A DNA stretch of 64,000 bases from Glutamicibacter arilaitensis Re117 (GTDB lineage: Bacteria; Actinomycetota; Actinomycetes; Actinomycetales; Micrococcaceae): assembly GCF_000197735.1 (NCBI RefSeq), contig NC_014550.1, positions 124,001 through 188,000 on the forward strand, written 5' to 3'. Below are positions 1 to 64,000 of this stretch, one piece after another. The stretch's first letter is position 1; every line of letters starts with the position of its first letter. A program made the position numbers and the translations under genes. Below the pieces are notes generated by a model. The model was not told the DNA's origin. It did no database searches and saw only the letters and a list, made by a program, of their open reading frames with translations.

Positions 1-1
1 C

Positions 2-436
2 ACCTCCGGCGTGGTTTCCACCACCACCTCGACCGATGGTGCCATCACCTACGCTGACTTCTCCGCAGTGGGCAACCTGTCCACCGTGAACGTCAAGGTC
101 GGCGAGGACTACACCAAGATTTCTGCTGAAGCAGCAGCCAAGGCGCTTGAGACCGCAACTCCAGTTGAGGGTGCAGCCGAGAACGACCTGGCTCTGGATC
201 TGGAGCGCGACACCAGCGAATCGGGCACCTACCCAATCGTTCTGGTTTCGTACCACATCTTCTGCAGCAGCTACAAGGACCAGGCAACTGCTGACCTGGT
301 CAAGGCCTTCGGCAACTACGTCATCTCCGAAGATGGACAGAAGACCGCACAGGCTTCGGCCGGCAACGCGCCGATCTCGGCTGCGATTGCCGAAAAGGCC
401 AAGAAGTCCATCGACGGCATCACTGTCGCCGAGTAA
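2..436 (+). CDS. pstS: Phosphate ABC transporter substrate-binding protein PstS, C-terminal part (5' end outside window)
   Basis: This is the extracytoplasmic phosphate-binding lipoprotein that feeds the PstCAB importer. Only the last 144 residues or so are present; the frame is open to the left edge, so the internal GTG at 11 is not the true start. The C-terminal stretch with YPIVLVSYHIFCSSY resembles the YPL-x-x-x-Y region near the end of PstS proteins, followed by helices ending SIDGITVAE. Identity is confirmed mainly by the pstC-pstA-pstB genes that follow on the same strand. A stable hairpin (461-492) separates it from pstC, consistent with excess production of the binding protein. Confidence 0.9.
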   Translation, partial: TSGVVSTTTSTDGAITYADFSAVGNLSTVNVKVGEDYTKISAEAAAKALETATPVEGAAENDLALDLERDTSESGTYPIVLVSYHIFCSSYKDQATADLVKAFGNYVISEDGQKTAQASAGNAPISAAIAEKAKKSIDGITVAE

Positions 437-460
437 TATCCCGCCGGGCAACCGGCACCA

Positions 461-492
461 GGTGCGGGTGGATGCACTCACCCACCCGCACC
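461..492 (+). terminator. Intercistronic hairpin between pstS and pstC
   Basis: GGTGCGGGTGG (461-471) pairs perfectly with CCACCCGCACC (482-492) around a 10-nt loop. There is no U-tract, so it is more likely an mRNA-stabilising or partial-attenuation element than a full terminator. Such a structure would allow pstS mRNA to exceed pstCAB mRNA. Confidence 0.6.
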
Positions 493-555
493 AGCAGTAC
501 CCCTCCACCCCCGCAGTGAAAACTGCAACACCCCCGTTTCGTAAAGGCTCTAGCC

Positions 556-1491
556 ATGACTGCAAATGCTTTGACAAGCAAGTCATCGACCTCCGGCCGC
601 GCTGGTGACAAGATCTTCTCTGGTGCCGCTCTGGGCGCCGGTGTCCTGATCCTGATCACGCTCTTCGCGGTCGCGGTCTTCTTGCTGATCCAAGCCCTGC
701 CGACGTTCTTTGCTGATCCAGCAGAGATTTCCGGCGGCGAAGGATTCTTCGCGTATATCTGGCCGATTGTTATCGGCACGGTTATCGCAGCAGCTATCGC
801 GCTGCTCATCGCTACCCCGATTGGCATCGGCGTAGCACTGTTCATCTCGCACTTCGCTCCCCGCAAGGTCGCAGGCCCGCTGGGCTACCTGATCGACCTG
901 CTCGCCGCGATCCCTTCGGTGATCTACGGGGCCTGGGGCTACATGGTGCTCGCTCCGGCTCTGGTGCCCGGCTACGAATGGCTGGCCAAGAACCTGGGCT
1001 TCATCCCGATTTTCGAGGGCCCGGCCAGCCAGACCGGCAAGACCATGCTCACCGCCGGCATCGTACTGGCCGTGATGGTATTGCCGATCATCACCTCGCT
1101 GAGCCGCGAAATCTTCTTGCAGACTCCGAAGCTGCATGAGGAAGCCGCTCTGGCGCTGGGCGCCACCCGCTGGGAAATGATCACCACTGCGGTGATCCCA
1201 TTCGCCCGTCCGGGCATCATCTCAGCTGTCATGCTGGGTCTGGGCCGCGCCTTGGGCGAGACCATGGCAGTTGCCCTGGTGCTCTCCACCGGAAACTTGA
1301 TCCCATCGTTGATCAAGACCGGCAACCAGACGATCGCCGCGGAAATCGCGTTGAACTTCCCAGAGGCCTTCGGTCTGCGCCTGGCAGAGCTGATCGCCGC
1401 CGGCCTGGTCCTGTTCCTGATCACCTTGGTCGTGAACATGATCGCCCGCGGAATCATCGCCCGCCACAAGGAATTCTCGGGAGCTAACTGA
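556..1491 (+). CDS. pstC: Phosphate ABC transporter permease PstC
   Basis: One of the two membrane subunits of the high-affinity phosphate importer. The 311-residue length fits the family. The N-terminus is hydrophilic, a first membrane helix lies near residues 25-50, and further helices follow. The binding-protein-dependent transport loop (EEAALALGATRW and following) lies at about residues 195-220, where it contacts PstB. The ATG at 556 is the start. The stop overlaps the pstA start by one base, so the two are translationally coupled. Confidence 0.95.
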   Translation: MTANALTSKSSTSGRAGDKIFSGAALGAGVLILITLFAVAVFLLIQALPTFFADPAEISGGEGFFAYIWPIVIGTVIAAAIALLIATPIGIGVALFISHFAPRKVAGPLGYLIDLLAAIPSVIYGAWGYMVLAPALVPGYEWLAKNLGFIPIFEGPASQTGKTMLTAGIVLAVMVLPIITSLSREIFLQTPKLHEEAALALGATRWEMITTAVIPFARPGIISAVMLGLGRALGETMAVALVLSTGNLIPSLIKTGNQTIAAEIALNFPEAFGLRLAELIAAGLVLFLITLVVNMIARGIIARHKEFSGAN

Positions 1492-2630
1492 TGAGCACCA
1501 TGACGACTAATCAGAGCAATATGGCTGGCCGGCCGACTCCGCCGGTACGCAAGCGCAACTCGCTGGCCAAGGGCAAGCTTCCGAAGTGGGCTATCTGGGC
1601 CATCGCCGCAGGCGCCATCATCATCGGCGCCGCAGCCTCGACGCTCACCGGCTTCAACGTTGCTTCCTTCGCAATCTACTCGGCGCTCATCTTCCTGGTG
1701 GCCGCTTCGGTGATCACCAGCGCAGTGGAGGGCAAGCGCCGCGGCAAGAACGCGATGTGGACCTACCTGATCTATGCAGCGTTCATCGTCGCGGTAATTC
1801 CACTGGTATCCGTGCTCTACACGGTGCTGGAAAAGGGCATGCCGGGCATGAACGCCCACTTCCTGTTCAACTCCATGAACGGCGTGACTGGTGCGGTGGA
1901 CAATGAATCCGTCGCCAATGGCGCCCCGGTAGTCGGTGGCGCGTACCACGCGGTGGTAGGCACCTTGCTGATCACCCTGTGGGCCACCTTGATCTCCGTT
2001 CCAGTGGGCATGCTGACCGCCGTCTATCTGGTGGAATACGGCCAGGGCAAGGCGTTGTCCAAGGCGATCACCTTCTTCGTCGACGTGATGACCGGCATCC
2101 CTTCGATCGTTGCCGGTCTGTTCGCAGCCGCGTTCTTCGGCATGATCCTGGGCCCGAACGCCCGCATGGGAATCGTCGCAGCGGTCGCATTGAGCGTGCT
2201 GATGATCCCAACGGTGGTCCGTTCCACCGAGGAAATGCTCAAGATCGTTCCCAACGAACTGCGTGAAGCATCCTTTGCACTGGGCGTGCGCCGCTGGCGC
2301 ACCATCTTGAAGGTGGTCATCCCGACCGCGATCTCCGGCATTGCCTCGGGTGTCACCTTGGCCATCGCCCGAGTCATCGGCGAAACCGCTCCGATCCTGG
2401 TGACCGCCGGCATCGCAAGCCAGATCAACATGAATGTGTTCGCAAACTGGATGTCCACGCTGCCAACCTTCATCTATTACCAGATCCTGACCCCGACCAG
2501 CCCGACGAACATCGATCCGTCGGTACAGCGAGCCTGGGCCGCGGCCCTGCTGCTGATCTTCATGGTGATGGCGTTGAACCTCCTCGCCCGCCTGGTCGCC
2601 TCGATCTTCGCCCCAAAGAAGGGCCGTTGA
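1491..2630 (+). CDS. pstA: Phosphate ABC transporter permease PstA
   Basis: Second membrane subunit of the Pst phosphate importer, 379 residues. It is longer than E. coli PstA because of an N-terminal extension with two extra hydrophobic segments (about residues 33-80), a layout I associate with actinobacterial PstA. The ABC-permease coupling loop ([15 protein letters not shown]) lies near residues 255-270. It starts with the ATG that overlaps the pstC stop, and pstB follows 46 bp downstream. Confidence 0.95.
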
Positions 2631-2676
2631 GCTAAGGCTCCGGTCCGGACAACCCAAACTTTCCAAGGATTACATC

Positions 2677-3456
2677 ATGGCAAAACGCATTGACGTCAAC
2701 GACCTGAACGTCTACTACTCCAAGTTCCTCGCCGTTGAAGGCGTCTCGATCAACATCGAGCCGAAGTCCGTCACCGCTTTCATCGGCCCATCGGGCTGCG
2801 GCAAGTCCACCTTCCTGCGCACCCTGAACCGCATGCACGAAGTCATCCCCGGCGGCCGCGTCGAGGGCCAGGTGCTGCTGGACGGCGATGACCTGTATGG
2901 TGCCGGCGTTGACCCGGTGACCGTACGCAGCCAGATCGGCATGGTCTTCCAGCGTCCGAACCCGTTCCCGACCATGTCCATCAAGGACAACGTACTCGCC
3001 GGCGTGAAGCTGAACGGCCAGAAGATCTCCAAGTCCGATGCCGACTCCCTGGTTGAGAAGTCGCTGCGCGGCGCGAACCTGTGGAACGAAGTCAAGGACC
3101 GTCTGGACAAGCCAGGCTCGGGCCTTTCTGGCGGCCAGCAGCAGCGCCTGTGCATCGCCCGCACCATTGCGGTCAAGCCGGACGTGATCTTGATGGACGA
3201 GCCTTGCTCGGCACTGGACCCGATTTCCACGCTGGCAATCGAGGACCTGATCAACGAACTGAAGAACGACTACACCGTGGTGATCGTGACCCACAATATG
3301 CAGCAGGCCGCACGCGTCAGCGACCGCACCGCCTTCTTCAACATTGCGGGCACCGGCAAGCCGGGCAAGCTCATCGAGTTCAACGACACCGCAGCCATCT
3401 TCTCCAACCCGGAGCAGAAGGCCACCGAAGATTACGTCTCCGGGCGCTTCGGATAA
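2677..3456 (+). CDS. pstB: Phosphate ABC transporter ATP-binding protein PstB
   Basis: ATPase subunit that powers PstCA, 259 residues, full length. Walker [10 protein letters not shown] lies near residues 37-45, the signature LSGGQQQR near 149-156, and Walker [14 protein letters not shown] follows at about 169. The conserved PstB segment [12 protein letters not shown] is present around residue 90. The SD-like CCAAGGA is 8 bases before the ATG. This is the last gene of the pst operon; a strong hairpin lies about 85 bp beyond its stop. Confidence 0.97.
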
Positions 3457-3540
3457 AGATTTCGTATGCCGCCGCTCCTTGAGCTGGCGGTAGACGGACC
3501 GGAAGGGGGGTCTTCCGGGGATCCTGGAGGGGATCACCGC

Positions 3541-3577
3541 CAGCGGCGCACCGATTACGGTGCGCCGCTGCACTTTA
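3541..3577 (+). terminator. Terminator after pstB
   Basis: A perfect 13-bp stem CAGCGGCGCACCG (3541-3553) / CGGTGCGCCGCTG (3558-3570) with a four-base loop is followed by the short T-run CACTTT. It separates the pst operon from the next promoter. Confidence 0.75.
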
Positions 3578-3597
3578 ACTACTAATGTAAAGCACCC

Positions 3598-3627
3598 TTG
3601 ACTGTAAAGCAAGCTTGTCAGTATGGT
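3598..3627 (+). promoter_or_regulatory. Promoter with embedded palindromic operator for the membrane-protein/XRE operon
   Basis: TTGACT (3598-3603) and TATGGT (3622-3627) form a -35/-10 pair with an 18-bp spacer. The spacer holds the imperfect palindrome TGTAAAGC-AA-GCTTGTCA (3603-3620, 6 of 8 arm positions match). A second TGTAAAGC copy sits just upstream at 3586-3593. This is the obvious place for the downstream XRE regulator to repress its own operon. Confidence 0.55.
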
Positions 3628-3666
3628 GGGGTGAGCATCAGATCGTTTCAGAGAAAAGGCGTGGAC

Positions 3667-4134
3667 ATGACAACAGCAACTCAAAGCAAATGGGAGCGTA
3701 CGCGTTTTGGCGGATCGCCAGCGCTGCTGATTGTGCTCTCAGTGCTGGGCGGCCTGATCCTCTCGGCCGCAATTGCGTGGCTGATCTGGCAGTTCGGTCC
3801 GGACGCGGTGGTGCAGCGCAAGGCCCTGGCAGCTGTAGTCGCCGGGCTGGTCATGCTGCCGGCAACTTTCGCCCTGTGCTGGGTAATCATGCTCGACCGG
3901 GACACTCTTGCCGGAGCCGTGAAAGATCCCGATTCCTCTATCGAGGGAAAGTGGTACGACAAAGCGGCATTCGGTGCATTCCATGACTTGATCGCCGTTT
4001 GCGGACTGGGAGCCATGGCGTTGTTCCTGCTGCCCATCGACGTCGACCCTGCCATGGTGCTCTGCGGTGTCGTGATGTTCGCCGCGGTGGACACCACCGT
4101 GCGCTATCTGCTGATCAAGAAGGTTGAGGGCTGA
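3667..4134 (+). CDS. Four-helix membrane protein, paralogue of the next gene; family not identified
   Basis: A 155-residue integral membrane protein with about four hydrophobic segments. I chose the ATG at 3667 because AGAAAAGG lies 7 bases upstream; longer reading frames (from 3598) would run through the promoter. It shares a pattern with the following gene: an N-terminal RFGG, a central DR-x-x-L, then E-x-x-W about ten residues further, a D-L pair before a GLG helix, and a C-terminal L-I-K-x-x-E. The stop overlaps the next start. The function is unknown; the same operon encodes a small XRE repressor, an arrangement common for small actinobacterial membrane-protein operons. Confidence 0.75.
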   Translation: MTTATQSKWERTRFGGSPALLIVLSVLGGLILSAAIAWLIWQFGPDAVVQRKALAAVVAGLVMLPATFALCWVIMLDRDTLAGAVKDPDSSIEGKWYDKAAFGAFHDLIAVCGLGAMALFLLPIDVDPAMVLCGVVMFAAVDTTVRYLLIKKVEG

Positions 4135-4625
4135 TGGGCAACCGAGGAATCGAACCGCGCACCCTGGCGCTGGGCCGCTCCCGTTTCGGCGGGGGTAAGG
4201 CGTTGATGATCACACTGGTCCTGGGAAGCGGCCTGCTTGCCACCGTCGTGCTGAGCACCCTGATCAGCCTGCTGGTGGACTTCGATGAAGGGTTCTGGCC
4301 AGCGTGGATCAACTTGGCATTCACCTTCTGGCTGGTGGCCAGCGCAATTGCGTGGTTCGTCTTCGTTGACCGAAGCGCTCTGCCCAAACCAGCGGTGAAC
4401 CCGGAGCAAACTGTCGAGCAGAACTGGCGTACCCGCGCTCAGGCAGGCGTTTACCGGGACCTGGTCATTTTCCTGGGGCTCGGTTGCGTCGCGGCCTCGC
4501 TGTGCTCGCTGTTGGCAGACCAGCCGCTTTCCGTGCCGGTAGCATTGGTGTTTGCGGGAGTGGTCTGGATCGCCCTGCTCGATTACATGATCAGGTACCA
4601 ATTGATTAAGCGAGCCGAAAGCTAG
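4134..4625 (+). CDS. Four-helix membrane protein, tandem paralogue of the preceding gene
   Basis: 163 residues with about four membrane segments. The shared motifs with the upstream protein (SRFGG, VDRSAL, VEQNW, YRDLVIFLGLG, LIKRAE) in the same order show a tandem duplication that has diverged strongly. The start overlaps the preceding stop and the stop overlaps the GTG of the XRE gene, so all three are translationally coupled. The pair may form a heteromeric membrane complex, which is inference only. Confidence 0.75.
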   Translation: MGNRGIEPRTLALGRSRFGGGKALMITLVLGSGLLATVVLSTLISLLVDFDEGFWPAWINLAFTFWLVASAIAWFVFVDRSALPKPAVNPEQTVEQNWRTRAQAGVYRDLVIFLGLGCVAASLCSLLADQPLSVPVALVFAGVVWIALLDYMIRYQLIKRAES

Positions 4626-4822
4626 TGCAGAACAACCTCAGCGAATACCGCAAGGAACACGGGTTCTCCCAACAGGCGTTGGCGGACCTGCTTGGCGTCT
4701 CGCGGCAGACGATTATCTCGCTGGAAAAGGGCCGTTACGACCCGTCCTTGCCGCTGGCCTTCAAGCTTTCAGCGGTCTTCGGGTGCAAGATCGAAGACCT
4801 CTTCATTCCAGGTGAAGACTAG
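4625..4822 (+). CDS. Small XRE-family helix-turn-helix regulator
   Basis: A 65-residue Cro/CI-type DNA-binding protein that is essentially one HTH_3 domain: the recognition region reads FSQQALADLLGVSRQTIISLEKGRYDPS, here noted at about residues 14-41. This class (YozG/YgzD-like) usually controls neighbouring membrane-protein genes. The GTG start overlaps the stop of the upstream membrane-protein gene. The likely target is the palindrome inside the promoter at 3598-3627. Confidence 0.88.
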   Translation: MQNNLSEYRKEHGFSQQALADLLGVSRQTIISLEKGRYDPSLPLAFKLSAVFGCKIEDLFIPGED

Positions 4823-5847
4823 GCGTTGCCCAGCAGCGGGTGCACCGCCAAGGTCAGGATCGCGCCACCGGCAACGCAGATGGCCGGGGTCAGCACCCAG
4901 TGCACCAGCACCTTGCTGACATTGCGCCAGACCACCGATTCAAAGGCCTGGTTATTGCCGGCACCGACGATGCCGCTGGTGACCGCCTGCGTGGTGGACA
5001 GCGGCAAATGCAAGACCAGCGAGCCGAGGAACAGCATGGTTGCGGCCACGCCCTGGGCGATCATTCCGCGCAGCGGATCGAAGTTCACCAGCCGTCGACT
5101 GAGCGTGTAGGTGATGCGCCATCCGCCCAGCAGCACTCCCAGGCTCAGCGCCGCACCTGCGGCCAGCTGGATCGCCCAGGTCATCGGCCCCGGATCCATC
5201 GCATGCCCGGTGATCAGCACCAGGGCGATCATCGCACCGGTACGCTGGCCGTCTTGCAGTCCCAATCCCAGGGCCACGGCGCAAGCGGCGATGGCCTGGC
5301 CTGCGCGCGACCCGTTGTTGACCGACTGCGAGGTGTTGTGGCGCATCAGCCAGGTTGCTGGAATCACCAGCAGATAAGACAGGATGTAGGCGATTACCGG
5401 GGTGACCAGCAAGGGCAGGAGCACCGAGCCCAGCAACAGGCCCCAGGCGCCGGACATCGACATATCGCCCATGAAGGCCGAGGCGCCGCTGGCGCCTACC
5501 AGGCCGGAGAACAGCGCGTGGGTGGAACTGACCGGCAGTCCGCGCCACCAGCAGTAAAGGCCCCAGGCCCCGGCGGTCAGCAGACCGCAGATCAGCAGCT
5601 TCAGGCCGACCACGCCATCGGGAACGTTGAAGTTCAGCTTGTCCACCAGGGCCACGCTCAGTCCCGTGGTCGCCAAGGTGCCCAGGAAGGCGAATAGGGC
5701 GGCCACTGAGACCGCAACAGCAGGACGCAGCGCCCTGGTGCGGATCGAGGCCGCGACGGCGGTGGAGGCATCCCTGAAGCCGTTGAGCACGCCATAGCCC
5801 AGGGTGAGGACGATCGCGATTCCGGTGAGGACCGAAAGGATGGCCAT
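4819..5847 (-). CDS. Low-affinity inorganic phosphate transporter, PiT family
   Basis: A 342-residue inner-membrane carrier expected to move phosphate, usually as a metal-phosphate complex with protons or sodium. It shows the duplicated PiT signature: GxxNGFRDAS at the N-terminus, the GLPVSSTHALFSGLVG motif near residues 107-122, and the second-half equivalent LPLSTTQAVTSGIVGAG. About ten membrane segments are visible. It lies 5 bp downstream of the DUF47 gene on the same strand, the usual pairing. Its 3' end overlaps the XRE gene on the other strand by 4 bp. Confidence 0.92.
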   Translation of the reverse strand: MAILSVLTGIAIVLTLGYGVLNGFRDASTAVAASIRTRALRPAVAVSVAALFAFLGTLATTGLSVALVDKLNFNVPDGVVGLKLLICGLLTAGAWGLYCWWRGLPVSSTHALFSGLVGASGASAFMGDMSMSGAWGLLLGSVLLPLLVTPVIAYILSYLLVIPATWLMRHNTSQSVNNGSRAGQAIAACAVALGLGLQDGQRTGAMIALVLITGHAMDPGPMTWAIQLAAGAALSLGVLLGGWRITYTLSRRLVNFDPLRGMIAQGVAATMLFLGSLVLHLPLSTTQAVTSGIVGAGNNQAFESVVWRNVSKVLVHWVLTPAICVAGGAILTLAVHPLLGNA

Positions 5848-5851
5848 TTAC

Positions 5852-6481
5852 CTAGGACTCCTTCACCAGCACGCGACCGAGGTGGTCGGCGAACTGGCGC
5901 AGGGTGTTGGCGGTGAGCATCAGGTGATCGGCCACCCGCTGGTGGCGGTGGATGGTTCCCGGCTTGGCGAATTTGGAAATCTCATTGACCCACACCAGGT
6001 GGGTTCGGGCCGCGCGCTTGGAGAACTGCAGCATCTGCAGCCAGTTGTCTTCCAGATCATCGAGGTTATGCAGGCGCTGTACCGAATCGGAAGCCAGCTC
6101 GGCCAGCTGCGAAATGAGCTCGAGCTGCTCCGAGGAACGTTCGGACAGCGGAGTGGAGCCGACATTCATGATCAGTTCGCCGGTGCCGCGCAGATGCTCC
6201 ATGGTTTCGTGCAGCAAGCGCGAAAGCGTGTACATGTCTTCGCGGGGAAGCGGGCTGATATAGCTGGTTCGCAGGTGGGTGAGCACTGCGTGCACCAGAT
6301 CGGAGGCCTCGGCTTCTGCTGAGGCCAAATCGCGCAGCTGATCCGCACGGGTGTCGGGGGAGCCGATCATCTCGGACACATTGGCAACGGACGTGCGAAT
6401 GGTCGTCGTCAACCCGCACAGCAACTCGATGCCACGCGAGGTGGAGGGAAAGATCTGGAACTTCACTTTACGGCGCACCAT
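5852..6481 (-). CDS. DUF47 family (PhoU-like) phosphate transport regulator
   Basis: A 209-residue all-helical cytoplasmic protein of the DUF47/PhoU-like family, which partners with PiT transporters and modulates their activity. The N-terminus KFQIFPSTSRGIELL and the C-terminal helix ending LRQFADHLGRVLVKES fit DUF47 proteins. It is the first gene of a two-gene operon with the PiT transporter. The 223 bp upstream (6482-6704) hold no gene; I saw no convincing Pho-box-like direct repeat there. Confidence 0.88.
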   Translation of the reverse strand: MVRRKVKFQIFPSTSRGIELLCGLTTTIRTSVANVSEMIGSPDTRADQLRDLASAEAEASDLVHAVLTHLRTSYISPLPREDMYTLSRLLHETMEHLRGTGELIMNVGSTPLSERSSEQLELISQLAELASDSVQRLHNLDDLEDNWLQMLQFSKRAARTHLVWVNEISKFAKPGTIHRHQRVADHLMLTANTLRQFADHLGRVLVKES

Positions 6482-6704
6482 TCGATTCGACAGCTAATTG
6501 GTACCAACGCAGAACAGTTTACGACGTGGAAGTTAACGAATCGTATTTGAAGGTGCCGGACCGGGAACGCCTCTCGGCGGAAGGCCGCTCGAAGCGGCAG
6601 AATTTTGGAGCCCGGGGTTACCAGCGGCCCGGCACCGATACCTAGTGTTCTCGCCCGGCACCGGTGCTGTCAACCGCAGACCGCCACCCGTGCGTTTTCT
6701 CACG

Positions 6705-7007
6705 CTAGCGGCGCACGCTCTTCTCGGCTCCGCTCAGGCAGAGCAGGGAGCAGCAGAACCAGATCGCGCACGCCGGCCCCAAACCGGCAGCCACGGTACT
6801 TGAAATAATCGGCAAAGCTACTTGTCCGACCCGGTTTCCCATGAGTCTCACCGCCAATGCGGCACCGCGATCCACCGCCGGAACCGACGTGGAAATCATG
6901 GTCATGGTCATCGGCTGGCCCAGGCCCAGGAAGAATCCGCCAATCAGCAGCGCGGCTCCCGAGGCCCATAAGTTGTCGATGAATACCGGTGCCAGCGCAA
7001 TGGCAAT
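6705..7007 (-). pseudogene. MFS transporter, 3' fragment cut off by the insertion sequence
   Basis: Reading the minus strand, IAIALAPVFIDNLWASGA continues the MFS protein that is interrupted after SGIAIAL at 8730. Removing the IS and one copy of the 15-bp duplication (1737 bp, divisible by 3) restores a single 405-residue reading frame. The fragment covers the last three membrane helices or so and ends with the normal stop at 6705. It has no start of its own and is not expected to be made as a functional protein. Confidence 0.9.
6993..7007. repeat. 15-bp target-site duplication, left copy
   Basis: CAGCGCAATGGCAAT immediately precedes the IS left end (TGT at 7008) and is repeated exactly after the right end at 8730-8744. 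Confidence 0.92.
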
Positions 7008-7138
7008 TGTCCTCTCTCAGAACATCGCTTACACCCTGACTCACAACATCGCTTACAGGATGTATCAGCACATCGCTGACAGGTAGCAAGACATGCTGGC
7101 AGGCCCCTTCTGGTCAGCGATCAATTTGATAATTAAAC

Positions 7139-8584
7139 GTGTCAAATTCATTATCGGCGTCGATACGCCGCCAAATCATCGAGTTCGATCCGGGCCTGCC
7201 AGACTCCTTGAGTATCTCGCAGTTCTGCAAGGAACTGGGAATCAGCAGACCCTCCTACTACAAAGTCAAAGAGCGATTCGTTGCCGAAGGGAACAAAGCA
7301 CTCAACCCGCACTCCAGAGCCCCGAAAACAGACCGGCGCATCTACAGCGACCAAACCAAAACCACGGTCCTACGCATCCGCAAGCGACTGGCCAAGGACG
7401 GGTGGGACAACGGGCCCTTATCTATCTGGTTCGAAAGCCTTGATACTCAGGAGTTCGGTGAGCTACGCCCCTCGGTGGCCACGATCGGCAGGATCCTTGC
7501 CGAGGCCGGAGCTACCAAGCGAAACCCGCGCAAACGCCCCCGTAAATCATGGCTGCGCTTCGCCCGTTCGCATCCGATGGAAATGTGGCAGATCGACGGA
7601 CTGGAATATCGATTGTTCGACCAGGACGCGACCAAGGCGATGATCTATCAGCTCATTGATGACGGCTCCCGATTCGACGTGGGTACGCGGTGCTTTGAGC
7701 AAATGGAGAACGCGCAAGATGCGATGGAAACGCTCAAGGCAGCGTTCGCGGAGTATGGGGTGCCGCAACAACTTCTCAGCGACAATGGTGGTGCTTTCAA
7801 TCTTTCTCGGCAGGGCCTGGTGAACCAGACTGAAATATTCTTGGCTAGCGTGGGCTGCGAAGCGATTACGGGCCGGTTCAGTCATCCGCAAACGCAAGGC
7901 AAGAACGAACGCAGCCATAATACGTTGACCCGGTTCCTCGACGCGCATGCACCACATAACCTGGCGGAGCTTTCCACGTTGTTGGAGCAGTATCGGAATC
8001 ACTATAACCACCGTCGGCGCCACCAGGCGCTGAAAGTGGGGCACACGTATCTGACGCCTGCTCAAGCGTGGGAAGCCGGTGATCATCGTGGTTCGGATGG
8101 CGTGGCCATCGATATTGCCCGGATACAGGCCAAAGCCCAGTCGTACTTGGACAAGGCTCTGGCCGTGAAAGCCGATTTGGTTCCGGAGGGCGTAGTGGAT
8201 GATGGGCTTCAGGTGTTGGGACGTACGAAGGTTGAAAACTACACCGGTAGCCCCAGCGTACTGACGGATCAACGCGATGATGTGATCCAGATTCGACGGA
8301 CGAATCCGCAGATCTATTTTCGTGGCCGTGTTTTCAAGGTGCCAGCTCACCTGATCGGTGAATACCAGCTGGTCTTGAGCAAGGATGCTTATACGCTTTA
8401 CAGCACTGTTGATGGTGAGCAATCACTGTCATTTCCGTTACCGGTCAGGCTGCATTCCAGTGCGCGTTTGGTGCCGTTGTGGCAGGTGTATGGAGCCCGG
8501 ATCAGGGATCCGAAGCCGGCCTGGACTCAGAAGCGGATCGAGTATGAGGACATCTACTATTCGCCTGACGTCGCCGTTTCCTAG
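7139..8584 (+). CDS. DDE (rve-fold) transposase of the IS481-type element
   Basis: A 481-residue transposase. An N-terminal helix-turn-helix (SISQFCKELGISRPSYYKV, about residues 25-43) is followed by an integrase core with the catalytic triad visible as WQID (D153), LSDNGG (D215) and KNERSH (E257). A C-terminal beta-rich segment (about 385-450) resembles the small barrel found after rve cores. The GTG start at 7139 gives the family-like N-terminus; I see no strong SD. The gene is intact, so the element may still be mobile. Confidence 0.93.
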   Translation: MSNSLSASIRRQIIEFDPGLPDSLSISQFCKELGISRPSYYKVKERFVAEGNKALNPHSRAPKTDRRIYSDQTKTTVLRIRKRLAKDGWDNGPLSIWFESLDTQEFGELRPSVATIGRILAEAGATKRNPRKRPRKSWLRFARSHPMEMWQIDGLEYRLFDQDATKAMIYQLIDDGSRFDVGTRCFEQMENAQDAMETLKAAFAEYGVPQQLLSDNGGAFNLSRQGLVNQTEIFLASVGCEAITGRFSHPQTQGKNERSHNTLTRFLDAHAPHNLAELSTLLEQYRNHYNHRRRHQALKVGHTYLTPAQAWEAGDHRGSDGVAIDIARIQAKAQSYLDKALAVKADLVPEGVVDDGLQVLGRTKVENYTGSPSVLTDQRDDVIQIRRTNPQIYFRGRVFKVPAHLIGEYQLVLSKDAYTLYSTVDGEQSLSFPLPVRLHSSARLVPLWQVYGARIRDPKPAWTQKRIEYEDIYYSPDVAVS

Positions 8585-8607
8585 CTAAGGAGATTCGTTG
8601 CGCACGG

Positions 8608-8715
8608 TGTCAGCGATGTTGTGAGTTTGGTTGTCAGCGATGTGCTGATGCCGCGTGTCTACGATGTCCTGAGTTTGGTTGTAAGCGATGTGGTGAGTTC
8701 GTGTGTAAACAAACT
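8608..8715 (-). repeat. Right-end array of 24-bp-spaced transposase-binding repeats
   Basis: Five 12-bp units start every 24 bp from 8608 to 8704. The first two are identical (TGTCAGCGATGT), the others diverge toward the tip. They are inverted relative to the three units at the left end (7022-7081). Confidence 0.75.
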
Positions 8716-8729
8716 ACCGAGTGATTACA

Positions 8730-8744
8730 CAGCGCAATGGCAAT
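8730..8744. repeat. 15-bp target-site duplication, right copy
   Basis: CAGCGCAATGGCAAT directly follows the IS terminus ACA (8727-8729) and matches 6993-7007 exactly. Confidence 0.92.
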
Positions 8745-9659
8745 GCCCGAAATGTACAAACTGGTAACCAGCAGGTGGTTGCGTTCAAAGTGGGCCGAGA
8801 GCTTGGGGATGAACAGCCGTGATACCACCGAGGCGAGGCCTCTAATGGCCAAAAGCACACCAACATCTTCCGGTGTGACACCATGTTTCTCCGCGACCAG
8901 CGGCAAGAACGCCGTGAGGATGTCCAGCATGGCCAGCAGGGTCATCGAGGCGAACATGTGCGAAGCCATGCGATTGACGCGCAAAACAGAGGCAAGGGAA
9001 GCCTTGGACTTCTGCGGGCGAGTATTCGACTTGGTTTTGGAGATCCGCGGCTGCCAGCTCGGAAGCAAGAAGGGGATGGCCAGCAATGAGCATCCGGCGG
9101 CAATCCACAAGGACAGGCTGATATCGGCAATGCGTTCCGGGGAAGTGGCATCGGTGCCGGAGCCGAGCACCAAGCCGCCGATCAGCGGTCCGGCGAATTG
9201 CCCGGCCGCATAGGCTGCGGTGAACCAGCCGAATCCCTTGTCCAGATCGCTGTCGGGGAAGAACCGGGCTATGGAAGATTGCCCGCCAATGGTGAACATC
9301 AGATGCCCAAGTCCCAGCATGGCACTGGCCAGGGCCACCGTCAACGCGTTGGGCGAGAAGTTGATGCCGATGCCGCCCGCGGCCAGCAAGGCCACGCCAG
9401 CGACCATCAAGAACCGCACCCTGCGGATCCGCGAACTGATGCGGCCCAGCATCATCGCGGTGAACAGCGGGAGGATGGCATAGGCCGCGGTTACCACGCC
9501 GACGGTGAACTCGCCGGAGCCAAAAGAGATGAGCTTATAGGTGGTCACCGGGCGGATGAGGTTCAGCGCCGTTTGCGAAAGCAGCGCCGTTGCGATCAAG
9601 ATCAGCAACCAGCGCACGAGTCCTGAAGAGTTGGTCCTCGATGCTGCGCCCACACCCAC
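8730..9659 (-). pseudogene. MFS transporter, 5' fragment (interrupted by the IS)
   Basis: The first 310 codons of a major-facilitator permease: about ten membrane helices with the loop-2 motif GRISSRIRRVRF and the central loop WQPRISKTKSN. The frame runs into the IS after SGIAIAL and then continues 31 IS-derived codons to a stop at 8634. It has lost the last two or so helices, so it is presumably inactive. The substrate is unknown. Start ATG at 9659. Confidence 0.9.
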
Positions 9660-9716
9660 CTGCCAAAGATTGAGGGGTAACTTCCCCAGTCCATCCTAGA
9701 GGGGCGGGGCCGGTTT

Positions 9717-10382
9717 TCAGTCCAATGCGTCTTGGCGCCAAAGGCGGGCGCAGACTTCCAAGTCCGCTGCGGTGCCGTCCAGTGCCCGCGCTTGCTGGGT
9801 CAGTTTGGTGCCGCGATCGCTGTTGGAGAAATCTGCCGCATCGGCATGCTCGGTCATGCCCAAGGCCAATACCCGGCAATAGGCGGCGGTGCGTTCCAAG
9901 GCATGGGCGAAGTCGCCGTTGAAGGCGCCGGAGAGGATTGACCCGGTCATCTTCTTCATTTCCTCGGCGGTCGGCGGCTCAGCTACTCCGGCAACGACGC
10001 GTTCCACTTCGGCGCGATGGGCTCCGGCCATGAATCGCGCCGAATGCACCTCGGGCTTGCTCATGGTGGCCGCACGCACCGCATACAAGCGCCACAGGGC
10101 ACCTGGCAGGGAATGGGCCGGCGCTTCGCTCCACAGCTGTGCGAGCACCTCCAGTCCCTCGTCTTCAGCCACCGCGATCAGCCGGCGGGATACTTCGGGA
10201 TTGTTATTGGCGATGCCGCGCCGCACGAAAGCCTGTGCGGATAAGTGGGCTGCTTCCGATACCCGCGCCGGATCCGCGCCACCCTCGTATGGCTCGAATT
10301 CTGCCGGGGCGAAGGGGCGTGGTTTGTGATGGCGGAATCCCGCATCCTGGGCAACTCTTGATCCTGCGCGTGCACCTCTCAT
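9717..10382 (-). CDS. Conserved actinobacterial protein of unknown function
   Basis: A 221-residue soluble, alpha-helical, Ala-rich protein (MRGARAGSRVAQDAGF at the start). I place the start at the ATG 10382; an alternative TTG at 10424 would add 14 residues. I recall similar proteins in Micrococcales but no defined domain. Features are PFAPAEFEPYEGG near residue 25, and a C-terminal AADLEVCARLWRQDALD. It is convergent with nothing and stands alone, upstream of a tRNA-Lys on the other strand. Confidence 0.7.
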   Translation of the reverse strand: MRGARAGSRVAQDAGFRHHKPRPFAPAEFEPYEGGADPARVSEAAHLSAQAFVRRGIANNNPEVSRRLIAVAEDEGLEVLAQLWSEAPAHSLPGALWRLYAVRAATMSKPEVHSARFMAGAHRAEVERVVAGVAEPPTAEEMKKMTGSILSGAFNGDFAHALERTAAYCRVLALGMTEHADAADFSNSDRGTKLTQQARALDGTAADLEVCARLWRQDALD

Positions 10383-10542
10383 GCGCTCCAGAATACTCGC
10401 TGATCCTGAGTTCTCCGCTAACAAGTGATTTAGCTTGCAATCCCCAAGATCCAGCGAAAATTACCGGGTGCAGATTCCTGAAAAGCGTCGATTAATACTC
10501 ATGCCGATCAATCAGGTAGTATGGATTCTGGCCTTGTGCCGT

Positions 10543-10615
10543 GCGCCTTTAGCTCAGCTGGTAGAGCACTGGACTTTTAATCCATTGGTCGCGGGTTCGA
10601 TCCCCGCAGGGCGCA
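10543..10615 (+). tRNA. tRNA-Lys (anticodon TTT)
   Basis: A 73-nt cloverleaf: acceptor GCGCCTT pairs with AGGGCGC, D-arm GCTCAGCTGGTAGAGC, anticodon loop CTTTTAA with TTT at 10576-10578, T-arm GCGGGTTCGATCCCCGC, discriminator A. CCA is not encoded. A strong terminator follows. Confidence 0.97.
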
Positions 10616-10622
10616 CGAAATG

Positions 10623-10665
10623 AAACCGGACCCGGCTTGCTAGCGCAAGCCGGGTCCGGTTTTTT
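10623..10665 (+). terminator. Rho-independent terminator of tRNA-Lys
   Basis: An 18-bp perfect stem (10623-10640 with 10645-10662), loop TAGC, then a run of Ts. It lies 8 bp after the tRNA. Confidence 0.93.
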
Positions 10666-10706
10666 CGATTTATTGTCCGGCATGGAACCAGCGGACTGCC
10701 CTCGTG

Positions 10707-11297
10707 CTAGACGTAGGGCTGAAGGAACTTGACCATGCGTTCCATCACCAACGCGCGAGCTTCTGGATCATGCGAGCGAAGCGAGCTGTCGGTGAACAGG
10801 TGCTGCTTGCCAGGGTAGGTGAAGAGCTGGGCGATATCGCCGCCCTCTGCTTCAACGAAGCGCTGAGCTGCCTCCAGGTCGCCTTCCTTCGCGAAGAACG
10901 GGTCTTGGTCCATGCCATGGATCTGCACCGGGACATTTTCCGGCCACGGCCCGAAGCTCCAGTCGGCGTCCAGATCCACGAAGGATTCGAGCAGGATCGC
11001 GGCGATGGCGCCGGGACGTTGCTGCGCGCACTGCTGGGCCAGGGCCGCGCCCCAGGAAGTGCCGATGTAGACCAGCTCTTCGGGCAGTTTGCCAAATAGC
11101 TTGTCGACGCGTTCCTGGATCTTGTCCTCGGTCAGCTTGCCGGCCATGCGCATCCCGGCATCGAAGTCCTTGGGAAGCTTGCCCGCATACAAGTCCAGAG
11201 CGTGCACGGTGTGCCCGGCTGCACGCAATTCTGCGGCCATAGCCTGCACTCCGGGGGTGAGACCCTGGACGTGGTGGAAGAGAACGATCGTAGCCAT
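10707..11297 (-). CDS. Dienelactone hydrolase family protein
   Basis: A 196-residue alpha/beta hydrolase of the DLH type. The nucleophile elbow is GTSWGA (about residues 79-84), so a serine replaces the cysteine typical of true dienelactone hydrolases. The acid is probably in GMDQDPFF (about 130) and the histidine in KQHLFTD (about 166). The N-terminus ATIVLFHHVQGLTPG is the family's first strand and oxyanion loop. The substrate cannot be told from sequence. It is a single gene with a start at ATG 11297, preceded by AGGAGC. Confidence 0.85.
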   Translation of the reverse strand: MATIVLFHHVQGLTPGVQAMAAELRAAGHTVHALDLYAGKLPKDFDAGMRMAGKLTEDKIQERVDKLFGKLPEELVYIGTSWGAALAQQCAQQRPGAIAAILLESFVDLDADWSFGPWPENVPVQIHGMDQDPFFAKEGDLEAAQRFVEAEGGDIAQLFTYPGKQHLFTDSSLRSHDPEARALVMERMVKFLQPYV

Positions 11298-11315
11298 GGG
11301 TGCTCCTAGTGGTGT

Positions 11316-11567
11316 CTAGCGCTCGTCGACAAGGTTTTCAATGCGCTGCGTCAGGTGTTCAATGGCCAAATCCCAGCCGGGCATCTGGCTGTTGATTTCC
11401 ACGCTGTACCCCTCAACGAGCATGAATTCAGCGCAGGTCAGTGCTTCCTGGCCGGAACCGGTTTCATAGATGAAGGCACGTTTGATGTCTTGCCAGAGCA
11501 GGGTTGCGGACTGGTCGATGACCAGACCGGTCTTAACGACTTCGACGGTACGCTGGGGATAGGACAT
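11316..11567 (-). CDS. Small conserved hypothetical protein
   Basis: 83 residues starting MSYPQRTVEVVKTG if the ATG at 11567 is used (a TTG two codons earlier is possible). It is acidic and shows no membrane segment or motif I recognise. It lies 18 bp upstream of the dienelactone-hydrolase-like gene on the same strand and may be co-transcribed with it. Confidence 0.6.
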   Translation of the reverse strand: MSYPQRTVEVVKTGLVIDQSATLLWQDIKRAFIYETGSGQEALTCAEFMLVEGYSVEINSQMPGWDLAIEHLTQRIENLVDER

Positions 11568-11642
11568 ATTCAACTTGCTTTCTCGGTCCTCGGCGGTGTG
11601 CTTTGAACAAGTCTAGACCGCCAGCACACTGCCTGAAGGCAA

Positions 11643-13247
11643 TCAAACCGGATTCGGGTAGGTCTTCGCCAAGGTCCCGCGAGGGCCGACTTCCAGCAAA
11701 TAGTCCAGATCCAGCTGCGCTAGGAAATGCTGATCGTGGCTGACTACCAGCAACGCTCCCTTATAGGTGCCCAGTGCTTCACTGAGCTGGCGCACGCTGT
11801 CCATATCCAGATTATTGGTGGGCTCATCGAGGATGAGCAACTGCGCGGCTGGTTCTGCCAGCAGCAGCGTCGCCAGATAGACCCGGAAACGCTCGCCGCC
11901 GGAAAGCACCGCCAATGGCCGGTCGGCGCTGTCACCGCGCAGCAGCAACCGGGCAAGCATCTTGCGCACGTCGTTCGCGGTTGCCGCTGGCGCCACCGAT
12001 GCCACGTTCTGCATGGCGCTCAGTTCCCCATCCAGGCCGTCCAGGCGCTGGGGCAGATACCCAACCCGGTCAAGGAAGAGCTGTCCGCCCAGTCCGGGGC
12101 CGGGAGCTTCGCCCGCGAGCATCTGCTTGAGCAGAGTGGTTTTCCCGGAACCGTTGGGGCCGACAAGGCCCACGCGTTCGGGTCCCTGGATGATGAACTG
12201 GTGATCCGCTGGACCCAGCGCCGCGACCTGCTTGCCCGAGGGCAGCCGCGGATCGGGCAACTCGATGTTGATGTGCTCGGCCTGCCGAACCCGCTGATCA
12301 GCATCATCGAGCCGGGCCTGTGCCGAATCGACCTTGCCATCCAGGTTGGAACGCATCTTCCCGGCGTTTGCCTCGGATTTCTGGCGAAGGTGGTTGGCCA
12401 GGATCTTCGGCATGCCTCCGGAAAGCTGGGTGGCCCGCCCCTTGCGCTTGGCCCGCGCCAACTTCGTTTCGGCTTCTACCCGTTGGCGCTTTTCCACTTT
12501 CAGGGAGGCCTGGGCAGTTCTGGCTGCCTGCTCGGCCGCCTGCTGCTCGGTTTCAAGCTGCTCGCGGTAAGCGCTGTAGGGCCCTCCGAAAACGCTGAGC
12601 TTCCCGCCGTAAAGCTCCACCGTATGCTCCATGAGCTCGAGCAGCTCGATATCGTGGCTCACCACAACCAGCGTGCCCTTCCAGGCACGTACAAGGTCGT
12701 AGAGCAATTCACGGGCAGGGCGATCGAGGTTATTCGTCGGCTCGTCGAGCAGGGTGATGGGCGAATCGGCGATGCGCAAGCCGAGCACTGCCAGCAGCAT
12801 TGCTTCCCCGCCCGATAGCGTGGCTACCTTGCGGCCCAGATCCAGCCCGTCGAAGCCCAGCGGCGCCAGTTCAGCTCGAACCCGGGCTTCGGCATCCCAG
12901 CTCGCGCCCACCGCATCGAGATCCGCTGGGTCGACACTGCCGGACTCGATAGCTTCCAAAGCCGCCAGGACCCGATGCACCCCCAGCAGCTGGGCGACGG
13001 TCGTGTCCTGTTCCAAAGCCAGCGTTTGCGGAAGGTAGCTCAGCGGCGCGCTCGTTTCTGCCGTTCCGCTGGTTGGGTGCAGCTGCCCGGCGATCAGCTT
13101 GAGCAGCGTCGATTTGCCGCTCCCGTTGGCGCCGATCAACCCCGTCCGTCCGGATGGAAACGTACCGTCCAGATTGGCCAGGGCGCGTTCTCCCGAGGGC
13201 CAGGCGAAGCTGAGGTTATTCAGGGTAATTGGTGGTGTCAAAGACAT
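11643..13247 (-). CDS. ABC-F family ATPase (ribosome-associated; possible antibiotic-resistance type)
   Basis: A 534-residue soluble protein with two ABC ATPase domains and no membrane domain. The first domain has Walker A GANGSGKST (about residue 38) with a signature LSGGE, and the second GPNGSGKTT (about 366) with LSGGERF and LLILDEPTNNLDMDS. A basic, coiled-coil linker of about 80 residues (around 240-320, rich in Arg/Lys/Gln/Ala) separates them, as in ABC-F proteins that enter the ribosomal E site. The SD GGGAGG lies 8 bases before the ATG. The upstream leader holds a promoter and a likely regulatory peptide, which supports drug-inducible control. It could instead be a housekeeping ABC-F. 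Confidence 0.88.
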   Translation of the reverse strand: MSLTPPITLNNLSFAWPSGERALANLDGTFPSGRTGLIGANGSGKSTLLKLIAGQLHPTSGTAETSAPLSYLPQTLALEQDTTVAQLLGVHRVLAALEAIESGSVDPADLDAVGASWDAEARVRAELAPLGFDGLDLGRKVATLSGGEAMLLAVLGLRIADSPITLLDEPTNNLDRPARELLYDLVRAWKGTLVVVSHDIELLELMEHTVELYGGKLSVFGGPYSAYREQLETEQQAAEQAARTAQASLKVEKRQRVEAETKLARAKRKGRATQLSGGMPKILANHLRQKSEANAGKMRSNLDGKVDSAQARLDDADQRVRQAEHINIELPDPRLPSGKQVAALGPADHQFIIQGPERVGLVGPNGSGKTTLLKQMLAGEAPGPGLGGQLFLDRVGYLPQRLDGLDGELSAMQNVASVAPAATANDVRKMLARLLLRGDSADRPLAVLSGGERFRVYLATLLLAEPAAQLLILDEPTNNLDMDSVRQLSEALGTYKGALLVVSHDQHFLAQLDLDYLLEVGPRGTLAKTYPNPV

Positions 13248-13396
13248 GCAGGTTCCTCCCGCAATTGCGAAGGGGCTGCCGGCTTGGGGGATCGCAGAAT
13301 TGGCTCAACCCCGCAGGGGAGCCGGAAAGGAAAAGGATACCGAAGCCGGTAGCCGAAATGAACAAGATGCACCGGTCGGAATCGGTGCGGGGTCAT
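13238..13396 (-). CDS. Predicted 52-residue leader peptide of the ABC-F gene
   Basis: A reading frame of 52 codons begins with ATG 13394-13396, about 24 nt into the predicted transcript, and ends 10 bases inside the ABC-F gene in another frame. Its first part, MTPHRFRPVHLVHFGYRLR, has two Arg-x-Arg motifs (R5-F-R7 and R17-L-R19, the latter followed by YP). Macrolide-stalled leaders such as ErmDL carry an RLR motif followed by FP. It has no strong SD. It is called from position, overlap and motif, not from homology. Confidence 0.45.
   Translation of the reverse strand: MTPHRFRPVHLVHFGYRLRYPFPFRLPCGVEPILRSPKPAAPSQLREEPACL
13302..13323 (-). promoter_or_regulatory. Leader hairpin upstream of ABC-F
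   Basis: GGCT(13302-13305)...CCCC-GCA-GGGG-AGCC (to 13323) can fold as a stem with a small bulge within the leader, and GCACCG/CGGTGC (13369-13388) forms another. These are candidate alternative structures for attenuation; no poly-U run follows, so translational control is as likely as transcriptional. Confidence 0.35.
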
Positions 13397-13426
13397 TGGC
13401 TGGCTCAGTAGGTATCCATGCCAACG

Positions 13427-13455
13427 AGTGTAGCAGGGGGGAATTGGGGTGTTAA
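13427..13455 (-). promoter_or_regulatory. Promoter of the ABC-F leader
   Basis: On the minus strand, TTAACA (13450-13455) and TACACT (13427-13432) are separated by exactly 17 bp. It lies just past the stop of the upstream CPBP gene and leaves about 170 nt of leader before the ABC-F start. Confidence 0.6.
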
Positions 13456-13460
13456 CCCCC

Positions 13461-14291
13461 TCAGTACAAGAAGACCGGGAGCCATTCCCGGTTGTGCGCG
13501 TGGACCAGCGCGAGGAACAGGACAAGGTCGAAGATCAGGTGCACGCCTACTACGTAGGACAGGGACTTCGTCAGCTTGAAGGTATACCCCTGCAGCAGGG
13601 CGAAGGGGAAGGTCAGCAATGGCCCCCAGGATTGGTAGCCGATCTCCCAAAGGAATGACGAGAAGATCACCGCTTGCAGGATGTTGGCCTGCCAGTCCGG
13701 GAAGTGCTGGCGCAGCAATGCGAATGCCGTGCAGATGAAGAACAGCTCGTCCCAGATGCCCACCGAATTAACTCCGAGGAAGAGCCGCCAGAAGATGGCT
13801 GGGTCCGAGGCGTCCGGCCAGTTCTGGTAGGCACCGGTGCTGATCAGGTACACCGGGAGGATGAAGAAGCCCAGGGCCACCACCCCCAGCAAGTACAGCT
13901 TCGCCGCCAGCGGCCACTTGCGGCCGGTATTCACCGGGAACTTGATGATCTGCTCGCGCAAGGCGAAGCGCGAGATCAGCCAGGGCAGCAGGACTGCCGC
14001 GGCCAGCGCGCCACCCATTAATGCCATATGCCCTAGGCTCAGGTCGGCATTCAATGGAACCAGGCTGATGACCACCAAACCGGTTGCGATGAGTCCCAGA
14101 TGCCGCGCAAGCCTGCGGTCGATGAACCCCGCGCACAGCAGGCTCAGCGCCAGCAGGCCGTAGCCCGCCGGGTCGTTGCCGACGCCGAAAAGCAGCACTG
14201 CGGAACCCGAGAGCAGGGAAGCCGGCAGCAGCTTCCAGCTCATCGCGGGGCGGTGCGATTCGGTTGGTATCTGCCTCACGGACACAAGCAT
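13461..14291 (-). CDS. CPBP-family intramembrane metalloprotease (Abi-like)
   Basis: A 276-residue protein with about eight membrane segments. The CPBP signature is recognisable but altered: WDELFF (about residue 187) stands where EExxxR-type motifs occur, followed by FSSFLWEIGYQSWG (about 218) and the His-containing VGVHLIFD (about 255). The family includes CAAX-type proteases; here the first Glu is Asp, so activity is uncertain. The start is not well supported by an SD; Met17 is an alternative. Confidence 0.7.
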   Translation of the reverse strand: MLVSVRQIPTESHRPAMSWKLLPASLLSGSAVLLFGVGNDPAGYGLLALSLLCAGFIDRRLARHLGLIATGLVVISLVPLNADLSLGHMALMGGALAAAVLLPWLISRFALREQIIKFPVNTGRKWPLAAKLYLLGVVALGFFILPVYLISTGAYQNWPDASDPAIFWRLFLGVNSVGIWDELFFICTAFALLRQHFPDWQANILQAVIFSSFLWEIGYQSWGPLLTFPFALLQGYTFKLTKSLSYVVGVHLIFDLVLFLALVHAHNREWLPVFLY

Positions 14292-14405
14292 GCCAGCTGG
14301 GCCGGCAGAAAGACACAGCCCGCCGCCGCGGAACCGGTGCTTTAAAGCTTCTGGCCCGCATCCGTCATTTCGGCTGCGGGCCAGAAGGAAAATTCTGGAG
14401 AAGTG

Positions 14406-15107
14406 CTACTTCCAGGCGCGGTGGACGGCGACGATGCCACCGGTCAGGTTGCGGTATTCCACGTTCTTCCAGCCAACGTTGACGAACTTGGCACCCAGCT
14501 CGTCCTGGTCTGGCCAAGCCGCAATGGATTCAGCCAAGTAGGCGTAAGCAGTCGGGTTAGGGGAAACCAGATAGCCCAGCGCAGGAATGGCGCGCGGCAA
14601 GAACTGCTTGTAGGCCGTCTTGATCGGGGCGACGGTCGGAGTGGAGAACTCGGCGACGACGATCCGTCCGCCGGGCTTGGCCACGCGGCGCATTTCGGAC
14701 AGGGCCTTCTCGGTATCCGCGATATTGCGCAGACCGTAGGAGATGGTCACTGCATCGAAGGTGTTGTCTTCGAACGGCAGGTCGGTTCCGTCTCCGTAGA
14801 CGAAGTTCAGCTGCGGGTAGCGCTTGCGCCCTTCATCCAGCATGCCGTGGGACATATCGCAGGCGGTGACGTCAGCGCCGGCTTCCGCGAGCGGGACCGA
14901 GGAGGTGCCGGTGCCTGCGGCGAGGTCGAGAATGCGCTCGCCGGGCTTTGGCGCGATCGCTTCGGTGGTGATCTTGCGCCAGTAGTTCACGATGCCGCCG
15001 GTCATCAAGGTATTGAGCAAGTCGTAGCGAGGAGCCAGCTTGTCAAACATTTCCTGAACCTGATCGGCCTTCTTATCCAGGCCTGCGCGCGCATTCTGAG
15101 AACTCAT
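14406..15107 (-). CDS. menG: Demethylmenaquinone methyltransferase
   Basis: A 233-residue class I SAM methyltransferase that makes the last step of menaquinone synthesis. The SAM-binding motif I is ILDLAAGTGTSS (about residues 61-72) and the family signature RYDLLNTLMTGG near residue 28 is present, with the late signature SYGLRNIADTEKAL at about 128-141. Length and motifs fit UbiE/MenG. It is monocistronic here. The ATG at 15107 is the start. Confidence 0.95.
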   Translation of the reverse strand: MSSQNARAGLDKKADQVQEMFDKLAPRYDLLNTLMTGGIVNYWRKITTEAIAPKPGERILDLAAGTGTSSVPLAEAGADVTACDMSHGMLDEGRKRYPQLNFVYGDGTDLPFEDNTFDAVTISYGLRNIADTEKALSEMRRVAKPGGRIVVAEFSTPTVAPIKTAYKQFLPRAIPALGYLVSPNPTAYAYLAESIAAWPDQDELGAKFVNVGWKNVEYRNLTGGIVAVHRAWK

Positions 15108-15165
15108 GGGTCTAAGTCTTTCATATTTGCGCGCGCGAAGGCACCGGATGTGGGGCGAATCGCCC

Positions 15166-16137
15166 TTAGAGAATCGATTCGAGCCGGGCGTAGCTGGCCT
15201 CCATTCCGTCGGTCATTCCGGTGGAGAGCACCATGTCGCGGGTTTGCGCGTCTGGGTAGGTGATCAGGATCGTCAGCAGGGTGCCGCCCTGGTTCGATGT
15301 CAGCGTTAATTCATTCACCGTGGCCGGGTACTCGGTGCCAATCATTTGCTCCGTGGTCCGCTCGTAGGACTGGGGCAACGTTTCAAGCACGGTTCCAGTG
15401 AAACCGAAACCGGAGCCGTCATCGGCAGATAGCGGTTCCCACCAGTACCGGTAGGTCTCGCCGGGCTCTTGCGCCGTCACGCATTCAGCCAACTGCCATC
15501 CGTCGGGGCCGAGCATCCAACGCTTCATGAGCCGCTGGTCATGGTGGGCCTTCCAGACTTGCGCCACTGACCCGCGAACCAAGCGGGTAATGCGCACCTG
15601 GGTGTCCGACAGGATCTGTGCGTCGGTGATGAAATCTTCGGCATAATTGCGCAGGTCGATGAGGACTTGCTCGATCTGGCTCATGGCCGAACGGGTGCCG
15701 TCGATCATGCCCATTGCTACGACCTGCTCCAGGTCCTCGGCGGAGTCGAAGGTGGAGGTGATGGCCAATTTCGTTCCCCCGGATGTCGGATCGAAGGTGA
15801 AGACTATGCGATTGGACGGCAAGTCGGTATTGGGCGTGCCGTCGGCGTGCGCAAAGCCGTCACTGACCTCGAAGAATTTGTGCTCGACGACTTCGTTCCA
15901 GATCCAGTATCCGTGGAATTCTTCGCCTTCGGGAGAAGTCATGTGGTAATTCGAACGGCCACCAGGGGCGGCATCGTGCCGGGTGAAAGTTGCCGGGTAT
16001 TCCACCGGCCCCCAGAACTTTTCAAGTTGCCCGGCGTCCAGGTAGGCATCCCACAGGCGGGAAACTTTGACCGGGAACTCTGCATGGACAGTCAGTGAGA
16101 GCGCTTCGGAATCTTTGACAACGGATGTGACAGGCAT
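15166..16137 (-). CDS. Tandem SRPBCC (AHSA1-like) domain protein
   Basis: A 323-residue protein made of two consecutive START/AHSA1-like domains (about residues 15-160 and 175-320). Both have the W-x-A-x-x-D-x-x-x-x-x-x-W core (LWDAYLDAGQLEKFWGP and VWKAHHDQRLMKRWMLGP) and the C-terminal MGMxDGxxxSxxQ pattern (second copy TGMTDGMEASYARLE). These domains bind hydrophobic ligands; no substrate can be assigned. SD AAGGAG is 8 bases from the ATG. It lies 12 bp after the ArsR gene, in the same operon, the usual arrangement. Confidence 0.88.
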   Translation of the reverse strand: MPVTSVVKDSEALSLTVHAEFPVKVSRLWDAYLDAGQLEKFWGPVEYPATFTRHDAAPGGRSNYHMTSPEGEEFHGYWIWNEVVEHKFFEVSDGFAHADGTPNTDLPSNRIVFTFDPTSGGTKLAITSTFDSAEDLEQVVAMGMIDGTRSAMSQIEQVLIDLRNYAEDFITDAQILSDTQVRITRLVRGSVAQVWKAHHDQRLMKRWMLGPDGWQLAECVTAQEPGETYRYWWEPLSADDGSGFGFTGTVLETLPQSYERTTEQMIGTEYPATVNELTLTSNQGGTLLTILITYPDAQTRDMVLSTGMTDGMEASYARLESIL

Positions 16138-16148
16138 GGGAATGCTCC

Positions 16149-16499
16149 TTAGGGAGCCTCGTCGGCGAGGAAATCATCGAGCCGGCTGATGCGTTGGCGC
16201 CAGATATCCTCGAGGGAAGTAAGTAGTTCTTGCGCATGCCGGATGGTATCCGGCTGCCCGCGAACGATGCGTTCGCGGCCACGTGCGATTTTCCTGACCA
16301 GGCCTGCGGCTTCCAGAGCTGCAACATGCTTCTGCACTGCGGCAAAAGACATGTCGTAGCTTGACGCCAGATCCGTGATGCTGACCTCGGCGTGAAGCGT
16401 CCGCCGCACGATGTCCCTTCGTGTGGCATCTGCCAAGGCGCGGAAGACCTTGTTCACCTGTTCTTCGCTCAACTCATGTACAACCATTTGGTTGTACAT
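16149..16499 (-). CDS. ArsR-family winged-helix repressor
   Basis: A 116-residue repressor with VFRALADATRRDIVRRTL and the recognition region ITDLASSYDMSFAAVQKHVAALEAAGLV. It lacks the metal-binding Cys box and belongs to the ArsR group paired with SRPBCC proteins. I prefer ATG 16499 (GAAGAGAG just upstream); GTG 16511 and ATG 16487 are alternatives. Its first codons (MYNQMVVH) are themselves a perfect palindrome (16476-16499), the likely self-operator. Confidence 0.88.
   Translation of the reverse strand: MYNQMVVHELSEEQVNKVFRALADATRRDIVRRTLHAEVSITDLASSYDMSFAAVQKHVAALEAAGLVRKIARGRERIVRGQPDTIRHAQELLTSLEDIWRQRISRLDDFLADEAP
16476..16499. promoter_or_regulatory. Perfect palindrome overlapping the ArsR start, likely operator
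   Basis: ATGTACAACCA (16476-16486) and TGGTTGTACAT (16489-16499) are exact inverted repeats around TT. The site lies within the first eight codons of the ArsR gene. Binding there would block transcription just after the promoter or at the ribosome start region. Confidence 0.7.
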
Positions 16500-16707
16500 T
16501 ACTCTCTTCACTGCAACCGGTAAAGGGGAATTTCGGAAATTGCCGAAGATAATTTTCTAGTCAACTTATCGCCTGATTTCTGACGTAATTACGTTGATTT
16601 ATCACCTAATCGGATTTGCGGGGCAAGGCGGGCTCTTCTCAAAGCCCGGCCCTTCGCCTAGGCTTGTGGGAACTGCGGAGAATAAGCCTTGCTAGCGAGG
16701 GGATTGC

Positions 16708-17928
16708 ATGAGTGGGTTCGCCATTGATTGGCCTGGCGCATCGCGTCGCGCTCAGCATGCCCATGAGCTTTTGGGGTCCAGTGGCGCCGGTGTTACCGAC
16801 CTCCCCTTGCGCAATGACGTGCGTGAATCCTGGAAGCGGTCACTGCAGAATTCTGCTGATCTCCGCGTTCCGTCGGTACTGAGCGATGACCACCTGCGTC
16901 TCGCCCGCGAGCGCAGCGAGCTCCAGCGAATCTGGCCCGTTTTCGAAAAGCTCCTGGTCCCGGCTGCCGCGGATGCCAATCTCTTGGTGGCTCTTGCGGA
17001 TGCTGGCGGTACCTTGCTGTGGGTGGCGGGTGGAAATGGCGCAATGAGCCAAGCCGAGCACGTGGGCTTCATGGCAGGTGCCGACTGGGCAGAAAAGAGT
17101 GTTGGCACATCCGCGCCGGGCATGGCGCTGGCAACCGGGACCGGCTCGCAGGTCTCCGGGGCTGAGCACCTCTACGAGCAAGCCCACCGCTACAGCTGCT
17201 CGGCGGTACCGATTCGCGATCCGCGCACGGGGCAGGTGATTGGCGCAATAGACCTGACCGGTGGATCGGAAGCCATAGCCACGCACTCCCTGCCGTTGCT
17301 GCAGGCGGCGGTCATGGCTGCGGAAACGCAGCTGCTTTTGCCAGGTGCCGGAGTCGTCGCCGACCCCGACTACCTGGACTTGGGGCGCTCTGACGGGGCA
17401 CATCTGGGATCCGCGCCGATTTCCCTCCGCCATGCAGAGATCCTGACCCTCCTGGCGCATTACCGGGAGGGCTTGAGCACTGCTCAGCTGGTGGAAGAGC
17501 TGTTCGAACGTCCTGATGCTGCGGCCGAAGGCACGGTCCGCGCCGAAATTGTCAGGCTGCGCAAGGTGCTCGCAGGCCCAGGCGGGCGTGCCTTGACTTC
17601 ACGCCCATACCGCCTTCAGTGGGACCTGCATACGACCCTTGGCCGCCTATGGCATGCCCTGGAGCAGGGTGATCTCGATACGGCCCTGCCGCTGTACTCG
17701 CCGGGCCTGCTGGCCCGCTCCCAGGCGCCAGGGATCGTTGCGCTGCTGTATCGGACCGAAGCTGCGCTGCGTGAAATGGTGCTGGATCGAGGAACTGCGC
17801 ATCAGCTGCTGAACCTGGGCCGCCAGCTTGCCGACCCGGGCCTGTTGCGTGCGGCCTTGCGGGAATTGCCCGCGCAATCCCCAGCGCGCTCACTTGTCGT
17901 CGCCGAAGTCCAGGCCATCGAGAACTAG
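16708..17928 (+). CDS. GAF-domain transcriptional regulator (AcoR-like sensor, no AAA+ domain)
   Basis: 406 residues. The N-terminal half (about 30-220) matches the sensor part of AcoR-type activators: RESWKRSL, a GAF core, and the GTSAPGMAL segment near 135 followed by HRYSCSAVPIRDPRTGQVIGAIDLTG, here quoted in part. The sigma-54 AAA+ module is absent; instead a winged-helix-like region (about 235-300, ISLRHAEILTLLAHYREGLS, VEELFE, EIVRLRKVL) follows. It lies upstream of, and in line with, the aldehyde and alcohol dehydrogenase genes and is the best candidate for their activator. Confidence 0.85.
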   Translation: MSGFAIDWPGASRRAQHAHELLGSSGAGVTDLPLRNDVRESWKRSLQNSADLRVPSVLSDDHLRLARERSELQRIWPVFEKLLVPAAADANLLVALADAGGTLLWVAGGNGAMSQAEHVGFMAGADWAEKSVGTSAPGMALATGTGSQVSGAEHLYEQAHRYSCSAVPIRDPRTGQVIGAIDLTGGSEAIATHSLPLLQAAVMAAETQLLLPGAGVVADPDYLDLGRSDGAHLGSAPISLRHAEILTLLAHYREGLSTAQLVEELFERPDAAAEGTVRAEIVRLRKVLAGPGGRALTSRPYRLQWDLHTTLGRLWHALEQGDLDTALPLYSPGLLARSQAPGIVALLYRTEAALREMVLDRGTAHQLLNLGRQLADPGLLRAALRELPAQSPARSLVVAEVQAIEN

Positions 17929-17994
17929 GTTCCCGGGCATTGCCGATCCACCCGCTAGGCCTGGAGTTGCCGCTACGGGCATCATGCACGTCCG

Positions 17995-18011
17995 TTGCAA
18001 CCTGCCTGCAA
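17995..18011. promoter_or_regulatory. Inverted repeat TTGCA-N7-TGCAA, candidate activator site
   Basis: TTGCA (17995-17999) and TGCAA (18007-18011) form an inverted repeat just upstream of the CRP-like site and about 85 bp before the aldehyde dehydrogenase gene. It could serve the GAF regulator encoded next door. Confidence 0.35.
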
Positions 18012-18015
18012 CCTT

Positions 18016-18035
18016 CATGTGACTAGAGTCACATG
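18016..18035. promoter_or_regulatory. GlxR/CRP-type binding site
   Basis: The 20-bp sequence CATGTGACTAGAGTCACATG is a perfect palindrome whose core TGTGA-N6-TCACA equals the GlxR/CRP consensus. It lies 60 bp before the aldehyde dehydrogenase start, suggesting cAMP-linked carbon control. Confidence 0.7.
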
Positions 18036-18093
18036 CAAGGTGCTGCGATGATCTGATCGCGGCCAGGAAGTCCGAACAAGGAGTCGTGGAGCA

Positions 18094-19617
18094 ATGGCGG
18101 TTTACGCAAACCCGAACACCGATGGCGCGCTGGTTAATTTCAAGGAGCGCTACGAGAACTACATTGGCGGCCAATGGGTCGCCCCGACCAAGGGCATGTA
18201 TTTCGAGAACGTCACCCCGGTGACCGGCAAGGTCTTCTGCGAGGTGGCCCGTTCCACCGCCGAAGATATCGAGACTGCCCTGGATGCAGCCCATGCGGCC
18301 GCTCCTGCTTGGGGCAAGACCAGCCCTGCCGAGCGGGCTGTCATCCTGAACAAGATCGCGGACCGCATCGAGGAAAACCTCGAAATGATGGCCGTGGCCG
18401 AAACCTGGGACAACGGCAAGGCCATCCGCGAGTGCCTGAACGCCGACCTGCCGCTGGCAGTTGACCACTTCCGCTACTTCGCCGGAGCAATCCGCGCCCA
18501 GGAAGGTAGCCTCTCCCAGCTCGACGACGACACCACCGCATACCACTACCACGAGCCGCTGGGCGTGGTCGGGCAGATCATCCCGTGGAACTTCCCGATC
18601 CTCATGGCCGTCTGGAAGCTCGCCCCGGCGCTGGCTGCCGGCAACGCGATCGTGCTCAAGCCCGCCGAGCAGACCCCGGTCTCGATCCTGGTGCTCATGG
18701 AGCTGATCGGCGACCTGCTGCCAGCCGGCGTGCTGAACGTGGTCAACGGCTTCGGCGTGGAAGCGGGCAAGCCGCTGGCATCGAACAAGCGCATCCGCAA
18801 GATCGCCTTCACCGGCGAGACCACCACCGGCCGGCTGATCATGCAGTACGCGTCGGAAAACCTGATTCCGGTCACTCTGGAGCTGGGCGGCAAGTCCCCG
18901 AACATCTTCTTCGAGGACATTGCCTCCAAGGACGATGCCTTCTACGACAAGGCCCAGGAAGGTTTCACCCTGTTCGCGCTGAACCAGGGCGAGGTCTGCA
19001 CCTGCCCATCGCGTGCACTGATCCAGGAAAGCATCTACGAGAAGTTCATGGGCGATGTCGTGGCCCGCACCAAGGCCATCAAGCAGGGCCACCCGCTGGA
19101 TACCGAGACCATGATGGGTGCCCAGGCCTCCAATGACCAGCTGGAGAAGATCCTGTCCTACATGGACATCGGCAAGTCCGAGGGCGCCAAGGTGCTGCTC
19201 GGCGGGGGACGTGCGGATCTGGGCGGGGAACTGTCCGGCGGCTTCTACGTGCAGCCGACCATCTTCGAGGGCACTAATGACATGCGCATCTTCCAGGAGG
19301 AGATCTTCGGTCCGGTGGTCGCGGTGACCAAGTTCAAGGACTACGACGACGCGATCTCCATCGCCAACGACACCCTGTACGGACTGGGTTCGGGCGTGTG
19401 GAGCCGCAATGGCAACGTCGCCTACCGTGCGGGCCGTGCCATCCAGGCCGGACGCGTGTGGGTCAACCAGTACCACGCCTACCCGGCGCACTCGGCCTTC
19501 GGCGGATACAAGTCCTCGGGTATCGGCCGCGAGAACCACCTGATGATGCTGGACCACTACCAGCAGACCAAGAACCTGCTGGTTTCCTACTCGGAAGACA
19601 AGCTGGGCTTCTTCTAG
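18094..19617 (+). CDS. NAD-dependent acetaldehyde/aldehyde dehydrogenase (ExaC/AldA type)
   Basis: A 507-residue aldehyde dehydrogenase that oxidises short-chain aldehydes such as acetaldehyde to the acid. The catalytic Cys302 sits in QGEVCTCPS, the general base Glu in [12 protein letters not shown] (about 263), and the NAD-contacting [14 protein letters not shown] lies near 165. The paired NQGEVCTCP and C-terminal [19 protein letters not shown] are typical of the ExaC group. It is followed by AdhP and DUF779, the standard ethanol/aldehyde oxidation set. SD AAGGAG lies about 13 bases before the ATG. Confidence 0.94.
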
Positions 19618-19659
19618 GAGCAGTAGCTGCCACGAGCAGCATGAGATGACAACAGACCT

Positions 19660-19742
19660 CGAAGGTGCGGGGCCAGCCGGGACAGCGTCCGGGGATCGAT
19701 TGGCCTCATCCCCCGCATGCCAGCCGGCACCCCGCACCTTCG
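19660..19742 (+). promoter_or_regulatory. Long intercistronic stem-loop between aldehyde and alcohol dehydrogenase genes
   Basis: CGAAGGTGCGGGG (19660-19672) is an exact inverted repeat of CCCCGCACCTTCG (19730-19742). Inside lie two CCAGCCGG copies and an inner stem GGGGAT/ATCCCC. The 83-nt structure ends 24 bp before the adhP start. It may set relative expression of the two genes or protect mRNA; no U-tract follows. Confidence 0.65.
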
Positions 19743-19766
19743 AATGCCATGCAAAGGACAAAGTAC

Positions 19767-20798
19767 ATGAGCAAGATGAAAGCTGCAATAGTCGAAGGCT
19801 TCGGCGAAGAGTTCCAGGTGAAGGACGCCGAGATCCCTGAGCCCGGCCCCGGCCAGGTGCTGGTGAAGCTGATCGCCTCGGGCGTCTGCCACACCGACCT
19901 GCACGCCGCCGAGGGCGATTGGCCGGTCAAGCCGAAGCTTCCGCTGATTCCCGGGCATGAAGGCGTGGGCATCGTGGAAAAGCTCGGCGAAGGAGTCACC
20001 GAGGTCGCGCTCGGGGACATGATCGGCAACGCGTGGCTGGCCAGCGCCTGCGGGCACTGCCAGTACTGCCGCACCGGCTGGGAGACGCTGTGCGAAGCCC
20101 AGTCCAATGGCGGATACTCCGTGGACGGTTCCTTCGGCCAGTACATGCTGGTGGATTCCCGCTATGCCGCGCACATCCCGGAGGGCTCGGATCCCCATGA
20201 AATCGCGCCGGTGCTGTGCGCGGGAGTGACTGTCTACAAGGGCCTGAAGATGACTGAGGTCAAGCCCGGCCAGTGGGTGGCTATTTCGGGTATCGGCGGA
20301 CTGGGCCATATCGCGGTGCAGTACGCGGTGGCCATGGGCATGCGGGTGATCGCCATTGACGTGGCCGATGACAAGCTGGCGCTGGCCTCGAAGCATGGAG
20401 CGGAAATCACCGTCAATGCCTTCGCCCAGGACCCGGCCGAGATCATCCAGCAGAAGGTTGGCGGAACGCACGGCGTGCTGGTTACGGCGGTGCATCCAAA
20501 GGCGTTCGGGCAAGCGATCGGCATGACCCGGCGCGGCGGAACGATCGTGTTCAACGGGCTGCCCGCCGGTGATTTCCCCGCACCCATTTTCGACATCGTG
20601 CTCAAGGGCCTGACCATCCGCGGATCGATCGTGGGAACACGGCAGGACATGATCGAGGCGCTGGAATTCTATGCGGCAGGGAAGATCAAGCCGACCTTCC
20701 ATACCCGCCCGCTGGAAGACATCAACGCCGTATTCGACGAAATGCGCCATGGCAAGATCGATGGGCGCGTTGTCATCGACTATGCCGGCAGGGCGTAG
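19767..20798 (+). CDS. adhP: Zinc-dependent alcohol dehydrogenase AdhP
   Basis: A 343-residue medium-chain zinc alcohol dehydrogenase, ethanol to acetaldehyde. Catalytic zinc ligands are Cys41 (GVCHTDLH) and His64 (IPGHEGVG); the structural zinc Cys residues are C95, C98, C101 and C109 (ACGHCQYC and TLC). The NAD fold is GIGGLGHIAVQYA (about 171). I set the start at ATG 19767 because AAAGGACA lies just upstream; the longer frame from 19665 runs through the stem-loop. A hairpin follows at 20825-20860. Confidence 0.94.
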   Translation: MSKMKAAIVEGFGEEFQVKDAEIPEPGPGQVLVKLIASGVCHTDLHAAEGDWPVKPKLPLIPGHEGVGIVEKLGEGVTEVALGDMIGNAWLASACGHCQYCRTGWETLCEAQSNGGYSVDGSFGQYMLVDSRYAAHIPEGSDPHEIAPVLCAGVTVYKGLKMTEVKPGQWVAISGIGGLGHIAVQYAVAMGMRVIAIDVADDKLALASKHGAEITVNAFAQDPAEIIQQKVGGTHGVLVTAVHPKAFGQAIGMTRRGGTIVFNGLPAGDFPAPIFDIVLKGLTIRGSIVGTRQDMIEALEFYAAGKIKPTFHTRPLEDINAVFDEMRHGKIDGRVVIDYAGRA

Positions 20799-20824
20799 CC
20801 GGATCCGCAACGGTTGATGGCACA

Positions 20825-20860
20825 GTACCGGATGCGGCTTTTCGAAGCGGCATCCGGTAC
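20825..20860 (+). terminator. Hairpin after adhP
   Basis: GTACCGGATGC (20825-20835) pairs with GCATCCGGTAC (20850-20860), with a 14-nt loop containing TTTTCGAA. There is no T-run, so termination may be partial, allowing read-through to DUF779. Confidence 0.5.
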
Positions 20861-20966
20861 CGGTGCCCTGGCCGCCCTGGCTGAGCGATAGACGGTGCGG
20901 CCCAAAAAGAGGACACTGGCCACAACGAGATAAATCCGGACGTGGACAACGAGGCAGGAGCAGGAC

Positions 20967-21392
20967 ATGAGCACCGTAACCGAAACGCGCGCCGCAATCG
21001 AGGGCGAAGAGTTCTCGCGGGTGGCCTTCACCTCCGAAGCCCTGGACCTGCTGCGCAAGCTGTGGGGGATCCACGGCCCGCTGATGTTCCACCAGTCCGG
21101 AGGGTGCTGCGACGGGTCCTCGCCGATGTGCTACCCGGCCGGCGAGTTCCGCACCGGGGGATCGGACATCCGGCTCGGCGTGCTTTCCCTGGACGGCGCT
21201 GATGGCACCGCTCTGGGCGACATCGATTTCTGGATGTCCAAGGAGCAATTCGAATACTGGAAGCATACCAAGCTCACCGTGGACGTGGTCAACGGGCGGG
21301 GATCCGGTTTCTCCGTCGAAGCCCCGGAGGGCAAGCGCTTCTTGATCCGCAGCGAGATCATCGAGTTCCCGGCTGGCCCGAACCCCGACTAG
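20967..21392 (+). CDS. DUF779 domain protein
   Basis: 141 residues, matching the DUF779 family that lies beside aldehyde dehydrogenase genes. Visible family features are LMFHQSGGCCDGSSPMC (about residues 40-56) with three cysteines, DIDFWMSKEQFEYWKHT, and GFSVEAPEGKRFLIRS near the C-terminus. The exact role is unknown; the Cys cluster suggests a metal or redox function in aldehyde metabolism. SD AGGAG lies 9 bases before the ATG. Confidence 0.9.
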   Translation: MSTVTETRAAIEGEEFSRVAFTSEALDLLRKLWGIHGPLMFHQSGGCCDGSSPMCYPAGEFRTGGSDIRLGVLSLDGADGTALGDIDFWMSKEQFEYWKHTKLTVDVVNGRGSGFSVEAPEGKRFLIRSEIIEFPAGPNPD

Positions 21393-21401
21393 GCTTAGCC
21401 C

Positions 21402-21854
21402 ATGCGACTGTGGTCCCTGCACCCCTCATTGCTCGACGCCAAAGGGCTCGTTGCCTGCTGGCGTGAAACACTGCTGGCCCAGAAGGTGCTCGCAGGCCAG
21501 ACCAAGGGCTATACCGGGCACCCGCAGCTTCTCCGGTTCAAGGAGCAGCCCGCCCCGCTGGTGCATATGGGCGGCTACCTGCAGGGCTTGTGGGACGAAG
21601 CGGCTGTCCGGGGGTATCGCTTCGACGCCGCGAAGATCCTGCATCCGGCAGCCGCCGCGCAGCTGGAAAAGATCCCGGTCACCCAGGGGCAGGTGCACTT
21701 CGAGCGCGAGCACCTGCTGCGCAAGCTCTCCGTCCGGGATCCCGCGCGCATCGCCCGCTTGGAACCGGCAGGGCAGGTGGCCCTGCATCCGCTGTTCGTG
21801 CAGGTCCCGGGGCCAGTGGAGGCCTGGGAGAAGGATGCGCTCGCCAGCGGATGA
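21402..21854 (+). CDS. Pyrimidine dimer DNA glycosylase/endonuclease V family protein
   Basis: A 150-residue protein beginning MRLWSLHPSLLDAKGLVACWRE, which is the characteristic N-terminus of the Pyr_excise (T4 endonuclease V-related) family, followed by LLAQKVLAGQTKGYTGHPQLLRF. It is expected to take part in base excision at UV lesions, or in a related DNA activity. It starts 10 bp after DUF779 and may be read through from that operon. Confidence 0.85.
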   Translation: MRLWSLHPSLLDAKGLVACWRETLLAQKVLAGQTKGYTGHPQLLRFKEQPAPLVHMGGYLQGLWDEAAVRGYRFDAAKILHPAAAAQLEKIPVTQGQVHFEREHLLRKLSVRDPARIARLEPAGQVALHPLFVQVPGPVEAWEKDALASG

Positions 21855-21874
21855 GCTGCTGGCCCGGCAAAATC

Positions 21875-22858
21875 CTAGAGCAGCTCCGCGCGCAACTGTG
21901 CGGGGGACTTCGGCGAAAGCAGGCCCGGTGCCACGTCGTACACGGTCTGCGCGCCGGTGATGCCCGACTGGTTCATCCGGTAGGCCGCCCGGGCGTAGGC
22001 CACCAGCACGCTGGAGGTGAATTCCGGGTTGGAGCCAAGGGCCAGCGAATACTCGATGACCTGCTTCTGCTCGTCGCTGGTATTGCCCGAACGGATCACG
22101 AACCCGCCGTGGGGCATATTCGAATGCTCGGCGGCCAAGGTCTGCTCGTCGATGAACTCGACGGTGGTGTCGTACTGGTCGAAGTAGTGCTCCATGCCCA
22201 CGATCGCTTCGCGCACCGCCTGCGCATCGGCACCGTCTTCGAGCACCACGAAGCATTCGCGCTGGTGCTTCTCGCGGGTGCTCAGCGAAGGCCGCTGCCC
22301 AGCGCGGACCCGGTCGATGGCCTCTTGGCTTGGGATGGTGTACTGCACGCCGGCGGCGACACCCGGCACGCGGCGGATCGCATCCGAGTGGCCCTGGCTC
22401 AGGCCGCGGCCCCAGAAGGTGTACGTCTGCCCGTCGGGCAGCAGTGCTTCGCCGAAGACGCGGTTGATCGAGAACATGCCCGGATCCCAGCCCACGGAGA
22501 TCAACGCGGTCTTGCCCGCAGCTTTCGCCGGGGCATCCACGCTCTGGAAGTACTCCGGGATGCGGGCGTGGGTGTCGAAGCTGTCCACGGTATTGAACAG
22601 GGCCGCGAACTTCGGGCCCTGTTCTGGCAGGTCCGAACGCGAACCGCCGCACAGGATCAGCACGTCGATGCCGCCCGCGTGCTGCTCAAGCTCGTCCATG
22701 GCGAAGCGCGGGGCAGGCTGGGCCAGATCCAGGGTGCCAGGGTCGCGACGGGTGTAGACACCCACCAGTTCCATATCCGGATTCTTCGCGATCGCGCTCT
22801 GCACGCCGCGTCCCAGATTTCCGTAGCCTGCAATGCCGATGCGGATCTTTGAAGTCAT
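21875..22858 (-). CDS. ddh: meso-Diaminopimelate D-dehydrogenase
   Basis: A 327-residue NADP-dependent enzyme that converts tetrahydrodipicolinate plus ammonia to meso-diaminopimelate (the one-step lysine/DAP route). The N-terminal dinucleotide fold is IRIGIAGYGNLGRGV; substrate-domain motifs include CGGSRSDLPEQGP (about 90), SVGWDPGMFSINR (about 147) and FWGRGLSQGHSDAIRR (about 173). The C-terminal SNMPHGGFVIRSG is also typical. It is a single gene with a start at ATG 22858. Confidence 0.95.
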   Translation of the reverse strand: MTSKIRIGIAGYGNLGRGVQSAIAKNPDMELVGVYTRRDPGTLDLAQPAPRFAMDELEQHAGGIDVLILCGGSRSDLPEQGPKFAALFNTVDSFDTHARIPEYFQSVDAPAKAAGKTALISVGWDPGMFSINRVFGEALLPDGQTYTFWGRGLSQGHSDAIRRVPGVAAGVQYTIPSQEAIDRVRAGQRPSLSTREKHQRECFVVLEDGADAQAVREAIVGMEHYFDQYDTTVEFIDEQTLAAEHSNMPHGGFVIRSGNTSDEQKQVIEYSLALGSNPEFTSSVLVAYARAAYRMNQSGITGAQTVYDVAPGLLSPKSPAQLRAELL

Positions 22859-22971
22859 GCCAGCCGTTTCCTTGGGGTTGAAGTTTGCGCAGCCGCTCAG
22901 GGGCTAAATACTTCGGATTATGCCAATGAAACAGCGGGCGGGGAAACCTTAGGCGGAGTATGACCTCGGAC

Positions 22972-23130
22972 TTAGCCGAACAGGCGCTTGAAGAAGCCCT
23001 TCTTCGGCTCCGCTTCGTGGCCCTGGCAGCGATCCTTGTTCGGGACGTTGCGCATGGTTGCTTCGACGTGCTGGCCGCAGCCAGCCCAGGTGGTCTTCTT
23101 GCAGGTCTTGCATTGAACCTGACGGCACAT
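22972..23130 (-). CDS. 52-residue Cys-rich basic small protein at the end of the persulfide operon
   Basis: The ATG at 23130, preceded by AAGGAA, opens a 52-codon frame beginning MCRQVQCKTCKKTTWAGCG and ending KKGFFKRLFG. Four cysteines near the N-terminus (C2, C7, C10, C18) and one more (C36) suggest a small zinc- or persulfide-binding protein. Similar short proteins with a CxxC-x7-C pattern are common in actinobacteria. It lies 27 bp after the CstR-like gene on the same strand, so it is probably co-transcribed. Confidence 0.8.
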   Translation of the reverse strand: MCRQVQCKTCKKTTWAGCGQHVEATMRNVPNKDRCQGHEAEPKKGFFKRLFG

Positions 23131-23157
23131 GGGGTTCCTTAGGGGGTTGTGTTGCGG

Positions 23158-23439
23158 TTAGGACAGGGAGAGGAACAGCTTTTCGAGTTCTTCGACGCTC
23201 AAGCCGTCTTCTTCCTCGGAAGCCTTTTCGGGATCGGCAATGCAGTACTGCATTGCGGAGGAGACAATGGCGAATCCGGCGCGGTCCAGTGCGGTGGAGA
23301 CGGCAGCCAGCTGGGTGACGACCTCCTTGCATGAACCGTCGGTTTCCACGGCATTGATGACCGCATCGAGCTGGCCGCGGGCGCGCTTGAGTCGGTTGAG
23401 GATTCGCTTGCGGGTTGCTTCATCAGCAGTGCGCATCAT
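23158..23439 (-). CDS. CsoR-family repressor of the persulfide-sensing (CstR-like) type
   Basis: A 93-residue DUF156 protein with RILNRLKRARGQLDAVINAV. It keeps the two cysteines C37 and C66, but the histidine that completes the copper site in CsoR is replaced (SSAMQYC), which points to persulfide sensing as in CstR rather than copper. Its start overlaps the thioredoxin stop. Its likely target is the GC-rich palindrome upstream of the operon (26654-26669). Confidence 0.85.
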   Translation of the reverse strand: MMRTADEATRKRILNRLKRARGQLDAVINAVETDGSCKEVVTQLAAVSTALDRAGFAIVSSAMQYCIADPEKASEEEDGLSVEELEKLFLSLS

Positions 23440-23786
23440 TCTCTCCTTGGTAGGGATGGTGGATCAACGGGCTTTTGCAGCTTCATGAGAAGCGGCTCCA
23501 AAGCAGCGGCTTTCAATGCTCCAGGTTTCGAATGTACAAGTATCCCATTCTTGAACGCCACGAGCGTCGGGATGGACGCAATCTGCATTGTTCGTGCCAG
23601 CTCCGGCTGGGTTTCGGTATTCACCTTGGCGAACGCGATGCCCTCATGGGCCTCGGCGGCCAGCTCGAAGACCGGGGCAAATCTCTTGCAGGGGCCGCAC
23701 CACGGTGCCCAGAAGTCAACGAGCACCATTTGGTTATTCCCAATGAACCGCTCGAAGTTCGCGGCGGATAATTCCAGCGGTTTCAT
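23436..23786 (-). CDS. Thioredoxin
   Basis: A 116-residue thioredoxin with the active site FWAPWCGPCK (C30 and C33) and the cis-Pro region ASIPTLVAFKNG. I start it at ATG 23786 (MKPLELS), which overlaps the stop of the TauE gene; the longer frame to 23846 only reads through TauE. In this operon it would reduce persulfides or rhodanese intermediates. Confidence 0.9.
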   Translation of the reverse strand: MKPLELSAANFERFIGNNQMVLVDFWAPWCGPCKRFAPVFELAAEAHEGIAFAKVNTETQPELARTMQIASIPTLVAFKNGILVHSKPGALKAAALEPLLMKLQKPVDPPSLPRRE

Positions 23787-24652
23787 CAGGCACCGGATTT
23801 CATGGCTAGCGGACAGCGTGCGTGCAACGCCGGAACCTTGCGGCACAGCAGCATCAGCAAGCCCGCGAACACGGCGATTAGCGCAATGGCCAGCCCGCCG
23901 GGAGCCGGCACCTCCTGGCTGAGCACGAATACGCCCATGGCCAAAACGAAGTAGCCGAATCCCTTGCGCAGGCGGTGCTCAGCAATCCGATGCGAGAGCC
24001 GTGCGCCAAGCAGCGAGCCGAGGATCGCGGTGACAGCCAAGGACATGGCCAGCGGCCAATGCAGCGCCACCGAATTCAGCTGTCCGGCCAGCGCCGCCGC
24101 CGAATTCAAGGTGATCACCAGCAAGGAGGTGCCCACCGCCTGCGCCATGGACAGCCCGGCCAGCAAGGCCAGTGCCGGGACGATCAGGAAGCCACCGCCA
24201 GCGCCCACCAGGCCGGTGACCGCCCCGATGCCCAGGCCAACCGGCGCGAAGAGCCATACTGGCAGCGAAGCGCCGCCGGGGTTCTTGCGACCGCGGATCA
24301 TCCCGCGGGCACTGGCCAGCATAATGAGCGCAAAGCCGAGCATCAGCAGCTGGGCTGGGATGCTCTCAGCTAGCAGCCCGCCACCGAAGGCGCCGAGCAT
24401 GCTGGTGGTCGCGAAGACCAGCCCCTGTGCCCAGCGCACATGCCCCTTGCGGGCATGCGGAATCAGGCTGGCCGCCGAGGTCGATCCCACCACCAGCAGG
24501 GAGGTGGCGATCGCTTCCTTGCCCGGCATGCCCGCGACATAGCTGAGCAGCGGAACCATCAGGATTGAACCGCCGCCACCAAACAGCCCCAGGGTGAGCC
24601 CGACGACGCCTGCCAGCGCAACGGCCAGAATCAGCAGCGGTCCTATTTCCAT
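23786..24652 (-). CDS. TauE/SafE-family sulfite/thiosulfate exporter
   Basis: A 288-residue membrane protein with about eight helices. The duplicated TauE pattern is clear: GLTLGLFGGGGSILMVPLLSY near residue 20 and GLVGAGGGFLIVPALALLAG near 143. It probably exports sulfite or thiosulfate produced by persulfide oxidation. It is in the middle of the operon, 3 bp after the rhodanese-DUF2892 gene. Confidence 0.9.
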   Translation of the reverse strand: MEIGPLLILAVALAGVVGLTLGLFGGGGSILMVPLLSYVAGMPGKEAIATSLLVVGSTSAASLIPHARKGHVRWAQGLVFATTSMLGAFGGGLLAESIPAQLLMLGFALIMLASARGMIRGRKNPGGASLPVWLFAPVGLGIGAVTGLVGAGGGFLIVPALALLAGLSMAQAVGTSLLVITLNSAAALAGQLNSVALHWPLAMSLAVTAILGSLLGARLSHRIAEHRLRKGFGYFVLAMGVFVLSQEVPAPGGLAIALIAVFAGLLMLLCRKVPALHARCPLAMKSGA

Positions 24653-24655
24653 GGT

Positions 24656-25195
24656 TTACTTCGCCACCTTGTTCCAGGGCATCTTGCCCAGGGCGCTGAT
24701 CATCGGGCAGGAATCGCGCACTGCCGAGAACACCAGTCCGCCGCCGATTCCGGCCGAGAGGTAGGCGAACTTCGGGGAGATGAACTTTGCGCCCAGCAGG
24801 CCGGCGAGCACCAGCGAACCTGCGGTCATGCGCATCTGGCGATCCAGTGCCCAGCGCTGCACCCCGCGCACCATTGTTCCGCCGGCGTTTTCGTAGGCGG
24901 TGACGCCGCCGATCAGTACGGTGCTGTGCCCGAGCTGCTGCTCGTTCAGGGCGCGCTGCGCCTTGGAGGCGCGGTTGCCGCTGTGACAGATCAAGACCGG
25001 AGTGCCCGGGATCTTGGCCAGCACTTCGGCGGCGTTCGCGGTGAATTCTTCCAGCGGTACGTTGTACGAGCCGGGAATGTGGACGGTCTCGAATTCGCCC
25101 GCGGTGCGCACATCGATCAAGGCGAGGTCGGCGTCGGGGGCGTCTACCAGGCACTTGAGCGCTGCGGCGTCCATGGTGTTCAAAGCGCTAGTCAT
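24656..25195 (-). CDS. Rhodanese with DUF2892 membrane domain
   Basis: 179 residues. The rhodanese domain (about 1-110) has the active-site loop ICHSGNRAS with Cys69; the C-terminal DUF2892 part (about 115-175) has two hydrophobic segments. It would carry sulfane sulfur at the membrane face. It lies between the persulfide dioxygenase and TauE genes. Confidence 0.9.
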   Translation of the reverse strand: MTSALNTMDAAALKCLVDAPDADLALIDVRTAGEFETVHIPGSYNVPLEEFTANAAEVLAKIPGTPVLICHSGNRASKAQRALNEQQLGHSTVLIGGVTAYENAGGTMVRGVQRWALDRQMRMTAGSLVLAGLLGAKFISPKFAYLSAGIGGGLVFSAVRDSCPMISALGKMPWNKVAK

Positions 25196-25226
25196 TGGTG
25201 GAGTTCAGCTTTCGTTGCAGGGGTGG

Positions 25227-26612
25227 TTAGTTGGCGAAGACGGACCAGCCGAGGTAGCTGCCCTGAAGCTCGATTATCTCGAAGCCGGCATCGCGCAGGG
25301 CGCTGGCGGCCACGGCATTGCGCATGCCGCTTTGGCAGTAGGTCACGATGGCGCCGCTGGTTGGCAACTGATCCTGGTTCCACAGCACGCGTCCGCCGGA
25401 CAGCTGCGTTGCGCCCGGGATGTGCCCGGCGGCGAACTCGGTCTTGTTGCGCACATCCAGCAGCATTGCGTAGTCGAAACCTTCCAGCTGGGCCGGGGTG
25501 ATCGACTTCGGCTTCACGAGGGTCAAGCCTTCGAGGCTGGTGGTGAAGCCCTTGACCGCGTCGATTCCCACGCGCATCAGGTGGGCGCGGATCTGGGCGG
25601 CATGCTCGACGGAGTCGGCGAGCACGATCAGATCGCGTTCATCCTTTTCCGGGTCGTAGGCCCAAGCGCCGAAGCTTGCGGTCTTCGCCGTGCCCGGGAT
25701 GGACAGGGCCCCGGCTACAGTGCCTTCGGCGATCTGGGTGGGCCCGCGGGTGTCGACGAATGCCGAGGCGCCCGAGCGAATCTGCTCCACGATTCGCGCT
25801 GCCGGTACTTCTTCCAGTGCTTCGAGCTCGCCGAGGACCGCTGGGCCCAGGCGGTTCTGGCGCTTCATGCGGCCAAAGTACGCGTGAGCGTCGGGCTGGC
25901 CGTTGAGCAGTTCGGCAATGAAGCCTTCCTGGTCGTCGTTGGCCAGGTAGGTGCTCCACCATGCGAATTCGCGCTCGTAGCCCAGGGTGGTGGAAGGGAC
26001 CGCGCCCAGCGCCTTGCCGCAGGCGCTGCCCGAGCCGTGGCCAGGGTGGATCTGGATGTAGTCGGGCAGTTCGGCCAGGGTTTTCTTCAGCGAGGCGTAG
26101 AGGTCACGGGCGCCTTGGAAGCGGGTGTCCACTCCGCCGGCTGCCTCATCGAGCAGGTCTGGTCGGCCCAGGTCGCCGGCGAAGATGAAGTCGCCGGAGA
26201 GCAGGTAGCCCGGGGTCTTGCTGAAGGCGCCGTCGGTGACGGCGTAGGCCAGGTGTTCTGGGGTGTGGCCGGGGGTGTGGCGGGCGGTGATGCGCAAGTT
26301 GCCCAGCACGATGGCGTCGCCATCCATCAGGCGCTCGGCTTCGAAGCCGTACTGCCAGTCCTTGCCGCCTTCGCCCGAGACATAGCTGGTGGCGCCGGTG
26401 GCGGCGGCCAACTCGCGGGTTCCGGAGAGGTAGTCGGCGTGGATGTGGGTTTCGGCTACGGCAGTGATGCGCATGCCGTGCTTGGCCGCCAATGCCAGGT
26501 AGTCGGAAATGTCGCGGCGTGCGTCAACTACCAGGGCTTCGCCCTTGGCCTGGCAGCCGATGAAGTAGCTGGCCTGTGCGAGGTCTTCGTCGTAGAGGCG
26601 TTCAAGCAGCAT
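25227..26612 (-). CDS. MBL-fold persulfide dioxygenase fused to two rhodanese domains (CstB-like)
   Basis: 461 residues. The N-terminal metallo-beta-lactamase part has THIHADYLSG (H56, H58, D60), GHTPEHLAY and HPGHGSGSACG, the ETHE1-type iron site. Two rhodanese domains follow: the first (about 260-340) lacks a catalytic Cys, the second has YCQSGMR with Cys426. This matches CstB, which converts low-molecular-weight persulfides to thiosulfate. First gene of the operon; the SD AAGGAAC lies just before ATG 26612. Confidence 0.93.
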   Translation of the reverse strand: MLLERLYDEDLAQASYFIGCQAKGEALVVDARRDISDYLALAAKHGMRITAVAETHIHADYLSGTRELAAATGATSYVSGEGGKDWQYGFEAERLMDGDAIVLGNLRITARHTPGHTPEHLAYAVTDGAFSKTPGYLLSGDFIFAGDLGRPDLLDEAAGGVDTRFQGARDLYASLKKTLAELPDYIQIHPGHGSGSACGKALGAVPSTTLGYEREFAWWSTYLANDDQEGFIAELLNGQPDAHAYFGRMKRQNRLGPAVLGELEALEEVPAARIVEQIRSGASAFVDTRGPTQIAEGTVAGALSIPGTAKTASFGAWAYDPEKDERDLIVLADSVEHAAQIRAHLMRVGIDAVKGFTTSLEGLTLVKPKSITPAQLEGFDYAMLLDVRNKTEFAAGHIPGATQLSGGRVLWNQDQLPTSGAIVTYCQSGMRNAVAASALRDAGFEIIELQGSYLGWSVFAN

Positions 26613-26643
26613 GGTTGGTTCCTTTCAAAGATGAATTGAAACC

Positions 26644-26692
26644 ACCATACGTGATACCCCCGGGGGTATGTCAAAAATACGGGTGGGGGTAT
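26644..26692 (-). promoter_or_regulatory. Promoter and CstR-type operators of the persulfide operon
   Basis: On the minus strand TTGACA (26669-26674) and TATGGT (26644-26649) form a promoter with an 18-19 bp spacer. The spacer contains the perfect palindrome ATACCCCCGGGGGTAT (26654-26669), the kind of site bound by CsoR/CstR repressors. A second, imperfect copy ATACGGGTGGGGGTAT is at 26677-26692, with centres 23 bp apart. Confidence 0.75.
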
Positions 26693-26732
26693 ACGTTGAA
26701 CTGTCGAAAATCACTTCTGGGGGAGGGTGGTT

Positions 26733-27185
26733 CTAGCCTTGTGCGAACTGGCGCAACCAGCTGTGCAGCTGTTTCTGCTCGAGAGGATCCAATGAACCTA
26801 GCAACTGCAGTTCCCCGTCGCTGGAGGGATGCAGGATGCCGAGGTGATCTGCGGGAAGGTGCGCCATTGCCGCGCCGGCATCGGAGTCGGCGGATGCGCT
26901 CGCCGGAGCGGAGATGAATATTTCCGCAGGAGAATCCGGCCACCCTTCGAGGATTGAAATCGTGCCCTCTAATAGGCGCAAAGTTTCATGCGCGCTGAGC
27001 CATGCGGTGACCGTGCCGATGCCCAGTTCCAGACCCGCCTCGGGGGTGTTTTTGCGCATTCCCTTGGTGAGAATCTGGGTTTTCACGTTGAACTTGTCCG
27101 TTGCCATTGGCTTCGCCCGGGCCAGGCGCTGTTCCATGCGCGCGAAATCCTGCTCGATGCTTTTACGGCTTGCGAAGATACCCAT
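26733..27185 (-). CDS. Hypothetical protein
   Basis: 150 residues, soluble. The N-terminal region MGIFASRKSIEQDFARMEQRL is helical; the middle (GLELGIGTVTAWLSAHETLRLLEGT) and the end (DGELQLLGSLDPLEQKQLHSWLRQF) look like structured protein. Codon usage is normal for the region. I do not recognise a family. It stands alone between the persulfide operon and the TetR gene. Confidence 0.55.
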   Translation of the reverse strand: MGIFASRKSIEQDFARMEQRLARAKPMATDKFNVKTQILTKGMRKNTPEAGLELGIGTVTAWLSAHETLRLLEGTISILEGWPDSPAEIFISAPASASADSDAGAAMAHLPADHLGILHPSSDGELQLLGSLDPLEQKQLHSWLRQFAQG

Positions 27186-27222
27186 GCAAGTAACTTTGCC
27201 TGCTTCGGTGGACGCTGTCGAG

Positions 27223-27822
27223 CTATTTGCCGGTTGCAGCCGAAAGTACCGAAGTGAAAGCCGACTTCAGCGACTGCGCCAGATCTGCAGATTCTGCCAA
27301 ATAGCCATTGACCATTGCTCCGTCGCGCAGCATCATGAACTGGCGTGCAGCGGTTAGTGGATCCTTGACTCCGGCATCGGAGGCGATGTCGGCGAATTTT
27401 TCGAGCATCCACTGGCGGTGCGTGCCGATGATTTCGCGTACCGGGTCTGCCGGATCTGAATACTCGGCCGCCGCGTTAATGAATGCGCAACCGCGGAATC
27501 CCGGGTTGCAGCTGGACGCGCCAATGCCTTCTGCGATCGCGCCGAGTGAAGCGGCCGGGTCTGAGGGGTCGTGCACGCTTTGGAGCCACTCGCGTTCCTT
27601 TTCGCCCAGCTCGCCGAGGTAGGCGACGACCAGGTCGCTTTTGCTGCGGAAGTGGCGGTAGAAGGTGACCTTGGTGATTCCTACTTCTTCAATGATCTTG
27701 TCGGCGCTCGTTGCGCGGATGCCTTGGGTGTAGAACAGGCGGCTGGTTGCCTCCAGGATGCGCTCGCGAGTGGCACCGGCCGAGCGGGTTCGGGTGGATT
27801 TGGCCGCTGCTTCTGATTGCAC
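27223..27822 (-). CDS. TetR-family repressor
   Basis: 199 residues. HTH: RERILEATSRLFYTQGIRATSADKIIEEVGITKVTFYRHFRSKSDLV (quoted in pieces elsewhere; about residues 19-65), followed by a ligand domain with a Cys in CNPGFRGCAF (about 110-119). I choose GTG 27822 because GGAGG is 6 bases upstream; TTG 27834 would overlap that SD. It is divergent from ohr and likely controls it together with itself through the palindrome at 27891-27912. Confidence 0.9.
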   Translation of the reverse strand: MQSEAAAKSTRTRSAGATRERILEATSRLFYTQGIRATSADKIIEEVGITKVTFYRHFRSKSDLVVAYLGELGEKEREWLQSVHDPSDPAASLGAIAEGIGASSCNPGFRGCAFINAAAEYSDPADPVREIIGTHRQWMLEKFADIASDAGVKDPLTAARQFMMLRDGAMVNGYLAESADLAQSLKSAFTSVLSAATGK

Positions 27823-27868
27823 GAGTGCCTCCAAGTAGAAAAAAGTTCTTGCGCAGGTATACGAAGTA

Positions 27869-27912
27869 GTCTACCTTAGTAAATGTAGACGAACTAGTAA
27901 CTCTACTAGTTC
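27869..27912. promoter_or_regulatory. Operator region between tetR and ohr
   Basis: GAACTAGTA (27891-27899) and TACTAGTTC (27904-27912) are perfect inverted repeats around a 4-bp centre, a typical TetR-size site. GTCTAC (27869-27874) and GTAGAC (27885-27890) form a second inverted repeat next to it. Confidence 0.65.
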
Positions 27913-27933
27913 CGGATTTTGAGGAGACGCAAC

Positions 27934-28365
27934 ATGTCAGCACCCCTGTAAAGCACCACCGCAACCGCAACCGGCAATGGCCGTTCCCAGGCCCGCGCTG
28001 TCAGCGACGATGGCTTGCTCGATGTCACGCTGGAAACCCCGACCTCCATGGGCGGCCCGGGCGGTGCAACCAATCCCGAGCAGCTTTTTGCCGCCGGCTG
28101 GGCCTCTTGCTTCCATTCCGCTCTGAAGCTCGTCGCCGCGAAGCGCAGGGTCAAGATCGCGGACTCCACCGTCACCGCAGAAGTTTCCCTGCGTAAGACC
28201 CCGGAAGGCGGGTTCGGATTGGAAGCGGCACTGCAGGTGAACTTCGCTGCGGGCCTGAACAAGGAAATGGCTGACGAGCTAGTTGACGCCGCGCACGCCG
28301 TCTGCCCCTACTCCAACGCCACTCGCGGCAATATTCCGGTGACGCTGACCAGCGTCGTAGCTTGA
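27934..28365 (+). pseudogene. ohr: Organic hydroperoxide resistance protein Ohr with in-frame stop at codon 6
   Basis: The 143-codon frame begins MSAPL, then TAA (27949-27951), then STTATATGNGRSQARAV and the rest of a normal Ohr/OsmC protein. The two catalytic cysteines (C59 in SCFHS, C124 in AVCPYSNATRGN) are intact. Family members have Tyr at codon 6 (LYxxxAxATG), so a single TAC/TAT to TAA change is the likely lesion. SD GAGGAGA precedes the ATG. No good internal restart exists; the next frame-internal start is TTG 28015. It may be inactive, or the base may be a sequencing error. Confidence 0.85.
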
Positions 28366-28373
28366 GCACCGCC

Positions 28374-28927
28374 ATGAGCATCACGTCCAGCGATTACAGC
28401 CGCAAGTTGCGCAACCTTTATTTCGCCCGCTTCGCCGTGGTAATCATCTGGGTTGGCCTCGTGCTTGCAGCGGCCGCCCGGGCTACTGAACCGAGCATCT
28501 TGCTGACAGCGCTGCTGGTAATTTTTCCAGCATTCGATGCAGGCGCCGTGCTGTGGCAAATGCGAGCGGATCCCGCGGGGCGGGGCTCCTGGGCGGTACA
28601 GAAGGCAGCGATTGCCTTGAGTTCAGTGGTTTGGGGATCGCCTCTTCGATCTCGCTGCCGGCGGCCGTTGCTGTCTGGGGAGTGTGGGCGATTGCCTCCG
28701 GTGTCCCGCAGTTGCTGACCGTGATTCGCAACCGAGGTGCCGGCGGCCAAATTGCGCAGGTGCTATCGGGAGGTATCTCGGTGCTCGCCGGTGGCGGTTT
28801 CCTCTACCAAGGGCTCCTGGGACGCGCAATGATGGCCGGGGTAGCGGGCTATGCGACCCTCGGGGCGGTCTTTTTCCTCGTCTCGGCCATCGTCTTGAGC
28901 GCAAAACTGCGCAAGGTCAGCGTCTAG
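28374..28927 (+). pseudogene. Frameshifted multi-pass membrane protein (DUF308/HdeD-like size)
   Basis: The first frame (ATG 28374) encodes YFARFAVVIIWVGLVL and two hydrophobic segments to about 28625; the protein then continues in another frame as GLGIASSISLPAAVAVWGVW through the stop at 28925-28927. The switch fits one missing base near 28626-28634. Joined, it gives about 185 residues with about six helices, the size and hydrophobic pattern of HdeD-type proteins, though I am unsure of the family. It starts 9 bp after ohr and its end overlaps the convergent GntR gene by 4 bp. Confidence 0.7.
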
Positions 28928-29577
28928 GCCAAGCTGTCGAGGTGCTTGGCCAATCGTGCGCTGGCGTTGGCCAGATGCTGGGCCAATACCTCGGCGGCAC
29001 CGTGGGCATCACCGGCTTCAATGCACTGAAGCAGGCGTTCGTGCTCGTCGGCAATATCTGCGGTGTTGAGCAAGGTCGCATCCTGCACATGGGTCATGCA
29101 CAAGCGGATTTCATCGCTGAGCTGGTCGTAGATGGAGCTGGTCCGCTGCGACTGGAGGGCTTGGACCAGGGCGGAGTGGAACTGGACATCTGGGTCCACG
29201 ATGTCGATCGGGGACGCATCGCGCAGGGCAGTGATTTCCGCATTGGCTTGGCGAGCGGCTTCTGGGACTTGGCCGGTGCTCGCCAGCAGTCGGACCGCCT
29301 CGGCTTCGATGATGGCTCGGGTGCGGTAGATGTCGCGAGCGTCGGCCGAAGTCAGCAGCGTGACTTTAGCGCTCTGATGCGCGTTGCGCGTCAGTAAGCC
29401 GCTGGCAACGAGGTTTTCCAAAGCGGCTTTTGCTGTTGGCCGGGCCACCTCATAGTGCGCAGCAACGTCGACCTCGCCCAGCGGCGTGCCGGGGGCCAGT
29501 TCTCCGCTGAAAATTCTGGCACGCAAAGATTTTACGATGGTCTGAACCACGGAAACCACACCTAAACGGGCTGCCAC
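28924..29577 (-). CDS. GntR-family regulator (FCD/FadR subfamily)
   Basis: 217 residues. N-terminal winged helix LRARIFSGELAPGTPLGEVDVAAHYEVARPTAKAALENLVASGLL and a C-terminal FCD ligand domain with the metal-binding pattern (DVQFHSALV and later histidines in EHERLLQCIEAGD, GAAEVLAQHL). I accept GTG 29577 because AAAGGAT lies 6 bases upstream. It is divergent from the large FAD/Fe-S dehydrogenase gene and probably controls it. Confidence 0.9.
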   Translation of the reverse strand: MAARLGVVSVVQTIVKSLRARIFSGELAPGTPLGEVDVAAHYEVARPTAKAALENLVASGLLTRNAHQSAKVTLLTSADARDIYRTRAIIEAEAVRLLASTGQVPEAARQANAEITALRDASPIDIVDPDVQFHSALVQALQSQRTSSIYDQLSDEIRLCMTHVQDATLLNTADIADEHERLLQCIEAGDAHGAAEVLAQHLANASARLAKHLDSLA

Positions 29578-29607
29578 ATGGATCCTTTCGCCCTGCTGGA
29601 AAACAAC

Positions 29608-29660
29608 CTAACAAGTATCCCACGAATCGTACTACTATGACATGAGTACTTGTTAGACAA
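29608..29660. promoter_or_regulatory. GntR-type operators in the divergent promoter region
   Basis: CTAACAAGTA (29608-29617) and its exact inverse TACTTGTTAG (29647-29656) flank the likely -10 TACTAT. The downstream copy overlaps TTGTTAGACAA (29650-29660), an FCD-type TTGT-N3-ACAA site. Confidence 0.6.
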
Positions 29661-29707
29661 TTTTCGTATTCGGCAAGCGGCGCTTGCCAACCGCACAGGA
29701 GCGCACC

Positions 29708-32539
29708 ATGGCTTTGAGCACGCCAGCACTCGGCGAAACAACCGTTTCGTCCACGATCCTTGACCTCGTCGGGGACCAAGACCGCGTTAAAACCCGATCC
29801 ATCGACCGCGTTGCCTACGCTTCGGATGCCTCGCACTACCTGTACACCCCGCAGGCAGTGGTGCTGGCCAAGGATGCTGCCGAAGTATCGGCGTTGCTGA
29901 CGGCCGCCGCCGCCAAGGGCCAGCCGGTCACCCTGCGCTCCGGCGGCACCTCGCTGGCCGGACAGGCCAGTGGCGACGGGCTGATGATCGATGTGCGCCG
30001 CAACTTCCGCGGGATTACCGTGCTCGATAAGGGAGCACGCGTGCGCGTGCAGCCCGGAGCAACCGTGCGCCAGGTCAACGCCCGTTTGGCGGTCTACGGA
30101 ACGAAGCTGGGCCCGGACCCGGCCAGCGAGGCCGCATGCACCATCGGCGGCGTGATCGCCAACAACTCCTCGGGCATGGCCTGCGGCACCGAATTCAACA
30201 CCTACCGGACCCTGGAATCGATGACCTTCGTGCTGCCATCGGGAACTATGATAGATACCGCGGATCCCGAGGCTGACCGCAAGCTGGCCGCCGCCGAGCC
30301 GCGGCTGGTTGCCACTTTGGACAAACTGCTCAAGCGCGTGCGCAGCAATCCTGCTTCGGTCGCGAAGATCGAAAAGCACTTCGCGTTGAAGAACACCATG
30401 GGCTACGGCATCAACGCCTTCCTGGACTTCGATACGCCTGCCGAGCTGATGGCACACCTGATCATCGGTTCCGAGGGAACCCTGGCGTTCGTCGCAGAGG
30501 CCGTCTTCCGCACTGTGCCGATCCGCAAGCTGGCTGTCGCCACCTTGGCCGTATTCGACAACCTGGATCTGGCCACCCGCGCGCTGCCTGAGCTCGTGGA
30601 ATCCGGTGCAGCCACCCTGGAGCTGATGGACTCCACCTCGCTGCGCGTCGGCCAGTCCTTGCCTGGCGTGCCCGATGCCATCATGGGCTTCGACGTCGAG
30701 CAGCAGGCCGCCTTGCTGGTGGAGTACCACGCGGACACCGAAGAGGAGCTGGCTGGGCTGCGATCCGCAGGCCAGTCGCTGCTCGATGCTTCGGCATTGC
30801 GTGCTCCAGCCATCTTGTCCCCGGATGCCAAGAACCGCCAGGCCGCCTGGAAGTTCCGCAAGGGCCTGTATGCTTCGGTGGCCGGCGCCCGCGTTTCGGG
30901 TACCACCGCGCTGCTGGAAGACGTCGTCGTCCCGGTTGAGACCCTGGCCGAAACCTGCGACAGCCTGCAGGAGCTATTCACCGAGTACGGCTACGAGGAT
31001 TCGGTGATCTTCGGCCACGCCAAGGACGGCAACATCCACTTCATGCTCACCGACCGCTTCGAGGGCGATGTGGCGCTGAACCGCTACAACTCCTTCAACG
31101 ACAAGATGGTGCAGCTGATCCTGGACAAGGACGGCAACCTGAAGGCGGAGCACGGCACCGGCCGCGCTATGGCGCCATTCGTTCGCGCGCAGTACGGCGA
31201 TGAGCTCTACGAGGTGCACCTGGAACTGAAGGCCGCCTGCGACCCCCGCCTGATGATGAACCCGGGCGTGATCATCGATGAGGACCATGCCGCGCACATC
31301 CGCAACATCAAGCTCAACGAGACCATCGAGGTTGAAGCGGACCACTGCGTGGAATGCGGCTACTGCGAACCGGTTTGCCCGTCCAAGGACCTGACCCTGA
31401 CCCCGCGCCAGCGCATCGTGGTGCGCCGCGCCATTGCCAAGGCCGAAGCCGAGGGGAACACCGCCCTGGTGGCCGAACTCGAGCGCGACTACGAGTACAA
31501 CGGCGTGCAGACCTGTGCCGTTGACGGCATGTGCGTCACCGCATGTCCTGTGGGCATCAATACCGGACTGCTGGTCAAGCGCCTGCGCCGCGAAGATGCA
31601 CATCCTGTGCTGGAAGCCGGTTTCAAGGCCGCTGCCAAGGGCTGGGGTGGTGCGACCCGAGCTGGTTCGCTGGCGCTGAGCGTTGCCGACAAGTTCCCGA
31701 CCGCAGTGGTCCGCGGCGCTACCGACTTGGTTCGCAAGGTGGTCAGTGAGGATCTCATGCCACGCTACGATGCTGACCTGCCAGGTGGCGGCGAAGCCCG
31801 CAAGCCAATGGCCGGGAACTTAGGTGCCGTTGGCACCGAGCCTCTGGCGATCTACCTGCCAGCCTGCGTGAATTCGATGTTTGGCCCGGCTGGAGATGGC
31901 GAGGGTGTTGCCCCGGCATTCACCAAGCTGCTGCACGCTGCCGGCGTCTCCGTATACGTCCCAGAAGGCATTGAATCCACCTGCTGCGGCACCCCTTGGA
32001 CTTCCAAGGGCTACGAGCAGGGCCACGAAGTCATGGGCCAGCGTGTGCTGGAGGAAATCCGAGCTGCCATGCCGGGCAAGAACTTGCCGATTATCTCGGA
32101 TGCTTCGAGCTGCACGGAAGGCTATGAGCACACCCTGGCCGAGCACGGTTACGAGGTAGTGGATCTGTTGGCATTCACTTCGCAACACCTGCTCGACAAG
32201 CTGCCCGAAATGCAGAAAATCTCCTCGGTGACCCTGCACCCGACCTGCTCATCCACGCAGATGGGCTTGAACCCGGATATGCAGAAGATTGCCGAGGCAG
32301 TCGCTGACACCGTGAACACCCCGGTCAATTGGGGTTGCTGTGGTTTTGCCGGCGATCGCGGCATGCTGCACCCTGAGCTGACCGAGTCGGCAACTGCCCG
32401 GGAAGCGGCCGAGGTTCGTGAATTGGATGCGCAGGAACATGCTTCGTGCAACCGTACCTGCGAACTGGGCATGACTCGTGCGACCGGCAAGGAATACCGC
32501 CACATCGTTGAATTGCTGGCAGAGGCTGCTGGCAAGTAG
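29708..32539 (+). CDS. FAD-linked oxidase fused to Fe-S/CCG domains (D-lactate/2-hydroxyacid dehydrogenase type)
   Basis: 943 residues. PCMH-type FAD-binding domain (about 40-250, TLRSGGTSLAGQASGDGLMID and PGATVRQVN), FAD-oxidase C-terminal domain to about 530, two 4Fe-4S motifs (CVECGYCEPVCP near 546 and CAVDGMCVTACP near 601), and a C-terminal Cys-rich part with two CCG motifs (CCGTPW, CCGFAGD). This order matches DLD-type enzymes that oxidise D-lactate or related hydroxy acids to the quinone pool. Start ATG 29708 with AGGAG upstream. Regulated by the adjacent GntR, whose family often senses such acids. Confidence 0.92.
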   Translation: MALSTPALGETTVSSTILDLVGDQDRVKTRSIDRVAYASDASHYLYTPQAVVLAKDAAEVSALLTAAAAKGQPVTLRSGGTSLAGQASGDGLMIDVRRNFRGITVLDKGARVRVQPGATVRQVNARLAVYGTKLGPDPASEAACTIGGVIANNSSGMACGTEFNTYRTLESMTFVLPSGTMIDTADPEADRKLAAAEPRLVATLDKLLKRVRSNPASVAKIEKHFALKNTMGYGINAFLDFDTPAELMAHLIIGSEGTLAFVAEAVFRTVPIRKLAVATLAVFDNLDLATRALPELVESGAATLELMDSTSLRVGQSLPGVPDAIMGFDVEQQAALLVEYHADTEEELAGLRSAGQSLLDASALRAPAILSPDAKNRQAAWKFRKGLYASVAGARVSGTTALLEDVVVPVETLAETCDSLQELFTEYGYEDSVIFGHAKDGNIHFMLTDRFEGDVALNRYNSFNDKMVQLILDKDGNLKAEHGTGRAMAPFVRAQYGDELYEVHLELKAACDPRLMMNPGVIIDEDHAAHIRNIKLNETIEVEADHCVECGYCEPVCPSKDLTLTPRQRIVVRRAIAKAEAEGNTALVAELERDYEYNGVQTCAVDGMCVTACPVGINTGLLVKRLRREDAHPVLEAGFKAAAKGWGGATRAGSLALSVADKFPTAVVRGATDLVRKVVSEDLMPRYDADLPGGGEARKPMAGNLGAVGTEPLAIYLPACVNSMFGPAGDGEGVAPAFTKLLHAAGVSVYVPEGIESTCCGTPWTSKGYEQGHEVMGQRVLEEIRAAMPGKNLPIISDASSCTEGYEHTLAEHGYEVVDLLAFTSQHLLDKLPEMQKISSVTLHPTCSSTQMGLNPDMQKIAEAVADTVNTPVNWGCCGFAGDRGMLHPELTESATAREAAEVRELDAQEHASCNRTCELGMTRATGKEYRHIVELLAEAAGK

Positions 32540-32549
32540 CACCCAGGAC

Positions 32550-32583
32550 AAAGCCGCTTGAAAGGCAACTTTCAGGCGGCTTT
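32550..32583 (+). terminator. Terminator after the FAD/Fe-S dehydrogenase gene
   Basis: AAAGCCGCTTGAAAG and CTTTCAGGCGGCTTT form a near-perfect stem with loop GCAA, flanked by A and T runs, so it can act on both strands. Confidence 0.85.
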
Positions 32584-32621
32584 GCCGCAGGGTGATGCTT
32601 AGAGCTGGTACTTGCCGAGGA

Positions 32622-34082
32622 TCAGGCCGCGAGATCTTCGGGGCCGTCATGCGGTTTCAGTCGTTCCTTGAGTTTCTGCATCCATTTCGAATCGCATCTC
32701 AATTGAGGGAACGGTTTGTGCGCGTATCCGGTGGCCGGTGGTGCGGTGGACTTGTACGACATTGCTGATCCTGGGCAAACCATGATGGGATGGCCGTTGC
32801 CGAATGCAATGTATTCGTACCAACCGACGGCTTCCTTGGCTTTGTTGCAGGCAGCGCACCGGCCATCGCCGTTGAAAACAGTGGTCTTGCCGCCACGGGC
32901 GTATTGCTTGACGTGGTCTATTTCCTCGACGATTCCGTCGCAGAATGGCGTGCGGCAGTGTCTGTCGCGGACCGCGATGAACTTCTTGAGCTTTTCCGGG
33001 AAAATCCGGGCTTTAGAATCCATGGTGATCAGGTCCTGGTCACCGGGCGCCGTGTAGAAGCGGGCGAGTTCGGTGCGCACTTCGAGCTGTTCGATGAGTT
33101 CTTGGTCAGGTTTGGCATCGATCTGCTCGGGGGTCAGGTCATTTGGGATCTGATGCCCGCTAATCCATTCACGCACGCTCTGGGCAGGAATGAATCCGTA
33201 ACCTTCCAAATAGGCTGGTTCGCGTTCGCCGGCGAAGAGGGCTCGGTCGGTCATGATCACACCGACGTGCAGCGCGATGGGCATCTTGGAAGGTTCACCA
33301 ATCATCATGTAGCTGAAGAGCAGGTCGGCACGAATCTGGGCGCGAGAGCGCTTGTCGCCTTTTTTGCGCAGGGCTTTTGACTCATCGTCCAAGTAGTTCT
33401 TCAGGCACATGCCCTGCAGCAGGGGGTATTCGCCGTTGATCATGATGCGGCCGCGCTGATGGTCGATTTTCAGGCTGAGTTTGCGTTGTTCTTCAACGGT
33501 TTTCTGCTCGATTGATTCCTGGTCTGAGGTGTAGGACAGGACGAACTTATGGACCGTTTCCTTGATCTGGTTAGTGCCCATGGACTCGAACATGTCCGGG
33601 TTCTGGGCGAAGAACTGGTCGAACTCGGTGCGACGCAGGGGTTTGAGGGCTTGCAACGGAGTCAGGATGGCTTGGGCTTGTGCCTCGGTGAATTCTCCGC
33701 GTGCGCAGGCTGCCGCGAGGTGAGGGGTGTCTTCGAAGAGGATGCGGCAATTGACCAAGTAATTGCGCATTCCGTGCGGAGATTGCCTGCGGGCCAGAGC
33801 GACGCTGGCGGCTGCGCCGCGCGTTTGGTCATCCATGTGGATGCCACGTTCTTCATGGTCTCGAACGAATTCCTTCTCGAGTTGGTGGCCGAGGGCGGCC
33901 TGCTTGAAGCGCAATGTGGAGATGAAAGACTCCAGTAATTCGATGCCTTGGGCGCACTCGGTTTTGCTGCCATGTTCTTCAATAGCAGACAGGTCGTCTT
34001 GCACCATTTGCATGTGGAGGTCGAAGTCCTCATGTGGTGCTGGTGGGGTGAGGCTGCTTCCGTGCGCCTTTGCTTCGGACAT
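32622..34082 (-). CDS. DUF222 domain HNH endonuclease
   Basis: 486 residues of the DUF222-HNH family that is widespread in Micrococcales. The N-terminal DUF222 part covers about residues 15-370; the HNH module near residue 390 reads RHCRTPFC, then EIDHVKQYARGGKTTVFN and CAACNKAKE. The catalytic His is in EIDHV. Its cellular role is not established. Start ATG 34082; the start codon lies inside an inverted repeat. Confidence 0.9.
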   Translation of the reverse strand: MSEAKAHGSSLTPPAPHEDFDLHMQMVQDDLSAIEEHGSKTECAQGIELLESFISTLRFKQAALGHQLEKEFVRDHEERGIHMDDQTRGAAASVALARRQSPHGMRNYLVNCRILFEDTPHLAAACARGEFTEAQAQAILTPLQALKPLRRTEFDQFFAQNPDMFESMGTNQIKETVHKFVLSYTSDQESIEQKTVEEQRKLSLKIDHQRGRIMINGEYPLLQGMCLKNYLDDESKALRKKGDKRSRAQIRADLLFSYMMIGEPSKMPIALHVGVIMTDRALFAGEREPAYLEGYGFIPAQSVREWISGHQIPNDLTPEQIDAKPDQELIEQLEVRTELARFYTAPGDQDLITMDSKARIFPEKLKKFIAVRDRHCRTPFCDGIVEEIDHVKQYARGGKTTVFNGDGRCAACNKAKEAVGWYEYIAFGNGHPIMVCPGSAMSYKSTAPPATGYAHKPFPQLRCDSKWMQKLKERLKPHDGPEDLAA

Positions 34083-34115
34083 GTTCTAATTATACTTCTT
34101 TAGATAGAACATGTC
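34078..34115. promoter_or_regulatory. Inverted repeat over the start codon of the HNH endonuclease gene
   Basis: GACATGTTCTA (34078-34088) and TAGAACATGTC (34105-34115) are exact inverses with a 16-bp AT-rich spacer. One arm contains the gene's start codon. The following part of the 309-bp gap (34116-34391) shows nothing I can assign apart from the promoter space of the permease. Confidence 0.55.
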
Positions 34116-34391
34116 TTCTAATAATGTGGAAAACTTCGGAATCTGCGCTGCGTGCATACTTATGCAAATCCTGTAATGATATCCATCTCAAAATCTCGAT
34201 GGCCCGCACGGCGCAATATCGTTGAATGCCCAAGTAAAAGGGCGTAAATGCGGAAAAATCGCTGGTTTCCAAGAGATTCTGGCCCGGTGGGAGCATGACA
34301 TGATGTTCCAGTTCAGGACTTCCATTTGCAGCGCACGGCCGCATCCAAGGCCGGATCGAGGCAGCAATAACACCCCCATTGAGGACCAGCG

Positions 34392-35873
34392 ATGAACCGC
34401 AAGCCATCCATGAGCTCGAGCCAGGCCACCATGCTCGGTGCCCAGCTGCGTCGTCGCAAGTCGATCGCGAACATGATCACCGAGTCGCAGACCAATGCGG
34501 GAGCGGGCCAGCTGCGACGAACCTTGGGCATGTGGCAGCTGACCATGATCAGCGTCGGCGCCACGATGGGCACGGGCATCCTGGTAATCCTCGGCGATAC
34601 GGTGCCGGTCGCAGGCCCGGCCATCTGGATCTCTTTCGTGATCGCGGGCATCACCGCCCTGCTCTCTGCGGTGTCCTATGCGGAAATGGCCGGCATGGTT
34701 CCGGTATCCGGCTCCAGCTACTCCTATTCTTACGCGACCATGGGCGAAGGCATCGCCTGGATCTGCGGCTGGTGCCTGGTGCTCGAATATGCGGTATCGG
34801 TGGCTGCGGTGGCCGTAGGTGCGGGCCAGTACGTGAACGAAACGCTGCGGACCTTCGGCATGGAACTGCCCCAGATGCTTGCCGGGGGACCTGCTGAAGG
34901 CGGCGTGGTGAACTTGCCGGCACTGATCGTCATCGCGCTGGCCACCTTGCTGCTGGTGCGCGGGGCGCGCGAATCGGCCATCGTGAACTCGATTGTTGTG
35001 GCCATCAAGGCCGGAATCCTCATCTTCTTCTCGATCGTCGCCTTCAGCGCCTTCGATGCGGGCAACTTCGAACCGCTGCTGCCAATGGGCGCCGCCGGCG
35101 TGACCGCCGCGGCCTCAAGCGTGTTCTTCTCCTACATCGGTTTCGATGCCGCCTCCACCGCCGGCGAGGAAGCGAAGAACCCGAAGCGCGATTTGCCGCG
35201 TGCCATCATGCTCTCGATGCTGATCGTGACCATCAGCTATGTGCTGGTAGCCGTTTCGGCCATCGGTGCGCGCGAATGGAACTGGTTCGAAGGTGCGCAG
35301 GCGCCGCTGGTGCAGATCGTTGGCGAGCTGACCGGCCGGCCGGTCTTCGTGCTGATCTTCGCGGTGGCTGCCGTGCTGGCCATCGCCTCGGTGGTGCTGA
35401 CCGTGCTCTACGGCCAGACCCGCATCCTGCTGGCCATGTCCCGCGATGGACTGGTGCCGCCGGTGTTCGGCAAGGTTTCGGCGCGCACCGGAACCCCGGT
35501 TGCCGGAACCTGGATCACCGGCATCCTGGTCGCGATCACAGCTGGGTTCATCCCGCTAGGCGCGCTGGCTGACGCCACCAGCATCGGCACCCTCTTCGCC
35601 TTCGCGCTGGTGGGCGCATCGGTGATGTACCTGCGCAAAACCCAGCCGAAGGCCGAACGCACCTTCCGCGTGCCGCTGTACCCGATTACCCCGATCCTGG
35701 GCATCCTCGCCTGCTTGTTCCTGATGAGCCAACTCGGCTGGCATACCTGGGCGGTGTTCATCATCTGGATGATCGTCGGTGCTGCCGTCTACCTGGGCTA
35801 TGGCCGGCGTCGTTCGCGCCTGGGCCAGATGACCAAGCAGGAATACGCCGCCACTCTCGCCGACGAGAAGTAG
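34392..35873 (+). CDS. APC-superfamily amino acid permease
   Basis: A 493-residue transporter with about twelve helices. Helix 1 carries the APC motif SVGATMGTGILVILGDTVPVAGPA (near residue 55), followed by SYAEMAGMVPVSGSSYSYSYATMGEG; these two quoted pieces match the cationic-amino-acid transporter group. YIGFDAASTAGEEAKNPKRDLPRAI is the typical helix 6-7 segment. GAGGA lies just before ATG 34392. It is monocistronic, so the substrate cannot be inferred from neighbours. Confidence 0.9.
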   Translation: MNRKPSMSSSQATMLGAQLRRRKSIANMITESQTNAGAGQLRRTLGMWQLTMISVGATMGTGILVILGDTVPVAGPAIWISFVIAGITALLSAVSYAEMAGMVPVSGSSYSYSYATMGEGIAWICGWCLVLEYAVSVAAVAVGAGQYVNETLRTFGMELPQMLAGGPAEGGVVNLPALIVIALATLLLVRGARESAIVNSIVVAIKAGILIFFSIVAFSAFDAGNFEPLLPMGAAGVTAAASSVFFSYIGFDAASTAGEEAKNPKRDLPRAIMLSMLIVTISYVLVAVSAIGAREWNWFEGAQAPLVQIVGELTGRPVFVLIFAVAAVLAIASVVLTVLYGQTRILLAMSRDGLVPPVFGKVSARTGTPVAGTWITGILVAITAGFIPLGALADATSIGTLFAFALVGASVMYLRKTQPKAERTFRVPLYPITPILGILACLFLMSQLGWHTWAVFIIWMIVGAAVYLGYGRRRSRLGQMTKQEYAATLADEK

Positions 35874-36002
35874 GAACGCCAGGTGCTGCAGGAGAAAGAG
35901 GTTCGGTGGAAGGTGTGAATTCCATGGTATTCATCGGTGCTATTCGGCTCGTGCTTGCGATACGCGTAGGGTGGGAATCACTCGAATGAGCAGGAGTTTG
36001 CA

Positions 36003-36272
36003 ATGAGCACCACAGGCCGCAGGGATATCCATCTTTCGTTGACCGCCGACCAGGCCGACGACCTGATCAGCGCGCTGGAAGCGCACCGCGGAAGCTTCGA
36101 ACGCCTGGAGAAGGAGGCGGGCCATGGTTTCGGGCTTCCTGCGGCGTATTGGACTGGCCGGGTTCAAGAGGTCCAAGAGCTGCTTGATGCGGTGCGCAGG
36201 CAGGAACCCGGCGATGATACCGGGCTGCAAGGCGAGGGCGGAGCTGGCCGGGAGCTTGGGCAAGCGGACTAG
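36003..36272 (+). CDS. Small conserved hypothetical protein
   Basis: 89 residues, soluble, starting MSTTGRRDIHLSLTADQADDL. SD AGGAG is 7 bases before the ATG. The pattern of a short strand followed by helices (ADQADDLISALEAHR) suggests a compact domain, but I know no family. Confidence 0.65.
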   Translation: MSTTGRRDIHLSLTADQADDLISALEAHRGSFERLEKEAGHGFGLPAAYWTGRVQEVQELLDAVRRQEPGDDTGLQGEGGAGRELGQAD

Positions 36273-36294
36273 CCAGCTGGGCTCTGTCGCCGGA

Positions 36295-36765
36295 TCAGTC
36301 CTGGTGCTTGTCGCTCTGGGAGTCCGATAAGTCCAGATGCTCGGAGGACTCTGCTCCGGGAGCGCTCTGGGTCCTGATCGAAAACGGAATCTCATGGATC
36401 GCGGCACTGTGGGCCCAGTACCCGACGCGGAAGGTGGCGAGCCGAGACTCGCTGTTCCGTCGGCACAGGTCGCCCATCGTGGATTCTGCCGGGAGCGCGG
36501 GAACTTCGGGGAAGATGGGGCTGGGCACGGTCACGTGCCAAATCTGCAAGTTATCAGGTTCTCCTCCGCACAGCACCAGCAGGACCGCGCGGCCTTGGGT
36601 GGAGATGAATCCCATGACGTCTTTAACCAGTTCATGGGGTTCGGTGATGACTACCGGCATGCCCTCTGTCCAGCCGTAAGTGGACAGGTGCCGTCGTGCT
36701 GCGTGTGAGTTGAGCAGTTCGGTGATGCGCCGGGTGGCGTTTGAGCGCAGGTTTGAGTGGTTCAA
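36295..36765 (-). CDS. Hypothetical protein
   Basis: 156 residues. The start is TTG 36765, supported by GGAGGA about 5 bases upstream. N-terminal RSNATRRITELLNSHAARRHL is basic and helical; a central AVLLVLCGGEPDNLQIWHV follows; the tail is acidic. No recognised domain. It is convergent with the small gene at 36003-36272. Confidence 0.6.
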   Translation of the reverse strand: MNHSNLRSNATRRITELLNSHAARRHLSTYGWTEGMPVVITEPHELVKDVMGFISTQGRAVLLVLCGGEPDNLQIWHVTVPSPIFPEVPALPAESTMGDLCRRNSESRLATFRVGYWAHSAAIHEIPFSIRTQSAPGAESSEHLDLSDSQSDKHQD

Positions 36766-37032
36766 GGAATCCTCCGTTGATGGCAGCTCGCCGTTAGGTG
36801 AATGCCCACGAAATCAGGGTGTGACGGATCACAGCTTGAATCCCCGGGTTTCGCCTCAGGCGCTCGGTGAACATCGTGGAGTTATTTTCCTAGAATATGC
36901 GAATTCCTCGAAAAAATGTACTAGGAGCGAAATGCTCCGGAACACAGAACCGGTGGCTGTCGAATCGCCATGGCATGGGATCGTGAACCTAAGCAGGGTG
37001 GCGCGCGCATGGCGAGCCTGGAGAGAACGCAA
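36766..37032. other. Intergenic stretch without a convincing gene
   Basis: Together with the terminator that follows, a 318-bp gap. A TGTGACGGATCACA palindrome at about 36821-36836 resembles a CRP-type site, but its spacer is 4 rather than 6 bp. A weak 52-codon frame starting near 36931 overlaps the terminator hairpin and is not called. Confidence 0.5.
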
Positions 37033-37072
37033 CCCGGGGCCCCAGCCTGCGAATGCAGGCTGGGGCCCCGGG
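37033..37072 (-). terminator. Very strong hairpin downstream of the GH3 fragment
   Basis: An 18-bp perfect GC-rich stem (37033-37050 with 37055-37072), loop GAAT, lies 12 bp after the stop of the minus-strand GH3 fragment. No clear T-run. Confidence 0.65.
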
Positions 37073-37083
37073 TGCTGTATCGG

Positions 37084-37662
37084 CTAGTAGCTCAGGCCGA
37101 AACCGTAGTCGAAGAGCGCGCCGTCGGAGGTCTCAGCGTAGCCGGGCAGATCGCTGAACTGCTCGGTGATTGCCTCGCGTGTACCAGCCAACGCGAACGG
37201 CATGCGGCCTTGCGGAGAGAACTTGCCGGAGAGCACGTCCATCAGCGCGGTGTCGGTCATGCCGAAGCCGGCCACGATGGCGCCCGCCTCGCGCAGCCCG
37301 CTGGTCTCGTCCATGACGAATGGCTGGCGGAAGTACACGTGCATGACGACCTTGCTGGGGTCCTCGACCTCGCTCATCACCTGCTTGATGGTGTCCAGCG
37401 ACGGGCTGATTTCCCAGGACTGCGACTCGGCCATGCCGGTGAAGTCCAAGATGCTGGATTCCCAAGGCAGCGACCCGCCGAAGCGCAGGCCGTTATCCGT
37501 GCAGGATTCGGCGCCCTGGGTCACACAGGCATCGGCTGCGCCGAATGGGCTGGCTCCGTCAAGGCCTTCAATGCCGTCCATGGTGATCGGGCTGATGTGC
37601 TCCGGGTTCATGCCCGATTCCGGATCATCGGACTTGTAGGAACTGGTGTTCTTGTTGTTCAC
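37084..37662 (-). pseudogene. Glycoside hydrolase family 3 fragment (C-terminal third)
   Basis: 192 residues that match the C-terminal GH3_C domain of beta-glucosidases: PITMDGIEGLDG, then VVMHVYFRQPFVMDE, a GAIVAGFGMTDTALMDVLSG segment and QGRMPFALAGTREAI, ending FDYGFGLSY. A complete enzyme would be 700 residues or more with an N-terminal catalytic domain, which is missing. The frame continues only about ten codons past the GTG before a stop, inside the start of the divergent gluconokinase gene. It looks like a deletion relic. Confidence 0.8.
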
Positions 37663-37685
37663 CGATACCGAGAACTTTCCGCATT

Positions 37686-38171
37686 GTGGTCATGGGTGTT
37701 TCAGGCTGTGGAAAATCTACGGTGGGCGAGTTGCTCGGTGGCCAGATCAAAGCAGAGTTCCTCGATGGAGACTCCATGCATCCGAAGGCGAACATCGACA
37801 AAATGGCTTCGGAAAAGCCGTTGGATGATGCCGATCGCGAGCCCTGGCTCGGTGAAATCGGGCGTCTGCTGGCGGCAGCCGGAGAACGTGAGCCATTGAT
37901 CATTGCGTGTTCGGCACTCAAGCGGAAGTACCGCGATCAGATCCGCGAGCAGGCGCCTGCAACGGTGTTCATTCACCTGCACGGGAGTCTTGAGCTGCTG
38001 ACCGAACGCATGGGCGAGCGTGCTGGGCACTTCATGCCAGTCGGATTGCTGAAGTCCCAGTTCGAAACGTTGGAAGAGCTTGAGCCAGATGAACGCGGAC
38101 TGGTGCTCGATATTTCAGCATCGCCGCAACAACTGGCCAGTCAGGCAGCCAGTTGGTTGGGTAACCATTAA
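37686..38171 (+). CDS. gntK: Gluconokinase
   Basis: A 161-residue kinase that phosphorylates gluconate to 6-phosphogluconate. P-loop GVSGCGKSTVG at residues 4-14, then FLDGDSMHPKANIDKMASEKPLDDADREPWL (about 26-57) as the gluconate-kinase signature, and CSALKRKYRDQIR. The start is GTG 37686, or ATG 37692, with no SD; usual proteins have several more residues before the P-loop, so the 5' end may have been trimmed by the event that removed most of the GH3 gene. Confidence 0.9.
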   Translation: MVMGVSGCGKSTVGELLGGQIKAEFLDGDSMHPKANIDKMASEKPLDDADREPWLGEIGRLLAAAGEREPLIIACSALKRKYRDQIREQAPATVFIHLHGSLELLTERMGERAGHFMPVGLLKSQFETLEELEPDERGLVLDISASPQQLASQAASWLGNH

Positions 38172-38184
38172 GTAGGGCTGGCGC

Positions 38185-38228
38185 AACCCGAGGCAGGTAC
38201 GGACAAATCCGTGCGTGCCTCGGGTTTT
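38185..38228 (+). terminator. Terminator of gluconokinase
   Basis: AACCCGAGGCA (38185-38195) pairs with TGCCTCGGGTT (38216-38226), followed by TT; the loop can itself form ACGGA/TCCGT. Confidence 0.85.
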
Positions 38229-38530
38229 GCGTTTGGTCCCCGAGGTTCCGCCGGCGAGGCCTGGTGCATTCCACTTTCGGCCAGCAGCATGCCAGCGTCA
38301 GGGAAGCCAGGCGCAGCAACAGCTCCGAGGTGCAGCTGGAGGTGCCGTCCTCGCTGAAGGAGGACTCGCTGAGGAATCCCTTGATTTCGGCGCCTTGCCT
38401 CGGGCACTCGTTCTGCAAGACGCCGTAGCGAGGGTCGCACGTTCGACTGTCTGCAGATCATCTTCGGAGCTGCTCGAATTCTGTGCAACTGTCGTGGCAA
38501 AAGTTTGCCATAGGGCACCGGAGTCCAGGA
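38229..38530 (-). pseudogene. Possible remnant of a coding sequence, unidentified
   Basis: The minus strand has a GC3-rich frame reading YGVLQNECPRQGAEIKG and SFSEDGTSSCTSELLLRL (from about 38440 to 38280), then a better frame one base off (AGMLLAESGMHQASPAEP). No start, no intact frame and no family I recognise. It may be a decayed gene; 38531-38696 holds nothing except the promoter space of the next gene. Confidence 0.3.
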
Positions 38531-38696
38531 TCTATGGCCATTTTCCTGAGGTGTGCCTTATTATTTAGAAGTCAGGAATCCAGCTCAAGCAGGTTCCGGC
38601 GCTCTCAAAAGGGGCGATACCCGTTGCGGCCCAGCAACCGGTAACGGCAGACATATATGGAATTTCTTCAGCACGATTTCTTGAAAAGAGTCCATA

Positions 38697-40367
38697 ATGT
38701 CTAGCGTTTCAGCTGCCATTTCCCATGCCCTCAAGCCCATCGCCCCGCAAATCTTCGGATTAATGGGCAACGGCAACGCCCACTTCCTGGATGCCGCCGT
38801 CCGCGCGGGATTCGACTACACCGCCGTGCGCCACGAATCCGCCGCTGTTTCCGCGGCCGACGCGTACTTCCGCATCTCCAACAAGCTGGCCATTGCCTCG
38901 ACCACCTACGGAGCCGGGTACACCAACACCATCACCGCCTTGGCCGAAGCCGCCGCAGCACGCACCCCGCTGCTGTTCATCACCGGCGATGCCCCAACCA
39001 CCGGCCTGCGCGGTTGGGATGTCGACCAGGCTGCGATCGATGCCGGCGTGCGGGCAGCGCGCTACGTCGTGGACCGCCATACCCCGGGTGCCACCGCGAT
39101 GGAAGCGGCCGCCCATGCGCTGCGCGAACGCCTGCCGGTGGTCTTGGCCATTCCCTATGATTTGGCGGCAGCGGATTCCCTCGAAGAACAGCTTCCTGAT
39201 TTCGCATCGCTGCGCAGCACCCCGCCGGCGCCGCAGCTGAACTCCACCCAGCTGGAGCAGATCGCGCAAAAGCTCAATGCGTCCGAGCGCACCCACATCC
39301 TCTACGGCCGTGGCGCGATAGATGCCGCAACCCACGTCAAGGACTTGGCGCAGAAGCTGGATGCCACCACCTCGGGCACTCTGCTGGCCCGCGACCTGCT
39401 GGACTACGAGTTCGATCTGGGCATCACCGGCGGCTTCTCCACCGAGGCCAACGCCCGCATCATCGCCCAGGCCGACACGGTGCTGGTGCTGGGCGCTTCG
39501 CTGAACCAGTTCACCATGCGCTTTGGCGATCTCATCGCCGCCGATGCAACCTTGATCCAGGTCGATCTGGGAAGCACCGCCACCAACCCGCGCGTAGACT
39601 ACTTTGCCACCGCAGATTCGGCTCTGGCCGCGGCAGATCTGCTCGAAGCGGTTGATCCGGCAGCCGGCGGATGGCGTTCGAGCCTGGATCTGTCGAACCT
39701 GCGCAGCCGCCCGGCCGGTGACGAGCAGGCCGCCGACGGGCAGCTTGATCCGCGCCGCGTGGCCAGCGAGCTGGAGCAAATCCTGCCGGCCAACCGGCTG
39801 CTGGTGCAGGACGGCGGCCACTTCATCGGCTGGGGACCGATGTACTGGTCGACCACCGGGGCGCGCTCCGTGAGCTGCGTGGGCACCGCCTACCAGTCCA
39901 TCGGCCTGGGCATCGCTTCGATGGTCGGTGCCGCCCCTGCGGCGGATGGCCGCACGGTAGTGCTGGCCGCCGGCGATGGCGGCTTCCTGATGGGGCTGGC
40001 GGATCTGGAATCGATCGTACGCACTGTGGAAAGTGGCGTAATCGTCATCTACAACGACTCCGCCTACGGAGCGGAAATCCACCAGTACGGATCCATTGGC
40101 CTGCATGAGGACCCGATGCTGATCCCGACCGTCGATTTTGCCGGCATTGCCAACGCCATGGGTGCCACCGGAATCCGCCTTGACACGCTCGAAGACCTTG
40201 CTGGGGTGCGGCAGTGGGTCCAGGCTGGAGCGCGAGGGGTGTGCCTGGTCGATGCCCGCGTATCAACGCATGTGCGCGCCCCTTATATGGAAGAAGTCCT
40301 GGCTGCGAACAAGAAAGCAGCGGCGGCTTCGGGATTACAATCCGGTAAAGGCGCTGGAAAGCGATAG
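38697..40367 (+). CDS. Thiamine-diphosphate-dependent enzyme (acetolactate synthase-like)
   Basis: A 556-residue enzyme with the three-domain ThDP layout. The N-terminal Pyr domain has the catalytic Glu in RHESAAVSAADAY (about residue 44), the middle domain covers about 190-320, and the PP domain has the ThDP/Mg motif GDGGFLMGLADLES with YNDSAYGAE (about 422-460). Sequence differs from biosynthetic IlvB, so the reaction (decarboxylase or ligase on a 2-oxo acid) is not certain. A GAAAAGAG lies before ATG 38697. It is followed at 22 bp by a secreted protein on the same strand. Confidence 0.85.
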   Translation: MSSVSAAISHALKPIAPQIFGLMGNGNAHFLDAAVRAGFDYTAVRHESAAVSAADAYFRISNKLAIASTTYGAGYTNTITALAEAAAARTPLLFITGDAPTTGLRGWDVDQAAIDAGVRAARYVVDRHTPGATAMEAAAHALRERLPVVLAIPYDLAAADSLEEQLPDFASLRSTPPAPQLNSTQLEQIAQKLNASERTHILYGRGAIDAATHVKDLAQKLDATTSGTLLARDLLDYEFDLGITGGFSTEANARIIAQADTVLVLGASLNQFTMRFGDLIAADATLIQVDLGSTATNPRVDYFATADSALAAADLLEAVDPAAGGWRSSLDLSNLRSRPAGDEQAADGQLDPRRVASELEQILPANRLLVQDGGHFIGWGPMYWSTTGARSVSCVGTAYQSIGLGIASMVGAAPAADGRTVVLAAGDGGFLMGLADLESIVRTVESGVIVIYNDSAYGAEIHQYGSIGLHEDPMLIPTVDFAGIANAMGATGIRLDTLEDLAGVRQWVQAGARGVCLVDARVSTHVRAPYMEEVLAANKKAAAASGLQSGKGAGKR

Positions 40368-40389
40368 CTGAACGTCGTAGGGTGGTTAA

Positions 40390-41478
40390 GTGCGCAAGTT
40401 ATTAGTTGGAACCGCAAGTCTGGGTCTAGGGGCACTTTTGATGTTCCCTGCGGCTGCCGCATTTGCCGTCCCATCTGGAACTGGTGATGAAACGGGAGCC
40501 AGCTCAGCACAGCTTTCCGAGACCTCCCTACGCGTGGCAACCATCCAGGCAAACCTCAGCGGCGAAACCCCTGAGCAGCTTCCGGCGGATCTGCTGCGTG
40601 GCTCTGACCGCCAAGCGGGGCAGGTTGCTGACAAGATCAGCCGAGCCAACGCCGATGTCGTAGTGCTCACCGAGATGGATGCCACCCAGGAAGCCGTGGA
40701 TGCATTCAACGACCAGTACCTGCAGAACCCGGACGATGGCCGCGCGGATGTGGAATACGAGTATTCCTATCTCGCAGTGGGTTCCAAGGGCCTGCAGAGC
40801 GGTGCTGATCTGAATGCAGACGGCGTAATTGGCAGCGCCGAGGATGCATGGGGCCAGGGCGCCTTTGCCGAGCAGGGTTCCATCGTGGTGCTTTCGAAGT
40901 ACCCGATCGCTCAAGACCAGGTCACCGGCGTATCCCAGCTCCGGTGGCAAGAGGTCGCACATGACATGATGCACCACACCGACTTCTCCGGCGTGCTTGC
41001 TGCTTCCATCCCGGTGATGAGCACCGGTTTGTGGGACATCCCGATCCAGTACCGCGGCGAGCCGGTGCATGTGCTGGCCACCCAAACCCAGCCAGATGCA
41101 CAGGACCAGGAATTCGCTGACGCCCGTCTGGCCGATGAGCTGAAGGTCATCAACGGCTACCTGGCCGGCGAGGACTACATTCGCACCGATGAGGGCCGGC
41201 AAGCCGAAGGAGTTGGCGAAGACCGCTACGTCATCGCAGGAGCCCTGGGCCTGCAAGAAGGCGCGGCCGATCGCGTGGAGCCATTCCTTGCGGGACTGGA
41301 CCGCGAGAACGCATTGCATGATTCGGGCAGTTACCTGGTTCCAAGCCAAGCCTGGCAGGTACTAGGCCAGGGCCGCATCCAGGAACACCAGCCGAGCATT
41401 TCCCAGCCGATTTCCGGTACTGTGCCTAATCTGGTTGAGGAATCAACGCCACTGCTCTGGACCGATATCCAGTTCTAA
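40390..41478 (+). CDS. Secreted endonuclease/exonuclease/phosphatase-fold protein lacking catalytic residues
   Basis: 362 residues with a signal peptide (MRKLLVGTASLGLGALLMFP, cleavage near the Ala-Phe-Ala at about 25-27). The EEP fold is recognisable: LRVATIQANLS, ADVVVLTEMD, GSIVVLSKYPI and HVLATQTQPD. Active members have a His in the last segment (ASHPTPP), then GDxN, DYV and SDH; here these read ATQTQPD, IAGALGLQE, SYLVPS and ESTPLLW. Only the early Asn and Glu remain, so it is probably a pseudoenzyme. Start GTG 40390. Confidence 0.75.
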   Translation: MRKLLVGTASLGLGALLMFPAAAAFAVPSGTGDETGASSAQLSETSLRVATIQANLSGETPEQLPADLLRGSDRQAGQVADKISRANADVVVLTEMDATQEAVDAFNDQYLQNPDDGRADVEYEYSYLAVGSKGLQSGADLNADGVIGSAEDAWGQGAFAEQGSIVVLSKYPIAQDQVTGVSQLRWQEVAHDMMHHTDFSGVLAASIPVMSTGLWDIPIQYRGEPVHVLATQTQPDAQDQEFADARLADELKVINGYLAGEDYIRTDEGRQAEGVGEDRYVIAGALGLQEGAADRVEPFLAGLDRENALHDSGSYLVPSQAWQVLGQGRIQEHQPSISQPISGTVPNLVEESTPLLWTDIQF

Positions 41479-42776
41479 GCGCCAAGCAGCTCACGAAGAT
41501 ACGGGTTGAGGAATAGTCCCTGCGGATCGAGAGTTTCGCGCAACCTGGTGAAGTCGCTGAATTTCGGAAAGAGCTGAGCCAGCTCTGCTGCCTGCAGGGA
41601 ATGCTCCTTGCCCCAGTGGGGCCGGCCGCCCAAAGACCGGAAGATCTCTTCCATGGCCGCAAAGTATCCCGGAGCCTGATCGCGGATATAGCGGTGCACG
41701 GCAATATACACGCTGTCCCTTCCGGTAGCCGTACCCAGCCACGTGGAATCCGCGGCGGCAGTTCGCACCTCGATGGGGAAGAACACCTCAACCCCGTTGC
41801 GCTCGAAGTATCCGCGCACCCGGGTGAAGGCTTCGGCGAAAGCATCCAGCGGCAACGCATATTCCATTTCGGTGAAACGCACCCGCCGGGGGCTGGTGAA
41901 AGCTTCGTTCCAAGGTGCGATGGAGCTGCGGTCAGATAAGGCAGCGCAAGCTACCGCATTCAACTTGGCCGTGCTGCCGGGCACTGCCGCGCTCACCGAG
42001 CTGAGCAGCTGCAACGCACCATTGGAAAGCAGCTCATCGTTGAGCCACTGGGCCACCGGATTCGGCTTCTTTGCAGGGCTCTGCCCATCGAGCCGGGTAT
42101 TGATCTTCACCTGGGCTTTGCTGGTGCCCGGGAACCAGAAGAATTCCAGATGGTCTTCGTGCCGGGCCCGGTCCATGAAGCTTTCTGCGATCTGCCCAAT
42201 TGGTTCGATGCTTTCGGCCGCATGGATCATGAAGTGTGGGACGCAGCGCATGCGCACATGGGTGAGGACCCCCAGCGCGCCCAAGCCGAGACGGGATGCT
42301 TCAAAAAGTTCGGGATTCTCCTGCGAACTGGCACGCACATGCGAGCCGTCGGCCAGCATGATCTGCACGCCGGTAACCGCCGCGCTCAATCCGGTGAATT
42401 TCAGGCCCGTACCGTGGGTACCGGTGCTGATTGCCCCCGCGATCGATTGCCTGTCGATATCTCCCATATTTTCCAACGCGAGGTGGAATGGCTTGAGCAG
42501 CGCGGGGACTTGCCAAAGCCGGGTTCCAGCGCGGAAGAGCACCTCGTGGGTGAACGCGTCGACTTCTTCTATTCCCTGGAAACCATCCAGGTTCAGCAGC
42601 ACCCCGTCGGTATGTACCAGCGGGGTAAAGGAATGCCCGGCGCCGACGGTGCGCACCGGCTGATGCCGGGCAGCGGCCTGCTGGAGATACTGGGATAATT
42701 CGGTGACGCTGCGCGGACGGTTGATTGCTGCGGGATGAGCGTGGACAGTCCGTGCGAAATTCTTGAAGGTGCTCAC
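41475..42776 (-). CDS. FAD-binding sugar-1,4-lactone oxidase (D-arabinono-lactone oxidase family)
   Basis: 433 residues of the vanillyl-alcohol-oxidase-type flavoprotein family. The FAD domain has VGAGHSFTPLVHTDGVLLNL (the His of GHS is the usual covalent FAD site) and GAISTGTHGTGL; the C-terminal ALO domain has EVFFPIEVRTAAADSTWLG and PHWGKEHSL near residues 340-400, with GLFLNPYLRELL at the end. Likely oxidises a sugar lactone or alditol. Its start overlaps the stop of the upstream PLP-enzyme gene by 4 bp. Confidence 0.88.
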   Translation of the reverse strand: MSTFKNFARTVHAHPAAINRPRSVTELSQYLQQAAARHQPVRTVGAGHSFTPLVHTDGVLLNLDGFQGIEEVDAFTHEVLFRAGTRLWQVPALLKPFHLALENMGDIDRQSIAGAISTGTHGTGLKFTGLSAAVTGVQIMLADGSHVRASSQENPELFEASRLGLGALGVLTHVRMRCVPHFMIHAAESIEPIGQIAESFMDRARHEDHLEFFWFPGTSKAQVKINTRLDGQSPAKKPNPVAQWLNDELLSNGALQLLSSVSAAVPGSTAKLNAVACAALSDRSSIAPWNEAFTSPRRVRFTEMEYALPLDAFAEAFTRVRGYFERNGVEVFFPIEVRTAAADSTWLGTATGRDSVYIAVHRYIRDQAPGYFAAMEEIFRSLGGRPHWGKEHSLQAAELAQLFPKFSDFTRLRETLDPQGLFLNPYLRELLGA

Positions 42777-43963
42777 AAGAATGCTTTCCCTTCACCGCGG
42801 TAGGTAGGCCATTGCTCGATGATCTTGCCTTGGCCGTAGACCGCTACCTTATTAACCCGTTCGGCTGGTTCGCCCGCTTTGGCATGGCGCAGCCACACCC
42901 GTTCGCCGATGGCGATGCGATGCGCTGCCGGTCCGGTCAGCGGGGTCTGCACTTCACCGGCTCCTTCCAGTGCCAGAAGGCGCAGCTTCTTAGGATGTTC
43001 GATCTTGGGCAAGCGGTCCTTGCCGGATGGACCCGATGCCACCCATCCGCCGCCGAGGATGGTTACCGTCTGCTCATCGGGGCGGCGGACCACAGGGAAG
43101 CCCAAGAACAGTGCAGGGGCAGGGCGGAATGCGCGGAAGGAATCGAATAGCGCAGGGGCGAATAGTCCCGAGCCCGCAGCTATTTCGGTTACTGCCGGCT
43201 CCTGTACGGTACTTTCCACCGAGCCGGTCCCACCGGCATTCACAAATCGAAGGTCACCAAGGTTGCGTACCAGCTCCACGGTTTCTGCACGGCGCTGGGC
43301 CAATTCGGCAGCGCTGCGCTGCCGCAGTTTTCGGGAGACCAGGGCCTTGGGGCTGAAACCGCCATCGGGGACCGAAGCGATTTGGGACTCGTAGCCCATC
43401 AGCCCATCCAGGATGAAATTAGGCCGGCGGTGCACTTCGGCGGCCAGCTCGGCGACCTGGGCCGGACGGGTCAGTGGAGAGCGTGCAGCACCGATGCGCC
43501 AATTGCTGCTGGGGTAGTATGCAGCATCGAGTTCCAAGGCGACCTTTAACGGTCCGTGCTTCGGGGCAATCCGATCGATCAGGTCCAGTTGCTCTTCGGT
43601 GTCCACCATCAGCGTCACTTCTTCACGGGCCTGCTCGCTGGCAGCCCAGCGGCTGATCGCCTCAGCGTCGGTTTGCGGGTAGGCGACCACCAGATCCCTC
43701 AACCCATGGCTAGCCAGCCAAAGCGCTTCGGCCAGGGTGAAGCAGAGAACTCCGCGAAATCCGGGTTCATCCAGTGCCCGTTCCAGTGCCTTGCGGACGC
43801 GCAGCGATTTGGAAGCGACACGAATCGGCACCCCTGAGGCACGTTCGCGTAGGGCGATCAGATTGGAATCAAAGGCATCCAGGTCCAGCAGAGCCACTGG
43901 ATGCTCTGAAATGCCGGCACTTTTCAAGGCGTGGTTATACCGTTTGGCCTGTGCGTTCTTCAT
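42773..43963 (-). CDS. PLP-dependent amino acid deaminase/aldolase (alanine racemase N-terminal fold)
   Basis: 396 residues resembling D-threonine aldolase/D-serine dehydratase-like enzymes. VALLDLDAFDSNL and the Schiff-base region RVASKSLRVRKAL (Lys about 52) mark the PLP barrel; LRFVNAGGTGSVEST (about 236-250) fits the phosphate-binding part. C-terminal metal-site-like elements (GLFAPALFDSF, RVWLRHAKAGEPAERVNKV) are present in outline. It forms a two-gene operon with the lactone oxidase; the pair is common in actinobacteria but the pathway is unknown to me. Confidence 0.8.
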   Translation of the reverse strand: MKNAQAKRYNHALKSAGISEHPVALLDLDAFDSNLIALRERASGVPIRVASKSLRVRKALERALDEPGFRGVLCFTLAEALWLASHGLRDLVVAYPQTDAEAISRWAASEQAREEVTLMVDTEEQLDLIDRIAPKHGPLKVALELDAAYYPSSNWRIGAARSPLTRPAQVAELAAEVHRRPNFILDGLMGYESQIASVPDGGFSPKALVSRKLRQRSAAELAQRRAETVELVRNLGDLRFVNAGGTGSVESTVQEPAVTEIAAGSGLFAPALFDSFRAFRPAPALFLGFPVVRRPDEQTVTILGGGWVASGPSGKDRLPKIEHPKKLRLLALEGAGEVQTPLTGPAAHRIAIGERVWLRHAKAGEPAERVNKVAVYGQGKIIEQWPTYRGEGKAFL

Positions 43964-44076
43964 AGGCCAACTCTTTCACCAGGTTCATGGAGTATCAAGG
44001 AATTTTTCAAGGTGCATGTGCTCAAGCTGAAAGCTCAAGGAAACTCTCAGGGTCTTGCGGTTAGGCTGGAGCCATC

Positions 44077-44841
44077 ATGAAAAACGATCCAATTTCAATG
44101 ACCCTGCTTGGCAAGGACGGAAAGCCGCGCTCGGGCGTGCAAGATGCCATCATGAAGGGCATTGGCGTGCAGCGTCCGCTGGTACTTGCGTACATCAAGC
44201 GTCTGCGTAAAAAGCACCCCGAAGCCACTACTGCTCAGCTGGCAGCAATCGCCGAACGCGATTACCTGCGCGTAGTAACCGGTAGCGGCGCGGCCGTTGG
44301 CGGAACCGCAGCAGTTCCAGCAGTTGGTACCGGTGCAGCGCTGGGTCTGTCTGTCGCAGCGACGCTGGGCTTCCTCGAAGCTTCGGCGTTGTATGCGCAG
44401 AGCTTGGCGGAGTTGCACGGTATTGCCATCGATGATCCGGATCGTTCCCGAGTACTGGTCATGGGCATCATGATGGGCGAGGAAGGCAGCTCGATGATTT
44501 CCGGATTGACTTCCCAGGTTGCCGGGCGTGGTGGCGGACCTATCCAGGGATGGGCGAGGTCCTTCGGAGTTGGCAAGTCCAAGACTGTCTACTCCTCGGT
44601 GCAGCGTGCCTTGCAGAAGAAGTTCCTGCGCAAGATCATCGGAACCCAGGCTGCTAGCACCTTGGGACGCTTGGTTCCGTTTGGTGTTGGCGCAGCGATC
44701 GGTGGCGTAGGCAACCGGTATATGGCAAAACGAGTCATCGAGAATGCTGGTGTTGCTTTCGCCGGTATCCCGACGATTGCTCCGAGTTCGTTGCCTTTGG
44801 ACGACCCGCGGGTCATTGAAGCGGAGATTGTCGAAGACTAG
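44077..44841 (+). CDS. EcsC-like protein
   Basis: 254 residues. A glycine/alanine-rich hydrophobic segment (SGAAVGGTAAVPAVGTGAAL, about 71-90) is followed by ASALYAQSLAELHGI, DPDRSRVLVMGIMMGEEG and a second glycine-rich part LVPFGVGAAIGGVGNRYMAKRVI (about 208-230). The order resembles the EcsC family; I am moderately sure. It likely associates with the membrane. Start ATG 44077. Confidence 0.6.
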   Translation: MKNDPISMTLLGKDGKPRSGVQDAIMKGIGVQRPLVLAYIKRLRKKHPEATTAQLAAIAERDYLRVVTGSGAAVGGTAAVPAVGTGAALGLSVAATLGFLEASALYAQSLAELHGIAIDDPDRSRVLVMGIMMGEEGSSMISGLTSQVAGRGGGPIQGWARSFGVGKSKTVYSSVQRALQKKFLRKIIGTQAASTLGRLVPFGVGAAIGGVGNRYMAKRVIENAGVAFAGIPTIAPSSLPLDDPRVIEAEIVED

Positions 44842-44982
44842 CAGCACGGCAAAGTGCGTTTTCAACCGTCTCCTTAATATGTTTCACGGATTTTTACGCA
44901 CGTCGATCCGCATGAATACGGGCTTTAATCGACGATCGAAAATTAAGTGTGCACGGTCACCGCTGAAAAAGACTCCGCCGAT

Positions 44983-45011
44983 TTGCAGACCCCCCCAAAC
45001 CTGTGTATAGT
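44983..45011 (+). promoter_or_regulatory. rrn promoter P1
   Basis: TTGCAG (44983-44988) and TATAGT (45006-45011) with a 17-bp spacer, about 430 bp before 16S rRNA. Confidence 0.65.
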
Positions 45012-45162
45012 TTTTCCTTGTCGCCGAGAACAAAACGGAAGAAATAACCGGATGTGAAACGGCAGCAAAACCCCAGAAAATCAAGGTTTTTCCACAGTCC
45101 TGTGGACAACATTTGAAAAGAATGGGAACTAAGAATACCGATTCAAATCACAAACAATGGAT

Positions 45163-45192
45163 TTGACTTTCAGGAATTCGAAGTTATAGAAT
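45163..45192 (+). promoter_or_regulatory. rrn promoter P2
   Basis: TTGACT (45163-45168) with TAGAAT (45187-45192, 18-bp spacer) or TATAGA (45185-45190, 16-bp spacer), downstream of P1. The leader beyond it is AT-rich for this genome. Confidence 0.55.
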
Positions 45193-45249
45193 ATGAATAT
45201 AACGCTGGACGAAATTACCGCCTGGAATGGTGGGTAAAGAACCGGTAAG

Positions 45250-45280
45250 TGTTTGTTGTTTGAGAACTCAATAGTGTGCC
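45250..45280 (+). promoter_or_regulatory. rrn leader antitermination/processing box
   Basis: The leader has TTTGAGAACTCAATAGTG, a conserved boxA-like segment of actinobacterial rRNA leaders. A related TTGGGAACTGTATAGTGAA occurs in the 16S-23S spacer at about 47445-47462. The rest of 44842-45437 is promoter and leader and holds no gene. Confidence 0.6.
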
Positions 45281-45437
45281 AAGTTTGTTGATACCGAATA
45301 TTTATTTTATTTGGTGAATACATATTATTTGCTTGAGGCATTGCACCCCCGTGTGATGTGCTTGAGTGTTTTATTATTCGCCAGGACTTCATCGATTCTT
45401 CCCTTATTTTCCGAGGGGTTTCGGTGGCTTTTTATTT

Positions 45438-47586
<2,149 letters not shown>

Positions 47587-47587
47587 T

Positions 47588-50714
<3,127 letters not shown>

Positions 50715-50869
50715 ACACACAATATTCACAATATTTTACTGGCATGATCATTATGCTGTTCGCGTTCACTATACGGTTACGAGACAACAACCTCAAACCG
50801 AAAAATACATGGCTTTTGCATGACACCGGAAAACATGACCAAGATGATTGGTTTGTGTGCTTCGTGATT

Positions 50870-50988
50870 GTTACGGCGGTCATAGCGTGGGGGAAACGCC
50901 CGGTCCCATACCGAACCCGGAAGCTAAGGCCCACTGCGCCGATGGTACTGCACTCGTGAGGGTGTGGGAGAGTAGGTCACCGCCGGAC
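50870..50988 (+). rRNA. rrf: 5S ribosomal RNA
   Basis: GTTACGGCGGTCATAGCG to GGTCACCGCCGGAC, 119 nt; the ends pair (GGCGGT with ACCGCC) and the internal CCCGGTCCCATACCGAACCC is typical. Confidence 0.96.
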
Positions 50989-51009
50989 TTAACTTGAGTT
51001 GAATGGTTT

Positions 51010-51050
51010 GAGGCCCTGGAACACAATGCGTGTTCCAGGGCCTCACCTGT
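51010..51050 (+). terminator. rrn operon terminator
   Basis: GAGGCCCTGGAACAC (51010-51024) pairs exactly with GTGTTCCAGGGCCTC (51030-51044), loop AATGC, followed by ACCTGTTT. Confidence 0.88.
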
Positions 51051-51226
51051 TTAACCCGCAAGACAGGTTGCTGGGATGGCTTGATGGTTGGTGGGGGTTG
51101 GGCTGGTGCCTGGCCCCCTTTTCCTGTTTAAGGGAGCAATAACTAGCTGGGTGTCCCTTGACGCTGGAGTTGTGGCGGCTCTAGAGTCGACCCACGCACT
51201 GGTGGTTGGCCGAGGAGAATCCACAT

Positions 51227-51784
51227 ATGGAGCATCTAACCTTCGCTATCAATGTCACCCTTGATGGCTGTATTGATCATAGAGTGGGGATCGCTGACGA
51301 TGAGACTCACGAGTACTTCACCGGCTTGATGGACGAGCATGGAGCAATGCTGTGGGGCCGGACTACCTACGAAATGATGGAAGAGTACTGGCCGCTGGTG
51401 GCCAGCGGAGAAGTCGAGGCGCCCCAGGCGCTGCTCGATTGGGCACTGAAGTTGCAGGACAAGTCCAAATATGTGGTTTCCGCTCAGCGCGCCGACTTTC
51501 CGTGGAATAACAGCCACTATCTCATTGGCAACCTGCGCACGTCGGTTCAAGAGCTGATAGAGCGTGTGCCGGACGGCGTGCTTTTGGGCAGCGGCCAGCT
51601 GGCAACAGCATTGGACCAGCTGGGACTGATCGACGAGTACCGCTTTCTGGTTCACCCGATCATTGCCGGGCATGGTCCGCGGCTGTACGATGCGGGGTTG
51701 CCTGCTTCGCGCCGACTGGAGTTGGGGGAAACTATGAGCCTGGGCAATGGCGTTATTGCCGCCCACTATCGCCGCGCGCAATAA
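51227..51784 (+). CDS. Dihydrofolate reductase-family (RibD C-terminal) protein
   Basis: 185 residues of the RibD_C/DHFR-like fold: LTFAINVTLDGCIDH at the start, MLWGRTTYEMMEEYWP (about 45-60), DKSKYVVSAQ, GVLLGSGQLATALDQLGLIDEYRFLVHPIIAGHG. These are small reductases of unknown substrate in actinobacteria. I chose ATG 51227, which has GAGGAGA upstream, rather than the TTG at 51206 that would include that SD. Confidence 0.9.
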   Translation: MEHLTFAINVTLDGCIDHRVGIADDETHEYFTGLMDEHGAMLWGRTTYEMMEEYWPLVASGEVEAPQALLDWALKLQDKSKYVVSAQRADFPWNNSHYLIGNLRTSVQELIERVPDGVLLGSGQLATALDQLGLIDEYRFLVHPIIAGHGPRLYDAGLPASRRLELGETMSLGNGVIAAHYRRAQ

Positions 51785-51827
51785 AGCCGGCCCGCTCGTG
51801 CAATGAGGTCACGAGCAGGCCGGCTTT
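51783..51827. terminator. Bidirectional terminator between convergent genes
   Basis: AAAGCCGGCC-CGCTCGTG and CACGAGCA-GGCCGGCTTT form a long stem with A and T runs at its two ends, serving the DHFR-like gene and the polyol dehydrogenase gene. Confidence 0.88.
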
Positions 51828-51842
51828 GGCGCAGGTTTTTGA

Positions 51843-53330
51843 TTAGCGGGTGGTGGCTTTCTGGCCTATGAGCTCAGCCAGGGTCGCAAGGGATCCGTGC
51901 TCATGCAGGGATTCCAAGGTCTTCAGGTACGGGGCGGTGAAACGCTCATCATCAACCACGTCCCCAAAGAGGTCGCGCTGGCGCAGGAATGCCAACGGGT
52001 CGTCGCTGTGATTGGACGCGGCAGCATGCACTTCCTCGGCCAGCCTGTCGACGATGGCGATTGCTTCGCCGGATTCATCGGTGCCCTCGGCATAACGCGC
52101 CCAGCTGGCCACGATGGCGGCCGATAAGGTGACGTCCCGATCGGCGGCGAGATTCTCGCGGACCACGGGCATGAGCCACTTGGGGATGCGGTCCGAGGAA
52201 TCAGCGCACAGCCGTGCCACGGTGTCGGCCACATATTCATTGCTGTAGCGCTCGATGAGCTTGTGCTGGTACGCGTCCAGATCCACGCCGGGCAGCTCGC
52301 GCAGGGTCGGTTCGGCCTCGTTTTTCATGTAGCTCAACAAGAAATCGGCGAACAGGGCATTGCGCGCCACATCATGCACCGCACGGTAGCCGGCCAGGTG
52401 GCCGAAGTAGCACAGGCCCTGGTGGGTGGCGTTTAGCAGGCGCAGCTTCATCAGTTCATAGGGCACCACGTCATCGACCAGCTGCACTCCGGCTTCCTCG
52501 TAGGGCGGGCGGCCGGCCACGAACTTGTCCTCCAGAACCCACTGCTCGAAGTCCTCGCAGACCACGGGCCATCCATCCTCGATGCCGTAGCGCTCGGCGA
52601 CATCGGCGCGGTCTGCATCCGTGGTGACCGGGGTAATGCGATCCACCATGGAGTTCGGGAAGGATACGTTCTCCTGCACCCAGTCGCCGAACTCGGGGTC
52701 CAGCGCCGTGGCGAAGGCGCCGAACATCTGGTGCGCAACCTCGCCGTTGCCCTGGATGTTGTCGCAGCTCATGACGGTGAAGGGGGCGATGCCACGTTCG
52801 CGGCGCAGCCTCAGCCCGGCGCTGATCAGGCCGAAGGTGGTGCGCGGGGCCCGCGGGTTGGCAAGGTCTGCGGCGATGGCCTGGTTGCCCAGGTCGAATT
52901 CGCCGGTGACCGGGTGCACGTTGTAACCGCCCTCGGTGACCGTGAGCGAGACAATGCGGATCGCCGGGTCCGCCAGTTGCTCAATGGCGGCGTCCAGATC
53001 GTCGGGTGCGTAGAGGAAGCCGAGGATCGAGCCGATCACCTCGACTTCACGGGAGCCATCGGGGTTTTTCACCACGAGGGTGTAGAGCCCATCGCTGGCC
53101 GACAGCACATCGCGCATGCGCTGATCGGATTCCATCACGCCCATGCCGATAATTCCCCAGTCCAGGGCCTTGCCCTGATTCATCAGCCGATTCAGGTACA
53201 TGGCCTGGTGGGCCCGGTGGAAACCGCCGACGCCGAAGTGCACAATGCCGGCGGTGGCCTTGTTGCGGTCGTACTGCGGGGTGCCCACCTGCGGATCAAG
53301 CTGGGTCAGGGTGCGGTTGTTCAGTTTCAT
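51843..53330 (-). CDS. Mannitol/polyol dehydrogenase, long-chain (MDR-type) family
   Basis: A 495-residue long-chain polyol dehydrogenase that oxidises mannitol, D-arabitol or a similar alditol to the ketose with NAD. N-terminal fold AGIVHFGVGGFHRAHQAMYLN, the family's DWGIIGMGVM, and the central FPNSMVDRITPVTT are present; the catalytic region KLRLLNATHQGLCYFGHLAG (about 298-317) contains the signature Lys and Asn-His. The longer frame to 53660 is not used: AAGGAGC lies just before ATG 53330. The xylulokinase in the divergent operon suggests D-arabitol as the substrate. Confidence 0.92.
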   Translation of the reverse strand: MKLNNRTLTQLDPQVGTPQYDRNKATAGIVHFGVGGFHRAHQAMYLNRLMNQGKALDWGIIGMGVMESDQRMRDVLSASDGLYTLVVKNPDGSREVEVIGSILGFLYAPDDLDAAIEQLADPAIRIVSLTVTEGGYNVHPVTGEFDLGNQAIAADLANPRAPRTTFGLISAGLRLRRERGIAPFTVMSCDNIQGNGEVAHQMFGAFATALDPEFGDWVQENVSFPNSMVDRITPVTTDADRADVAERYGIEDGWPVVCEDFEQWVLEDKFVAGRPPYEEAGVQLVDDVVPYELMKLRLLNATHQGLCYFGHLAGYRAVHDVARNALFADFLLSYMKNEAEPTLRELPGVDLDAYQHKLIERYSNEYVADTVARLCADSSDRIPKWLMPVVRENLAADRDVTLSAAIVASWARYAEGTDESGEAIAIVDRLAEEVHAAASNHSDDPLAFLRQRDLFGDVVDDERFTAPYLKTLESLHEHGSLATLAELIGQKATTR

Positions 53331-53367
53331 GGTTGATTGCTCCTTGGTCGGCAAGTTCGAGGGTGGA

Positions 53368-54693
53368 TCAGTGTGCTGCGATGGTGGCGGGCTGCTGCAC
53401 GCCGTGGAAGCCGGGCTGGGTGCCGCGCAGCGCGTGGGACATGATTGCCGCAACCAGGTAGAGCGCCGCGAAGAGGAAGACCATGCCCGAGGCCCCGAGG
53501 ACGTTGTAGAGCAGGGCCACCAGCAGCGGACCGGCGAAGACGGCGGCGCCAATGCCCAGGTTGTAGGAGGCCATGGCAGCTCCGGGGTGCTCGGGCGCCA
53601 AGGAGACGGCGATGGCCGAAAGCGGAACGAAGCCTGCCAGGCCGATGCCGAAGACCGCACCGATAACCAGGGTCAGGGCATAGGCGAAGGAATAGCCGTG
53701 ATCGACGGCCCAGGCAGGCACGAGGTAGAGCGCTGCCATGGAGATCGCGCAGAGCACCGCGCCAAACCAGACCACCACCTTGGACCAGCCCAGCTTGTCG
53801 CCCAGCGCACCGAAGAACAGGTTGAACGGGATGTTCACCGCGTAGATCACCGTGGTCAGGATCAGGAACTGGCCGACGCTCCAGCCGAATCGGTCCACGA
53901 ACAGTGCCGGGAAGAAGACGGCCATCCCGTAGGTGGGGACGGAGTTGATAGTTCGGGTGAGCATCACCAGCAGCGCCTTGCGATTGCTCGCCAGCAGGCG
54001 CAGCCCAAAGCTCATGGTCTTGAAGACTTCTTCCGGGTTGCTGACCAAGGCGGCGCGTCCGGTTTTTTCCTTCACGCCAATCAGCGCGATTGCCGCGCCG
54101 ATCACAACCAGCGCCAGGGAGACCCAGAGGGTCTGGTAGTAGCTCAGGGAGAAGATTTCCAGGCTGGCGCTGGCGGTCAGCGCGCCGAGGGTAGGAAGCC
54201 CGGAGCTGAAGGCCACATAGAACCAGCCGATGGCCACGGCCAGGCGCTTGGCATTGGCGGTGGCTGAAATCCAGACCAGGAAGCCGTAGGCGAAGAAGGG
54301 GTAGCCGAAGCCGCGAAGCCCGTAGGCGATGAAGATCAGCGGCATGCTCGAGCTGTGCAGGGCGACACCCAGGAAGAGCAGCTCGAAGACCACCCAGATG
54401 CCTGCGCCGATGAACATGACCTTGCGCGGGCCCCAGAGGTCGGAGAGCGAGGCGGAGAGGAAAGCGGCGATGGCCACGGCCACGCCGTAAATGGTGACCA
54501 GGGTTCCGGCCAGCGGAATGGAGAAGCCATGTTCGCCAGTCAGGTAGGGGGCGAGGATGTTCGTTTCCACGCCGTCGCCGATCATGAAGATCATCAGGCC
54601 CACGAAGCCCCAGAGCAGCGGGCGAGGCAGCCCGAGCTTATCGAGGATCGAGGTGCTCGTGCTCGGTGGTGCAGGCAATGGGTGGGAATTCAT
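53368..54693 (-). CDS. MFS transporter, probable polyol importer
   Basis: 441 residues, about twelve helices. Loop 2-3 has the MFS motif SASLSDLWGPRKVMF. It lies 37 bp upstream of the polyol dehydrogenase gene in the same operon and resembles actinobacterial polyol permeases. AGGAGCGCC lies just before ATG 54693. Confidence 0.88.
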   Translation of the reverse strand: MNSHPLPAPPSTSTSILDKLGLPRPLLWGFVGLMIFMIGDGVETNILAPYLTGEHGFSIPLAGTLVTIYGVAVAIAAFLSASLSDLWGPRKVMFIGAGIWVVFELLFLGVALHSSSMPLIFIAYGLRGFGYPFFAYGFLVWISATANAKRLAVAIGWFYVAFSSGLPTLGALTASASLEIFSLSYYQTLWVSLALVVIGAAIALIGVKEKTGRAALVSNPEEVFKTMSFGLRLLASNRKALLVMLTRTINSVPTYGMAVFFPALFVDRFGWSVGQFLILTTVIYAVNIPFNLFFGALGDKLGWSKVVVWFGAVLCAISMAALYLVPAWAVDHGYSFAYALTLVIGAVFGIGLAGFVPLSAIAVSLAPEHPGAAMASYNLGIGAAVFAGPLLVALLYNVLGASGMVFLFAALYLVAAIMSHALRGTQPGFHGVQQPATIAAH

Positions 54694-54832
54694 GGCGCTC
54701 CTTTGCGACGGCCTTGCAGGTGCGATCGATTGAACTAATCTAACACCAAAATAACAAACTCAACAGATTTTTTGTAAAAACTTGAAAAAATGATGTTTTG
54801 CAAGTGCGGGTGCAGCATCTATCATCGAAGTT
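54694..54832. promoter_or_regulatory. Divergent promoter region of the polyol locus
   Basis: An AT-rich 139-bp gap between the transporter and the DeoR-type regulator. It has the inverted repeat ACTTG-N16-CAAGT (54780-54805) and several CAAAA/TTTTG runs, which are candidate regulator sites. Confidence 0.45.
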
Positions 54833-55669
54833 GTGGCATATAACGAATCTGATGTTAAAAACGATGCTCCCGATGCAGTCCAGGGGCTGCCTCCGGAGAC
54901 CCGCCGCGAGGAAATCACCGGGCATGTGAACAAGTCCCGCAGCTGCCGGGTGGAAGAGCTGGCCGAGATCTTCGGGGTTAGTGCCATGACCATCCACCGC
55001 GACCTGGAACAGCTGGCCAAGGAGGGCCGGGTGGAGCGGATCCGCGGAGGAGCCCGGGCCATCACCGCCCGGCTCGCCGAACGCGATGTGCGCCTGCGCC
55101 GGCACCTGAACGCCGAGGTCAAGCGCCAGCTCGCGGCCACCGCGGCGCAGCTGATCGAACGCAACTCGGTGATCGCACTGGATGACTCCACCACCATCGG
55201 GGCGCTGGGCAGCTATTTGGAAGAGCGCGAACCGTCCACCGTGATTACCCACTCGCTGGCGCTGATGGGCGCGGTTTCCGCGATGGCGCATATCGACATG
55301 GTCGGCCTGGGCGGACAGTACTATGCCGAAACCGATTCCTTCCTCGGCTCGATCGTGGTTGAGCAAGCCCAGCGGCTGATGGCCGACGCCGTTTTCGTGT
55401 CCACCACGGCCATCAAGAACCAGGCCCTGCTGCACCCGGATGCCGAAGCGGCGCGCACCAAGCGCAGCCTGCTGCAAATGGGCCGGCGCAAGATCCTGGT
55501 GATGGACTCCAGCAAATTCGAATCCGCCGGCATCTACCACGTCATGGACCTGGCCGAAATCGACGACGTGGTCATCGACGACCAGCTCGATCAGCGGCTC
55601 ATGAGCGAACTGCAGGGCCTGGGCCCGCGCATCCACATCGTCCGCACCTCCGCAAAGGAACAGCCATGA
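54833..55669 (+). CDS. DeoR-family transcriptional regulator
   Basis: 278 residues: HTH with SCRVEELAEIFGVSAMTIHRDLEQL and the wing KEGRVERIRGGARA (about 37-75), then a DeoRC sugar-phosphate sensor domain with NSVIALDDSTTIGALGSYL (about 110) and LMADAVFVSTTAIKN. It is the first gene of the xylulokinase operon and likely controls both arms. The start is GTG 54833 with a poor SD. Its stop overlaps the xylB start. Confidence 0.9.
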   Translation: MAYNESDVKNDAPDAVQGLPPETRREEITGHVNKSRSCRVEELAEIFGVSAMTIHRDLEQLAKEGRVERIRGGARAITARLAERDVRLRRHLNAEVKRQLAATAAQLIERNSVIALDDSTTIGALGSYLEEREPSTVITHSLALMGAVSAMAHIDMVGLGGQYYAETDSFLGSIVVEQAQRLMADAVFVSTTAIKNQALLHPDAEAARTKRSLLQMGRRKILVMDSSKFESAGIYHVMDLAEIDDVVIDDQLDQRLMSELQGLGPRIHIVRTSAKEQP

Positions 55670-57054
55670 AACCCACCTACGTCCTAGGCATCGACTCTTC
55701 CACCCAATCCTGCAAGGCCCTGCTGGTCGACGCGCAGAGCGGGGAAGTGGTGGCCGAGCAACGCAGCAGCCATCTGCCGGGAACCCAGATCGATCCGCAA
55801 CACTGGGTCACCGCGCTGGAAACGGCCACCACGGGACTGCTGGAGCAGGCTTCGGCGGTGTCCATCGCCGGGCAGCAGCACGGCATGGTGGCCCTGGACG
55901 AACACGGGCAGCCGGTGCGCGAGGCCATGCTGTGGAACGATACCTCCTCCGCCCAGCAAGCCAAGGAGCTGACCGAGGAGCTCGGCGGCGCGCAGGCCTG
56001 CGCCGAGAAGATCGGCAGCGTCCCGGTGGCCTCGCTGACCGTGACCAAGCTGCGCTGGCTGCGCGATCACGAGCCGGAGAACGCGTCGCGCACCACCCAG
56101 GTCCTGCTGCCCCACGACTACCTCACCTGGCACTTGGGCGGGCGCAAGGAAGCGGTGACCGATCACGGGGACGCCTCGGGCACCGGGTACTACGATCCGG
56201 CCGCGCGCCGCTTCTTGCCCGATCTCGCGGCGGACGCACTGGGGCACAGCGTGCAGCTGCCGCGGCTGGCCCAGGCCAATGAGCAGGTGGGGCGGACCTC
56301 CACCGGCGCCGTGATCGGCGCGGGCACCGGGGATAATATGGCTGCCGCGCTGGGGCTCGACCTGCAGCCCGGTGATGTCTGCATCTCCATCGGCACCTCA
56401 GGGGTGGCCTCCGCGGTGGTCGAGGACAGCGTGCATGACGGCAGCGGAATGGTGACCGGCTTTGTCGCCGCCAACGGCAAATTCCTGCCGCTGGCCTGCA
56501 CCCTGAACGGGGCGCCGGTCCTGGACTTCGGCGCACGCATGCTCGGGGTCGGGAAGCAGGAATTCTCCGACCTGGCGCTGGCTGCCGAGCCAGGTTCCGG
56601 CGGTGTCGTGCTGCTGCCGTACCTCGGCGGGGAACGCACCCCCAACCGGCCCGAAGCCACCGGCCTGTTGCAGGGGCTGCGCGGCACCACCACCCGCGAG
56701 CAGATCGCCCGCGCTTATGTGGAAGGGCTGCTGTGCTCCATGAAGGATGCGGTCGCGGCGCTGGAAGCGAGCACCAAGGTGGCCACGAAGCGGATCCTGC
56801 TGATCGGCGGCGGCGCCCAGGCCGAGGCGGTCCGGGTCATCGCCCCGCAAATTTTCGGGGTGGCCGTGGACGTGCCCAGGACTGCGGAATACGTGGCGCT
56901 GGGAGCCGCCCGGCAAGCGGCCTGGGCACTGGGCGGCCAGGAGCAACCGCCGGTCTGGGATATCGCCGAGTCAACCCGCTACCAGGCCCGGCCCCGGCCG
57001 GAAATCTATGCCGGCTACGCGAAGCTGCGCGATGCCACCGAAGGCTGGAATTAG
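55666..57054 (+). CDS. xylB: Xylulokinase
   Basis: A 462-residue FGGY kinase that phosphorylates D-xylulose. N-terminal LGIDSSTQSCKALLVD, the signature GQQHGMVALDEHGQPVREAMLWNDTSSA, and C-terminal GVVLLPYLGGERTPNRPEATG with a GGGAQAEAVRVIAPQIFG ATP-binding end are typical. SD AAAGGA is 6-8 bases from ATG 55666. It joins arabitol/xylulose to the pentose phosphate route. Confidence 0.94.
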   Translation: MKPTYVLGIDSSTQSCKALLVDAQSGEVVAEQRSSHLPGTQIDPQHWVTALETATTGLLEQASAVSIAGQQHGMVALDEHGQPVREAMLWNDTSSAQQAKELTEELGGAQACAEKIGSVPVASLTVTKLRWLRDHEPENASRTTQVLLPHDYLTWHLGGRKEAVTDHGDASGTGYYDPAARRFLPDLAADALGHSVQLPRLAQANEQVGRTSTGAVIGAGTGDNMAAALGLDLQPGDVCISIGTSGVASAVVEDSVHDGSGMVTGFVAANGKFLPLACTLNGAPVLDFGARMLGVGKQEFSDLALAAEPGSGGVVLLPYLGGERTPNRPEATGLLQGLRGTTTREQIARAYVEGLLCSMKDAVAALEASTKVATKRILLIGGGAQAEAVRVIAPQIFGVAVDVPRTAEYVALGAARQAAWALGGQEQPPVWDIAESTRYQARPRPEIYAGYAKLRDATEGWN

Positions 57055-57080
57055 GGCCGATATCGCGTAGCGTAGGAACC

Positions 57081-57950
57081 ATGGATACGCTCTTTTTCGC
57101 CCACCGCGGCAGTTCGCACAAATACTCGGAGAATACCCGGGCCGCCTACCTGCAGGCCATTGACGAGGGCGCGGACGGAATAGAGTGCGATGTCCACCTA
57201 AGCAAAGACGGACTAGTCGTTTGCCATCATGATCCCACCGTCGACCGCACCTCTGATTCCACCGGGCTTGTTGCCGAATATACCCTGGCCGAGTTGAAAG
57301 CCATGGACTTCACTGGAGTTGTCCCAAGCGTGCTCCCAGCCGGGTACGGTGCGGAAAACGAGCAGCTGCTCAGTTTGGATGAACTCTTCGAGCTAATCGA
57401 AGCTCACGGCAAATCAGTAGGCCTGGCGATCGAGATCAAGCACCCAAGCCCATACGGACACCTGCTCGAGAAGACAGTGCTCCAGGTTCTGGCTGCGCAC
57501 GGCTTCGACCCGCAAACCGGTACGGCAGGATCACGCGGGCAGATTTCCGTAACCCTGATGAGCTTTGAACCGAATTCACTGCGCTATCTGGCCCGTACGG
57601 TGAACACGTCGCTGCTGTGCCAGCTGATGACCGAGATCCATCCCGAACGTGTCCAGCAGCTTATCGATTCAGGAGACCTCGTACGAGCAGGGGTTTACGA
57701 AGTGCTGTACCGTTCGGTGGCTGAGGGAATCGAACTGATCAATGCCGGGGGAGCAGGCATCATAGGCTGCGGTGTCGCATGGACCCGCGCCAATGAGCAT
57801 TTGGTGCGACGCTGGCTGGAGCAAGGCTTGAAGGCCCGGGTGTGGACGATAGACCGTCCCGCCGACGCACAATTCCTGGTGGGGCTGGGCGTTGGGGAAT
57901 TGACCAGCAACCGCCCGGCAGAACTACGCAAAGAACTGGAGCAAGGCTAG
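57081..57950 (+). CDS. Glycerophosphodiester phosphodiesterase
   Basis: 289 residues of the GDPD family. The catalytic elements are [18 protein letters not shown] (His8, Arg9), [15 protein letters not shown] (Glu and Asp), and [13 protein letters not shown] (His). It hydrolyses glycerophosphodiesters to glycerol 3-phosphate. GTAGGAACC lies upstream of ATG 57081. It has no signal peptide, so it acts in the cytosol. Confidence 0.92.
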
Positions 57951-57955
57951 AGACC

Positions 57956-58639
57956 ATGAACGATCACGCGATCGAACAGGACAACTTGTACCTGCAAGAC
58001 ACCTACGTTTTCACCACCCGTGCCACCGTCATTGCGACAGGCAGCAGCGAAGATGGCCAGTGGATTGCGCTGAGCCCCAACATCTTCCATCCTCGGGGCG
58101 GTGGCCAGCCCGAAGACTCCGGTACCGTGGACGGGCAACCGGTGGCAGTCCAGCGTGACGAAGCTGGGCTGGTGGTCTTGTACGGTGCAGACACCAAGGC
58201 CGTAGGTGAAGAAGTCACCGCGGAAATTGACGCCGCATTGAGGCTTTCACACGCCGCGTTGCACACCGCTGGGCATGTACTGGGCTTCGCCGGCGAAGAC
58301 CGCGGCTGGCAGCATAAGGGCCATTCGCACTTCCCTGGCCAGTCGCGCTTGGACTTCGACCCGGCCAGCGTTGATCTGCCTCTGGGCGATGAGCACGAGC
58401 GTGCCGCTGCACGAGAATGGATCCAAGCGCGCGTCAACGAACTCATTGCCGGCGGCGGAGAAATTGCCACCACCACCGATGAGCAGGGGATTCGAACCGT
58501 AAGCATCGCCGGGGTGAATGCCGAGCCGTGCGGCGGCACCCACGTGAAGCACCCGAACCAGCTGCGGCAGGTGGAAATCGGTGAGGCCAAGGTCAAGCGC
58601 GGGGTCTACAAGGTTAGGTACGATGCCCACGTCGGCTAG
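57956..58639 (+). CDS. AlaX-type alanyl-tRNA editing protein
   Basis: 227 residues matching the stand-alone editing domain of AlaRS. Zinc-site elements are visible: [12 protein letters not shown] near 45, [12 protein letters not shown] (about 96-107) and [12 protein letters not shown] (about 190). It clears Ser-tRNA(Ala). Start ATG 57956. Its stop overlaps the AzlC start region; the coupling is probably incidental. Confidence 0.9.
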
Positions 58640-59351
58640 CAGGTTCACCCCGGCGACCAAGATGGGCCTGTCCATCGCGTTCGCCACGGGACTGTACGGC
58701 ATTTCCTTTGGCGCGTTGTCGATCGCTGCAGGGCTGAATTTGTGGCAGACCGTCGCATTGAGTGCGCTGATGTTCACCGGCGGCTCGCAGTTCGCCTTTA
58801 TTGGCGTGATCTCTGGGGCCGGTGCGCCTTCGGCAGCATTCTCGGCCGCTTCGCTGTTGGGAATCCGCAATGCGGTGTACGGCATGCAGATCAAGCAAAC
58901 ACTGCGCCCTTTGGGCAGGCATGTGCCATGGATGGCCCAAGTGACCATCGATGAATCTACCGCAGTTAGCCTGGGGCAATCGGATCCTGCTGAAAAGCGT
59001 CGTGGATTCTTCACTGCCGGGGTGGGTGTCTACGTCTTATGGAATCTCTTCACCCTTGTGGGTGCCCTACTGGGTGAACGCATGGGGGATCCGGCAGCTT
59101 GGGGGCTGGACGGTGCCGCGGTGGCTGCCTTCATCGGCTTGCTCTGGCCGCGCTTGAAATCAGTCGAGCCGATCATGATAGCGATTGCCGCCGCAATCCT
59201 CACCGCGCTGGCAGTACCGGTAACTTCCCCGGGCTTGCCGATTCTGCTTACTGCAGGGTGTGCAGCAATCTATGCGGTCGCCACCGGCAGGCGTGCGCCA
59301 GCCGCAACCGAGCATGGCGATTTGGAAAGCGTTGAAGAGGAGCGAGCATGA
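58623..59351 (+). CDS. azlC: Branched-chain amino acid exporter large subunit AzlC
   Basis: 242 residues, about seven helices. [36 protein letters not shown] is the AzlC signature (here in two parts near 25-60), with [15 protein letters not shown] use ATG 58623, which overlaps the upstream gene; its stop overlaps the azlD start by 4 bp. Exports branched-chain or related amino acids. Confidence 0.9.
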
Positions 59352-59665
59352 GCGAATTGAGCTGGTGGATTCTGGCTGCATGCCTCACCGCCTATGCGCT
59401 CAAGCTCTGTGGCTATTTCGTTCCGCGCAAGGTTTTGGATTCTCCGACGATGTCCAATGTCGCCGCGACGCTGACCATCGCGTTGCTGGCCTCGCTGGTG
59501 ACGGTTAATGCTTTCACTTCGGGGCAGGAACTTGTTATCGATGCCCGAATCGGTGCTCTTGCGGCCGCTATTTTAGCACTTTCCTTCAAGGCTCCCTACC
59601 TCGTCGTGGTGGTCACCGGTGCTTTGGCCGCGATCTTATTGCGGGCAACCGGCCTGGCTGCTTAA
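59348..59665 (+). CDS. azlD: Branched-chain amino acid exporter small subunit AzlD
   Basis: 105 residues, three to four helices; ILAACLTAYALKLCGYFVP, PRKVLDSPTMSNVAATLTIALLASL and the C-terminal AAILALSFKAPYLVVVVTGALAAILLR are AzlD features. ATG overlaps the azlC stop. Confidence 0.92.
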   Translation: MSELSWWILAACLTAYALKLCGYFVPRKVLDSPTMSNVAATLTIALLASLVTVNAFTSGQELVIDARIGALAAAILALSFKAPYLVVVVTGALAAILLRATGLAA

Positions 59666-59717
59666 TTATTGGCTGAAGGCAGATGACAAGCCTGAGGAGC
59701 AGTGAGACAGTGGAAGC

Positions 59718-60038
59718 ATGATTGTAGCTTTCAGCGTAGCCCCGAGTAATGACAACCCCAATGGTTCGGTCCACGATGCTGTGGCCGAGGCGGTGAAAGT
59801 CGTCCGCGATTCAGGGCTTCCCAACCGCACCAGTTCCATGTTTACCGAGATCGAAGGCGAATGGGATGAGGTGATGGAGGTCGTCAAGCAGGCCTCGATG
59901 GCCGCTGGACGTTTTGGGTCGCGCGTTTCACTGGTGTTGAAGGCCGACATCCGCCCAGGCTACGAGGGCGAGCTCGACGGGAAACTTCAGCGGCTGGAGA
60001 AGGCTATTGAAGATAGTGAGGAGAGAGCGTCGTCATGA
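59718..60038 (+). CDS. MTH1187-family thiamine-binding protein
   Basis: 106 residues: MIVAFSVAPSNDNPNGSVHDAVAEAV, SGLPNRTSSMFTEIEGEWDEVMEVVKQA, and SRVSLVLKADIRPGYEGELDGKL, which is the MTH1187/YkoF-like pattern. It is a small cytosolic protein that binds thiamine or a related ligand. Its stop overlaps the next gene. Confidence 0.88.
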   Translation: MIVAFSVAPSNDNPNGSVHDAVAEAVKVVRDSGLPNRTSSMFTEIEGEWDEVMEVVKQASMAAGRFGSRVSLVLKADIRPGYEGELDGKLQRLEKAIEDSEERASS

Positions 60039-60724
60039 TCCACCATTCAGCCGACCATCACGCGGCGGCAGTCGACGAATATTTGGAACAGCGCCTGGGA
60101 CTTCGTATTGATGCCCTGGAAGCAGGCCGCGAGCATGCGCACAATGCCGGGTTGCCGCGGATTGAAGTCAGCCCGGCACAAGGCAAGTTCCTCCAGCTGC
60201 TCGTCGAGATCACCGGTGCACGTCGAGTGCTGGAAATCGGAACGCTCGGTGGCTACTCGACCAGCTGGCTGGCCAAGGGTGTTGGAGAATCCGGTACCGT
60301 GATCAGCTGCGAATTCGAACCGCTGCATGCCTCGATTGCCCGTGAGAATCTGCAGCGAGCCGGCCTTTCGGAACGTGTTGAAATCAAGCTCGGTGCAGCC
60401 CAAGGGTCCATGGAATCGTTGATTTCCAGGAAGAGCGCACCTTTCGACCTGATCTTTATCGATGCGGATAAGCGTAATAACGTGCGCTATCTCGAACTTG
60501 CCATGGATCTGGCGCGGCCAGGCACGGTGGTGGTGCTGGATAACGTGGTGCGCAGCGGAGCCATATTGGATGCCGTGGCCGATCATGGGACGCAAGAAGC
60601 GGATGTGCGCGGAGTCCAGGATTCATTGCAGTGGTTGCGTGATGACCCGCGTGTTTCAGCTACCGCGCTGCAGACCGTAGGGGCCAAAGGCTGGGATGGG
60701 TTCGCGCTGGCACGAGTGCTGTAA
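60035..60724 (+). CDS. O-methyltransferase (class I, catechol-type)
   Basis: 229 residues: VLEIGTLGGYSTSWLAKGV (SAM motif I, about 68), the acidic FDLIFIDADKRNNVRYLELAMD (about 137-157) and VVVLDNVVRSGAI, typical of SAM- and Mg-dependent O-methyltransferases. Substrate unknown. Start ATG 60035 overlapping the previous stop. Confidence 0.9.
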   Translation: MIHHSADHHAAAVDEYLEQRLGLRIDALEAGREHAHNAGLPRIEVSPAQGKFLQLLVEITGARRVLEIGTLGGYSTSWLAKGVGESGTVISCEFEPLHASIARENLQRAGLSERVEIKLGAAQGSMESLISRKSAPFDLIFIDADKRNNVRYLELAMDLARPGTVVVLDNVVRSGAILDAVADHGTQEADVRGVQDSLQWLRDDPRVSATALQTVGAKGWDGFALARVL

Positions 60725-60728
60725 GAGG

Positions 60729-61160
60729 CTAGCGAATCCGGTGATGGTCGTGAAGCTCGATTTCGAGTTCTTCGCTTTCCTCCGGTTTGAACGGCGGAGA
60801 CTTCATGATCAGGAAGTACACGCCGAGCCCGCAAAGCACGCCTATCGGCGGGCCGACCCACAGGGCAAAGTCGGTATTGCGCACCAGGCCTGCGACTACC
60901 GGACCAACGAGCATCGGGATGATGTAGTAGTAATGGTCCGGTTCAGCAGGTCCCCAGAAACGTTCGAATCTGGCCAGAATGCTGAAGCCAGCAGCTAGCA
61001 GTACACAACCGAGCAAAATTACCCAGAAGGTCGAAGAAAGGCTGATAGTTAGGGTCAGGGAACCGACTAGGCCACCGGTCAAAGCAGCGTATTTTATATT
61101 TCGGTTCAAGCCCGACCCCCTTTTCGCACAATATTTACTACCAGATAAGCATTTTTTCAA
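60729..61160 (-). CDS. Hypothetical four-helix membrane protein
   Basis: 143 residues, four hydrophobic segments (about 25-45, 47-65, 78-95, 98-118) and an acidic tail SEELEIELHDHHRIR. No family recognised. Convergent with the O-methyltransferase gene. The start may be at Met1 (61160) or at an internal codon; no strong SD was seen. Confidence 0.65.
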   Translation of the reverse strand: MKKCLSGSKYCAKRGSGLNRNIKYAALTGGLVGSLTLTISLSSTFWVILLGCVLLAAGFSILARFERFWGPAEPDHYYYIIPMLVGPVVAGLVRNTDFALWVGPPIGVLCGLGVYFLIMKSPPFKPEESEELEIELHDHHRIR

Positions 61161-61250
61161 ACATTTGGAGAGTCCGCAATACTACTTTAGTAGGAGGGCA
61201 ACCGGGTGCGTTGGAGGAAATTAGCCAAGGCACTGCCGTAGGCTAGAGGT

Positions 61251-61766
61251 GTGCCGCAAATGAACGACTACCGAATACGACTAGCTGCCGAAGAAGACGT
61301 CCGCCCAGCGCTGCAAATGAAATTGCAAGCCTGGCGGGAAGCCTACGCGACACTACGCGATGAATCCTTTTTCGCCCACCACGAAGGCCAGCTTGATGGC
61401 CAAGTTGCTTGGTGGGAACGCGGACTGGCCTCCGGAGCGCAATTCTTCATTGCCGAAGACCGCGATGGACGCATCATCGGACTGGCCGGGGGAACACCGG
61501 CCATTGAAGAAGACCAAGATGCCGGGGTAGGCATCGAAGTGGGCATGCTCTACGTCCTAGCGGAGTACTACGGTACCGGTCTGGGCAAGCACCTGTTCGA
61601 TGTGGTGATCGGCGAACAAGATGCGCTGGTCTGGGTCATGCAAGGCAACGACCGGGCCCGTTCCTTCTTTGCGAAGCAAGGTTTCACCCATGACGGAACC
61701 AGCGAAGCGCTGGTTGGCAGCTGGCAAGGCTTAATCGAAGAACGAATGGTGCGCGCACGTGGCTAG
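61251..61766 (+). CDS. GNAT-family N-acetyltransferase
   Basis: 171 residues. IRLAAEEDVRPALQMKLQAWREAYATL and the acetyl-CoA loop EYYGTGLGKHLFDVVIG (about 105-120), with NDRARSFFAKQGFTHDG at the end, are GNAT features. Start GTG 61251. The next gene begins within its last codons, so they are coupled. Confidence 0.92.
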   Translation: MPQMNDYRIRLAAEEDVRPALQMKLQAWREAYATLRDESFFAHHEGQLDGQVAWWERGLASGAQFFIAEDRDGRIIGLAGGTPAIEEDQDAGVGIEVGMLYVLAEYYGTGLGKHLFDVVIGEQDALVWVMQGNDRARSFFAKQGFTHDGTSEALVGSWQGLIEERMVRARG

Positions 61767-62586
61767 GGATACCAAGGATTCAATGCTCGGAGAATTTCCG
61801 ATTGACACCGGGACCGCGATCATTGAGGCAGATGCCTATGGCGCCAGCCGCTATATCCTGAAGGTCAACGGAGTACCGTCCTCCCATGTGGATCTCGAAG
61901 ACCCGAACTACCTCGACTTCGAATACATGCGCTGGATGGAACCGGTGTTCACCATCGGCATGCCAGCCGAACAGTTCGACGGACGCGCACGCAAGCTGCG
62001 GGTGCTCCATCTAGGCGGTGGCGGCTGCTCCATGGCCCGCTGGGTCGCAGCCAATTACGAGAATGCACGCCAGGTCGTGGTGGAATTGGATGCCAAGCTG
62101 GCCGAACTGGTCCGCGTGCACTTTGAAATTCCACGCGCCCCGCTGGTGCGCCTGCGCGTAGGGGATGCCGCCCAGGTCCTGCCCACGCTCAGCGATGCAA
62201 GCCGCGACGTGATCATCCGCGATGTCTTCGCCGGAAGCACCACCCCGCGCGAGCTGACCACCGTGGCCTACGCCCGTGAAGCCCAGCGCGTGCTGGATGC
62301 CGGCGGGGTGTACCTCATGAATTGCGGGGATACCGCAGATCTGGCCGGCGCCAAGGCGGAAGCCGCAACGCTGCTGGAAGTCTTCGAGCATGTGGCAATG
62401 ATTGCCGACCCGCCGATGCTCAAGGGGCGCCGCTATGGCAACATCGTGTTCTTGGCCAGCGACGAACCGCTCAAGCTCGGCCCGGCATTCGAACGCAGCC
62501 TGCGCACCGCACCGCTGCCAGCGCAGCTGGTGGCCGGCGACGCAGTACGGCGCTTTGCTGTCGGTGCCACTGCGATCACCGACTAG
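61759..62586 (+). CDS. Spermidine synthase-like methyltransferase-fold protein
   Basis: 275 residues. The fold is that of the spermidine synthase group: VLHLGGGGCSMARW (motif I, about 77-90), VVELDAKLAELVR, and RLRVGDAAQVLPTLSDASRDVIIRDVFAG. The polyamine-site residues cannot be confirmed and such proteins are often misnamed. Start GTG 61759. It overlaps the GNAT gene by 8 bp. Confidence 0.8.
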   Translation: MARDTKDSMLGEFPIDTGTAIIEADAYGASRYILKVNGVPSSHVDLEDPNYLDFEYMRWMEPVFTIGMPAEQFDGRARKLRVLHLGGGGCSMARWVAANYENARQVVVELDAKLAELVRVHFEIPRAPLVRLRVGDAAQVLPTLSDASRDVIIRDVFAGSTTPRELTTVAYAREAQRVLDAGGVYLMNCGDTADLAGAKAEAATLLEVFEHVAMIADPPMLKGRRYGNIVFLASDEPLKLGPAFERSLRTAPLPAQLVAGDAVRRFAVGATAITD

Positions 62587-63092
62587 TTCTCGCTGCCCTT
62601 CCGGTAACCCGACCCGTCAGCGGCGCGCAGCAGCAGGCTGTGGTCCACCATGTAGCGGCGCAGCAGCGCCACATCCGGGTGGAAGACCCGCAGCCGCTCA
62701 TTAATTTGCTCCTCGCGCAGTTCTTCCTTCGCATCAATGACCGCATTGCGCAGGTAGACCAGTACTTCATGGCGGTCCGCTGGCTTTGCCGGCAGGGTAT
62801 GCAGCCGGTGCCCGTCGAAGTAGCGGCGGATACCGGTGCGATCGGCCTTCGCAGCCGCGGCGGATGCCAAAGTCTGTTCCAGCAGCTCGTCGTTGAGCAC
62901 CCAGCCGGAAGGCTCCTGGCGCAAAAGCCCGATGCTGGCCCAGCGCTCCAAGTCCTTGCGTTCGGACTTGCCAGGTGCTTCTCCGGTTCCTTCCCCGCTC
63001 AAGACCGCACCCAGAAGCCGGCGCATCGAGGGGTTCTTCAATCCTGCGGCCACCTGGATCCACTGCCCGGTGGTGTTCAGCTGCTGGTTCAT
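62583..63092 (-). CDS. DUF2087 domain protein
   Basis: 169 residues from ATG 63092 (an upstream GTG-like start at 63101 adds three). The C-terminal half has IRRYFDGHRLHTLPAKPADRHEVLVYLRNAV, then EEQINERLRVFHPDVALLRRYMVDHSLLLRAADGSGY (about 88-165), the DUF2087 pattern. The N-terminal half may be a winged helix. Its 3' end overlaps the spermidine-synthase-like gene by 4 bp, tail to tail. Confidence 0.82.
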   Translation of the reverse strand: MNQQLNTTGQWIQVAAGLKNPSMRRLLGAVLSGEGTGEAPGKSERKDLERWASIGLLRQEPSGWVLNDELLEQTLASAAAAKADRTGIRRYFDGHRLHTLPAKPADRHEVLVYLRNAVIDAKEELREEQINERLRVFHPDVALLRRYMVDHSLLLRAADGSGYRKGSEN

Positions 63093-63130
63093 ACTGCCCA
63101 TCCTAGCCAGTTCCTGATGGCTAAAATGAA

Positions 63131-63168
63131 AAACGCTCCGCCGCTGCCGAAGCAGTGGCGGAGCGTTT
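63131..63168. terminator. Terminator of the NCS2 permease gene
   Basis: AAACGCTCCGCCGCTGC (63131-63147) pairs with GCAGTGGCGGAGCGTTT (63152-63168) with one mismatch, loop CGAA. It lies 14 bp beyond the minus-strand permease stop. Confidence 0.85.
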
Positions 63169-63182
63169 GACTCGTTTCGAGG

Positions 63183-64000
63183 CTACTTGACCCCGACCCA
63201 CATTTCGATCAGGCCGATACCGAAGAACAGCACGAACGCAGCGGAAACAACCCACATCAAGGGGTGGATTTCCTTGGCGCGGCCCTGGGTGGCACGGATG
63301 AAGACGTAGGAGATGAAGCCAGCACCGATGCCGTTGGCGATCGAGTAGGTGAATGGCATCAGGGTGAAGGTCAGGAAAGCCGGCAGCGCAATGCCCCAGT
63401 CATTCCAGTCGATCTTGGAGACCTGGGTGATCATCATGAAACCGACGACTACCAGCGCCGGGGCGACGGCTTCGAAAGGCACCAGATAGATCAGCGGGCT
63501 GAGGAACATCGCTACGATCATCAGCAGGCCGGTGACTACCGAGGCCAGGCCGGTACGTGCGCCCTCGCCGATGCCGGCACCGGATTCCACGAAGATCTGC
63601 GCCGAGGAGCTGGAGGTACCGCCGCCGACGATCGCACCGGCCGCGTCGACCAGCAGGACCTTGTCCACGTCGGGGATCTGGCCGTTCTCGTCCATGGAGC
63701 CGGCCTCGGAGGCCAGGCCCACCATGGTGCCCATGGCGTCGAAGAAGATCGAGAGCAGGATGACGAAGGCCAGCAGCGACGCGGCGGTGACGCCGATCTT
63801 GCTGAAGGCACCGAAGATGCTGACCTGGCCGATCAGCGACAGGTCAGGTAGGGTCCAGTCCGGCATGGAAGGAACCACCAGCGACCAGGAGCGGGACTCG
63901 AATTCGCCGATGTGGAAGACGGATTCGAGGATGTTGGCCAGTACGGCCGAGACGACGATGCCGATCAGGATCGCGCCCTTGGTCTTGCGGACCACAAGGG
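63183..64000 (-). CDS. NCS2-family purine permease (AzgA-like), C-terminal part; N-terminus outside window
   Basis: The frame is open to the right edge, so about 270 C-terminal residues are seen. FVILLSIFFDAMGTMVGLASEAG and VLLVDAAGAIVGGGTSSSSAQIFVESGAGIGEGARTG are the AzgA-type (adenine/guanine/hypoxanthine) NCS2 motifs. About seven helices are visible. The Met at 63995 is internal, not the start. Confidence 0.92.
   Translation of the reverse strand, partial: LVVRKTKGAILIGIVVSAVLANILESVFHIGEFESRSWSLVVPSMPDWTLPDLSLIGQVSIFGAFSKIGVTAASLLAFVILLSIFFDAMGTMVGLASEAGSMDENGQIPDVDKVLLVDAAGAIVGGGTSSSSAQIFVESGAGIGEGARTGLASVVTGLLMIVAMFLSPLIYLVPFEAVAPALVVVGFMMITQVSKIDWNDWGIALPAFLTFTLMPFTYSIANGIGAGFISYVFIRATQGRAKEIHPLMWVVSAAFVLFFGIGLIEMWVGVK

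Follow-up and report, generated by a model that had tools for sequence, protein, structure and literature searches.

The minus strand of the window, the whole 64,000-nucleotide stretch of DNA that was analysed, carries an ABC-F gene behind a structured leader, and the locus raises the question of what in this leader is read by the ribosome. A first-pass annotation of the sequence had proposed that a 52-codon frame with two Arg-x-Arg motifs stalls drug-bound ribosomes and thereby opens the ribosome-binding site of the gene. We compared the leader among genomes of the genus, modelled its folding, and set the results beside reports on related genes. The features concerned are as follows, in window coordinates.

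11643 to 13247, minus strand: gene for an ABC-F ATPase of 534 aa with two ABC domains (domain search, structure matches)
13427 to 13455, minus strand: predicted promoter TTAACA, 17 bp, TACACT, with TG before the -10 (promoter-like site search and leader rows)
13405 to 13419, minus strand: mini-ORF ATG GAT ACC TAC TGA, MDTY-stop (ORF list and 17 leaders)
13238 to 13396, minus strand: 52-codon frame with RFR and RLR (ORF list and 17 leaders)
13392 to 13417, minus strand: region 1, which overlaps the mini-ORF and forms the 5' arm of helix 1:2 (folding and alignment)
13369 to 13388, minus strand: P1 hairpin (GCACC...GGTGC), inside helix 1:2 (G-C / A-U compensatory changes)
13335 to 13363, minus strand: region 2, which serves helix 1:2 as its 3' arm and helix 2:3 as its 5' arm and codes for FGYRLRYP in the 52-codon frame
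13324 to 13334, minus strand: U-rich tract (TTTTCCTTTCC) immediately behind helix 1:2, with which it makes up a candidate intrinsic terminator (T counts in 16 leaders)
13302 to 13323, minus strand: hairpin P3 (GGCTCC...GAGCC), inside helix 2:3 when that helix is forced (folding and sequence)
13274 to 13293, minus strand: region 3, GATCCCCCAAGCCGGCAGCC, alternative partner of region 2 (pairing counts)
13255 to 13275, minus strand: hairpin holding the ABC-F Shine-Dalgarno sequence, GGGAGG at 13260-13255 (folding)

The ABC-F protein contains two ABC_tran stretches in one 534-aa chain, and solved ABC-F proteins, including 9nlh and 7nhl, were among its best structure matches. Its best NCBIfam model was NF000355, described as ribosomal protection-like, with 323.2 bits against a cutoff of 380. 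Given that this score is below the cutoff, we only infer the drug-protecting role, and the protein is referred to here as a likely ribosome-protection protein. An orthologue was detected by protein search in 17 of the 18 genus genomes at E <= 1e-60, with none at that threshold in G004. A DNA search matched 16 of the 18 genomes, 15 of them at this locus, and the matches in G002 were confined to the ABC coding sequence. The 17 leaders read were L001-L015, L041 (from G009) and L060 (from G002), with L001 being that of the window. L017 was excluded from the counts of 17 because no ABC-F gene follows it. This sequence (L017 1508-1720; G007:C16) is a partial tandem copy of the leader situated about 0.8 kb before an intact one; the next open frame, of 159 aa, begins at L017 1763, the early stop of the mini-ORF has been lost, and the -10 reads TACCCT.

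A covariance model of the leader core, applied with stricter filters to 395 genomes of the family, matched 16, all of this genus. No match was obtained under these filters in the other 31 genera or in the genus genomes G002 and G004. One further model match, L043 (28.9 bits), was judged to be due to chance, as none of the features of the leader were apparent on reading. In a tree constructed by a quick method, the 17 ABC-F proteins of the genus formed one supported group, which was adjoined by relatives from Leucobacter and Microbacterium. L061, L105, and L110, which lay on very long branches and are probably wrong-frame translations, were given no weight; L069, L081, L091, L098, and L103 were outside the tree set, and L071 was not used.

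The predicted promoter was present as the first-pass annotation had described it, with the -35 TTAACA at 13455-13450, the -10 TACACT at 13432-13427, and a spacer of 17 bp. A search of positions 13000-14500 for promoter-like sites yielded one, compared with a mean of 0.3 in shuffled sequences. The leader rows showed that the extended -10 is conserved: TGn precedes TAnnnT in all 17 leaders and the exact hexamer TACACT is present in 15, whereas the sequence upstream of the extended -10 diverges. The mini-ORF start lies 7 nt after TAnnnT in 15 of the 17 leaders, that of the window included, and 6 nt after it in the remaining two, and the bases that separate the two elements vary. With this spacing of 6 to 7 nt after the extended -10, the mRNA probably begins with the start codon, which lies no more than about 1 nt from the predicted transcription start, and the mini-ORF is thus probably leaderless. 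A CAAX-protease-like (Rce1-like) gene at positions 13461-14291 adjoins the promoter on its upstream side. What precedes the leader in L058 and L060 instead ends, as judged by eye, like the methyltransferase gene found at 14406-15107 of the window.

In the window, the ATG codons of the mini-ORF and the ABC-F gene lie 172 nt apart, in agreement with the leader of about 170 nt originally estimated. The mini-ORF, an aside in the first-pass annotation, proved to be the conserved reading frame and was present in all 17 of the 18 genomes searched that possess this ABC-F gene. Its start codon is ATG in 16 leaders and GTG in one, and its stop codon, for which TGA, TAA, and TAG are all used, falls at codon 5 to 9 in all 17. 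The encoded peptides vary (MDTY, MDTR, MDIR, MDLICA, MDIISA, MKTEIVTA), with no amino acid after the starting Met being common to all 17. The start, the stop, and the distance to the -10 are kept in L014, L015, and L060 despite divergence of the helix arms described below. That the peptide varies whereas the start and the early stop are fixed suggests initiation, rather than a peptide, as the signal read in the mini-ORF.

The leader of the window as a whole is strongly folded (z of -2.54; 1 of 200 shuffles equally stable), and five leaders folded singly yielded z values of -2.8 to -5.4. In the folding model, region 1 pairs with region 2 to form helix 1:2 around P1. In a structure alignment of 16 leaders, from which L060 (G002) and L017 were left out, 87.2% of cells for helix 1:2 and P1 were paired, compared with 31-39% when the model was slid, a control that is biased in favour of the helix because the model was derived from the fold of L003, itself one of the rows. 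Two-sided changes numbered 15 cells versus 5.3 in shuffled alignments (0 of 500 shuffles reached 15), and six pairs with a two-sided change were found versus 3.5 (29 of 500 shuffles as high), although the rows are related and kinship alone can push such counts above those of shuffles without structure. When L014 and L015 were folded singly, the mini-ORF strand still paired with region 2 around P1 despite their diverged arms. Duplex energies for helix 1:2 ranged from -19.0 to -25.2 and were matched by 0-20 of 500 shuffles in each of the 16 leaders.

The 10 bases immediately behind helix 1:2 include at least seven T residues in 14 of these 16 leaders, the tract being weak in L014 (4 T of 10) and L041 (3 T of 10). 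In 13 of the 16, this tract is the most T-rich 10-base segment of the leader or is tied for that position, and no such tract was apparent by eye in the G002 leader. Helix 1:2 together with the U-rich tract resembles, judging from sequence, a probable intrinsic terminator. No Rfam family was matched at gathering score in the leader, and three sub-threshold matches were judged to be due to chance.

Helix 1:2 and the alternative helix 2:3 are mutually exclusive, with region 2 being common to both. All 16 named pairs of helix 2:3 form in the window, and 88.2% of cells were paired across the 16 leaders, compared with 26-53% when slid. Two-sided changes were not above those of shuffles (3 vs 3.4; 368 of 500 as high), and the covariation score barely exceeded them (40 of 500 as high). 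Duplex energies ranged from -13.3 to -23.8 over the 16 leaders; in 13 of them, 2-17 of 500 shuffles were as good, and the helix was weaker in L011, L012, and L014 (43, 119, and 90 of 500 shuffles, respectively). With nucleotides 1-18 blocked, our reading of the minimum-energy folds showed helix 2:3 in 10 of 15 leaders, a set that did not include L015; it was absent from those of the window (L001), L002, L010, L011, and L012, and L006 adopted it even when unblocked. In the window with region 1 blocked, region 2 instead formed a local hairpin from the palindrome TACCGGCTTCGGTA, which also supplies the RLR codons. Given that region 3 is transcribed after the U-rich tract, helix 2:3 cannot be a classical antiterminator. 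We also considered a second terminator at P3 and rejected it, a T-run being present behind P3 in some leaders, L007, L009, and L010, and missing from others.

The 52-codon frame, on which the original proposal was centered, is present in the window as described: it extends from the ATG at 13396 to a stop ending at 13238, runs 10 bases into the ABC-F gene (start at 13247), and encodes both RFR and RLR, the latter followed by YP. In the macrolide-stalling leader peptide ErmDL, RLR is followed by FP. Codon-level conservation of the two motifs in relatives was not found for the first, RFR, which occurs only in the window (1 of 17 genomes), and was found in part for RLR. In 10 of 17 genomes, the frame from the ATG corresponding to 13396 is open as far as RLR; it fails as a result of ACG in L002, an early stop in L004, and a frameshift in L008, and L014, L041, L015, and L060 contain no in-frame start. 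If any in-frame ATG or GTG is accepted, RLR is reached without a stop in 13 of 17 genomes, with the RLR stretch and such an upstream codon being kept in all of L001-L013. A frame that could encode an R-x-R of the ErmDL type was found in 10 genomes (ATG) or 13 (ATG or GTG) rather than in all 17. The main reading is therefore not that of a conserved sensor made up of both R-x-R motifs, given the single occurrence of the first motif and the reach of the frame in 10 of 17.

The RLR-coding half of the frame nevertheless shows a bias. Among the 10 ATG-bearing leaders, the minimum number of changes in this half was 1 in 12 columns, 3 in 12, and 8 in 13 at codon positions 1, 2, and 3, respectively (p = 0.026 for the third-position bias, before correction for three frames and relatedness), with corresponding values of 4, 16, and 13 (20 columns each) for the whole comparable frame. 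Unpaired columns were spread evenly over the codon positions (6, 6, and 7), and the phase of pairing therefore does not explain the bias. The RLR-coding stretch is, however, an arm of two alternative helices, so that pairing alone could explain its conservation; the third-position bias is taken as evidence for a possible second role of RLR, beyond that of a helix arm. In L014, L041, and L015, region 2 encodes R-x-R[F/Y] (RCRFP, RQRYL), partly by different arginine codons and with no in-frame ATG, GTG, or TTG after +1, which may be either a remnant of coding or a coincidence produced by the pairing.

Several other explanations for the leader were weighed, two of which depend on exposure of the ABC-F Shine-Dalgarno sequence. 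It would be exposed if stalling at the mini-ORF exchanged helix 1:2 for helix 2:3 and thereby weakened the hairpin that covers it, a translational attenuation that we consider unlikely. Region 3 does end inside this hairpin, and induction of cplR depends on stalling at its uORF rather than on termination, according to the available part of PMC10201436. The probability that the Shine-Dalgarno sequence is unpaired was higher with helix 2:3 forced than with helix 1:2 forced in 9 of the 16 leaders of the forced-pair set, most so in the window (0.18 to 0.36) and L003 (0.18 to 0.45), but it was lower in the other 7 (L005, L006, L007, L008, L009, L011, and L013), and the mean values were 0.13 for helix 1:2 and 0.15 for helix 2:3. 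The Shine-Dalgarno sequence was thus mostly paired in both modelled states, and opening of the ribosome-binding site through helix 2:3 was on average unsupported by folding either with region 1 blocked or with pairs forced. Translational attenuation would also leave the U-rich tract unexplained. Given that the Shine-Dalgarno sequence is mostly masked in both states, a terminator at the U-rich tract would explain the anatomy of the leader better, though not decisively, than would opening of the ribosome-binding site.

The same lack of a rise in mean Shine-Dalgarno accessibility bears on the model, derived from the first-pass annotation, that macrolide-bound ribosomes stall at R-x-R, within a frame beginning at the 13396 ATG or a nearer GTG, and open the ABC-F ribosome-binding site. 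Such stalling is quite improbable. It would account for the resemblance of RLR-YP to ErmDL as quoted in that annotation, for the retention of RLR with some upstream in-frame ATG or GTG in L001-L013, and for the third-position bias, and R-x-R is also encoded in L014, L041, and L015, though without an in-frame start. The frame from the 13396 ATG, however, misses RLR in 7 of 17 genomes, RLR becomes RLA in G002, the end of the frame varies (in L009 it runs into the ABC-F frame), and no Shine-Dalgarno sequence was seen by eye before the 13396 ATG. Erythromycin was moreover without effect on the are5sc and tiaA uORFs in the available text of PMC12421871. That the leader is some other conserved structured RNA, such as a protein-binding leader or riboswitch-like element, with a mini-ORF that is incidental to the helix sequence, is very improbable. 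Helix 1:2 alone would indeed fix much of the mini-ORF sequence, but the retention of the start, stop, and -10 distance where the arms diverge and the lack of an Rfam family at gathering score both speak against this explanation.

The explanation that we favor, with confidence somewhat better than even, is that the leader of this likely ribosome-protection gene attenuates its transcription under the control of the ribosome, starting from the mini-ORF. Transcription would begin at or beside the ATG of this four-codon ORF, and for this reason the ribosome would initiate on the 5' end of the transcript without a Shine-Dalgarno sequence. In the absence of drug, the ribosome would finish at codon 5 and leave, the mini-ORF strand would pair with region 2, and the U-rich tract behind helix 1:2 would end transcription near +95. 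A drug that blocks formation of the first peptide bonds would hold the ribosome on the start codon. A ribosome in this position would cover about the first 16 nucleotides. Helix 1:2 could then not close and RNA polymerase would read on. The freed region 2 would pair with region 3, as in the majority of the leaders modelled, or, as in the window, fold locally into a small hairpin. Attenuation would thus most likely be relieved when a ribosome stalls on the start codon, a mode that has been proposed for are5sc of Streptomyces.

A more specific version, which we put forward tentatively as falling somewhat short of an even chance, is that of an antibiotic-responsive leaderless attenuator in which the start codon serves both as landing site and as part of the 5' arm of the terminator, and in which region 2 may add an RLR signal of macrolide type. 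Given this double function of the start codon, a ribosome caught there by a peptidyl-transferase drug would directly block termination. Overall, the leader is most likely a known kind of ribosome-mediated attenuator in a leaderless form; the comparison establishes its conservation and base pairing, from which we infer the mechanism and the class of drug. The general idea of the first-pass annotation, drug-responsive control of ABC-F by the ribosome through a leader ORF, thus agrees with the conservation and RNA structure found here and with what is reported for related genes, whereas stalling at R-x-R gained little from the comparison of genomes and opening of the ribosome-binding site was not seen in folding. 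The suggestive R-x-R peptide is read differently as a result, in that its coding stretch sits on a base-paired arm.

Relatives were surveyed for uORFs at 59 loci (L072-L130) of 80, with L131-L151 being outside the survey. The uORF MLV-stop was found in 9 of 13 Streptomyces loci, and xGDDDISG-stop in six loci (four of Micromonospora and one each of Paractinoplanes and Pseudonocardia), with near variants of the latter in six further loci. Leaderless-looking uORFs in other genera read MELIEVDIRA in Leucobacter (L074), MEIEVDRN in Microbacterium (L075), and MEIEVDRL in G414; a match of this kind was obtained at 7 of the 59 loci, some of them surely by chance. A second, more distant ABC-F gene in G017 (L070; G017:C17:63335-64894) is preceded by a short frame, MLIVSDYSLVIHALT, noted by eye.

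Among known systems, are5sc and tiaA are Streptomyces ABC-F genes with uORF attenuators, as described in the available part of PMC12421871. The present locus resembles them in its related ABC-F gene, the protein of the window being 46-47% identical to Streptomyces homologues that carry MLV-stop uORFs, as well as in its very short uORF and in the alternative terminator and antiterminator folds predicted for both. The same text describes 5' UTRs of 194 and 232 bp with ribosome binding sites for the uORFs, and a transcription reporter for tiaA that was constitutive. The Streptomyces MLV-stop uORFs follow a Shine-Dalgarno-like site, whereas the transcript of the window is predicted to start with the uORF start codon; in contrast to what is described for are5sc and tiaA, the uORF also provides one arm of the helix that precedes the U-rich tract.

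Short uORFs also precede other ABC-F genes in the accessible portion of PMC10201436: MRI for cplR, MIN for vmlR, MK[L/Q] for vmlR2, and MAGN for lsaA, all of them 3-4 codons in length, as here. In the cplR leader, a 5' hairpin covers the uORF and the terminator has a poly-U run, features that are predicted here too, but termination there would take place at a different, 3' hairpin, which contains the Shine-Dalgarno sequence, whereas here the U-rich tract follows the uORF-bearing 5' helix; in cplR, stalling was essential and termination was not. The ABC-F gene lmrC of Streptomyces lincolnensis (ARE5 subfamily) is likewise actinobacterial, and the portion of PMC8546547 available describes for it the ribosome-mediated transcription attenuation that is predicted here. 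Translation of the lmrC uORF is reported there to be necessary for terminator formation, which differs from our proposal, and that portion describes no leaderless ORF.

A search of the titles and abstract openings of open-licence literature found no description of an antibiotic-sensing leaderless attenuator, and the predicted leaderless start is the new element relative to the known uORF attenuators of ABC-F genes. Leaderless initiation is common in mycobacteria, as stated in the part of PMC4633059 available, and leaderless short ORFs with Cys codons act there as cysteine attenuators (Canestrari et al. 2020, as described in the available part of PMC9031893 and cited also in that of PMC13236596). 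The mini-ORF resembles these mycobacterial ORFs in being a short ORF that is predicted here to be leaderless and to control the downstream gene, but differs from them in that they sense cysteine through Cys codons, whereas the 17 peptides share no residue after Met. If our proposal is correct, this locus joins antibiotic-induced attenuation of ABC-F genes, as in Streptomyces, with leaderless initiation, as in mycobacteria.
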